Source: Magnetospirillum sp. (GTDB lineage: Bacteria > Pseudomonadota > Alphaproteobacteria > Rhodospirillales > Magnetospirillaceae). Taken from it: a DNA stretch of 45,879 nucleotides. This document shows, one piece after another, positions 1 through 45,879 of this stretch. Within the stretch, counting starts at the first letter, position 1; each line of letters opens with the position of its first letter. Position numbers and translations under genes: made by a program. The stretch lies in contig JACRFY010000219.1 of assembly GCA_016212565.1 (NCBI GenBank), positions 1-45,879 of the forward strand, in the 5' to 3' direction. The notes beneath the pieces were generated by a model. That model had not been told where the DNA came from, searched no databases, and saw only the letters and a program-made list of their open reading frames with translations.

Positions 1-1
1 C

Positions 2-124
2 AAGGGCCTCAAGGTCACCGACGCCGAGATGGACGCAATCGCCATCAACGGCTGCGACTTCCATCCAGAGTGGAACTACACCATCTCACCCCGAAAGCCG
101 GATCGTGCGGTTGTTTTGGCGTAG
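2..124 (+). mobile_element. C-terminal fragment of an ISAzo13-like (Rhodopirellula-type DDE) transposase, truncated by the window edge
   Basis: Frame-2 translation KGLKVTDAEMDAIAINGCDFHPEWNYTISPRKPDRAVVLA* resembles the conserved C-terminus of ISAzo13-family transposases (GxKVT...DFHxEWNYTIxPR). Manual translation; not in the ORF track. Confidence 0.6.
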
Positions 125-333
125 ATCCTTAGTGATGAATGAACATCAACCTGTTGCGGAGAGTTTCAGCCATTGTTAAACTACCATTAATTATTAAACT
201 GGGACTTGATCCGGGCATCAACGTGTATCCGTCCGGCGAATCGGTATCCGGAAACGCGTGGATGGCCGTGTCAAGCACGGCCGTGACGGCAAAAGTAATG
301 AATTCGAAACCTGGATTCAGAGCCCCGATTCCC

Positions 334-1215
334 CTACCGCCCCGCCTTGAGGAACTTCAGCAGATCGTTGCTGCGGGTGGCGACGGCGCGGGTGCGCTGT
401 TCGGTTTCGACCAGTTCCTCGCTGGTGGTCGACAGGCTGACCATGAAGGTGTCGATGTAGTCGATCACGTCTTCGCACTCGCTACGTCCCGACGAGGCGG
501 TGGCCGAGATGTCGATCACCCGTCCGTCGATGGCCCCCAGGGCCTCGCCGAGCTCGGTGACCGCGTGGCGGATGATGGCGACACCTTCGCTGACGCCGCC
601 GGCCAGGCTGACCGTGCCGGTGGTGGCGTTCATCAGTTCGGCGACGTTGCCCGACAGCACCTCGACCGCCTCGTCGATGCCCTTGGTGACTTCGTCGGTG
701 CGGCGCGACAGGGCCTTGACCGCGGTGGCGACGACGGCGAAGCCCTTGCCGCGGTCGTGGGCGTGCACCGCCTCGATGGTGGCGTTGAGGGCCAGCAGAT
801 TGGTCTGGCGGGCGATGGCGCGGATGCTGCGCGAGCTGTCGCTGACCTCGGTGAGCGCCTCGTCCAGTTCGCTCAATCGCGACTCGATGGCCCGCACCGA
901 TTCGGCCAGCCGGTCGATGTCGCCCAAGGCCGCTTCCAGCGTGGAAATCGACGAGTCGGCGGTGTTGCGCGCATTGCCGACCGCGGCGCTGGTCTCGCGG
1001 CCGGTATCGTCGATGCCGCGGATGCTGGCGGCCATGTGGTTGGCGATTCCGCTCAGAAGCGTAAACCGGCGCGTCTGTTCGTTGACGAACACCGAGACGT
1101 CGTCGACGCTCTTGGCGATGTCATCGATTTCGTGGCTGAATGCTTCGACACCCCGCAGCAACTCGCTGCGAAAGCGTCCGGGATCCCGCCCGACCGCATT
1201 CGTCTCTTCCGCCAT
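334..1215 (-). CDS. Soluble methyl-accepting chemotaxis protein (signalling domain, no evident transmembrane segment)
   Basis: Contains the MCP hairpin-like motif [50 protein letters not shown]. Confidence 0.85.
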
Positions 1216-1384
1216 CGGCGTCCTCCGTCAAGGATAGCCGTCTCTTGTGGACGGTCGAGAGCCCCTTGCGGCCAGTATTGCTCAGGTCCTCACCTGAGGA
1301 AAGTCTAATTTGTCCGGACTGACGGCGGAGCCCCTGCGGCGATAACGACTTGACCGGTTGCCGTCCTCGGCCCCAATTGAGGAT

Positions 1385-3784
1385 ATGCACCAGGAGCTGC
1401 CCGTCATGACCCATCAATCCGCTGCCCTTGCCTCCCTCACCCTGCCGGTGCGCGGCATGACCTGCGCCGCCTGTTCGACGCGGTTGGAAAAGGTCCTGGC
1501 GAAGGTCGAGGGGGTCGGGGAGGCGACGGTGTCGCTGGCTGCCGAGCGTGCCGACCTCCGCTACGACCCCAGCCGCACCGACCCGCAGCATCTGGCCGCT
1601 GCGGTGGTGCGGGCCGGCTTCCAGGTTCCGGCCGAGACCGTCGAAATGGCGATTTCCGGCATGACCTGCGCCGCCTGTTCGACGCGGTTGGAAAAGGTCC
1701 TGGGCCGGCTGGCGGGCGTTCAGGTCGCCGCGGTCAATCTCGCCGCCAATACGGCGCGGGTCGAGGTTCTGCCGGGCACGTCGGGGGCTGCCGATCTGGT
1801 CGCGGCGGTGCAGAAGGCCGGATTCTCCGCCCGCATCCTGACCGGGGTGGACGAGCAATGGGAGCGGGAGGAGGCGGAGTATGCCCGCGCTCTGCGTCGG
1901 CAGATTCTGCGGCTGGCGATTGCGGCGCTGCTGTCGTTGCCGCTGATCGCGCAGATGGGCTTCGCCATGGCCGGCCTGCATTGGACGCTGCCGCCGCTGG
2001 CGCAAATGGCCTTGGCGACACCGGTCCAGTTCTGGATCGGCGCGCGTTTCTACCAAGGCGCCTGGATGTCGTTACGCGGCGGGGTCGGCAATATGGACGT
2101 GCTGGTGGTGCTGGGAACCACCGCCGCCTATGGCCTGTCCGTCTGGCATGTCGTTGCCGGGACCGCCGGCCACGACACCCTCTACTTCGAGGGTGCGGCG
2201 GTGGTGATCACCCTGGTGCTGCTGGGCAAGGTGCTGGAGAGCAAGGCCAAGCGCTCGGCGGCCGGGGCAATCCGGGCGCTGATGAAGCTGCGTCCCGATG
2301 TGGCGCGGGTGGAACGCGACGGCCGTTTGGTCGAGGTGCCGGCGGCCGCCGTGGCGGTGGGGGACGTGGTGGTGGTGCGCCCGGGCGAGCGGCTGCCGGT
2401 CGACGGCGTGGTTGCCGAAGGCATCAGCCAACTCGACGAATCGCTGGTCACCGGCGATAGCCTGCCGGTCACCAAGGCGGCGGGCGACGAGGTGGAGGCG
2501 GGGGCGGTCAACGGCGACGGCATGATGTAGTTCGCCGCCACCCGCGTCGGCGCCGACTCTACCATCAACCGGATTATCCGTCTGGTTCAGGGCGCCCAGG
2601 GCTCGAAGTCCCCGGTGCAGCGGCTGGTCGACCGCATCTCGGCGGTATTCGTGCCGGTGGTGACGGCGATTGCCGTTCTGACCTTCCTCGGCTGGGCGTT
2701 GGCCGGAGACCTGGAGACTGCCTTCGTCGCCGCCGTCTCGGTGCTGGTGATCGCCTGTCCGTGTGCGCTGGGATTGGCGACGCCGACCGGGATCATGGTC
2801 GGGACGGGAATTGCCGCCCGCCACGGTATCCTGATCAAGGATGCCGAAGCGTTGGAGCGAGCCCATCACGTCGGCGTGGTGGTGTTCGACAAGACCGGCA
2901 CCCTGACCGAGGGACATCCGGCGGTCGTCGCGGTGGAGGGCGATGCCGATTTGCTGCTGCTGGCCGCTTCGGCTCAACAAGGCAGCGAGCATCCGCTCGC
3001 CCGTGCGGTGCTGACGGCGGCGGCGGGCCTGACCCTGCATCCGGTTTCGGCCTTTACCAGTCTACCCGGCCGCGGCTTGGTCGCCGAGGTTGACGGTCGC
3101 GCTTTGACCATCGGTTCGCCCCGTTTGATGGCCGAGCGGGGCGTCGTTGCCGGCGCCCTGGCCGACGTGGCCGCCGCCGAGGAAGGCAGAGGGCGAACGG
3201 TGATGTGGGTCGCCGAAGGCGCGCGCATGCTCGGCTTGATCGCCGTCGCCGATCCGGTCAAGCCGTCCGCGGCTGCGGCGGTGGCCGGGTTGGCGGCCAT
3301 GGGGGTCGAATCGGTCATGCTCACCGGCGACAACCGGCGTGCCGCCGCGGCGGTGGCGGCTTCGGTGGGGATCGCCCGCGTCATCGCCGAGGTGCTTCCC
3401 GAGGATAAGGCCGCAGCGGTGGCGGCCCTGAGGGCCGAGGGGCGGGTGGTGGCGATGGTCGGCGACGGGATCAACGATGCCCCGGCCCTGGCGGCGGCCG
3501 ATGTCGGCCTGGCGATGGGAACCGGCACCGACGTTGCCATGCAGGCGGCCGGCATCACCCTGGTGAAAGGCGATCCCGCCCTGTTGCCGGCGGCGCTGCG
3601 TGTCTCGCGTGCCACCACCGCCAAGATTCGACAGAATCTTTTTTGGGCCTTCGCTTACAACGTTGTTGCGATCCCCGCGGCGGCCCTGGGGTTTCTCACC
3701 CCGGTGATTGCCGGAGCGGCAATGGCCTTCTCGTCCGTGTCGGTGGTCTCCAACGCCCTGTTGCTGCGACGCTGGCGGCCGTGA
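1385..3784 (+). pseudogene. copA: Copper-translocating P1B-type ATPase interrupted by an in-frame TAG at 2528-2530
   Basis: Two HMA domains (GMTCAACS twice), CPC motif ([15 protein letters not shown]), DKTGTLTEG and [16 protein letters not shown]. The ORFs 1358..2530 and 2615..3784 are in the same frame and are separated only by the TAG. Confidence 0.8.
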
Positions 3785-3873
3785 CGAGCATTTGCGCTGC
3801 AAACCGGTCGCAGCTATAAGCGTCACTTCCCTCCCCGACCGGGGAGGGGCATGCATGGACATCAGGAGGCAAT

Positions 3874-4941
3874 GTGGCGCGGCGCGACATCCGTCACATG
3901 CTGATCGGCCCCAGGAAGCGGCTGTGGGAACGGCCGTCGGTGGTGGTGGCATTGATGGTGGCGGTGCTGGTCCTCGGTCTGGGGATCGGCGTCGGCGTCG
4001 GCTTGTTGGCCGGCAGGACGGCGCCACCTCAGCCCCCCGTCGAGCCGGAGCAGGCCATCGCGGTCGAACCTCCGCCTCCTCCGGTAGAGCCCGTCGTGCC
4101 GCCACCGGCTCCGCGCCCCGAGGGCGCATCGAACGTGCAAGCGCCGCCGCCCTCGACCGGGGTCGCCTTGATGGCACCGCCCCCCGCCCCGGTGCCGCCG
4201 GCCAGTGGCGGCCTGCCGCCGTGGCAGCGCTTTGCCGTTGCCTCACCACCAATCAAAGGCCGACCGATGGTGACGGTCGTCATCGACGATCTCGGCCTCG
4301 ACCGTCGGCGGGCAGAGCGAGTGCTCGCGCTTCCCGCGCCGTTGACGCTGGCGTTCATGACCTATGCCGAGGACTTGCCGCAACTGACCGCTACCGCCCG
4401 CTCCCGCGGCCACGAGTTGATGGTTCACGTGCCGATGCAGCCTTTGGCCGGCGCCTATGATCCTGGACCGGATGTGCTGGAGGTCGGCCAATCGCCGGAC
4501 GAAATCCGCCGTCGGTTGGCCTGGGGATTGTCGCGGTTCGACGGCTTCGTAGGCCTCAACAACCATATGGGCAGCCGTTTCACGGCCAACGCCGCGGGGA
4601 TGCAGGTGGTGATGGAGGACATGCGTCGTCGCGGACTTGCGTTCCTCGATTCGGTGACCACCGACCATAGCGTCGGGGCGGCACAGGCGCGGCGCTATGG
4701 CGTGCCGTTTGCCGCCCGCGATGTCTTCCTCGACAACGAACAGTCGGTCTCGGCGGTGCGAGGACAGCTGGCGAAACTGGAAGAATTGGCGCGCAAGCGT
4801 GGCCATGCCATCGCCATTGGCCATCCCCACGATGCGACCATCGAAGCGCTTGCCGGTTGGCTGCCGAGGCTGGAGGGCAGGGGACTGGTGCTGGTCCCGC
4901 TGACCACCATCATCCGCACCCATGGGCCGGGCGGCCCGTGA
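3874..4941 (+). CDS. Divergent polysaccharide deacetylase family protein (YibQ-like)
   Basis: GTG start, N-terminal TM segment, Pro-rich linker, then VTVVIDDLGLDRRRAERVLALPAPLTLAFMTYA...HELMVHVPMQP, typical of the family. Confidence 0.8.
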   Translation: MARRDIRHMLIGPRKRLWERPSVVVALMVAVLVLGLGIGVGVGLLAGRTAPPQPPVEPEQAIAVEPPPPPVEPVVPPPAPRPEGASNVQAPPPSTGVALMAPPPAPVPPASGGLPPWQRFAVASPPIKGRPMVTVVIDDLGLDRRRAERVLALPAPLTLAFMTYAEDLPQLTATARSRGHELMVHVPMQPLAGAYDPGPDVLEVGQSPDEIRRRLAWGLSRFDGFVGLNNHMGSRFTANAAGMQVVMEDMRRRGLAFLDSVTTDHSVGAAQARRYGVPFAARDVFLDNEQSVSAVRGQLAKLEELARKRGHAIAIGHPHDATIEALAGWLPRLEGRGLVLVPLTTIIRTHGPGGP

Positions 4942-4953
4942 TCCTGCGGAACG

Positions 4954-5400
4954 TCAGACGTTGATGGTGGTATCCGGCTTCTTCGCCGGTGCGGCTGCGG
5001 ATCCGCGGCTCTTGACCGCATCGCACAGGAACGTGGCCAGGGCCTTGGGATTGAAGGGCTTGACCAGCCAGCCGATCACTTCGAGCGCCTTGGCCTTCTT
5101 GACGTGAACGCTTTCCTTGGCGGCGGTGAAGATAACCACCGGAATCTCGTTGACTTCCTTGTGGATGGAAGCCCTCAAACCGCCGACGAAGGCCAAGCCG
5201 TCGACCGGCTCCATCTCAAGGTCGCAGATGCAGATCGTGGGACGCTTTTCACAAGCGATGCGCAACCCTTCGGCGCCGTTGGACGCCGCGTAGACCGCTT
5301 TGGCGCCCATGTTCGATGCCAGGCGCGACAGCAATTCGCGGGTCGTCTCGTCATCCTCGATCACCAGGACGGTGATGTCGTCGCGTTCGAACTTGTCCAT
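4954..5400 (-). CDS. Response regulator receiver-domain protein
   Basis: VLVIEDDETTRELL, ICDLEMEPVDGLAF, VIFTAA and KPFNPK receiver signatures. Confidence 0.85.
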   Translation of the reverse strand: MDKFERDDITVLVIEDDETTRELLSRLASNMGAKAVYAASNGAEGLRIACEKRPTICICDLEMEPVDGLAFVGGLRASIHKEVNEIPVVIFTAAKESVHVKKAKALEVIGWLVKPFNPKALATFLCDAVKSRGSAAAPAKKPDTTINV

Positions 5401-5547
5401 ACGACGTATCTAGAATTGAGGGGGCATCGTTGTCAACCGGCGCGGATAAGGGTGCGAAAGCGAAGGTCTCGCATGGTGCCGATGACAGCGCCAGCCGGCC
5501 TCTACCATGTCGCTGCGAGGAGAGATATGCTCGACAAGGAGGTCCCC

Positions 5548-6732
5548 ATGAAAGCCGTCGTATTCCACGGCATCGGCGATATTCGACTGGAAGAGGTCGA
5601 TGACCCGCGCCTGGAGCAACCGGGCGATGCCATCGTCCGCCTCACCGCCAGCGCCATTTGTGGCACCGATCTGCACATGATCCGCGGGACCATGCCGGGC
5701 ATGCGCCCGGGAACCATCCTCGGCCACGAAGGCGTCGGCGTGGTCGAAGCGGTGGGGCAGGGGGTGCGCAATTTCCGCCCCGGCGACCTGGTGGTCATTC
5801 CTTCGACCGTCGCCTGCGGTTGGTGCAGCTATTGCCGTGCTGGCTATACTGCCCAATGCGATGTCGCCAACCCCAACGGCCCTCATGCCGGCACGGCCTT
5901 CTACGGCGGGCCGGAATCATCGGGCCCATTCATGGGTCTTCAGGCCGAACTGGCCCGCATTCCCTTTGCCGCTCATAACTTGGTCGCTATCCCCGACGGA
6001 GTCACCGCCGAGCAGGCGCTGACCTGCTCGGACATCTTCCCCACCGGTTGGTTTGCCGCCGACAATGCCGAGATCGGCGATGGCGACACCGTGGCGGTGT
6101 TTGGCTGCGGGCCGGTGGGACAATTCGCCATCCTGTCGGCGTTCATGCAGGGAGCGCATCGGGTGTTCGCCGTCGACTGCCTGCCCGACCGCCTCGACAC
6201 CGCCCGCAAGCTGGGAGCGGAGTGCATCGACTTCTCTGCCGAAGATCCGGTGGTGGTGATCCGCGAACTGACCGGCGGCATCGGTGTGGACCGTGTCATC
6301 GACGCCGTCGGCATCGATGCGGTGGCGCCGCCCGGTCATGATCATTCCGACGAAATGCGGGCGATTGCCCCCGACAGCAATCCCCAAGGCGCCAACTGGC
6401 ATCCCGGCAATGGTCCATCGCAGGCACTGGAATGGGCCATCGAGGCGGTGGCCAAGGCTGGTACGCTGTCAATCGTCGGGGTCTATCCGGCGACCGCGCG
6501 GCTGTTCCCAATGGGAGCGGCCATGCACAAGAACCTGACCGTCAAGGCCGGCAACTGCAACCACCGCACCTATATTCCGCTGCTGCTCGACGCCATTCGC
6601 TCCGGTCGTGTCGAGCCTGCGCTGCTGGTCAGCCAAGTGCAGCCTTTCACCTCGGTGATCGAAGCCTATAAGGCCTTCGATCGCCGCGAGCCGGGTTGGC
6701 TGAAGGTGGAACTGCTGCCGAAGGCGGCGTAA
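5548..6732 (+). CDS. Zinc-dependent alcohol dehydrogenase (formaldehyde/threonine dehydrogenase-like MDR family)
   Basis: MKAVVFHGIGDIRLEEVDDPRL, CGTDLHMIRGTMPGMRPGTILGHEGVGVVE and a Cys-rich structural zinc lobe. The start was chosen at 5548 after an AAGGAGG Shine-Dalgarno; the ORF-track start at 5104 is over-extended. Confidence 0.85.
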   Translation: MKAVVFHGIGDIRLEEVDDPRLEQPGDAIVRLTASAICGTDLHMIRGTMPGMRPGTILGHEGVGVVEAVGQGVRNFRPGDLVVIPSTVACGWCSYCRAGYTAQCDVANPNGPHAGTAFYGGPESSGPFMGLQAELARIPFAAHNLVAIPDGVTAEQALTCSDIFPTGWFAADNAEIGDGDTVAVFGCGPVGQFAILSAFMQGAHRVFAVDCLPDRLDTARKLGAECIDFSAEDPVVVIRELTGGIGVDRVIDAVGIDAVAPPGHDHSDEMRAIAPDSNPQGANWHPGNGPSQALEWAIEAVAKAGTLSIVGVYPATARLFPMGAAMHKNLTVKAGNCNHRTYIPLLLDAIRSGRVEPALLVSQVQPFTSVIEAYKAFDRREPGWLKVELLPKAA

Positions 6733-6744
6733 TTGGTGGGAAGG

Positions 6745-6767
6745 GCGAGGGGACCAAATCCCCTCGC
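6745..6767. terminator. Hairpin between convergent ADH and tpiA
   Basis: Perfect 9-bp stem GCGAGGGGA-ccaaa-TCCCCTCGC between two convergent stop codons; no strong T tract. Confidence 0.5.
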
Positions 6768-6777
6768 GACTTGTCCG

Positions 6778-7545
<768 letters not shown>

Positions 7546-7600
7546 GGGGATCTCCTGCGGAAATTCGTAGCGGGTATATCATCGCGCCAGCCCATGAGAA

Positions 7601-7629
7601 AGGGCGGGCCGCTTGCGCAGACCCGCCCT
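7601..7629 (-). terminator. Putative terminator after the DsrE-TusA-SQR-DUF1641 operon
   Basis: Inverted repeat AGGGCGGG...CCCGCCCT, followed on the minus strand by a pyrimidine-rich CTTTCTC. Confidence 0.45.
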
Positions 7630-7654
7630 CACGCAACGTTCAGGAAACCGATGC

Positions 7655-8197
7655 TCAGAGCGGCGGCGTCGTCTTGGCAATCACCTGCACCCGCTTGCGT
7701 AGTGAGCACGAGAAGGCGAGCATGAAGCGAAGCGCCTCTTGGGTTTCCGGCTTGGCCATCATGCGCATGGTGCCAAACAGGCCGCCGCCGGACCCGGGAA
7801 TGGCGCACTGGTCGAGTGCGTCTTCCATCGCGCCCTTCGCTTCGTGGGCGATGGTGGCGAGGTCCTCGGTGCCGAGGTTGTTGGCCATGTGCTCGATGAA
7901 CGAGAACGCCCGGTCGACCATGCTGTCGCTGAGCGTCGAGCGCAGGGCATGGATCATGTGGACGGTATCGATCGCCGTTTGCAGCACGCCGGTGCGCTGC
8001 ATGGTGCCAATGGCTTCCAGAAGGGTGGAGACGCCCTCCTTGATGTCGGGATCGTTGAGACGATCGACGACCTCAAGGGCATTGGCCGCGGTGATGGTCA
8101 TGCGCTCGACCATCGAGTCGGACATGGCCTGGGTCACCGCCTCGCCAACCCGAGAGAACTCGGAGGCCATGGGGGAAATACGGGGAATGTCGGTCAT
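7655..8197 (-). CDS. DUF1641 family protein
   Basis: Helical protein (GVSTLLEAIGTMQRTGVLQTAIDTVHMIHALRSTL) of the type commonly encoded next to SQR-like flavoproteins. Start at 8197 (MTDIPRISP). Confidence 0.7.
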   Translation of the reverse strand: MTDIPRISPMASEFSRVGEAVTQAMSDSMVERMTITAANALEVVDRLNDPDIKEGVSTLLEAIGTMQRTGVLQTAIDTVHMIHALRSTLSDSMVDRAFSFIEHMANNLGTEDLATIAHEAKGAMEDALDQCAIPGSGGGLFGTMRMMAKPETQEALRFMLAFSCSLRKRVQVIAKTTPPL

Positions 8198-8208
8198 TCC
8201 TGCCTCCC

Positions 8209-9348
8209 CTACAGAAGGCCGCGGGCGGACAGCCAGTACAGGCGGTTGTAAGCCAGCTTGAACCAGTGGACCATCTGCGACGGCGGGCCGGGATTCGGCG
8301 GCGTGGTGTAGTTGAACCACACATAGGTGCCGGAGCTGAGGCCGGTTTCGATGAAGCAGAACACCTTGCCGTCGTAATCCCGGGCCATGCAGCCTTCCTG
8401 GATCAGCGTCGACAGATTGTCGATCAGCACGTCGGCCTCGAAGTGGGCGGTCGAGCCGGCCTTCGAGATCGGAATGTTGGTGGTGTCGCCGACGACGAAG
8501 ACGTTGGTCGAGCCGTCGCGGTGCAGGGTCTTGGTGTTGGTCGGCACCCAGCCGCCCTTGCCCAGGCCCGAATCTTCGATCACCTGCTGGCCCTGGTGGG
8601 GCGGGATGGTGATCAGCAGGTCGAACGGCAGCTCGACGCCCTCCATCGACTTGATGGTCTTCGAGGCGGGATCGACCGATTCGGTGTTGAAGAAGGTCTC
8701 GTACTTGATGCCGAGGCGATCCATCTCCGGCTTGGCCCAATGCGCAACCGGCTCCAGCGCGTGCAGGCGACCGATGGGATAGGTGTAGGTGAGCTCGGTC
8801 TTGTCCCACAGTCCCTTGGCCTTCAGGTGCTCGTAGAGCATGAAGGTGACTTCCAGCGGCGCCACCGGGCACTTGTGCGGAGCGTTGACGTTGACGACGA
8901 TCTTGCCGCCCTGGAAGCTGCCGAGCGCGTCGCGCAGCTTGCGGGCACCTTCGATGTCGTAAAACCAGTGGCCGGCTTCCTTCATGCCCGGGATGTTCTG
9001 CGGCATGATGCGCGATCCGGTCGCCAGGACCAGATAGTCATAGCGGAAGGTGCGGCCGCCATTGGTGGTCACCTGATTCTTCTCGACGTCGATATGCTTG
9101 GCAGGATCGACGAAAAAGTTGATGCGGCGGTCGAGGACGCGGCGCTGATCGCGATAGAGTTCCTGCTCGCGCATGCGGCCGAAGGGAATATACAGCAGAC
9201 CCGGCTGGTACATGTGGGTCTCGGTGGTGCCGAGCATGGTGATGTTGACCGCACCGCTGCGCAGCTCGTTGCCGAGCTGACGGCACAGGCCGTTTGCCAC
9301 AATGGTGCCGGCCAAGCCGCCACCGACGATGAGTACCGTCTTCGACAT
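8209..9348 (-). CDS. FAD-dependent pyridine nucleotide-disulfide oxidoreductase, sulfide:quinone oxidoreductase-like
   Basis: VLIVGGGLAGTIVANGL dinucleotide-binding motif, YDYLVLATGSR, HKCPVAPLEVTFML and VFVVGDTTNIPISKAGSTAHFEADV. Confidence 0.8.
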   Translation of the reverse strand: MSKTVLIVGGGLAGTIVANGLCRQLGNELRSGAVNITMLGTTETHMYQPGLLYIPFGRMREQELYRDQRRVLDRRINFFVDPAKHIDVEKNQVTTNGGRTFRYDYLVLATGSRIMPQNIPGMKEAGHWFYDIEGARKLRDALGSFQGGKIVVNVNAPHKCPVAPLEVTFMLYEHLKAKGLWDKTELTYTYPIGRLHALEPVAHWAKPEMDRLGIKYETFFNTESVDPASKTIKSMEGVELPFDLLITIPPHQGQQVIEDSGLGKGGWVPTNTKTLHRDGSTNVFVVGDTTNIPISKAGSTAHFEADVLIDNLSTLIQEGCMARDYDGKVFCFIETGLSSGTYVWFNYTTPPNPGPPSQMVHWFKLAYNRLYWLSARGLL

Positions 9349-9441
9349 CGCTACTGCCTCCCTTTGGTTTCGTTCATTAATTGTTTTGCCGCCTCTCGAC
9401 AGCCTTTGGGGACGCCGGCCAGCGGCGTCCCATCACGCCCC

Positions 9442-9672
9442 CTACTTGGCCTTCTTGATGACCACCGACCAATAGCCGTCGTGCTCGACGGTGCCGACGT
9501 AGGTATGGCCCACCTTGTTGACCCAGGCGGGGATATCGGTGACGGAGCCCTTGTCAGAGGAGAGCACCTCCACCTCGTCGCCCAACTGCGCCAGCTTGAG
9601 CGCAGCGATGAGTTCCATCAAGGGGCCGGGGCAAAAGGCGCCGCGGGCATCGATGGTCTGGCGGTCGGCCAT
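9442..9672 (-). CDS. TusA-like sulfurtransferase
   Basis: IDARGAFCPGPLMELIAALK, with the conserved CPxP motif. Confidence 0.85.
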   Translation of the reverse strand: MADRQTIDARGAFCPGPLMELIAALKLAQLGDEVEVLSSDKGSVTDIPAWVNKVGHTYVGTVEHDGYWSVVIKKAK

Positions 9673-9699
9673 GGTCGTATCCTTCTCGTCTCGATCGCA

Positions 9700-10101
9700 T
9701 CAAAAGGTGATCAGCTCGCCGGCTTCGGCGTCGCTGAGGAATTTTGCCAGCCCGAGGGGGCCGTCGAACAATCCTTCGGTGAGGTGAGTGTCGCACTCCC
9801 AATGCTTCAGGTCGAGCACCATCGAGCACGCCCATACCTTCATCTCGCCCAACAACTTGCCCTGTTCGAACAGTTCGACTGCATCGGGGACTTTGGCGGT
9901 CTTGAACAATTCATGGAAATGACCGCCGTGATAGCGTTCGGCCGCGGTCTTGCCGCGCTCGAAGGCGAGCACGGCATTCATCGACACGAAAACTTCAACG
10001 GGACGGTCCGACACTGCGGCCACCGAGGCGACCATGGCAGCGAGCTGGATCTTCTCGTGCTCACCGGAGCACAACATGATGAAAAGAGGCTTGGAAGCCA
10101 T
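9700..10101 (-). CDS. DsrE/DsrF-like sulfur carrier protein
   Basis: Short DsrE-fold protein: LFIMLCSGEHEKIQLAAMVASVAAVSDRPVEVFVSMNAVLAF...VWACSMVLDL. Confidence 0.75.
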   Translation of the reverse strand: MASKPLFIMLCSGEHEKIQLAAMVASVAAVSDRPVEVFVSMNAVLAFERGKTAAERYHGGHFHELFKTAKVPDAVELFEQGKLLGEMKVWACSMVLDLKHWECDTHLTEGLFDGPLGLAKFLSDAEAGELITF

Positions 10102-10160
10102 GGTGAGTGCCCCTGCTGGGAAATCGCTGGATGAGAAGGCGCTTACCTTCGCAGGGCATT

Positions 10161-10190
10161 ATATACACCCCCAGGGGGGGGCGCACGCAA
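10161..10190 (-). promoter_or_regulatory. Promoter/operator upstream of the DsrE operon: TATAAT plus C5-A-G8 palindromic tract
   Basis: Minus strand reads CGCCCCCCCCTGGGGGTGTATATAATG. It contains a perfect TATAAT adjoining a CCCCC/GGGGG palindrome, about 60 nt upstream of the dsrE-like start. Confidence 0.45.
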
Positions 10191-10257
10191 GATGATTTCG
10201 TGAGCGCAGGCGTTCTGACCTAGGCGTTGCGTGCGATGACAACTGTTTCTTTTTGCA

Positions 10258-10296
10258 ATAAAAATCGAGGGGGAACAATACATCATTCCCCCTCGA
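10258..10296 (-). terminator. Rho-independent terminator for the Pal-like lipoprotein gene
   Basis: Perfect 11-bp inverted repeat TCGAGGGGGAA/TTCCCCCTCGA with a 10-nt loop, followed on the minus strand by TTTTTATTGC. Confidence 0.85.
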
Positions 10297-10329
10297 CCAA
10301 GGCTCTTCCGGACAGGATGTTGAGCGCGA

Positions 10330-10851
10330 TTACATGCTGGGCACGGTCACCGCACGACGATTCTGCGACCACGCGCCTTCGCTGCTTCCCTCGGCCGTCG
10401 GGCGCTCCTTGCCATAGCTGATGGTCTTCATGCGCGAACCGCCAACGCCCGAGGCGAGCAGGAATTCCTTGACGGTCTGGGCGCGGCGATCACCCAGGGC
10501 CAGGTTGTACTCACGGGTGCCGCGCTCGTCGGCATGGCCTTCGATGGCGATGCGATACTGCGGGTATCTGGTGAGCCATTGCGCCTGGCGGGCCAGGATC
10601 TCACGGCCTGCGGCACTCAGCTGGGTGCTGGCGGTGGCGAACAGGACGCGGTCGCCGACCTGGGATTGGAACTCGGCCACGGATCCGGGGGCCGGCATGC
10701 CGGCGCGTCCGATGCCGCCGCCCTGGCCGGCGGCGCCGGGGCCGGTCTGGCCGCTGCCGGTCACGGCGGCCGTGGAGGTGGGCTCGCTTGAACAAGCGGC
10801 CAAGGACAAGGCGGCAATAAGGCCGGCCGCGGCGGCGGAAAGATGACGCAT
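10330..10851 (-). CDS. pal: OmpA-family peptidoglycan-associated lipoprotein (Pal-like)
   Basis: Lipobox LSLAAC, then GHADERGTREYNLALGDRRAQTVKEFL. Start at 10851 (MRHLSAAAAG). Confidence 0.85.
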   Translation of the reverse strand: MRHLSAAAAGLIAALSLAACSSEPTSTAAVTGSGQTGPGAAGQGGGIGRAGMPAPGSVAEFQSQVGDRVLFATASTQLSAAGREILARQAQWLTRYPQYRIAIEGHADERGTREYNLALGDRRAQTVKEFLLASGVGGSRMKTISYGKERPTAEGSSEGAWSQNRRAVTVPSM

Positions 10852-10895
10852 CTGGTGGTCCCCTACTGGCAGAGTGAATTTCAATTGTGAAACGA

Positions 10896-10929
10896 CGGCA
10901 GGCGGTCTTCAAGAGAAGACCGCCTGCCG
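10896..10929 (-). terminator. Hairpin terminator downstream of the superoxide dismutase gene
   Basis: Perfect 14-bp stem CGGCAGGCGGTCTT/AAGACCGCCTGCCG with a 6-nt loop, then a short T-rich run on the minus strand. Confidence 0.65.
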
Positions 10930-10948
10930 CACGCGATTTGGTTACGTT

Positions 10949-11545
10949 TCAGCCCAGGTTTTGGGCGACGAAGTCCCAGTTGACCAGATGGTCGAGGAAC
11001 GCTTGGACGAAATCGGGGCGCCGGTTCTGATAGTCGAGGTAATAGGCATGCTCCCACACATCGACGGTCAACAGCGCCTTCTGGCCGTGGGCCATCGGCA
11101 GGTCGGCATTGGCGGTCTTGATGACCTTCAGCTTGCCGCCGTCCAGCACCAGCCACGCCCAGCCGGATCCGAACTGGGTGACGGCGGCCTGCTTGAACTC
11201 CTCGGCGAACTTTTCGTAAGAACCGAAGTCGGAGGCGATGCGCTCGGCGACCTTGCCCGAGGGCTTGCCCCCGCCGCCGGACGTCATGCAATTCCAGAAG
11301 AAAGTGTGGTTCCACACCTGCGCGGCATTGTTGAAGATCGGTTGCTTGGCCGGCAGGTCGGCGGCGGCGAGCTTGATCACCTCCTCCAGCGATTTGCCGG
11401 CCAGGTCGGTGTCCTTGGTCAGGTTGTTGAGGTTGACCACATAGGTGTTGTGGTGCTTGCCGTGATGGAACTCCAACGTGCGCGCCGAAACATGCGGCTC
11501 GAGGGCACTCTTGTCATAGGGGAGCGGGGGAAGCTCGAACGCCAT
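10949..11545 (-). CDS. sodB: Superoxide dismutase (Fe/Mn family)
   Basis: [58 protein letters not shown] and [15 protein letters not shown]. Confidence 0.95.
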
Positions 11546-11630
11546 GATGAACCTCGTGGTCGAAGGTGGGGTTTGGAAATAATCTAAACTCAAAGGCAAG
11601 ATAGGCAAGCTCGCCGGGCTTGTGAAGAGG

Positions 11631-12797
11631 CTATCGCAGAACCAATCGCGCCGCCGCGAGCCCCGAGGCGATCGCCGCCTCGATTGTACAGGGTAACGGC
11701 CCCTCCAGCCAATCGCCCGCACGCCATAGGTGCGGCGCGGCGATGCGGGGCCCCGGGCGGCGGCAAACCACCTGCGGCGTATGGGCCAGGGTGGCCCGTC
11801 GCTCCTTGATGACCCGCCACGGTGGGACCCGGCCGGGATCCAGTCCAAGGGCTCGCGAGACATCCCGCCACAACTGGGCGGCGATGCGGCTTGCGGGTAT
11901 GTCGGCCAGCCGATCTGCGGCGGAGACGGTTGCCGAGACGACGTTTCCGCGAATCGACAGCCACTGGGCCGTTGCGCCGACGAGGGCCAGCAGGGGGGCC
12001 CCTTCTACGGGAAAGGGAAGAACATAGTGGGCATTGACGATGGCTCGGGTGGCTGGCGGCGTGGCGCCGGGTAGCGCCCAGGGGGGCAAGGCGATCACGG
12101 CGCGGTCGTCAATTCCGAGGCGCAACGGACCGTCGGCGAAGAGCAGGATGTCGCCATCGGCGGCCAACAGGCGATGGTGGAAGCGAACCTCGGTGCCATG
12201 GGCGGCAAGGGTTGCCAATGCCGGGGCGATCAGCGCCGCCGACAGGCCGAGGGGAAACAGCCACGGCCGCACCCCCTCGCTGCCACCAAGGAGGATGCGG
12301 CGAAGCGTCGCGGCGAGCAGTCGCGCCGAGGCCTCCTCGGGGGCGGAATTGAGAATCGCCGTGCACAGTGGTGCCCACAGGCGATGGTATGAGCGAAGCG
12401 GTCCCAGCCGGACAGCAACCGTCTCTTCTGCGGCGGTCCATGGCAGCCCGAGCGCCGCCATCAGGTCCAACGGCCGTCGGGCCAGGGTCTTTGCCCCCAC
12501 GCTCCACCGCTCGCCGGTGCCGAGATCGAGGAAGGGATATTCCGGCGGGCCCGGCTGCATGGCTTCGATCCCGCCGATGGCACGGGCATAGGCGAGAGCG
12601 GCGTGGTTGCAGCCAAGCAACAGATGGGTGCCGTTGTCGAGCACCGCTCCGGTTGCCTGATCGAGGAACGAACGGCAACGCCCCCCGGCGACGGCGGCGG
12701 CCTCGTGAACAACCACCCGAGCTCCTCCCCGAGCAGCCGCCACGGCGCAGGCCAGACCGGCGAGGCCGGCGCCGACGACGTGAAGCGTGCCGTTCAT
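11631..12797 (-). CDS. hpnE: Hydroxysqualene dehydroxylase
   Basis: FAD-binding [40 protein letters not shown] and [18 protein letters not shown] overlap with hpnD; third gene in hpnCDE order. Confidence 0.9.
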
Positions 12798-13615
12798 CCG
12801 CTGGCGACGGCTGTGAGGGCAAACCACGCCTTCGCCAGCCGGCCTGGTCGCGGCGCCGGCCAAGATCGCCAGCCATGAGCCCGCAGGCAATGCAGTTGCC
12901 GGCGATAGGTCGCGCCCATCGCCAGCGCCGGCCAGAGACCGTGTCGGCCGATGCGCGGCAATTCGGCGGCCGCGGCGGCGAAGCGCGCCTCGGCACCGGT
13001 GGCGAAGGCTTCGCACGCCAGCGGCAGGGCCGGGTCGGCCAACACCGCCGCCGGTATTCGGGTCCGGATTCCCACCTCGCTCAGTAACTCGGCCGGCAGG
13101 TAGAGGCGTCCCTCTGCGGCGTCTTCGGCGATATCGCGCAGGATGTTGGTCATTTGCAGCGCCTCGCCCAGGGCCAGGGCGAAGGCGCCAGCGTCCGGGC
13201 GTTCGAAAACATGGACCGCCAGCAGGCCTACGGCGCCGGCAACGCGACGGCAATAGAGATGCAGTGTTGCCAGCGGCGGTGCGATCAGCGGCCCATCGAC
13301 GTCCATCGCCATGCCGTCGACGATGGCCTCCAACTCCGCTTGCGGCAGGTGGAAGCGGGTGAAGGCGGGGGCGAGAGCGGCGACGTCGGGCTCTATCGGC
13401 CGTTGACCGGATGCCAGGGCGCCGATGGCGGTGCGGAAGCCGGCGAGACGCGCGCGCTTTTCCGCTGCGGGCGCGTCGCCATCGGCAATGTCGTCGAGGG
13501 TTCGGCAGCAGGCATACAGGGCGAACATGGCCATGCGCCGTTCGCGCGGCAGCAGGCGCATGGCCCAATAGAATGATGTTCCGGATCGGCGTACGCGCTG
13601 ATCGAGCGCGTTCAT
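12794..13615 (-). CDS. hpnD: Presqualene diphosphate synthase
   Basis: SGTSFYWAMRLLPRERRMAMFALYACCRTLDDIADGD and MTNILRDIAEDAAEGRLYLP, typical of squalene/phytoene synthases. Confidence 0.9.
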   Translation of the reverse strand: MNALDQRVRRSGTSFYWAMRLLPRERRMAMFALYACCRTLDDIADGDAPAAEKRARLAGFRTAIGALASGQRPIEPDVAALAPAFTRFHLPQAELEAIVDGMAMDVDGPLIAPPLATLHLYCRRVAGAVGLLAVHVFERPDAGAFALALGEALQMTNILRDIAEDAAEGRLYLPAELLSEVGIRTRIPAAVLADPALPLACEAFATGAEARFAAAAAELPRIGRHGLWPALAMGATYRRQLHCLRAHGWRSWPAPRPGRLAKAWFALTAVASG

Positions 13616-14463
13616 CCCGGCACCAGGGTCCGGACGATGCCGACGGCGAATGCCAGCAGATTGCCTGCCGGGCTCAACGTCACCGCTCCGGCGAGGGGAT
13701 CGCCGCGGCGCAACGCCTGCGCCAGACGCTCGGCAATCGCCACCGTCACTGAAGCCTCCAGCCGCAGGCGGCGATTGCGAATCAGCTTCGGCAGTGGCCG
13801 GGCGAGATCGAGCAGTCCATCGACGTTATCGAGCAGGCGGTCGAAGACACGCCGCAAGGCCGGGGATGTTTGCGGTTCGGCGAAGACGGCGTGGTTCAAC
13901 CCCTCGGCCAGCAACCAATTGCGAGGGATGTAGACCCGCCCGAGGGTGCGGAAGTCGGTGCCGCAATCCTGCAAGTGATTGAGCAACTGATGGGCGGCGC
14001 ACAAGGCATCGCCGGCGGGAAAGGAGGTCGGATCTTCGCCGTGCAGGTCAAGCAGGAAGCGGCCCACCGGTGCCGCCGAGTAGCGGCAGTAGGCGGCGAG
14101 ATCGGCCCAGTCGTGGCAATGATCGCTGACGGCGTCGCGACGGAACGCATGCAGCAACTGCAATGCGTGGCCCAACAACAGAGGATTGCCGTTGACCTCG
14201 GCGTAGAGGGTCGCCGCCGTCTCCGCTGCCGGACCGGCTGGCCGGCCTTCCAGGGCTACGGCCAAGGCGTCGAGGCGGTTCAACTTTTCTTCGCCGGAAA
14301 GGCGCGGGCTGTCGGCGACGTCGTCGGCGGTGCGGGCAAAGCGGTAGAAGGCCATCACGGCGCGGCGCGTCGCAGGCGGAAGCAGTAGCGAGGCCACCGG
14401 AAAGCTCTCATCCGCGGCGGTTTTGCCGGACGGTGGGAGGGCAGCGGCAGCGGCGTCGGCCAT
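13612..14463 (-). CDS. hpnC: Hydroxysqualene synthase
   Basis: DESFPVASLLLPPATRRAVMAFYRFARTADDVADSP and HQLLNHLQDCGTDFRTLGRVYIPRNWL. ATGA overlap with hpnD. Confidence 0.9.
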   Translation of the reverse strand: MADAAAAALPPSGKTAADESFPVASLLLPPATRRAVMAFYRFARTADDVADSPRLSGEEKLNRLDALAVALEGRPAGPAAETAATLYAEVNGNPLLLGHALQLLHAFRRDAVSDHCHDWADLAAYCRYSAAPVGRFLLDLHGEDPTSFPAGDALCAAHQLLNHLQDCGTDFRTLGRVYIPRNWLLAEGLNHAVFAEPQTSPALRRVFDRLLDNVDGLLDLARPLPKLIRNRRLRLEASVTVAIAERLAQALRRGDPLAGAVTLSPAGNLLAFAVGIVRTLVPG

Positions 14464-14549
14464 GCGCGGGCTCGTCTTCGTAAATCCATGAGAATTGCCC
14501 TATATATGCCACGGCCATCCACGCTCCTGCCAGGACCAAGTCGTTCTCC

Positions 14550-15341
14550 ATGCCTTCAATCGAGTCCCTGTCCCACGCGGCGGATGCCGTCCGGCATCGC
14601 GACCGCGACCGCTACGCCACCGCGGTATTCGCGCCTGCCGTAGAGCGGGAACGGCTGCTTGCGCTTTACGCCTTCAATGCCGAGATCGCCGCCATTGCCG
14701 AATCGGTTCGCGAGCCGGTCGCCGGCCTGATCCGCATGCAGTGGTGGGCCGATGCCTTGGCTGGTATTCGCGATCCCGAGGAGATCACCGGGCATCCCAT
14801 CGCATCGCGGTTGCTGCCGGTCCTGGCCGAGCGGGGCATCGGCGCCGATACGCTTGAGCCGCTGTTGGAGGCCCGGCGGGCCGATCTCGACCCTCAGGGC
14901 TTCGCCGATGTGGTATCGCTCGAAGCATATGCCGATGCCACTTCGGGGCTGTTGAGCGCGGTGGCCGCGCGCCTTCTGGATCCGGGGGCAGAGGCGGAGA
15001 TCCCTGCGCGAATGGTGGGCACGGCCTTTGCTTTGGTGGGATTGATGCGGGCCGTGCCGCATCGTCGAGCCATGGGCCGTCCGGTGTTCGTCCTCGAAGC
15101 GGACCGCCGCTCGACAGCGATGGTGCGCCAAGTTTGCGAGCGGGCCGCGATGCTCCTGGCAGGGGCACGCCTGCACCGGGTTTCGCGCGCCGCCCTGCCG
15201 GCGCTTCTGCCCGCGGTCATTGCCTCGGCCCACTTGAGGACCTTGGCGCGGGCAGGGTGGGATCCGTTCGACCCGCGTGTGACGCGCCCGCGGCCGATGC
15301 CGGTGCAATTGGCGTTGCACGCCCTGTTCGGACGGTTTTGA
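14550..15341 (+). CDS. Squalene/phytoene synthase family protein, NDUFAF6-like
   Basis: DRYATAVFAPAVERERLLALYAFNAEIAAIAESVREPVAGLIRMQWWADAL, typical of the NDUFAF6-like branch; the DDxxD-like metal motifs are degraded. Confidence 0.75.
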   Translation: MPSIESLSHAADAVRHRDRDRYATAVFAPAVERERLLALYAFNAEIAAIAESVREPVAGLIRMQWWADALAGIRDPEEITGHPIASRLLPVLAERGIGADTLEPLLEARRADLDPQGFADVVSLEAYADATSGLLSAVAARLLDPGAEAEIPARMVGTAFALVGLMRAVPHRRAMGRPVFVLEADRRSTAMVRQVCERAAMLLAGARLHRVSRAALPALLPAVIASAHLRTLARAGWDPFDPRVTRPRPMPVQLALHALFGRF

Positions 15342-15346
15342 CCGGC

Positions 15347-15874
15347 TCAGAAGCGGTAGCCCCAGCGCAGTCCCAGGCCGTCGAGCCCCTCGTTCTTGTC
15401 GGCGAGGTTGGCGTTGCTGATGTGGTCGAGAATGAGCGAGAGCGAGTTTCGTTCGTCGATCTGCCAGCCGATGCTCAGGGATTCGCGGAACAACGCCCGT
15501 GCCCCCAATTCCTTGCGATCGAGCTCCCTCGTCGTCACGTCGCCGTTGTGGACGGCGCCACCCAGGCTGAATTCGATGAACACCGGCGACACCGGCGGAC
15601 TCCATTGCCAGGTGAGCCCGGCATAAATCTGGCTGGTGTCGCCCGCCGAGTTGACGGTGGCGCCGAGATGCGGACGCGGGGACCAGATCGGCTCCAGCAG
15701 GGTTGGCGACGGGAACAGCACTTCGACATTGCCGTCGACACCCGCCTCCTCGCGGTTGCCGAAGATGCCGGCATCATGGCGCAGGACGCCCAAGCGCAAC
15801 TCGGCACTGTCGGCGAGGGCCGGGCTGGCAGCGACGAGGAGGACGGCGGTTCCGAGGGAGAAGCGGGAGCGCAT
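15347..15874 (-). CDS. Lipid A 3-O-deacylase / acyloxyacyl hydrolase (PagL-like outer-membrane enzyme)
   Basis: Signal peptide plus beta-rich body; C-terminal LSLILDHISNANLADKNEGLDGLGLRWGYRF contains the HxSN catalytic signature and a terminal aromatic residue. Confidence 0.8.
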   Translation of the reverse strand: MRSRFSLGTAVLLVAASPALADSAELRLGVLRHDAGIFGNREEAGVDGNVEVLFPSPTLLEPIWSPRPHLGATVNSAGDTSQIYAGLTWQWSPPVSPVFIEFSLGGAVHNGDVTTRELDRKELGARALFRESLSIGWQIDERNSLSLILDHISNANLADKNEGLDGLGLRWGYRF

Positions 15875-16042
15875 GGGCCGAGCCGGTCTGGTGACGGGGA
15901 GACTGCACGATAATCCAGCCTGCACCGCTGCCGTCGGGCACTTTCGTCCTGCCGGCCGAGAGGGGCAGTGGCTTACGGCGGCTTGCAAATCGCCGCCCGT
16001 GGCGCATCATACCGTCATGCCATCGTATGGAGCCGCGATCTC

Positions 16043-16555
16043 ATGAGCACCGTTCTCATCTCCCTGTTTTGCCCCGACCGCACCGGCTTGGTGGCGGCGA
16101 TTACCGGTCGGCTGTTCGAGATTGGCGCCAATCTCGGCGATACCAGCTTTTCCATGCTCGGCAGCGGGGCCGAATTCACCTCGGTGTGCGTTATGCCCGA
16201 TGACATCGCACCGGCGCAGGTGGAGGCCGATCTGGCGTCGCTTCCGGTGCTCGAAGGGGCGCGGGTGAGCGTGCAGCCGTTCGATCTCGATGCCACCCAT
16301 GGGCCGGCGGGGCGGATCACGCATCGGGTGGTGGTCAGCGGCGGCGACCGCCCCGGGCTGGTTGCGCGGCTGTCGGAAGTGTTCGGCGAGTTCAAGGCCA
16401 ACATCGTGCGCATGGATTGCCAGCGCCTGCCCGAACAGGGGCTTTATGTCACCCGCTTCTCGGTATCGATTTCCGAGCGTGCCGCCTCTTGCCTGGCGAC
16501 GGTGGCCAATACCGCGGGGGAACTGAATCTGTCTTGCCACATCGAAGAGGCGTAG
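16043..16555 (+). CDS. Tandem ACT-domain protein (GcvR-like regulator)
   Basis: Two ACT modules: VLISLFCPDRTGLVAAITGRLFEIGANL and HRVVVSGGDRPGLVARLSEVFGEFKANIVRMDCQRL. Confidence 0.8.
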   Translation: MSTVLISLFCPDRTGLVAAITGRLFEIGANLGDTSFSMLGSGAEFTSVCVMPDDIAPAQVEADLASLPVLEGARVSVQPFDLDATHGPAGRITHRVVVSGGDRPGLVARLSEVFGEFKANIVRMDCQRLPEQGLYVTRFSVSISERAASCLATVANTAGELNLSCHIEEA

Positions 16556-16558
16556 GCG

Positions 16559-17224
16559 CTACTTGACTTCGGCAAGCCCCTCGCCGATGGCCATCTGGCG
16601 TACGAACGACCATGTTTGGCGCAGTCCGCCTTCACCGCGGCTCCAGGCGATTTCGCCATCGCGGTCGAGATCCTCGCCGGCAATGATGCGGTTGAGGGCG
16701 GCGTCGAGGCGCGCCAGCGGCGCCTCGGCTTCGGCGACGCTGCCTGCCGAGAGAACCTGACGGGCGATGGCGATGGATTCGTCGGTGCGGGTGAGGGCGG
16801 TCTGGGCCGAGACCGTTGCGGGTGTGGCTCGCAGCAGCACTTCATTGTTGCCGGATGCGGCAGATATCAACGCCGTAATCTCGGCCACCGTGGCGGAAAG
16901 AGCGGGGCGGAGCCCGTAGCCGAGGCCCGGTCCCGTGGGCACCAGGGTAGGATCGAGCGCATTGACCGCTGCCACCACCTGGGCCTTCAGTGCCGCCAGG
17001 TCGCTCTGTCCGCGTGCCGCACGAACCGCCTGCTGGGCGATCAGCGCTTCGGTGCGGGCGATGTCGATGACGCCGCGATTTCCGGGAGTGGTGTCCGCAC
17101 GCACCAACAGGTGCCTCAGATGGTCCTGAACGACATGGTCTTGGGCCTGGGTGGCGTGGGAGAGAATCGCGGTCGAGACCAGCAATACGGCGACGCTGAC
17201 GGCGCGGGATGTACTTCGACCCAT
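16559..17224 (-). CDS. Secreted hypothetical protein with one EF-hand-like Asp-rich loop
   Basis: Signal peptide (MGRSTSRAVSVAVLLVSTAILSHATQAQ) and a C-terminal DLDRDGEIAW loop. Confidence 0.55.
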   Translation of the reverse strand: MGRSTSRAVSVAVLLVSTAILSHATQAQDHVVQDHLRHLLVRADTTPGNRGVIDIARTEALIAQQAVRAARGQSDLAALKAQVVAAVNALDPTLVPTGPGLGYGLRPALSATVAEITALISAASGNNEVLLRATPATVSAQTALTRTDESIAIARQVLSAGSVAEAEAPLARLDAALNRIIAGEDLDRDGEIAWSRGEGGLRQTWSFVRQMAIGEGLAEVK

Positions 17225-17282
17225 GGCGGCAGCTCCCGAAGCATCTCGGCACCCGCCAGACGTGGTTTCGCCATTGCCGGTG

Positions 17283-19271
17283 TCAAGCCCGCTTCGCCGT
17301 CCGCGTCGGTGGGATCGGCTCCCGCGACTGACGGTTGCGCCGACGGCGACTGGCCAGCGCGTCGTCCACGGCCGCTCGCAGCGCATCGGGCTGGACCGGC
17401 TTGTGCAGCAGACGGTGTCCCGACAGTCGTGCCTGGCGCAGCCGCTCGGGTGCGGTATCGCCGGTTAGGATGATTGCCGGGATCCGGATCCCGGCGCCGA
17501 GATGCCGCTCGATGCGCTCGATGGCCTGACCGCCGGTGTCGCCGTTGCGCAGACGGTAATCGGCGACAATCAGATCCGGCGTGCGGGTAAGGCGGGCAAT
17601 CACCTCGGTGGCATCCGTACCCGGAATGACCACGTGTCCCCAGGCGTCAAGCATCAGGGCCAAGCCCTCCAGCACATCGCGCTCGTCGTCGATCACCACC
17701 ACCGATGCCCCCCGCGCCGACAACCCGAGCGGAAGCTGATTCGGCCGGCGAAGGGTTTCCGTTGCCCGCGGCACCGCGACGGCAAAGGTCGATCCCCGCC
17801 CTTCGACCGAATGCACGTCGATGCGGTGTCCGAGCAGGCGGGCCAGGCGCTCGACGATTGCCAGCCCGAGCCCCAAGCCTTGCCTTCGGTCGCGATGCGG
17901 ATTGCCGACCTGATGGAACTCGCGGAAAATGTTCTTCAATTCCGTGGCAGGAATACCGATGCCGGTATCCCACACCTCGAAGCGAATCTGGCTTGCGACA
18001 CGGCGGCAACCGAACACGATCCGTCCCTGGTGGGTATAGCGTACGGCGTTGCCGAGAAGATTGCGCAGGATGCGTTCCAGCAGCGCCGGGTCGCTGTGGA
18101 CGGCAATTTGCGAGGGAATGACCGACAGGCGAATGCCTTCGGCCTCTGCAAGCGGCGTGAATTCGCCTGCCAGACGGTTCATCAACGCGCCGACGCAGAA
18201 GTCGGCCTCCTGGGGAACCACCAGGCCAGCCTCCAATTTGGAGACGTCGAGGAGTCCGTTGAGCAGGCTCTCCAGGGCCGCCACCGAATCCTGGATGCGC
18301 GCGACCAGTACCGACTGCCCGGGATCGGTGGTTCGTCCGGCCAGTACGGCGGCGAACATGGCCAGGGCCTGCATCGGCTGGCGCAGGTCGTGGCTGGCAG
18401 CGGCAAGGAAGCGGGTCTTGGCGATGTTGGCTTCCTCTGCGGCATCCATGGCATCGTAGAGCTGGTCTTCGAATGCCTGGCGCGGGGAATGATCATCCAT
18501 GAAGGCAAAGGCGAACTTTACCGCACCGCTGGTTTGCTCGCGCACCACACCGGCACGTTGCAGCAGGGGAAAACGGTGGCCGGACGAGTCGACGGCATCG
18601 ACAATGCCGCTGAATTCCTCCCCGCGCCACAGGGCGGGGAGGATGGTCTCGTCGACGGTCGGCCAGGTCTCGGAGGGAAAGAAGCGATGAAAGTCGCTTT
18701 CGGCCAATTGCTCCGCCGGGATTCCGAAGAGCTGCCCGCAAGCTGGATTGGCATAGACAATCCGTGAATCGGGAGTCAGGATCACCACCGCTTCCTGGGC
18801 GGCATCGACCAGTTTGCGGAACAGCGACAGATTGGCATCGGCGCGTTTACGCTCATCGATGTCCTCGATCATCACCACCGCGAAGCGTTGCGAGCTGTCG
18901 CCGGGGACCACCGAGGCGGTGATGCGTCCCCAGAAATAGCTGCCGTCCTTGCGCCGATAGCGGTTTTCGCGGGTATATGAATCAATTTCCCGGCGGACCA
19001 ACCGCCGGGCCTCTTCCCGGTCGCCATCGCGGTCGTCGGGATGCGTCAGGTCGGCGAAATTGAGATGGATGAATTCCTCGCCCGTAAAACCAAATGAAGC
19101 CGTCAGGGCTCGGTTGATATGGATGATGGTTTGATGGGGCGTCACCAGCGCCATCCCCACCGCCGCGTGCTCGAACAGGGCGCGGAACGGGTTTTCGCTC
19201 GGGCAGTCGTACTCGGACTGGCTCATCGGCCTATCGTCGGTGCAACGAGGTTCGGCAGCGACCAGCGTCAT
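17283..19271 (-). CDS. Hybrid sensor histidine kinase (PAS-PAS-HisKA-HATPase-REC)
   Basis: Two PAS regions, H-box FLAAASHDLRQPMQALAMF, HATPase G boxes (WDTGIGIP, GLGLGLAIVERLARLLGH), C-terminal receiver VVVIDDERDVLEGL...DLIVADYRLR. GGAG lies upstream of the ATG at 19271. Confidence 0.9.
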   Translation of the reverse strand: MTLVAAEPRCTDDRPMSQSEYDCPSENPFRALFEHAAVGMALVTPHQTIIHINRALTASFGFTGEEFIHLNFADLTHPDDRDGDREEARRLVRREIDSYTRENRYRRKDGSYFWGRITASVVPGDSSQRFAVVMIEDIDERKRADANLSLFRKLVDAAQEAVVILTPDSRIVYANPACGQLFGIPAEQLAESDFHRFFPSETWPTVDETILPALWRGEEFSGIVDAVDSSGHRFPLLQRAGVVREQTSGAVKFAFAFMDDHSPRQAFEDQLYDAMDAAEEANIAKTRFLAAASHDLRQPMQALAMFAAVLAGRTTDPGQSVLVARIQDSVAALESLLNGLLDVSKLEAGLVVPQEADFCVGALMNRLAGEFTPLAEAEGIRLSVIPSQIAVHSDPALLERILRNLLGNAVRYTHQGRIVFGCRRVASQIRFEVWDTGIGIPATELKNIFREFHQVGNPHRDRRQGLGLGLAIVERLARLLGHRIDVHSVEGRGSTFAVAVPRATETLRRPNQLPLGLSARGASVVVIDDERDVLEGLALMLDAWGHVVIPGTDATEVIARLTRTPDLIVADYRLRNGDTGGQAIERIERHLGAGIRIPAIILTGDTAPERLRQARLSGHRLLHKPVQPDALRAAVDDALASRRRRNRQSREPIPPTRTAKRA

Positions 19272-19368
19272 TGAATTGCTCCAATACCTGCGGGGAATGC
19301 CGGTATGTAACCGAGCAAATCCTACGGCGTGTGCTCATCATGGCACAATACGTCGAAAGCGTTATGAC

Positions 19369-20337
19369 CTAGGGATTCTCCAGCAAGACTGCCATCAACA
19401 GGGTTACCTGCAAGCGACTGAAATTGTCATCGGAAATCAAATAGAGAATGGTATTACCATCGGCGCGTCGTCTGGCGGCCAATCCTTCGAAGTTGTCGAC
19501 CAGCAATGGCGGGGTCAGGCGCATGATCTCGCGGCCGGTCAGTTGATCGCCATTTTCCGGCGGGACCGTGTCCAAGTGTACCAGCCGGATGGCAACCCCG
19601 GACAGCACACTGAAGCGGCGTTCAAGCAGCATCACGCTCCCATCGGGAAGGCGGGCCAGCGACGTCGGGTGGAAGCCGTCGTGGCGGCGATAGGTCAGTG
19701 TCTGCCAACCGGCAGGACCACCGACCCACGCCGGCGACGTGTGGCGGTCTCCCTCTTCGCCGATTACCAACAGGCGGCCGTCGGCGAGTTGGGTTACAGC
19801 TTCCGCGCCGCCGTTCTTGGGCATGCGGTCGAATCCTGGCGGCAGAGCTATTCGCTCCGGTTGGCCGCCAAGCCCGTTCCGGTAGAGCAGAAGACGGTGA
19901 CGGCGTTCGAAAGACACCACCCAACCGTCCGGCATTGCCACGATTTCTTCGGCGTCGCTGTCGTCTTGGGAGCCGTCGAGGCCGCCAAGGGGAGCATTAT
20001 CCAGATCGCGAGCGGATTGCGGACGTCCCTCCGCGTCGCTGTCGACCGTGAAGCCGAACCAGTGTCCGGCATCGCTGATGGCGGTAAAGCGGTCGCCGTC
20101 CACCGCCAAACCGGAAAGGCCGCCAAATCGGCGATGTCCGGCGGTCAGTTGCAGGATACCCAGTACGCGAACGCCGTCGATGCGCTCACGGTGGGGATCG
20201 TCATCGGCCAGGTGCCGTGGGACGGCATGGATGCCTTCTCCGCCGGCCGGCGAATCGAGACAGCTTCCGAGTGCGAGGGCGAGAGAAAGAGCGCCGAGCA
20301 CACGGACAATTGCAGGCGGGAACGAGAGATCGCTCAT
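19369..20337 (-). CDS. Esterase-like activity of phytase family lipoprotein/exported protein
   Basis: FGGLSGLAVDGDRFTAISDAGHWFGF and DAEEIVAMPDGWVVSFERRHRLLLY, typical of this beta-propeller family; N-terminal LALGSC lipobox-like segment. Confidence 0.75.
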   Translation of the reverse strand: MSDLSFPPAIVRVLGALSLALALGSCLDSPAGGEGIHAVPRHLADDDPHRERIDGVRVLGILQLTAGHRRFGGLSGLAVDGDRFTAISDAGHWFGFTVDSDAEGRPQSARDLDNAPLGGLDGSQDDSDAEEIVAMPDGWVVSFERRHRLLLYRNGLGGQPERIALPPGFDRMPKNGGAEAVTQLADGRLLVIGEEGDRHTSPAWVGGPAGWQTLTYRRHDGFHPTSLARLPDGSVMLLERRFSVLSGVAIRLVHLDTVPPENGDQLTGREIMRLTPPLLVDNFEGLAARRRADGNTILYLISDDNFSRLQVTLLMAVLLENP

Positions 20338-20413
20338 GCGGCAATTCTACCGCCGCCCAAGCGCGGCGGGAAGGAGGCTGGCCGTCGTCCTCCGTTTGGG
20401 GCAAGATGCCGCT

Positions 20414-21076
20414 ATGACACCCGATGTCCTCTCCGCCTTTCCCCGGTTGGCGACGCTCGAACCCGAGTCAGCGGCGGCCTTGGCCGGTTCGGCGCGTTCG
20501 GTAACGATTCCGCCCGGCACCGTCCTGTTTCGGGACGGCGCCGAGTGCTCAAGCTACGTGCTGGTGGTCGAGGGCTCGATCCGGGTGCAGAAGATGGCCG
20601 AGAGCGGGCGTGAAATCGTGCTTTATCGCGTCGAACGCGGGCAGTCCTGCGTTCTGACCACCAATTGCCTGCTGTGCGGCGAGGAATACGCCGCCGAGGG
20701 AATTGCCGAATCGGAAGTGACGGCCTTGGTCCTGCCGGCCGCCACCTTTCGCTCCCTGCTGGCGGGGTCGGAAGTGTTTCGCGAGCTGGTATTCTCGGCC
20801 TATGCCTCGCGAATCGCCGACCTGCTGATGCTGATCGAGGAAGTTGCCTTTGGCCGCATCGACGTGCGCTTGTCGGCGTGGCTGGGCCACCACGCCGACC
20901 CTGCCGGGGCCGTTCGCAGCACACACCAGGAACTGGCGGTCGAATTGGGCACGGCACGCGAGGTGGTCAGCCGTCAGTTGAAGGATTTTGAGCGCCGCGG
21001 GTGGCTGTCGCTCTTTCGCGGACGGATTGAAATCAAGAATCGCGACGCCCTCGCTGCTTTGGCCGAACGTTTGTGA
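20414..21076 (+). CDS. Crp/Fnr family transcriptional regulator
   Basis: Cyclic-nucleotide-binding-like domain (PPGTVLFRDGAECSSYVLVVEGSIRVQK) and HTH (STHQELAVELGTAREVVSRQLKDFERRGWLSL). Confidence 0.9.
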   Translation: MTPDVLSAFPRLATLEPESAAALAGSARSVTIPPGTVLFRDGAECSSYVLVVEGSIRVQKMAESGREIVLYRVERGQSCVLTTNCLLCGEEYAAEGIAESEVTALVLPAATFRSLLAGSEVFRELVFSAYASRIADLLMLIEEVAFGRIDVRLSAWLGHHADPAGAVRSTHQELAVELGTAREVVSRQLKDFERRGWLSLFRGRIEIKNRDALAALAERL

Positions 21077-21154
21077 CTTGATCACCGACGACGTGACGCC
21101 GTGGGCCTAAAGTGTCCTCCATCGAAATATTCGCTCCAGAGGGGACTTAAGGAC

Positions 21155-21343
21155 ATGAGCAAGAACGTGGGCGGCATCGACCGCATTGCCCGTATCGTCG
21201 TCGGCCTGGTGCTGATCGTGGCCACCCTTCTCGGCATGCTGCCGGTGTGGGGCTATATCGGCGTAGTGCCGCTGCTGACCGGTGCCATCGGTTGGTGCCC
21301 CGCCTATCTGCCGTTCGGCATCAAGACTTGCCGCAGCGCCTAA
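21155..21343 (+). CDS. DUF2892 small membrane protein
   Basis: MSKNVGGIDRIARIVVGLVLIVATLLGMLPVWGYIGVVPLLTGAIGWCPAYLPFGIKTC, typical of the family; immediately downstream of a Crp/Fnr gene. Confidence 0.85.
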   Translation: MSKNVGGIDRIARIVVGLVLIVATLLGMLPVWGYIGVVPLLTGAIGWCPAYLPFGIKTCRSA

Positions 21344-21382
21344 GCGGTATTGCAGGTCGAGCGGTCCCCCATGCGGGGCCGC

Positions 21383-24300
21383 TCAACGGCCTTGCGCCAG
21401 CAGGGTAGCGTTGCCGCCGGCAGCGGCGAGGTTGACGGACAGCGCCCGTTCGGTGGCGAATCGCAACAGCGTATGGGGACCGCCTGCTTTCGGCCCGGTC
21501 CCGGACAGTCCCTCGCCGCCGAACGGCTGCGAGCCGACCACCGCTCCGATCATGCTCCGGTTGACATAGACATTCCCGACCCGGGCCCGAGCCGTCACAT
21601 GGCGGGCGACGGCATCAATGCGGCTGTGCAGCCCCAGGGTCAGGCCGCTGCCCGTTTCCTCGATGGCGTCGAGCACCGCATCCAGGCGGTCGGCGGCAAA
21701 GCGCATCACATGGAGAATTGGCCCGAAAACCTCGGCGGCGGGCATGGACGTCACGGCATAGGCGCGGGGCGCGACGAACAGCCCGTGGCGGGTTGCATCG
21801 GGCAAGGCGGCGGCGAACAGCGGCTGGCCATCGTGCCGCAGGCGAGCATCGGCGGCGTTGAGGGCCTCAAGGGCGGGGCGGTCAATCACCGGCCCGATGT
21901 CGGTGGCCAGCATTGCCGGGTCGCCGATCGAGAGCTCTTCGACCGCGCCGGTCAGCATGCCCATCACACGGTCGTGGATGTCGTCCTGAAGAAACAAGAC
22001 GCGTAATGCCGAGCACCGTTGTCCGGCGCTCTGGAAGGCCGAGGTGAGGACATCGGCGACCACCTGTTCCGGCAAGGCCGAGGAATCGACGATCATCGCG
22101 TTTTGCCCGCCGGTCTCGGCGATCAACGGTATCAGCGGGCCGGTGCGGGCCGCCAGCGCGCGCTGGATGGCTCGTGCGGTCTCGGTCGAGCCGGTGAAGG
22201 CGACGCCCGCGACCTTGGCCTCGGTTACGAGGGCCGCGCCGATGGCGCCGTCGCCCGGCAGCAGAGCCAGTACCTCGTGCGGTACGCCGGCAGCGTGCAG
22301 CAATCGTACCGCCTGGGCGGCGATCAGCGGAGTCTGCTCGGCCGGCTTGGCCACCACGGCGTTGCCAGCGGCCAAGGCCGCCGCCACTTGGCCGGTGAAG
22401 ATGGCGAGGGGGAAGTTCCATGGGCTGATGCAGGCGAATACACCGCGGCCATGCAGAGACAGGGTGTTGGCTTCACCGGTCACGCCCGGCAGCACCATTG
22501 GGCGGGAGAAGTCGCCGCGAGCGCGGGCCGCATAGTAGCGCAGGAAGTCGACCGCTTCGCGCAACTCGGCGACGGCATCGGGAATGGTTTTGCCCGCCTC
22601 GCGCACTGCCAGCCACAGCAACGCGGCCCGTTCGGCCTCGAACAGGTCGGATGCGCGTTCGAGCACCTGTGCGCGTGCTTCCCCGCCCGCCTCATCCCAA
22701 CTTCGTGTTGCCGCGGCGGCAAGCCCGACCGCCCGGGCGACGTCGGCAGGCGAGGCGGAAAGGACGTGTCCCACCTGGCGGCGCAGATCGGCGGGGTCGC
22801 GGACCGCCTCGGCCGACCCGGAGCCGCATTCGCTGCCGCCGATGATCGGTGTCGCGGCATAGGCAGCCGCGGCGACGTGCTCGAATGCATCGGCAAGGCC
22901 GGCGAGTTCCGCCGGGTCGGCAAGGTCGAGGCCGCGGGAATTGCGCCGCTCGGGGGCATAGAGGTCGGCGGGCAGCGGCAGCCGCGACCGCTCGTGCAGC
23001 AGCGTCTCGGCGGGATGGGCGACGATGCGCTCGATGGGTTCGGATTCATCGGCAATCCGGTTGACGAACGAGGCGTTGGCACCGTTTTCCAGCAGCCGGC
23101 GCACCAGATAGGGCAGGAGGTCCTCGTGGCTGCCGACCGGCGCGTAGACGCGGCACGGGCGGGCCGGGTCGACCACCTGGGCATAGAGGGCTTCGCCCAT
23201 GCCATGCAGCCGCTGAAATTCCCAGTCTCGGCGCTCGCCAGCCATTTCCAGCACCGCAGCGACCGTATGGGCATTGTGGGTGGCGAACTGCGGGAACACC
23301 GCCGGGCCTGCCGCCAACAAGCGGGCCGCGCAGGCGAGGGCGGAGACGTCGGTGGCGGCCTTGCGGGTAAACACCGGATAATGCGACAAGCCGCGCTCCT
23401 GCGCGCGCTTGATTTCGCTGTCCCAATAGGCGCCCTTGACCAGCCGTACCATGATCCGGCGGCGATGGTTGCGGGCCAGATCGATGACCCAGTCGATCAC
23501 CGGCAATGCCCGCTTCTGATAGGCCTGTACGGCCAAGCCCAGTCCGTTCCAACCGGACAAGGCAGGGTCGGCGGCGAGGTGTTGGACGACATCGAGAGTC
23601 AGCTCCAGCCGGTCGGCTTCCTCGGCGTCGATGGTCAGGCCGATTTCGGCATCGCGGGCCTGACGGCATAGGTCGGCGAGGATGGGCCGCAACTCGGTCA
23701 ACACACGGTCGCGTTGGGCAAACTCGAATCGGGGATGCAGAGCCGACAGCTTGACCGAAATGCCCGGCCCATCCACCGGGCCGCGCCCATTCGAGGCCGT
23801 GCCGATGGCCGCGATGGCTTGGGCGTAAGATTCGCGATAGCGGACGGCATCGGCACGGCTACGCGCGGCTTCCCCCAGCATGTCGAAGGAATGCCGCCAC
23901 CCTTTGCCCTCTTGAGACCGAGCCCGTGCCAGCGCTTCGTCGATGGTCCGCCCCATGACGAACTGGCTGCCGAGGATTCGCATGGCCTGGACCATCGCTT
24001 CCCGCACCACCGGCTCGCCCAAGCGCGCGGCCAACCGTCGCGCCGCTGCCGCCAGCCCCCCGGCGGCAAGGTCGTCGTCGACGCGGATCAGGCGCCCGGT
24101 CAGCATCAGTGCCCAGGTCGAAGCATTGACGAAGGCGTCGCGGCTCTTGCCCAAGTGGCGCTCCCAATTGCCGCCGCCAATCTTGTCCTGAATCAGGCGG
24201 TCGGCGGTGCCGGTGTCGGGAATGCGCAACAAAGCCTCGGCCAGGCACATCAGGACCACCCCCTCATGGGTGGCGAGGCGGTATTCGGAAAGGATGGCGT

Positions 24301-24505
24301 CAAGATCACCGAGCCGCCCGCGCTTTTGCCGGACGCCCTCGACCAGGCGAATGGCGGTTCGCGTAATGCGAGATGCCCTTGGCTCGGGGAAGCGGGATGC
24401 GTCGATCAAGGGTGCAAGGCACAGGGCCTCATCGGCTTGCCCCGCATCGCGAATACGGCGGCGCAGGGGATCGGCGGGAGCAGGGGGGATGACAAGCGGC
24501 ACCAT
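21383..24505 (-). CDS. putA: Bifunctional proline dehydrogenase / L-glutamate gamma-semialdehyde dehydrogenase
   Basis: PRODH domain (GPGISVKLSALHPRFE, RIMVRLVKGAYWDSEIKRAQERG) and ALDH domain (CISPWNFPLAIFTGQVAAALAAGNAVVAKPAEQTP, ETGGQNAMIVDSSALPEQVV, SAGQRCSALRVL). Confidence 0.95.
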   Translation of the reverse strand: MVPLVIPPAPADPLRRRIRDAGQADEALCLAPLIDASRFPEPRASRITRTAIRLVEGVRQKRGRLGDLDAILSEYRLATHEGVVLMCLAEALLRIPDTGTADRLIQDKIGGGNWERHLGKSRDAFVNASTWALMLTGRLIRVDDDLAAGGLAAAARRLAARLGEPVVREAMVQAMRILGSQFVMGRTIDEALARARSQEGKGWRHSFDMLGEAARSRADAVRYRESYAQAIAAIGTASNGRGPVDGPGISVKLSALHPRFEFAQRDRVLTELRPILADLCRQARDAEIGLTIDAEEADRLELTLDVVQHLAADPALSGWNGLGLAVQAYQKRALPVIDWVIDLARNHRRRIMVRLVKGAYWDSEIKRAQERGLSHYPVFTRKAATDVSALACAARLLAAGPAVFPQFATHNAHTVAAVLEMAGERRDWEFQRLHGMGEALYAQVVDPARPCRVYAPVGSHEDLLPYLVRRLLENGANASFVNRIADESEPIERIVAHPAETLLHERSRLPLPADLYAPERRNSRGLDLADPAELAGLADAFEHVAAAAYAATPIIGGSECGSGSAEAVRDPADLRRQVGHVLSASPADVARAVGLAAAATRSWDEAGGEARAQVLERASDLFEAERAALLWLAVREAGKTIPDAVAELREAVDFLRYYAARARGDFSRPMVLPGVTGEANTLSLHGRGVFACISPWNFPLAIFTGQVAAALAAGNAVVAKPAEQTPLIAAQAVRLLHAAGVPHEVLALLPGDGAIGAALVTEAKVAGVAFTGSTETARAIQRALAARTGPLIPLIAETGGQNAMIVDSSALPEQVVADVLTSAFQSAGQRCSALRVLFLQDDIHDRVMGMLTGAVEELSIGDPAMLATDIGPVIDRPALEALNAADARLRHDGQPLFAAALPDATRHGLFVAPRAYAVTSMPAAEVFGPILHVMRFAADRLDAVLDAIEETGSGLTLGLHSRIDAVARHVTARARVGNVYVNRSMIGAVVGSQPFGGEGLSGTGPKAGGPHTLLRFATERALSVNLAAAGGNATLLAQGR

Positions 24506-24562
24506 GGGAGATCCTCCGCATGGGATGTGCGCCTTCCTCGGGCGGGGTGCAAGGGTGTGAGG

Positions 24563-25021
24563 TCAGCGGTTCTGGGCGTGTCGGCGTCGGCGGATCTCGT
24601 CCGGCCAGACCGACTGGATGTAAGCCAGAACGGCGCGAATTTCAGCATCGCTCAGAACGCCGACAAAGGCGGGCATGTTGGTCTTGGCGTCGGGAGGGGC
24701 ATAGCGGGCCATGCCATGCTTGACGATGCCGAACAACTGCTCGTCGGTATGATGCCAGGTGTGGCCGCTGGCGTCGTGCGGCGGCGCCGGCAACTCGCCA
24801 TCGGGACGCCGGGTCCGCCAATCCGCTTCGCCCTGGAGGTTCTCTCCATGGCACTTGGCGCAGTGGCGAAGATACAACGCCTGGCCTTGGGCAACGACGC
24901 GGGGATTATCCGTATCGATGCGGCCGACCGTCCGCCACCACCCCCAGCCGGCGATGGCAACGGCGAGTACGGCCGCGATGACGAAGACGAAATTCCGGCG
25001 ACGGAACTTGCCGGCAGCCAT
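24563..25021 (-). CDS. Membrane-anchored class I c-type cytochrome
   Basis: N-terminal TM segment, LRHCAKCHGENLQGEADW haem-binding motif and a distal Met (TNMPAFVGVLSDAEIRAVLAYIQS). Confidence 0.85.
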   Translation of the reverse strand: MAAGKFRRRNFVFVIAAVLAVAIAGWGWWRTVGRIDTDNPRVVAQGQALYLRHCAKCHGENLQGEADWRTRRPDGELPAPPHDASGHTWHHTDEQLFGIVKHGMARYAPPDAKTNMPAFVGVLSDAEIRAVLAYIQSVWPDEIRRRRHAQNR

Positions 25022-25045
25022 GACCGCGCCCCTCCTTGCGGACCG

Positions 25046-25786
25046 TTAGCCCTCCATCTCCCATGGCGGGTCGGGCAGGACCTGGAACAGGTCCTTGAGC
25101 CCCTGACCCCAGCCGTGGCGGATGGTATTGAAGTAGGCGTTATCCTCGCGGATCAATTGGTGGGTGGCAATATGGAAGCTGTCGGCGCGATAGAGCAACA
25201 GATCGATCGGCAAGCCTACCGTCACATTCGAGCGCACGGTCGAGTCCAACGACAACAGGGCGCACTTGGCGGCGCGCATCAGGTTGGTCTCGATGGTGAC
25301 GACGCGGTCGATGATCGGTTTGCCGTATTTGGTCTCGCCGATCTGGAAATAGGGGGTCTCCGGCGTCGCCTCGATGAAATTGCCGGCGGCATAGACCAGG
25401 AACAGCCGTGGCGCCTCGCCCTTGATCTGGCCTCCGATGATTAGAGAGGCGTTGAATTCGACGCCGGTCTCGCGCAGGTGCTTGCCATCGCGATTGTGCA
25501 CTTCGCGTACCGCATTGCCCACCAGCCGGGCGCAGGAATGCATGGAATCGACGATCATCAGGCTGCGATGCTTGTCTTCGGCTCGCACCGAGAGATCGAG
25601 CAACGCCCCCACTTCCTGGGTGATGGCCAGATTGCCGGCCGACAGCATCACCACCAGCCGTTCGCCGGGACGTTGCCAGATGCGCATCTTGCGGTAGGTG
25701 GAGATATGGTCGACGCCGGCATTGGTACGGGAGTCTGAGGCGAATACCAAACCCTCGTTCAGGGCCATCGCCACGCAATAGGTCAT
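25046..25786 (-). CDS. Anbu-type bacterial proteasome homologue (proteasome-type peptidase)
   Basis: MTYCVAMALNEGLVFASDSRTNAGVDHISTYRKMRIW: Thr after the initiator Met, then Asp17 and a nearby Lys. Sits in the characteristic cluster with transglutaminase, alpha-E and ATP-grasp genes. Confidence 0.9.
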   Translation of the reverse strand: MTYCVAMALNEGLVFASDSRTNAGVDHISTYRKMRIWQRPGERLVVMLSAGNLAITQEVGALLDLSVRAEDKHRSLMIVDSMHSCARLVGNAVREVHNRDGKHLRETGVEFNASLIIGGQIKGEAPRLFLVYAAGNFIEATPETPYFQIGETKYGKPIIDRVVTIETNLMRAAKCALLSLDSTVRSNVTVGLPIDLLLYRADSFHIATHQLIREDNAYFNTIRHGWGQGLKDLFQVLPDPPWEMEG

Positions 25787-25797
25787 CTCGTTCCTCC

Positions 25798-26613
25798 CTA
25801 TTGCTGTTCCTGCACCTGCTGGACCAGCACCCGTACGCTCATTGCTTCCTCGCCGCCGCCGAGGCGGATTCCGCGCACCGGTGCTGCCCCCTGATAGTCG
25901 AAGGCCACGGCCAGACGGATATAGGCATGCGTGGCGCTTTGGCAGTTGGAGGGATCGAAGCTGACCCACCCCAGATCCTCGACCAGCGCCTCGGCCCAGG
26001 CATGGGTGGCGAGGTGGCGGCCATCGGCGGCACTGGTGTGCAGATAACCACTGACGTAGCGCGACGGAATGCCAGCCCAGCGGCAGCACGCGATAAACAG
26101 GTGGGCGTGATCCTGGCACACCCCGGCCTTTTGCTCCAGCGCTTCCGCCGCGTTGGAATGGACATGAGTGTCGCCGGGCACATAGGCGACGGTGTTGTGG
26201 ATGGCTCCCATCAGGGCATGCAGGAAGGCGAGATCGCCACGCGCTCGCAGGGGAAGGAACTGGGCTGCGAAGGTGCGCACCGATTCCGGCGCCCCCGTCA
26301 GCGGTGTCACGGCGAGAAACACCGCCGGTGGCAGTTCGTCCGAGGCGACCGGGAGGATGCCGTGGGTCCCCGTGGTCTCGACCTCGCCATCGACATCGAT
26401 CTCCAAGCGATCATGTCGGGCATCGTGGACCACGGTATGGACCAGATTGCCGAAACCGTCTTTCCAGGGTGTGGCCCGTCCCGGTGCCCGCAAGGTCCAC
26501 GCCACGGTCCGCTGCGACGGATCGTTGCGCGGGGTCAGGCGCACGTATTGGATGGCGTACTGGGTGGGCGCCGTGTAGGCGTAGGCGGTGTGGTGGGTGA
26601 CGAACAGTCTCAT
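25798..26613 (-). CDS. Transglutaminase-like cysteine peptidase family protein
   Basis: Catalytic triad region QKAGVCQDHAHLFIACCRWAGIPSRYVSGYL...HAWAEALVEDLGWVSFDPSN. Confidence 0.9.
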   Translation of the reverse strand: MRLFVTHHTAYAYTAPTQYAIQYVRLTPRNDPSQRTVAWTLRAPGRATPWKDGFGNLVHTVVHDARHDRLEIDVDGEVETTGTHGILPVASDELPPAVFLAVTPLTGAPESVRTFAAQFLPLRARGDLAFLHALMGAIHNTVAYVPGDTHVHSNAAEALEQKAGVCQDHAHLFIACCRWAGIPSRYVSGYLHTSAADGRHLATHAWAEALVEDLGWVSFDPSNCQSATHAYIRLAVAFDYQGAAPVRGIRLGGGEEAMSVRVLVQQVQEQQ

Positions 26614-27530
26614 GCTGTCATCAGGAAGTCGGATTGGATCTGCTTGGCCAGCGTATTGTTTTCGGCCAGGAAGTCGGCGACGAATCCGTCGAGGCCGTCT
26701 CGCAACAAACGGTCGAGGCGTCCGAAATGGAGTTCCGCATGCAAGCCGCCAGCCACTCGGGTGCACTCGCAGGCAGCGCTCAACCGTTCCAGGATCATGG
26801 TCACCTGATCGAGGCAGGCATGCAGCGAACGGGGCATATCGGCATTGAGGATCAACATTTCCGCCACTCCCGCTGGAGACACGTCGCCCTTGGCCAACGT
26901 GCGATACGCCTTATAGGCGCTGACCGAGCGCAATACCGCTCCCCAATGAAGGTGCTCGGCGGCATCGGCGGTGCGCGATGCGGCGGTGACGCCGTCCCCA
27001 CGAACCGCCAACAGCCGCGCGGTGTCGTCGGCGCGTTCGAGAAATGTGCCCAGGCGCAGGAACTGGTAAGGCTCGTTGCGCAGCATGGTGCCGTAGGTCA
27101 CGCCGCGAAACAGATGTGAGCGCTCCTTCACCCAGTCGCAGAAGGCGGGCAAGCCCTGATCGCGGAGACGAGCGCCATCGAGGCTTTTCACCTGCAGCCA
27201 GACGGCATTGATGGTTTCCCACAATTCGTGGGGGATGACGCTGCGCCCGGCATGGGCATTCTCGCGCGCCGAGCGCAGGCAGCCGATGATGCTGGACGGA
27301 TTGTCATGATCGAGGACGGCATAGGTGACGACGCCGACCGCCGTCACTTCGCCGAAACGGGCACGGTAGGATTCGGTTCCGCCGGCGATCGACAACACCG
27401 GCTGCCAAGATTCGCTGTCGCCGCTGGAGAGGGCCTGGCGGTTGGCGACATCGAGAAAGCGGGCGACGTTTTCGGCCCGTTCCATCGAACGCGACAGCCA
27501 ATAGAGGTGATCGGCGGTGCGGCTTAACAT
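26610..27530 (-). CDS. Alpha-E domain protein
   Basis: MLSRTADHLYWLSRSMERAENVARFLDVANRQAL, the typical alpha-E N-terminus. Overlaps the transglutaminase gene by ATGA. Confidence 0.9.
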   Translation of the reverse strand: MLSRTADHLYWLSRSMERAENVARFLDVANRQALSSGDSESWQPVLSIAGGTESYRARFGEVTAVGVVTYAVLDHDNPSSIIGCLRSARENAHAGRSVIPHELWETINAVWLQVKSLDGARLRDQGLPAFCDWVKERSHLFRGVTYGTMLRNEPYQFLRLGTFLERADDTARLLAVRGDGVTAASRTADAAEHLHWGAVLRSVSAYKAYRTLAKGDVSPAGVAEMLILNADMPRSLHACLDQVTMILERLSAACECTRVAGGLHAELHFGRLDRLLRDGLDGFVADFLAENNTLAKQIQSDFLMTA

Positions 27531-28942
27531 GCGTCATCCTCCAACACCCAGGTGTCCTTGGTTCCACCGCCTTGCGACGAATTGACCACCAAAGAGCCCT
27601 CCTTCAGCGCCACCCGTGTCAGGCCCCCCGGGACCAGGGTCGCCGTTTCTCCCATCAACACATAGGGTCGAAGGTCGACGTGGCGGGGGGCGATGCCTTG
27701 TTCGACCAAGGTCGGGACGGTCGATAGCGCCAGTGTCGGCTGGGCGATGTAGTTGCTCGGTTGGGCGAGGATCTTGTCGCGGAACGCGGCGATCTGGCCG
27801 CGGTTGGCCGCCGGGCCCACCAGCATGCCGTAGCCGCCGGAGCCATGCACCTCCTTGACCACCAATTCCGGCAGGTGTTCGAGGACGTATTTGAGGTCGT
27901 CGTCGCGTTCCAGCCGCCAGGTCGGGACGTTGGGCAGGATCGGCTCTTCGCCGAGGTAGAAGCGGATCATGTCCGGGACAAAGACGTAGGTGGCCTTGTC
28001 ATCGGCGACACCGGTGCCGATGGCGTTGGCCAGGGTCACCCCGCCGGCCCGATAGACCGACAACAATCCCGGGACACCCAGCGCCGAGTCCGGGCGGAAG
28101 GCAAGGGGGTCGAGGAACTCGTCGTCGATGCGGCGATAGATGACGTCGACCCGCTTCGGTCCGGCGGTGGTGCGCATCCACACCCGTCCGTCGTCGACGA
28201 ACAAGTCGCGGCCCTCGACGAGATCGATCCCCATCTGCTCGGCGAGGAAGGCGTGCTCGAAATAGGCGCTGTTGTAGTAACCGGGGGTCAGCAGGACCAC
28301 GGTCGGCTCGCCAGGGCAGGCCGGTGGTGCCACCGAACGCAGGTTGGCGAGCAGGAGGTCCGCATAGTCGTCGACCGGGCGCACCCGGTGGCAACTGAAT
28401 AGGTCCGGGAACAGGCGCAGCATCATCGCCCGGTTCTCCAGCATGTAGGAGACGCCGGACGGCGAACGGAGATTGTCTTCGAGGACGTAGAACTCGTCCG
28501 GGCCTGTGCGGACGACATCGATCCCGGCGATGTGGACGTAAACTTGTCGCGCCACATCGAGGTTATGCATCTCCGGCCGGTAGTGGCGGTTGGTGAACAG
28601 GCTGGATTCGGGAATCACCCCGGCCCTGATGATCTCGCGCCCGTGATAGAGGTCGTGCAGGAAGGCGTTCAGCGCCCGCACCCGCTGGCAACAACCCGCG
28701 CCGATGCGTTGCCACTCCGAGGCGGCAATGATGCGGGGAATGGGATCGAAGGGAATCAGGCGCTCGGTCCCCTCCTGATCGCCGTAGACGGCGAAGGTGA
28801 TGCCCAGACGGCGGAACAACTCGTCGGCTTGCGCGGCTTTCTTGGGCAGCAGTTCGGGAGAGACGGATAGCAGCCAAGTCTCGTAGTCCCGGTAGGGAAC
28901 CCTTACGCCGCCATCGGGGGCTTTCATTTCGTCGAACGGCAT
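27524..28942 (-). CDS. Circularly permuted ATP-grasp protein
   Basis: LTPGYYNSAYFEHAFLAEQMGIDLVEGRDLFVDDGRVWMRT, DVIYRRIDDEFLDPLAF and VVKEVHGSGGYGMLVGP. Confidence 0.9.
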   Translation of the reverse strand: MPFDEMKAPDGGVRVPYRDYETWLLSVSPELLPKKAAQADELFRRLGITFAVYGDQEGTERLIPFDPIPRIIAASEWQRIGAGCCQRVRALNAFLHDLYHGREIIRAGVIPESSLFTNRHYRPEMHNLDVARQVYVHIAGIDVVRTGPDEFYVLEDNLRSPSGVSYMLENRAMMLRLFPDLFSCHRVRPVDDYADLLLANLRSVAPPACPGEPTVVLLTPGYYNSAYFEHAFLAEQMGIDLVEGRDLFVDDGRVWMRTTAGPKRVDVIYRRIDDEFLDPLAFRPDSALGVPGLLSVYRAGGVTLANAIGTGVADDKATYVFVPDMIRFYLGEEPILPNVPTWRLERDDDLKYVLEHLPELVVKEVHGSGGYGMLVGPAANRGQIAAFRDKILAQPSNYIAQPTLALSTVPTLVEQGIAPRHVDLRPYVLMGETATLVPGGLTRVALKEGSLVVNSSQGGGTKDTWVLEDDAC

Positions 28943-29031
28943 ACGTCAGGTCCTTTGCGGTGGACTGAAGGCTGTACCAAGCAAGTGCCGTGCCGCTGAT
29001 AACGGCGGCAATCGACTGTTCGCCCAGGGGG

Positions 29032-29054
29032 ATCTGCCTATGCAGCAGGCAGAT
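29032..29054. repeat. Perfect inverted repeat in the divergent promoter region
   Basis: ATCTGCCT-atgcagc-AGGCAGAT (8-bp arms) between the divergent ATP-grasp and PA2779-like genes. Confidence 0.6.
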
Positions 29055-29186
29055 TGCGTTTTGCGCGCTCAAAGTGCGTGCAGATCGTCGGCGCGATCAC
29101 ACCAGCCTAAGCCAATTATCCAGCCTTGCCGGGAATTGGCCTCGCTACAAGCTTCTTGTGCGCGTCCCACGGTCGAATGCGAGGGA

Positions 29187-29600
29187 ATGATGCGAATTCG
29201 AACCTGCCGTCCCGTCGTCGCATTGGCGACTGCCGTGGCCATGTTGATCAGCAGCACCGCGGTTCCGGCCCGGGGTGCCCTCGTCAGTACCGAGACCGTG
29301 CTGGCCGAAGCGGCGGCCTTACCGAGCGATCGCGAACGCGTCCGGGGCTTTCTTGCCCGCGAAGACGTTCGCCAGGCTCTTCAGGGCTATGGCGTATCCC
29401 ATGACGAGGCCATCCACCGTGTCGACGCCCTCACCGATGAGGAAGTTCATCGTCTCGCCGCGCACATCGACGATCAGCCTGTCGGCGGCGATGGCCTGGG
29501 AGTGATCATCGGTGCCGCCGTCCTGGTCTTCGTCATCCTGCTGATCACCGACATTGCCGGGTTGACAAAGGTCTTCCCCTGGACCCGCAGCATTCGGTGA
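29187..29600 (+). CDS. PA2779 family small membrane protein
   Basis: N-terminal signal, REDVRQALQGYGVSHDEAIHRVDALTDEEVHRLAAHIDDQPVGGDGLGVIIGAAVLVFVILLITDIAG. Overlaps the next gene by 4 nt. Confidence 0.75.
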   Translation: MMRIRTCRPVVALATAVAMLISSTAVPARGALVSTETVLAEAAALPSDRERVRGFLAREDVRQALQGYGVSHDEAIHRVDALTDEEVHRLAAHIDDQPVGGDGLGVIIGAAVLVFVILLITDIAGLTKVFPWTRSIR

Positions 29601-30403
29601 GGGCCCTCGTCTTGGCCGTGCTGCTGCTGGCAGGCTGCGCCGGAATACCGCTGCCGGAGAATTTGCCGTCGCGGGCCGATGTTGCTTCCGTTCCCTTCCA
29701 TGCCCAGGAGGTCCATGCCTGCGGTCCGGCGGCGATGGCGATGGTACTGGGGTGGGGAGGGCTTGCCGTCGACCCGGCCCCCCTGATGACCGAGATTTAT
29801 ACTCCAGGGCGGCAGGGAGCGCTGGCCGACGATCTGGTGGGGGCGGCACGACGCCACGGCAGGCTGGCCGTTCCGGTCGTCGGCCTGCCGGCTTTACTGA
29901 AGGAACTCGCCGCCGGTCATCCGGTGGTGGTGTTCCAGAACCTCGGCCTCGACCTTCTACCGGTCTGGCATTTCGCGGTGGTGGTGGGGTACGACCTCGG
30001 CGAGGAAACGGTCGTGCTCAATTCCGGGGCCAACGAACGAATGCGGGTCGGTCTGGCCACGTTCGAGCGGACCTGGAGGCGGGCCGGCGGTTGGGCAATC
30101 GTGGTGTTGCCCCCAGATAGCCTGCCGGTCGCCACGGATGAAACGACGGTGGTCAAAGCCGCCGCCGGACTGGAGCGGGCCGGACAAAACGACGCCGCAG
30201 CAATGGCATACACTGCGGTCTTGCGGCGCTGGCCCAACAGCCTGCCGGCCTTGATCGGGCTTGGCAATGCCGAAGCCGCGCTCGGCAACCGCACTGCCGC
30301 TACGGCGGCTTTTCGACGTGCAACGGAGCTGCATCCGCAATCGTTGGCGGCCCGGAACAACTTTGCCGAGATGGTGCGCTCAGGCGCCGAGACCGCCCCC
30401 TGA
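29597..30403 (+). CDS. PA2778 family C39-like cysteine peptidase lipoprotein with TPR-like C-terminus
   Basis: Lipobox [39 protein letters not shown], and a TPR-like [30 protein letters not shown]. Confidence 0.8.
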
Positions 30404-31732
30404 GTCCAGCCACGAGCCAAGATCGACCCGCGCCCGCTCGGCATAGAGGCGCTTGCGCTCCCGGCCCTTGACGCGCTTGCCGTTGGCATCGCGCTCGGGT
30501 GGCGGGGGGAACAGGCCGAAATTGACATTCATCGGCTGGTAGGTCTCGGGATTGCCGAGGCCTGTGACGTGGCCCAGCAGGGCGCCCATCGCCGTGGTCA
30601 ATGGGGGCGCCACCGGCGTTCGCCCCAGCCGCTCGGCGGCGGCGAAGCGGCCGGCAAGCAGGCCGATGGCCGCACTCTCGACATAGCCTTCACACCCGGT
30701 AAGCTGGCCGGCGAGGCGCAACCTCATGTGATGTCTTAGTCGAAGGACGGGATCCAATACCTTGGGACCATTGACGAAAGTGTTGCGGTGAAGTCCACCT
30801 AAGCGGGCAAATTCCGCGGCGCTGAGGCCGGGGATGAGGCGGAAGATTCTGGCCTGTTCGCCATGCCTCAACTTGGTTTGGAAGCCAACCATGTTGTAAA
30901 GGCTGCCCAACGCATTGTCCTGGCGCAGTTGCACCACCGCGTGCGGCTTGGGACCGTTGGGATTGGTGAGGCCCACCGGTTTCATCGGGCCGAAGGCTAG
31001 GGTCTCGCGACCGCGGGCAGCCATCACCTCGATGGGCAGGCAGCCTTCGAAGTAGGGGGTGTCCTTCTCCCACTCGTGGTAGGACGTGGTCTCCGCGGCC
31101 AGCAGCGAATCGATGAAGGTCTCGTATTCGTCCCGCGACAGCGGGCAGTTGATGTAGTCGGATCCCTGACCCTTGTCGTAGCGCGATTGGAACCACGCCT
31201 TCGAAAAGTCGATGCTGTCCTTGTGGACGATCGGGGCGATGGCGTCGAAGAACGCCAGACTGTCCTCGCCGGTGACGCCGCGGAGCGCGTCCGCCAGGGC
31301 TGGCGAGGTCAGAGGGCCGGAGGCGATGATCACCGAGTCCCAGTCCTCAGGGGGCAGGCCGGCGATTTCCTCGCGGACGATGGTAACGGCCGGGTGAGCC
31401 GCCAGGGCGGCTTCGACAGCGGCCGAGAAGCCCTCGCGGTCCACCGCCAAGGCCCCGCCGGCCGGCACCCGATGGGCATCGGCCTGAGCGAGGATCAGCG
31501 AACCCGCCCGGCGCATCTCCTCGTGCAGGAGGCCGACGGCGTTGGCGTCGGCATCGTCCGAGCGCAGCGAGTTCGAGCATACCAACTCGGCCAAGCCGGC
31601 GCCTTGATGGGCAGGAGTGGGGCGGTGAGGCCGCATCTCGTGGAGGACGACGGGAACGCCGGTTTGGGCGAGTTGCCAAGCAGCCTCGCAACCGGCCAAG
31701 CCGCCGCCGATGATGTGGACGGGAGTGGTCAT
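30380..31732 (-). CDS. trmFO: Methylenetetrahydrofolate-tRNA-(uracil-5-)-methyltransferase
   Basis: [68 protein letters not shown] and [13 protein letters not shown]. Confidence 0.95.
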
Positions 31733-31800
31733 GAACCACCACATAAGGCTCCGCCGGACCGCTGTCCAGGTGATTGCGCCACCCCATATGCGGGGACGAG

Positions 31801-32547
31801 ATGCACGGATCCTTCCTCCACGTCGCCACGCAGGCTCTATCGCGACTCCGGCTGACAATCCGGCGGACATTGCCGCCGCGAATCGCCGGCTTTGATCTCG
31901 CGGGAACCTCGCTGTTTCGCTACCGTTTGGGGGGCGACTACCATGATTTCCTTCCCGGAAAAAGCGGCGACGCGGTAACGGTGGTTGTGGGGGACGTCGC
32001 CGGCCACGATGGTGCCGCGGCGGCGTTGATGGCAATGGTGCGGGGCCGACTGCGCGCCGGGGGCATTGCGCCGGGTCGCCTGGCGCCTCTGATGGCGGTC
32101 CTCAATCGCGAACTGGCCGATCGGGCGAGCGGCGGTCGCTTCATGACCCTGTTCTTGTCGGTCCTGACCGCCGAGACCCGCAGCATTCATTGGGTCAGTG
32201 CCGGGCACGGGCCGGTGCTGTCCTACGATCCGGGAGAGGATCATTTCCGCGAGATTCCCGGCCAGGATATCCCCCTGGGCATCGACCGCCATTGGCGCTT
32301 TCATGAGCAGGCTCACCGCGGATGGTCGGATGGCGCGCTGTTGGTGGTGGGCACCGACGGGATCACCGAAGCCCGCAATCCCGGTGGCGAGATGTATGGC
32401 CTCGAACGCCTGTTGCAGGCGGTTCGCATCCACTGCCGGCGGTCGGCGGCGGAAATCGTTGCAGCAGTCATGGCCGACCAGGCCGCATTCCGTGGTGGCC
32501 GGCCCCAGGGCGACGACGTCACCCTGGTGGTGGTCAAGGCAGTGTAG
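31801..32547 (+). CDS. PP2C-type SpoIIE/RsbU-like serine phosphatase
   Basis: [73 protein letters not shown] and [10 protein letters not shown]. Confidence 0.85.
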
Positions 32548-32550
32548 TCG

Positions 32551-32787
32551 TCAGGCCTTCTGCTGGACCTGCGTTACCCAAGACAGGCTGGAAGCGCCGA
32601 GCGGATTGCCGGTGACCGGAGCGCCCTGCGCCGCCTTGTCGGTCGAGCCCTTCTCGGACAATGGTCCGAACCCGTAGCTCGAGAATGCAGAGGCGGCACC
32701 GCGCTGGGTGGGGCGAGTGGAGTGGTCATCGCGCTCGTCCTTGCGATTGAGCAGCAGGTGAGCGGGTGTGGCGGCAACGGGGGTCAT
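32551..32787 (-). CDS. Small hypothetical protein
   Basis: 78-aa ORF MTPVAATPAHLLLNRKDERDDHSTRPTQRGAASAFSSYGFGPLSEKG...; start at 32787 chosen over the longer alternative. Stops 3 bp beyond the convergent phosphatase stop. Confidence 0.4.
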   Translation of the reverse strand: MTPVAATPAHLLLNRKDERDDHSTRPTQRGAASAFSSYGFGPLSEKGSTDKAAQGAPVTGNPLGASSLSWVTQVQQKA

Positions 32788-32995
32788 GGCCGATAACTCC
32801 TGGGCGAAGGTGCACAAACCCTAGCAGGAACCGTGCCAACTCTGGAATCCGCACGTTGCCACGCGCTATTGCATAGGGTGGGCAAGAGCTGCCGGGAAGG
32901 ACGGGACACGGGCGGGCGCGAAAGGCCATTTCTTCCCGGCGTCGCTTGGGGTATAGACGGGATTCAGCCACCCAAACGAGTGGGGTCTCCTGCCT

Positions 32996-33412
32996 ATGGC
33001 CGTCAAATACTACGTGGTCGGCGGCGAATATGCCGACATCAGCTTCCAGAGCATTGCCCCCGGTCACCATGAGGAGCGTTTCGGTCCCTTTGCCGAGCAC
33101 GAAGCCCACGAATGCTGGCGAGCCCTGACCGGCAAGACGGTCGACAACGCCATGATCCGCTACTTCATTCGCGCTGCGGACGAGGCGGCCTCGGAGGACT
33201 GGTATGTGGTGGGCGGCGAATATGCCGACACCGAGTTCCAACGCATTGCCGATGGTCGTGCCCTGCAGATTTGCGGACCCTTCATTCGCAAGGCCGCACT
33301 GGACAAATGGCGCGAACTGACCGGCAAAACGGTCGATTCAGCGCTGACCCGCTTCGATCTGTGCACGGCCGAGGAACTGGAGATCAAGAAGGCGGGAACT
33401 GGGGCGCGCTAG
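32996..33412 (+). CDS. DUF4170-like protein with two tandem domain copies
   Basis: Repeats YYVVGGEYADISFQ...ALTGKTVDNAMIRYFIRAADE and WYVVGGEYADTEFQ...ELTGKTVDSALTRFDLCTAEE. Confidence 0.7.
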   Translation: MAVKYYVVGGEYADISFQSIAPGHHEERFGPFAEHEAHECWRALTGKTVDNAMIRYFIRAADEAASEDWYVVGGEYADTEFQRIADGRALQICGPFIRKAALDKWRELTGKTVDSALTRFDLCTAEELEIKKAGTGAR

Positions 33413-33474
33413 ACAGGATCCGCCATTCAGGGTATCTCCCTGTGCAACGCAATATGAGCAAGTGGAGATACTCC

Positions 33475-33801
33475 ATGTCCCACCGCCTGCACGCCTTCGT
33501 CTGTACCCAGAGCCGGCCGGAAGGCCATCCCCGCGGTTGCTGCACCAGCCGCGGCGGCGGGCAGCCTTTGTTCGACCGCCTGATGCAGAACATGATGAGC
33601 AAAAATTTGTGGGACCAAGGCATTAGCATCGCCCAGTCGAGCTGCCTTGGTTTTTGTGGCTATGGTCCGGTGATGGTGATCTACCCCGAGGGAATTTGGT
33701 ACCAACCGACCAAGGCGGAAGATATCGACGAGATCGTCGACACCCATTTTGTAGGTGGCAAGGTCGTCGAGCGGCTGCGGGTCAGCCCGGTGAAGAAGTA
33801 G
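33475..33801 (+). CDS. Thioredoxin-like [2Fe-2S] ferredoxin (Shethna type)
   Basis: FVCTQSRPEGHPRGCCTSRGG ... SSCLGFCGYGPVMVIYPEGIWYQ ligand pattern. Start at 33475 chosen downstream of GTGGAGAT. Confidence 0.85.
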   Translation: MSHRLHAFVCTQSRPEGHPRGCCTSRGGGQPLFDRLMQNMMSKNLWDQGISIAQSSCLGFCGYGPVMVIYPEGIWYQPTKAEDIDEIVDTHFVGGKVVERLRVSPVKK

Positions 33802-33818
33802 GGGCGGGGCCGGGGAGA

Positions 33819-34193
33819 TTACCCCGGCCTTTCCACCAGCAATGTTCGGATCAGTCCGAAGAAAACCGCGGGGGCGCCGGTCCCTTCGTACATCCAGCCA
33901 AGATGGGTATCGCACCCGCGGCACAAGGCCACACGCCACAAATAGCCGCGAAACCAGGTGAACTGCCCCGACGCCGATCCCACGGCAACGACCCCGGGTG
34001 CATCGGCGAAACACGCGACGCGAAAGATCACTCCGGCCGGATTGAACAATACATGCTCATGGTCCCCGCCCATGCGCAGCGCCCAGCTCGTGCGCGTGAC
34101 GAATTGGCCGCAACGGATGCAATAATAGGCGACGCTATCGCCCTTCTCGGCGAGGCTGCTGTCGATGTCGATGGAAAGGGCATCCCGGGGCAT
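33819..34193 (-). CDS. CULT-domain (bacterial cereblon-like) protein
   Basis: YYCIRCGQFVTRTSWALRMGGDHEHVLFNPAGVIFRVACF...SGQFTWFRGYLWRVALCRGCDTHLGWMYEG: two CxxC zinc knuckles and three aromatic-cage Trp residues in the CULT arrangement. Confidence 0.8.
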   Translation of the reverse strand: MPRDALSIDIDSSLAEKGDSVAYYCIRCGQFVTRTSWALRMGGDHEHVLFNPAGVIFRVACFADAPGVVAVGSASGQFTWFRGYLWRVALCRGCDTHLGWMYEGTGAPAVFFGLIRTLLVERPG

Positions 34194-34255
34194 GGGGCGT
34201 TGTCAAACAGGCGTATCGGGTTGGATAGAGAAATTGGGAGGAGCGCTTGGCGGTT

Positions 34256-35932
34256 TCAATCGGAGCCGTAATACAATTGTCCGTCCCGCCACACGCTGGT
34301 CGATGAGAGCCATGGCGTCAGGATGTCTCCCGGCTGTGTGGCGGTTCCCGGTCGCATCGCCTTCCCGAACAACCATCCCTGGCCATAGCGAACGCCGAGC
34401 GACTTCAGCAGCGCTTCCGTAGGGGCGTCCTCGACGTATTCGGCCGTGGTGGCAATGCCGAGTTCGTGGCACAGCCCGGCAATGGCCCGCAGGAAGGCGC
34501 GTTTCTCGCGGCTGGCCGTGGCGCCGGTGACGAACCGGCCATCGATCTTGACGTGATCGACCTGCAATTCCTGCAAATACTGAAGCGCTGCAGCACCGGC
34601 GCCGAAATCGTCGAGGCAGACGACAAACCCTTGGGCACGAATTTCCTGCAGAACGGCGTTCACCGCGGCGAAATTGGTAATGGCCGCCGATTCGGTGAGT
34701 TCAAACAACAATCGACCGGGCAGCCCCGCCGCCGGTCCCTTCAGCATCTGCCGCAACCGACCCACCGTCTTGGGGTCGGATAAGGAGCGGCCCGACAGAT
34801 TGACCGCAAAGCGCAGGCTGGGATGAGCGGCTCGGGCTGTTTGTACCGCCCGCCAGCATACCGCCAGGTCGAGTTCTCCGACCATGCCGGTATCCTCGGC
34901 GAACACCACGGTATCGTAGGGCGAGCGGTCTTCGCTGTCGACGAAGCGAACCAGACATTCGAAGTGGTGGATGCTGTGGTCGGTAAGGTCGACGATCGGC
35001 TGAAATAACAAATCGAAGCGGCCCTGGGCGATGGCCTCGCGAACGCTTCCCATGTCGCGCACCGTTGCGGAAAGGCGGACTTGAAGATTATCGGTTGAAA
35101 AGGCCTCGCCGCGCCCTGCGGCGCCGTCGGTAACAAAGCGGTTCAAGGTATAGGCCAACGCGTGAGCGGCGTCCGGTCCCGCGATGTCGGCGACATCCAG
35201 GACCAGGGTGCCGACGTTGGCTTCAGGTGGCGGGACCTTGACGGTGCGGGCCGCCTCGGCAATGGCGCCCTCGAAGTCGGCGGCACCGATGCCGACCGGA
35301 TGGATAACACCGTATTTGCTGTCCGACAACTGACCGGCGGCGTCGCCATCGACCGACAGCTCGCGAAGACGGCTGCCCAGCGAGGCAACAAACCCATCGG
35401 CGGGCTCAGGGCCGGCTTTGCGGCGCAGATCGTCCATGCCGGGGAGGTCGAGCAGGGTCATATGCAGTGGCTCGCCCTCATGGCGACCCGCGAGCTCGGT
35501 GGCGACGGCCTGGAATCCCTCTTTATCGTGCAGGCCGCTGCGGGCGTTGCGGTGCCGCGGCGTGCATTGACAGGCGGCGTGGCCGAGCACCACCAGCAGG
35601 CGGTCGTTGCGGTCGGGATGGCGATATCCCGACATCGTCACCGGGACCCGCTTGCCGTCGCTACGCACGACCTGAAGGACGACGTTACGTACGCGGTTTC
35701 CGGTGGCCATGCGGCCGATCGCTTTGAACAATCGGGGGTAATCGGCCGGTTCAATCAACGTCGCGAGATTGACGCCGGTCATCAGCCGTGCCGGACGTCC
35801 CAACAACGACATCGAGGCCCCGACGGCGAAGGTAACCGACGCCATGCCATCGACCTCAAGAAGCAGATCCGCAGCGGCGAAGGCGAACGCGACATAGACT
35901 CCGTTTCGCCCGGACAGGTACTCCGTACTCAT
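34256..35932 (-). CDS. EAL-domain cyclic-di-GMP phosphodiesterase-like protein with N-terminal PAS-like region
   Basis: FQPIVDLTDHSIHHFECLVRF, FAVNLSGRSL, LFELTESAAI, CLDDFGAG, VKIDGRFV and GQGWLFGKAM. Confidence 0.85.
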   Translation of the reverse strand: MSTEYLSGRNGVYVAFAFAAADLLLEVDGMASVTFAVGASMSLLGRPARLMTGVNLATLIEPADYPRLFKAIGRMATGNRVRNVVLQVVRSDGKRVPVTMSGYRHPDRNDRLLVVLGHAACQCTPRHRNARSGLHDKEGFQAVATELAGRHEGEPLHMTLLDLPGMDDLRRKAGPEPADGFVASLGSRLRELSVDGDAAGQLSDSKYGVIHPVGIGAADFEGAIAEAARTVKVPPPEANVGTLVLDVADIAGPDAAHALAYTLNRFVTDGAAGRGEAFSTDNLQVRLSATVRDMGSVREAIAQGRFDLLFQPIVDLTDHSIHHFECLVRFVDSEDRSPYDTVVFAEDTGMVGELDLAVCWRAVQTARAAHPSLRFAVNLSGRSLSDPKTVGRLRQMLKGPAAGLPGRLLFELTESAAITNFAAVNAVLQEIRAQGFVVCLDDFGAGAAALQYLQELQVDHVKIDGRFVTGATASREKRAFLRAIAGLCHELGIATTAEYVEDAPTEALLKSLGVRYGQGWLFGKAMRPGTATQPGDILTPWLSSTSVWRDGQLYYGSD

Positions 35933-36128
35933 GCCGCATTCCCACGTGGACCGTCCCTATATGCGCACAAGGTAACAGAACGACCAATACGGGGCGACCG
36001 GATTCCATTAGGCCTTCAGGGCTGGGCCGGGCATTGCGGGCAAGTAGGCTCACCCTGGCGCTATCGCTGCGGACGCTGGTGAGGGGAAGGAATACGGGTT
36101 TCAGGTGGCGAAGGCCGCAGCCCTGCTT

Positions 36129-36353
36129 TTACTGACCGGGGGTCCGGCAGATGGTCTTGATCGGACCGCGCACTTTACCGGACATTTCGGCGATCTTGCG
36201 GTCCTGTGCCTCGATGAGCCATTTGGCCGGTCCATCGCCGTCAGGCCCCAGCAGTTCAACGCTGAAAATCTTACGATTGGAACTCAAGGTTCCGTCTTCG
36301 TATATGACGTCGAACAACACATAGGTGTTGTCGGTCGCCTTCTTGCGGGCCAT
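36129..36353 (-). CDS. Small hypothetical protein
   Basis: MARKKATDNTYVLFDVIYEDGTLSSNRKIFSVELLGPDGDGPAKWLIEAQDRKIAEMSGKVRGPIKTI, protein-like composition. Confidence 0.5.
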   Translation of the reverse strand: MARKKATDNTYVLFDVIYEDGTLSSNRKIFSVELLGPDGDGPAKWLIEAQDRKIAEMSGKVRGPIKTICRTPGQ

Positions 36354-36414
36354 CAGTGTCTCCATTGGCAGTTCGCGGAGCGCCACATCGGCCAGGCCCC
36401 CCGCCACGGGGGCC

Positions 36415-36702
36415 TCAGCCGTGATCGTCTTTGCTCTCTACCCCCGGCTCCAGCGCGGTGTCGGGCTGGATTGGCAAGCCGTGATGGGCTCCTTCGCCCT
36501 CATCGACAGCAGCGACGGTGCTGGGATCGCTCCCCCGCGTGTCTCGTCCGCCGGTCCGCGGGCGGCAGGCAACGTAGACTATCCCACGATGAGCGCGGCA
36601 CCATGGGCCACCGCCCAGAGCGGGAACATCGCACCATGTTGCGGTGCCGTCGCGGACGTCGCCGTAGATCCAGCGGCAGCAATTATCGGCGGGCTTATCC
36701 AT
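36415..36702 (-). CDS. GcrA C-terminal-domain-like small protein
   Basis: NCCRWIYGDVRDGTATWCDVPALGGGPWCRAHRGIVYVACRPR matches the C-x-W...GD...C...P...G..WC..H...VY pattern of the GcrA C-terminus; no N-terminal GcrA HTH in the ORF. Confidence 0.55.
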   Translation of the reverse strand: MDKPADNCCRWIYGDVRDGTATWCDVPALGGGPWCRAHRGIVYVACRPRTGGRDTRGSDPSTVAAVDEGEGAHHGLPIQPDTALEPGVESKDDHG

Positions 36703-36803
36703 GAGCCGCCCTCGATGCTCGGGGGTCGGATCGTTTCCAACCTGCCGATGCGGTACGTTGTGATGCCAAGTGAAGCCCGCGGGTTGCGGCATTCGGCTTT
36801 GGC

Positions 36804-36837
36804 AGAAAAGAAATGCGCCGGTTTTGGCCGGCGCATT
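36804..36837 (-). terminator. Rho-independent terminator for the first csp gene
   Basis: Perfect 10-bp stem AATGCGCCGG/CCGGCGCATT followed on the minus strand by TCTTTTC. Confidence 0.8.
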
Positions 36838-36855
36838 CCCCGAGACGTACGATTA

Positions 36856-37062
36856 TCAACCCGCGCGCAGATTGACCGCAGCCATCTTGCCAGTGCGTCC
36901 CTTCTCCACCTCGTAGGAGAGCTTCTGGCCCTCGCCGAGGTTGCTCATGCCAGCGCGCTCGACGGCAGAGATGTGAACGAAGACATCGGCCGAACCATCG
37001 TCAGGCTGAATGAAGCCGAAACCCTTGGTGCTGTTGAACCATTTCACGGTGCCAGTGGACAT
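36856..37062 (-). CDS. Cold-shock protein, CspA family (copy 1)
   Basis: [41 protein letters not shown]1/RNP2 motifs. Confidence 0.95.
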
Positions 37063-37183
37063 AGTTTCTCCAACGCTGGCGTTGCCACGCACGAAAGTAT
37101 GCGGAGCATCAAATCAGTTGTGGGGAGCGTCCAGGATTGCACCCGTATCCGGGCTTGTCGTGGGAATAGCCCAAACAATTCGA
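37063..37183 (-). promoter_or_regulatory. Conserved 5' leader of csp copy 1
   Basis: Shares long identical blocks with the leader of csp copy 2, e.g. CATCAAATCAGTTG, GTCCAGGATTGC and TTGTCGTGGGAA-AGCCCAA. Confidence 0.65.
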
Positions 37184-37441
37184 CGGGGGAATTCTGCACC
37201 TGCGGGGCGGATTTTGCAAGTGCGAAATTGTATGTGTTCCAAGACCGGGGCGCGGGATCTCTCCTCGCCATCGGGTTCTGCCCCTATATACGGTATGCAT
37301 GACCTGAGCTAGGGTCCCGCCGTGGGCCAGTCGCCCACAATGTGGGGCGATTGGATGGTTGGCTTCCGCGCACTTGGTCATACCATTTTCTCTTCCGTAT
37401 GATATGAATTCGAGCGTCCGAACGGACGAAGAAAGGGGTGC

Positions 37442-38824
37442 ATGGACAGCGAAGCAATTCTTGCCGCCACGATGGCCGAGGCTTTCGACAGCATCGATCT
37501 CGCTGTGGTCGTCCTTGATGCCGAGTTCCATATTGTCTTCGTCAACGATGGCTATCGGCGCCTATTCGATCTCGACGAGCAGGTTTGCCGGGCCGGGGCC
37601 AATTTCGTCGATGTGGTGTGGATCCTTACCGATCGAGGCGAATTCGGTGCCGGTGATGTTGCCAGCATCGTCACCGAGCGGCTATTGCCGATTCGAGAAC
37701 GGCAAAAGGTCTGCCTTGTTCGGGCGCGGCCGGACGGCCGCATCCTGGAAGAGATTGGGGCGCCTCTGGCCAGTGGTGGCTATACGTACAGTTTTTCCGA
37801 TGTCACCCTTCGCCGCCAGGCTTCCGAACGGCTGAAGGCCGCCAACCGGGCCACGGTCCAGGCTCTGGCCGACTTGGCTGAATTCCGCGATAACGACACC
37901 GGGGACCATGTTGTGCGGGTCGCCCGACTGACCCACGAAATCACTCGCACTCTCGACCAGACCGGGGCCTTTTCGGCCGAAATCACGCCGGAATTCCGGG
38001 CTCAAATCGGAGTTGCCAGCATTCTTCACGATGTCGGCAAGGTGGCGATCAGCGACGAAATTCTTCGCAAGCCTGCCGCGCTCGATGCGGCTGAACGGCT
38101 GATGATGCAGGAGCACTCGGCGGCCGGGGCTGCCATCCTGGGCAAGGCATTGATCTTGGCTCCGGACAGCACATATCTGCGTGCCGCATCCGCTATCGCC
38201 CGCCACCACCACGAGCGCTATGACGGCGGCGGCTATCCCGACGGGCTGGCAGGGGATAAGATCCCGCTGGCGGCAAGAATTGTCGCTGTTGCCGATGTAT
38301 TTGATGCGCTCATCAGTAGCAGGCCGTACAAGCAGTCCTGGACCGAAGATGAGGCCGCCGCTTATCTTGCATCGCAGGCCGGGCGGCAGTTCGACCCCAC
38401 CGTCATCGAAGCGGCTCTTACGGTATTGGAGGAACGCAAGCAGACGCCGGTGATACGGTGGACGGAGGCGATGAGCGTGGGCAATCCGGTCCTCGACCGC
38501 GACCATCGCATCCTCATCGGTCTAGTCAATCAAATGAGCCTGCCGGCAAATCGCGAGGATCGGGAAGTGCTGGAGTTCGTGCTCGACGAACTTCTCGACT
38601 ACACCATCGCTCACTTTGCTCGCGAAGAGGAACACATGCGCCGGGTCAAGTTTTCCGGCGGCCAGAGGCATGAGGAAATTCATCGCGCTTTGACGTCCCA
38701 ACTGGTCGCCATCCGCGCGGATTTCATGACCGGAAAGGGAAATATCGGTGACGAGGTTGCCGATTTCGTCGCGGCTTGGCTGCGCAATCATATCCTGGAG
38801 GAGGATCGTCGCTACACCCTGTGA
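37442..38824 (+). CDS. PAS - HD-GYP - bacteriohemerythrin protein (candidate O2/NO-responsive c-di-GMP phosphodiesterase)
   Basis: PAS-like N-terminus; HDVGKVAISDEIL and RHHHERYDGGGYPDGLAGDKIPLAARIVAVADVFDALISSRPYK; hemerythrin motifs LDRDHRILIGLVN, HFAREEEHM, RHEEIH and HILEED. Confidence 0.9.
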   Translation: MDSEAILAATMAEAFDSIDLAVVVLDAEFHIVFVNDGYRRLFDLDEQVCRAGANFVDVVWILTDRGEFGAGDVASIVTERLLPIRERQKVCLVRARPDGRILEEIGAPLASGGYTYSFSDVTLRRQASERLKAANRATVQALADLAEFRDNDTGDHVVRVARLTHEITRTLDQTGAFSAEITPEFRAQIGVASILHDVGKVAISDEILRKPAALDAAERLMMQEHSAAGAAILGKALILAPDSTYLRAASAIARHHHERYDGGGYPDGLAGDKIPLAARIVAVADVFDALISSRPYKQSWTEDEAAAYLASQAGRQFDPTVIEAALTVLEERKQTPVIRWTEAMSVGNPVLDRDHRILIGLVNQMSLPANREDREVLEFVLDELLDYTIAHFAREEEHMRRVKFSGGQRHEEIHRALTSQLVAIRADFMTGKGNIGDEVADFVAAWLRNHILEEDRRYTL

Positions 38825-39702
38825 TCCGGCTTCGGCCAGCGGCGGTGAAGCCAGAGCCATTGCCCCGGGTTTTCTCGCACCCATGACTCAACGACAGCAT
38901 TGATGCGGGTCATCATTTCGAGCACGTCGCGATGGTGGTCGCCGCTGTTCGGCAGTGGGATTGGTGGTTCGATGACGGCGCGAAAGCGAACCCCAGGCAG
39001 TCGTTCGATCCGCCCGGCGACGACGGGGCAGTGGAATCTCAATGCCAGTTGAGCGACCGCCGGGGCGGTCATCGCATCGCGGCCCATGAAGGGAACGGCA
39101 ATCCCGTCATTCATCTTCTGGTCGACCAAGACGCCGAGGTGTCCCCCGTTCCGCATGACGGCGAGGACTTTGCGAGCCCCGCGAGATCCCTTGGCGATGA
39201 CGCTATCGGCGGAAACGCCCCGAGCCGCACGGAAGAGCCGCTCGATCCACGGATTGTTGGCGGCGCGGTAGACGACATGAACCGGCAGGCCAAGGCGCTC
39301 GGCCAACGGACCGGACAGCTCCCAGCCACCGAAATGGGCCCCGATCAGGATGCCAGGCAAGCCGTCATCGCGAAGGGCGATCACGTGCTCGGCGCCGATG
39401 ATTTCGAGCCGTTCGGCGGCGATGCGCTTCAGATGGGGGAATTCACCGGCCAAGCGGCCAAAGTTGTCCCAGACGGAAAGCACAATCTGCTCAATCTCGG
39501 CGCTGCCCTTCTCGGGGAAGGCCAAAAGCAGATTGCGCCTTGCGACGGTACTGACCTTGAGAAGGGGGCCCACCTTGCGGGCGAACCACCCCCCAAAGGC
39601 TGACGCCATTTCCACGGGAAGGGCTGCGAACATCAGCCAGCCGGCGAAGGCTGCCACGGCTTCGATCGCGTGGCGAACCGTGCCGATGATCGATGGTCGC
39701 AT
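38812..39702 (-). CDS. LpxL/HtrB-like lipid A acyltransferase family protein
   Basis: GILIGAHFGGWELSGPLAERLGLPVHVVYRAANNPWIERLF, LVDQKMNDGIAVPFMGRDAMTAPAVAQLAL and PGQWLWLHRRWP. Confidence 0.85.
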   Translation of the reverse strand: MRPSIIGTVRHAIEAVAAFAGWLMFAALPVEMASAFGGWFARKVGPLLKVSTVARRNLLLAFPEKGSAEIEQIVLSVWDNFGRLAGEFPHLKRIAAERLEIIGAEHVIALRDDGLPGILIGAHFGGWELSGPLAERLGLPVHVVYRAANNPWIERLFRAARGVSADSVIAKGSRGARKVLAVMRNGGHLGVLVDQKMNDGIAVPFMGRDAMTAPAVAQLALRFHCPVVAGRIERLPGVRFRAVIEPPIPLPNSGDHHRDVLEMMTRINAVVESWVRENPGQWLWLHRRWPKPDHRV

Positions 39703-39730
39703 CCGAATTCCTCCCGCGGAGAGCGGGCGA

Positions 39731-39937
39731 TCAGATGGTGCGCAGGTTGATCGCCGCCATCTTGCCGGTCCGGCCCTGCTCGAGCTCGTAGGAGAGCTTC
39801 TGCCCCTCAGCCAAGTTGCTGAGGCCGGCGCGCTCGACCGCCGAGATGTGAACGAACACATCGGCCGAACCGTCGTCGGGTTGAATAAAGCCGAAACCCT
39901 TGGTGCTATTAAACCATTTCACGGTGCCAGTGGACAT
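39731..39937 (-). CDS. Cold-shock protein, CspA family (copy 2)
   Basis: [66 protein letters not shown], nearly identical to copy 1. Confidence 0.95.
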
Positions 39938-40059
39938 GACGTCCTCCAACGTTGGCGTTGCCCCACACGACACTGCGAGGGGCATCAAATCAGTTGCAGG
40001 GAAGTCCAGGATTGCGCCCGTGACCGGGGTTGTCGTGGGAAAAGCCCAACAAATTCGAC
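39938..40059 (-). promoter_or_regulatory. Conserved 5' leader of csp copy 2
   Basis: Aligns throughout with the 37063-37183 leader. Confidence 0.65.
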
Positions 40060-40180
40060 CGCGCGATTATCGTGATTCGTGGATTGTCTGGCAAGTACAT
40101 TGGTGCGCATATGCGAAAAGTTCCTCCGTATCCCCCCTTTTGGTCGGGGGACCGGGGCCGAAGGCGAGGCTGGATGGGGC

Positions 40181-40447
40181 CTAACGCCGCCGCGAGGGGA
40201 AGTGCCCGGCGGTCGAGTGGATTTCGCCGGAGGCCTCGGCCGCATCGTTCGACGCGTTCCGCGACGACTGCTCATCCTGCTTCTTACGGCGATTGGCATC
40301 GGCGATTAGGGTTTCGATCTCGTGAATGCGTTCGTTCAGCGAGGCGATAACGGTTCCATCCGATTTACGGCCGAGGAAACGGCCGAGATCCTCCTTAAGG
40401 CGTGCCAGTTGAAGCTTGAGGCCGGACACGGTTTGGGCCGTTCCCAT
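40181..40447 (-). CDS. Hypothetical coiled-coil-like protein
   Basis: MGTAQTVSGLKLQLARLKEDLGRFLGRKSDGTVIASLNERIHEIETLIADANRRKKQDEQ; start ambiguous. Confidence 0.5.
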   Translation of the reverse strand: MGTAQTVSGLKLQLARLKEDLGRFLGRKSDGTVIASLNERIHEIETLIADANRRKKQDEQSSRNASNDAAEASGEIHSTAGHFPSRRR

Positions 40448-40757
40448 CGGAAAGCCACGCTCTTCGGGTTTGCTCACGATAATCTCCCTGAACGAAGTTG
40501 CTGGCCGGGCAGGAGGTGCCTCCTGCATGTCATGTCATGACAGGCGAGGCCGGAACCCTTTTGCAGCGAATGATCAGCGGCTTGGGGGGCGGGGCACCAT
40601 ACCCAAATCCCGCCGGCGAACCCGCGCCGGCGTCGGTGACAAGAGTCGATGCCCACCATATGGTTAGCCGGAGGCGATCTAGCCAGATCGCGTCCCCGGT
40701 GGGGGATCGCACATTGTCGGGCAGGCGGCACAGAAAGAACAGAGAAATCGGGAAGAG

Positions 40758-40783
40758 GAGGGCGGGCGGACCCGCCCGCCCTC
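40758..40783. terminator. Hairpin just downstream of the parvulin stop codon
   Basis: GAGGGCGGGCG-gacc-CGCCCGCCCTC perfect 11-bp stem. T-rich on the plus side (GATTTTATT), pyrimidine-rich on the minus side. Confidence 0.5.
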
Positions 40784-40787
40784 GATT

Positions 40788-41111
40788 TTATTCCGTACGT
40801 TGAATGAGATGGTACCCAAACGCCGTTTCGACGATGCCGCTCGTTTCCCCCGGCTCGAGGGCGAAAGCGGCCTTCTCGAAAGCAGGGATCATCGCCCCCT
40901 TGGGGAAGGATCCAAGGTCGCCGCCTTCCTCGCTCGAAGGGCAATCGGAATGCTGGCGCGCCATGTCGGCGAAATTGGCACCGCCGGCCAACTGGGCAAG
41001 GACGCCTTCGACGGTAGCCAGGGCCTCGTCTTTCGAGCGCGCGGCGGTCGAACGCATGGATCCCTTATACATCAGCAGGATATGCGAGGCGCGAATTTGG
41101 TTGGGGGACAT
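40788..41111 (-). CDS. Parvulin-type peptidyl-prolyl isomerase
   Basis: IRASHILLMYKGS...LAGGANFADMARQHSDCPSSEEGGDLGSFPKGAMIPAFEKAAFALEPGETSGIVETAFGYHLIQ. Confidence 0.9.
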   Translation of the reverse strand: MSPNQIRASHILLMYKGSMRSTAARSKDEALATVEGVLAQLAGGANFADMARQHSDCPSSEEGGDLGSFPKGAMIPAFEKAAFALEPGETSGIVETAFGYHLIQRTE

Positions 41112-41223
41112 GACGGCTCCGGAGTGGGGTGAACGTGGCGGCACCATATAGCGCAGGTGATCTCCATGTGCCATCTGCAATGTCCTGATGCGACGCAGGA
41201 CGGCAGATGCTATACGTTGGCCC

Positions 41224-41349
41224 ATGGAAATCGAAACCATCGCAATCGCTTCGGGCGTTGCCGTTGTCGCCCTCGCCATCGCCGCCAAGCTGATTCTCGC
41301 CCACCTGTTGGCGGTACAGTCGGTGCGAGTCGAGGCGCCGCGCGACTAA
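41224..41349 (+). CDS. Possible 41-aa single-pass membrane microprotein
   Basis: Manual translation [41 protein letters not shown], a clean hydrophobic segment; no obvious Shine-Dalgarno. Confidence 0.35.
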   Translation: MEIETIAIASGVAVVALAIAAKLILAHLLAVQSVRVEAPRD

Positions 41350-42125
41350 CCTTTCCGCGCGGCCAGGGCGTGGATGACGATGGCAGCGGTCGCCGCCACG
41401 TTGAGAGACTGTACGCGCCCGCTTCCGGCAATGGTCGCCAGCTCTTCGCAGGCGGCCAGGGTTGCGGGTGGCAGGCCATGTTCTTCATTGCCCAGCACCA
41501 CCGCCAGCGGTTGGCCGCCCTCTGCCAGCATGGCCTCCAGCGGTCGGCCCTGACCGAGCGCCGTTCCCACGACTCGATAGTGTTGCCCCAACTGCTTGAG
41601 CATTGTCGGAAACCGTGGGGCACGGTAGACCGTAAGCCATTCCAGTCCGCCTTCGGCAACGCGGAGGGCGGCATCCGAGGGCAGGGCTTGGCCGGGATGG
41701 TCGGAGACCACCAATCGCTCCATTCCGAAGAATGCCATGGTGCGGGCAATGGCCCCCAGATTGTGTGGGTTGCTCACGCCATCCAATAGCAAGAGAGGTT
41801 GCCTGGCGGCGGCCCACAACCGGGCCTCGTCGAGGTCGAAGGCGGGAACCGGCTTGAGGCGGGCGATGGCGACGATGCCCCCATGAAGCTGGGTGCCAGC
41901 GATCTTCGCCAATTCGTCCCCCTTAACCAAGCGGTAGGGCTTGCGATGGGCGGCGAGCAGGCTGCAGAACGGCCCCACCTGCGGCTTGATGCGGTCGTCG
42001 TAAAACAATCGCTCGACGCGAGCCGGATCGTTGGCGAACAGCGCGGCCACGGCCGGTAGGCCGGTGACACGCTCGGTGTCCGGCACAGCGGGCTGAGAAC
42101 GGTGGGGGCGGGGATATCGGGCCAT
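41346..42125 (-). CDS. SpoU/TrmH family RNA 2'-O-methyltransferase
   Basis: [61 protein letters not shown] and [20 protein letters not shown] motifs. Confidence 0.9.
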
Positions 42126-42189
42126 CGCGTCTTGCCTTGGCCGGCGGGCGAGCGCACCATCGCGCCGCCGAACCGACGAGGACCCTGTT

Positions 42190-42777
42190 GTGCCGCGCCT
42201 GATCCTGTTCAACAAGCCTTATGACGTGCTCAGTCAATTCTCTGATCGCGAGGGCGGGAGAACGACGTTGAAATCCTTCATCGGCACGCCTGATGTCCAT
42301 CCCGCCGGCCGCCTTGACCGCGATTCCGAGGGGCTGCTTGTACTCAGCGATGATGGTCCGTTGATCGCCCGCATCAGCCAGCCGCGCCACAAGCTCCCCA
42401 AGGTCTATTGGGCGCAGGTCGAGGGAATTCCCGATCCGGCGGCCCTGGAGCGCTTGCGTCGCGGCGTCGAGTTGAACGACGGCCCGACCCTGCCGGCAGG
42501 TGCCGAGGCGATGGACGAACCGGAAGACCTGTGGCCTCGCGATCCACCGATCCGTTTCCGTGCGCACATTCCCACCAGTTGGATCGCCCTGACACTGACC
42601 GAGGGACGCAATCGCCAGGTACGGCGCATGACGGCAGCGGTCGGTTATCCGACCTTGCGGCTCATCCGTTGGTCGGTTGGGGCTTGGACTCTGGCGGGAC
42701 TGATGCCGGGGCAATGGCGGGAGGAGCCGCTGCCGCGGGTCTCGCCGCCAGTTCGGTCTCGCCGCCCACGGCCTTGA
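42190..42777 (+). CDS. rRNA pseudouridine synthase, RluE-like (RsuA family)
   Basis: [48 protein letters not shown] and [28 protein letters not shown] start. Confidence 0.9.
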
Positions 42778-44152
42778 ACAGGCTGACGGCAGCGCTCAGG
42801 CGGTCGAAGCGAGCCTGGACCATGCCTTCCTCGGCCTGATACTGGCTGCGTTCGGTATCGAGAAGTGTCATGTAGTCGAGCATGCCGAGGTTGAACGATT
42901 CCTGCGACAACGCATGCGCTTCGTGGGCGGAATCGATGACCGCCTGCTGGGCGGTGACATGATCCTGGCTGAAGCGAATGGCCGCCAAGGCGTCTTCGAC
43001 ATCGCGCAACGAGGAAATGATCGTCTTCTGGTAGTTGGCGACCAATTCGTCGTATTTGGCTCGCGCCTGGTCGATCTGGGCGCTGCTCTTGCCGAAATCG
43101 AAAATCGTGGCCGTAACGTTGGATGCCAGGGACCAATAGATCGACATCGGCGACAGCAGGATGTCGTGGGTCTGCGCGCCGTAGCCGCGCTCGCCGGTGA
43201 GAGAAAAGCTGGGCAGCATGCTGGCCCGCGCCACGCCGATGTCGGCATTGGCCGATTGCAGGCTGGCCTCCGCCTTGCGGATGTCCGGACGCCGGGTCAG
43301 CAGGTCCGAGGGCATGCCGGGAGAAAGGCGGGGGATCTGCAGGTCGTCGAGCGAGGCGCTTTTCAGTTCCAGCGCCGAGGGCGGCTTGCCGAGCAGCAGG
43401 GCCAACTTGTCGAGCGCGAATGCCGCCTGCTGGCGAATGGGCGGCAACAGCGCCTCGGCCTGGGCCAGCGCATGACGCTGCTGGGCGAGTTCGACGTCGG
43501 TGCCCTCGCCGATGCGGGCGCGTTCGCGCACCGCTTCCAGGCCCTTGCTCATGTTTTCGATATTGGAGCGAGCGACCGCTTCGCGGTCTTTGGCCTGGAG
43601 ATACTGGAAATAGGTGGTGACAACATCGGAGACCAAGGTGATGGCGATCACCTCACGGTCGAAGACGTTGGAGCGGGCCGACGCCAGGGCGGATTCCCGC
43701 GACGCGCGGTTCTTACCCCACACATCCAATTCGTAGCTGGCCGACAGGCCGTATTGATGCAGGTTCTCGGACTTTCCCTCCGGTGAGGTGGTTCGGGCGG
43801 CGATACCGGCGCGTGGCCCTGAGGCTTTGTTGATCGCTTCAGCTTTCAACGTCGGCAACAGAGCGGAGGTGGCAACGCCGGTCTTGGCTTCCGCCTGGGC
43901 AATGCGGGCCGTCGCCGCCTTGATGTCGTGATTGTTGGCGAGAGCCTCGGCAACCAGGGCATTGAGTTCGTCGGAGTTGAAGCTCTCCCACCACCGCGAC
44001 GGCGGAGCCGCCAGTTCGCTTTCACCCCCACTATTGCGGAAACCGGCGCCCAGTTCCTGCTGGGGCGCCTCGTAATCCGGAGTCAGGTTACAGGCCGGCA
44101 ACACCGCAACCGCGGCTGCCGCCAGAATGCCGGAAAAACGCTTGCCCGCCAT
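42662..44152 (-). CDS. RND efflux outer-membrane lipoprotein, NodT/OprM family
   Basis: Lipobox [70 protein letters not shown]. Start at 44152 fits the AAGGGG spacing. Confidence 0.9.
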
Positions 44153-44214
44153 GGGTCCCATCCCCTTGACTTTTCGCAGGGGAGGATGACGCGAATGGAT
44201 GAAGAAAGCAATAT

Positions 44215-45879
44215 TTAGGCGCGTTTCCGCAGCCGGCTGCCAAGTGTTGGGGCTAGGTAGCGACCGGTATGGCTGTCCGGACACACGGCGATGTCCTCGG
44301 GTGTTCCCGCTGCCACCACACGACCTCCACCGTCCCCGCCTTCGGGGCCGAGATCGATAATCCAATCGGCTGTCTTGATGACTTCCAGGTTATGCTCGAT
44401 CACCAGGACGGTATTGCCGGTGTCGACCAGGGCCTGAATCACCTCCAGCAGCTTGCGTACGTCCTCGAAATGCAGGCCGGTGGTCGGCTCGTCGAGAATG
44501 TAGAGGGTACGCCCGGTGGCGCGGCGCGACAGTTCCTTGGCCAGCTTGACCCGCTGTGCTTCACCGCCCGACAGGGTGGTCGCCTGCTGGCCGAGATGAA
44601 TGTAATCGAGGCCGACCCGGCGCAGGGTCTCCATCTTGTCGCGGATCGACGGCACCGCTTTGAAGAAGTCGGCGGCCTCCTCGACGGTCATATCGAGGAC
44701 GTCGGCAATCGACTTGCCGCGGAAGGTGATCTCCAGCGTTTCGCGGTTGTATCGTTTGCCCTTGCAGACGTCGCATTGGACGTAGACGTCGGGCAGGAAG
44801 TGCATCTCGATCTTGATCACGCCGTCGCCCTGGCAGGCCTCGCAGCGACCTCCCTTGACGTTGAAGCTAAACCGCCCGGCTTTGTAGCCGCGGATCTTGG
44901 CCTCGGGCAGTTCGGTGAACCAGTCGCGAATCGGGGTGAAGGCACCGGTATAAGTGGCCGGGTTCGAGCGCGGCGTGCGACCGATCGGCGACTGATCGAT
45001 ATCGATGATCTTGTCGAGAAATTCGATGCCCTCGATGCGCTCGAAGGCCGTCGCCTGCTCGCGGGCATTCATCAGCCGTCGCGCCAAGGCCTTGTAGAGG
45101 GTTTCGATCACCAGCGTCGACTTGCCGCCGCCGGAGACGCCGGTGACGCAGGTCAGGGTGGCGAGGGGAATCGAAGCGGTGATGCATTTCAGATTGTTGC
45201 CGCTGGCTCCAACCACCGTCAACTGCTGGCCGCTGCCGGTCCGGCGCAACTCAGGGATGGGGATTTCGCGCACACCGGTGAGATACTGTCCGGTGATGCT
45301 GGCGGGATCGGCCATCACCTGTTCCGGCGTTCCTTCCGAGACCACCGCGCCACCGTGGATGCCGGCGCCGGGGACCATGTCGATAAGGTAGTCGGCGGTG
45401 CGGATGGCGTCCTCATCGTGCTCGACGACGATGACGCTGTTGCCGATGTCGCGCAGCCGCTTGAGGGTCGCCAGCAAGCGGTCGTTGTCGCGCTGGTGCA
45501 GACCGATGGACGGCTCGTCGAGAACGTAGAGAACGCCGGTAAGGCCGGAACCGATCTGACTGGCCAGACGGATGCGTTGGCTCTCCCCTCCCGATAGGGT
45601 GCCAGAGTTGCGCCCCAAGGTCAGGTAATCGAGGCCGACATCGACCAGGAACCCCAAGCGGTCGTTGATCTCGCGCAGGATGCGCCGGGCGATCTCGCGA
45701 TGATTGGGCCTGAGATGCTGATCCAATTCGGCGAACCAGTCGCGGGTTCGGGAAATTGAATATTCGGTGATGCTGGAAATGTCTTGGCCACGGATCTTGA
45801 CGGCCAGCGCTTCCGGCTTCAGGCGGGCGCCGCGGCAGGTTTCGCACGGGGCGGTGGTTTGGAAGCGGCCCAATTCCTC
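44215..45879 (-). CDS. uvrA: UvrA excinuclease ABC subunit A (5' part beyond the window)
   Basis: [93 protein letters not shown] and [19 protein letters not shown]. Confidence 0.95.

Follow-up and report, generated by a model that had tools for sequence, protein, structure and literature searches.

Sulfide:quinone oxidoreductases (SQRs) are usually monotopic proteins that have no partner subunit. In the reverse Dsr (rDsr) pathway of the Allochromatium vinosum type, a DsrEFH/TusA relay accompanies the Dsr proteins. To our knowledge, the archaeon Metallosphaera cuprina has no rDsr pathway. One published account places an SQR gene beside tusA and a dsrE gene in this organism, in a 'sulfur island' with the order sqr-tusA-dsrE4 (Mcup_1722-1724; PMC4175335). 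A requirement for an accessory protein is known from a different quinone-reducing enzyme, as the formate dehydrogenase ForC needs ForE to reduce quinone (PMC8808070).

With regard to regulation, most CsoR-RcnR proteins bind pseudo-palindromes that contain an unbroken run of four or more G or C residues, and the CsoR site of M. tuberculosis overlaps both the -10 and the -35 elements (PMC10318464). An operator of this kind, read by a CsoR/CstR-like persulfide-sensing repressor, had been proposed for the promoter of a sulfur-trafficking operon in a Magnetospirillum sp. (the original prediction). The four genes of this operon form a conserved set for oxidising sulfide and passing on the sulfur, and this set accompanies the rDsr pathway in magnetospirilla and their relatives. 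As sulfide-oxidation modules go, the operon is ordinary but well conserved, and its promoter is both real and specific to it.

Operon layout and gene products

The operon lies in a window of 45,879 nt (the whole stretch of DNA analysed; contig JACRFY010000219.1 of assembly GCA_016212565.1), and the source genome is a 308-contig draft of 4.0 Mb that is 91.8% complete. Consecutive minus-strand open reading frames (ORFs; Table 1) encode DsrE-like, TusA-like, SQR-like and DUF1641 proteins in that order, as originally predicted, and the Pfam and PDB matches agree with this assignment. The gene upstream of the operon in the window is pal, and because a terminator-like stem-loop closes pal, the operon is very probably transcribed separately. 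Elsewhere in the window (1358-3784, plus strand) there is a copper-type P-ATPase frame with heavy-metal-binding domains that is broken by an in-frame TAG (2528-2530). Its two ORFs, 1358-2530 and 2615-3784, share a common frame, so that the gene is a pseudogene unless the TAG is a sequencing error.

Table 1. Features of the operon, its promoter region and an unlinked candidate regulator (positions in the window unless a contig is named)
Feature	Position	Strand	Remarks
DUF1641 protein	7655-8197	minus	180 aa; related to YjlC, more weakly to ForE1
SQR-like flavoprotein (sulfide:quinone oxidoreductase-like)	8209-9348	minus	379 aa
TusA sulfur carrier	9442-9672	minus	76 aa; CPGP motif with C14
DsrE-like sulfurtransferase	9700-10101	minus	133 aa; weak Pfam match, PDB 2QS7 match
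GAAGGTAAGCGCCTTC, conserved element just downstream of -10	10135-10150	minus	
Conserved -10 region TATATAAT	10158-10165	minus	
C5-A-G8 tract	10168-10181	plus-strand reading	in -35/-10 spacer; no conservation across orthologous promoters
-35-like TTGCGT	10185-10190	minus	TTGC without variation across 15 distinct promoters
Intrinsic-terminator-like stem-loop with T tail	10263-10298	minus	behind pal; parts operon from pal
SqrR/HlyU-like ArsR protein, candidate persulfide sensor	contig C251, L087 4996-5376	minus	adjoins ParA-like gene

The TusA product matches Pfam TusA (PF01206, 2.1e-21) and, with the sequence FCPGPLM, carries both the domain and the CPxP motif of the family. The DsrE-like protein reaches the Pfam gathering score for neither DrsE_2 (0.003; 18.0 bits versus 25) nor DsrE (0.07; 13.8 bits versus 22.7), and from its sequence we regard it as a divergent DsrE relative. 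It matches PDB 2QS7 at 8.5e-05, and C91 (in WACSMV), the single cysteine invariant in 11 orthologues, aligns with the 2QS7 cysteine, as expected of a DsrE active-site cysteine. Liu et al. name the 2QS7 protein of S. solfataricus DsrE2B (PMC4175335).

The SQR-like protein matches Pfam Pyr_redox_2 (8.3e-16) and reaches the cut-off of no curated SQR model, the nearest being SQR_III_seleno (5.7e-101; 338 bits versus a cut-off of 525), which places it in an SQR-like clade without a subtype. This nearest model describes a selenoprotein subtype; the clade found here carries cysteines instead. Human SQOR is the best PDB sequence match (1.4e-25), and a Foldseek search with the structure model (mean pLDDT 69, the C-terminal third being of low confidence) places SQRs on top, followed by NDH-2 enzymes; the FAD-binding fold with two dinucleotide-binding domains is thus closest to that of SQRs. 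C160 and C331, the only cysteines invariant across 12 orthologues, align with the cysteines in KCAGAP and SCPLVT of human SQOR, so that the pair of redox cysteines is present. The C-terminal stretch HWFKLAYNRLYWLSA.GLL is likewise invariant in the orthologue alignment. A literature search returned no biochemistry on this SQR clade.

The DUF1641 protein matches PF07849 at 6.3e-07 (29.6 bits, above the cut-off of 21), and its profile matches the NDH-2 membrane coupling protein (1.8e-05), YjlC (2e-05) and ForE1 (0.019). HucM was considered as a further relative and set aside, as there is no Huc chain among the profile matches. The AlphaFold model of the DUF1641 protein (pLDDT 46.5) was not usable; for YjlC a crosslink-based model of its complex with YjlD exists (PDB 9a63). 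From the YjlC and ForE1 profile matches, the need of ForC for ForE in quinone reduction and the 9a63 complex, we propose that DUF1641 may be the membrane or quinone partner of the SQR-like protein. A literature search found no direct report of DUF1641 together with SQR.

Conservation and association with dsr genes

Orthologues of the SQR-like protein, with identities of 53-87%, occur in 54 of 199 related genomes, the source genome being counted. Carriers include Paramagnetospirillum marisnigri, P. caucaseum, P. kuznetsovii, Magnetospirillum sulfuroxidans, M. fulvum, Magnetovibrio blakemorei and Roseospirillum parvum, together with MAGs labelled Gammaproteobacteria, Magnetococcales and Hyphomicrobiales. 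Gene context was inspected in 40 relatives. The order DsrE-TusA-SQR-DUF1641 is preserved in most orthologous loci and the genes are adjacent in nearly all; across 80 named loci, TusA is present in 79, DUF1641 in 74 and the DsrE-like gene in 66.

A dsrA gene scoring above the curated cut-off is present in 51 of the 54 carriers versus 38 of the 145 non-carriers (Fisher p = 2e-19, a statistic that ignores shared ancestry). Two of the three carriers that lack dsrA are incomplete drafts, and the other (G098) is 99% complete. The source genome itself has, on contig C296, one locus with dsrA, B, E, F, H, C, M, K, L, J, O and P, in which dsrA was recognized by a model (1.3e-160) and the remaining genes by reading order and sequence. 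The genome therefore holds dsrAB together with dsrEFH, dsrC and dsrL, the combination that we took to define the rDsr pathway, and this set, with DsrL and DsrEFH, is that of sulfur oxidisers. The adjacency of the four genes in nearly all orthologous loci and the strong co-occurrence with dsrA bear out the proposal that this is a sulfur-trafficking or sulfide-oxidation operon.

In four relatives (L064, L065, L067 and L068) tusA-sqr-DUF1641 lies just downstream of dsrL-J-O(-P) and the DsrE-like gene is absent; in at least one of them a gene that is dsrN-like by sequence also precedes the three genes. Embedding in a dsr locus and possession of a separate DsrE-like gene seem to be mutually exclusive. 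The absence of this gene from the embedded loci agrees with the idea that, within the relay, the DsrE-like protein would matter where the tusA-sqr-DUF1641 module stands alone.

A conserved promoter private to the operon

The minus-strand promoter reads TTGCGT-GCGCCCCCCCCTGGGGGTG-TATATAAT-GCCCTGC-GAAGGTAAGCGCCTTC, in which the -35-like hexamer is 18 nt from GTATAT and 19 nt from TATATA. Operons of the same family share a composite of CTTGCG, 18-19 nt, TATATAAT, 7 nt and GAAGGTAAG with near-fixed spacing. Allowing at most two mismatches, TATATAAT-N7-GAAGGTAAG has exactly one match per genome in 17 of 18 genomes, always upstream of this operon, and the reversed control has no match in those genomes. 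The inverted repeat GAA-N10-TTC is completed at the same position in 13 of the 19 promoters that carry the element. The fixed spacing of GAAGGTAAG relative to the -10 region suggests a constraint at the DNA level, and a function of this kind beside the transcription start is the simplest inference from the sequences. The GAAGGTAAGCGCCTTC segment is a candidate for either a true operator, formed by the GAA-N10-TTC repeat, or an initially transcribed element.

A regulon that shares the GAAGGTAAG element was considered and rejected, the composite being found at this operon alone. GAAGGTAAGNNCNTTC has one other match in the source genome, with one mismatch, and no composite is apparent by eye upstream of dsrA in that genome. 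An RNA element in the promoter or 5′-UTR was also rejected, as there is no Rfam match and the hairpin is no better than shuffled sequences (z = -0.28). Several relatives (L024-L026, L003 and L007) have a SurA/PpiD-type PPIase gene as divergent neighbour at the place where the window has pal. About 100-180 nt upstream of dsrE in these relatives, the strand of the PPIase gene carries a conserved TTGCGGCCCCCGCCCCCCCCTCTTATGATG, which points to a promoter whose C-rich spacer is conserved.

The C5-A-G8 tract

The C5-A-G8 tract and the TATAAT (minus strand, 10163-10158) that drew attention to this promoter are both present, with the tract 4 nt upstream of TATAAT. The tract is real and occurs at chance frequency, with no significant excess: the 4.0-Mb genome holds seven C5NG5 sites and five sites of the reversed control pattern, and the window holds a single C5NG5 site, where a first-order Markov simulation predicts 0.375. 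Its G8 is the sole run of at least eight G or C in the window, and in a 308-contig draft the length of such a homopolymer could be wrong by one base.

Comparison across orthologous operons shows that the tract is not conserved, an outcome that the original prediction had itself named as its refutation. C5-N0-2-G5 occurs within 150 nt upstream in none of the 66 named orthologous loci with a DsrE-like gene, and no C/G tract is present at the promoter in about 30 operons of related genomes; one relative has CCCCCCTGGGGG at -203, off the promoter. Among same-family operons the spacer varies at the position of the tract except for a conserved CC pair, and several relatives carry AAAAACCCTGGAATCTGTG there. 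The expected A/T-rich flanks on both sides are not found either, since only one side, TATATACA, is A/T-rich and the G side is flanked by the GC-rich CGCACGC.

Candidate regulators

The earlier observation that the window has no CsoR-family gene extends to the whole draft, in which no PF02583 gene was found; at 91.8% completeness this absence is likely rather than certain (the same search gave matches in 6 of 14 control genomes). CsoR is present in 13 of the 54 genomes with an SQR orthologue versus 35 of the 145 without (odds ratio 1.0 over 199 genomes).

The genome does encode an ArsR protein, on contig C251, which scores 89 bits with the curated BigR model, under its cut-off of 155. Its C50 and C116 are 66 residues apart, the same spacing as C41 and C107 of SqrR. 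Among solved structures, HlyU entries match it best; next come entries 6o8k-6o8o, which carry only an ArsR family label and which we take to be SqrR structures. The SqrR half-site, ATTC-N8-GAAT, is absent from the operon promoter. The SqrR-like protein, whose gene is unlinked to the operon, is a better candidate for a persulfide sensor than CsoR.

Proposed role of the operon and alternatives

Our main reading, to which we give a probability of roughly 0.75, is that the operon encodes a module for sulfide oxidation and for relay of the sulfur into rDsr, that it has its own conserved promoter and that the C/G tract is neutral. The SQR-like flavoprotein would oxidise sulfide at its FAD/two-cysteine site and deliver the electrons to quinone, with the DUF1641 protein as a putative membrane or quinone-coupling partner. 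The DsrE-like protein and TusA would then take up the sulfane sulfur and hand it on to DsrEFH, DsrC and DsrAB, which are encoded elsewhere in the genome. Transcription would proceed from the operon's own promoter, and a dedicated regulator, if any, would most likely act at the GAAGGTAAG/GAA-N10-TTC element beside the -10 region. Gene content, conservation, active-site cysteines, dsrA co-occurrence, the conserved promoter and the lack of conservation of the tract are direct observations on which this reading is built; we infer which way the sulfur flows, what DUF1641 does and any regulation.

In a rival reading the operon works independently of Dsr, either to detoxify sulfide or to traffic sulfur in the cytoplasm (tRNA thiolation being one example). 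TusA has housekeeping roles, and three operon-bearing genomes, among them the 99% complete G098, have no dsrA; the score of the SQR-like protein, 338 versus 525 bits at the nearest curated SQR model, also weakens the main reading. However, the presence of dsrA in 51/54 carriers versus 38/145 non-carriers and the location of the genes within dsr loci in some relatives make a Dsr-independent role distinctly unlikely. Within the rDsr-feeding module, DUF1641 may be a dedicated quinone- or membrane-coupling subunit, so that a two-subunit SQR would pass sulfane sulfur to the co-encoded DsrE/TusA relay for rDsr. We advance this part tentatively, at slightly less than even odds. The invariant C-terminal helix of the SQR-like protein could suffice as an anchor.

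Three accounts of the promoter can be weighed against the same observations. The tract overlaps the promoter spacer, as a CsoR/CstR-family operator for persulfide-sensing repression would, yet it is missing from the 66 named orthologous promoters and those of about 30 relatives, its G-side flank is GC-rich, its motif has chance frequency, the genome lacks a CsoR-family gene and CsoR presence is independent of the operon. We consequently reject this operator, which is highly improbable, and regard the C/G tract as neutral spacer sequence that a single genome has by chance. Persulfide control by the unlinked SqrR/BigR/HlyU-type ArsR repressor, acting at the GAAGGTAAG/GAA-N10-TTC element, would make use of an element conserved at one position after -10 and of a protein with SqrR-like cysteine spacing and HlyU as its best solved relatives. 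It is nonetheless rather unlikely, given an unlinked gene, a BigR score of 89 versus 155 bits, the missing half-site and a composite confined to this operon, and hence no supporting regulon. The promoter could instead be constitutive or under a sigma factor or general respiratory regulator, with GAAGGTAAG as an initially transcribed or 5′-UTR element rather than an operator. The -35/-10-like elements are conserved and of housekeeping type, no linked regulator gene is recognised among the conserved neighbours, and GAAGG...CCUUC can pair as a short 5′-UTR hairpin; against this, the hairpin energy (no better than shuffles) leaves RNA structure unsupported in this genome and the exact spacing to -10 suggests a constraint on DNA. 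This last account has nearly, though not quite, an even chance of being correct.

For rDsr-based sulfur oxidisers such as magnetospirilla, the rDsr-feeding module points to one particular origin of the sulfane sulfur that TusA and DsrEFH receive. A false regulatory lead is removed, and testable ones take its place in the operon-private promoter element and the DUF1641-SQR pairing. This pairing points to a quinone-coupling role for DUF1641, which, if true, would be a general adaptor that links formate, NADH and sulfide dehydrogenases to the quinone pool.

Comparison with known systems

CsoR/CstR operators place a C-tract/G-tract over the promoter, as is seen here, but the Magnetospirillum tract is not conserved, has no regulator in the genome and is A/T-rich on one flank only. 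The SQR-like protein shares the two-dinucleotide-binding FAD fold and the two redox cysteines with human SQOR and the Aquifex and Acidithiobacillus SQRs, and differs from solved SQRs in its identity of about 20%, its lack of a curated subtype and its DUF1641 neighbour. YjlC and ForE resemble the DUF1641 protein in a core near GL.G..R.L..P..Q and in being encoded with a quinone-reducing enzyme; that enzyme is NDH-2 for YjlC and a formate dehydrogenase for ForE, whereas here it is an SQR-like flavoprotein and the partnership is putative.

The M. cuprina island (PMC4175335) resembles the operon in that a sulfur oxidiser co-encodes SQR, TusA and a DsrE protein. It differs in being archaeal and in its gene order, and the passage that describes it mentions no DUF1641 gene. 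The A. vinosum-type system is similar in that the source genome has dsrABEFHCMKLJOP and that some relatives join tusA-sqr-DUF1641 to the dsr locus. Unlike that type, the Magnetospirillum module stands apart from dsr, with its own DsrE-like protein and its own promoter.
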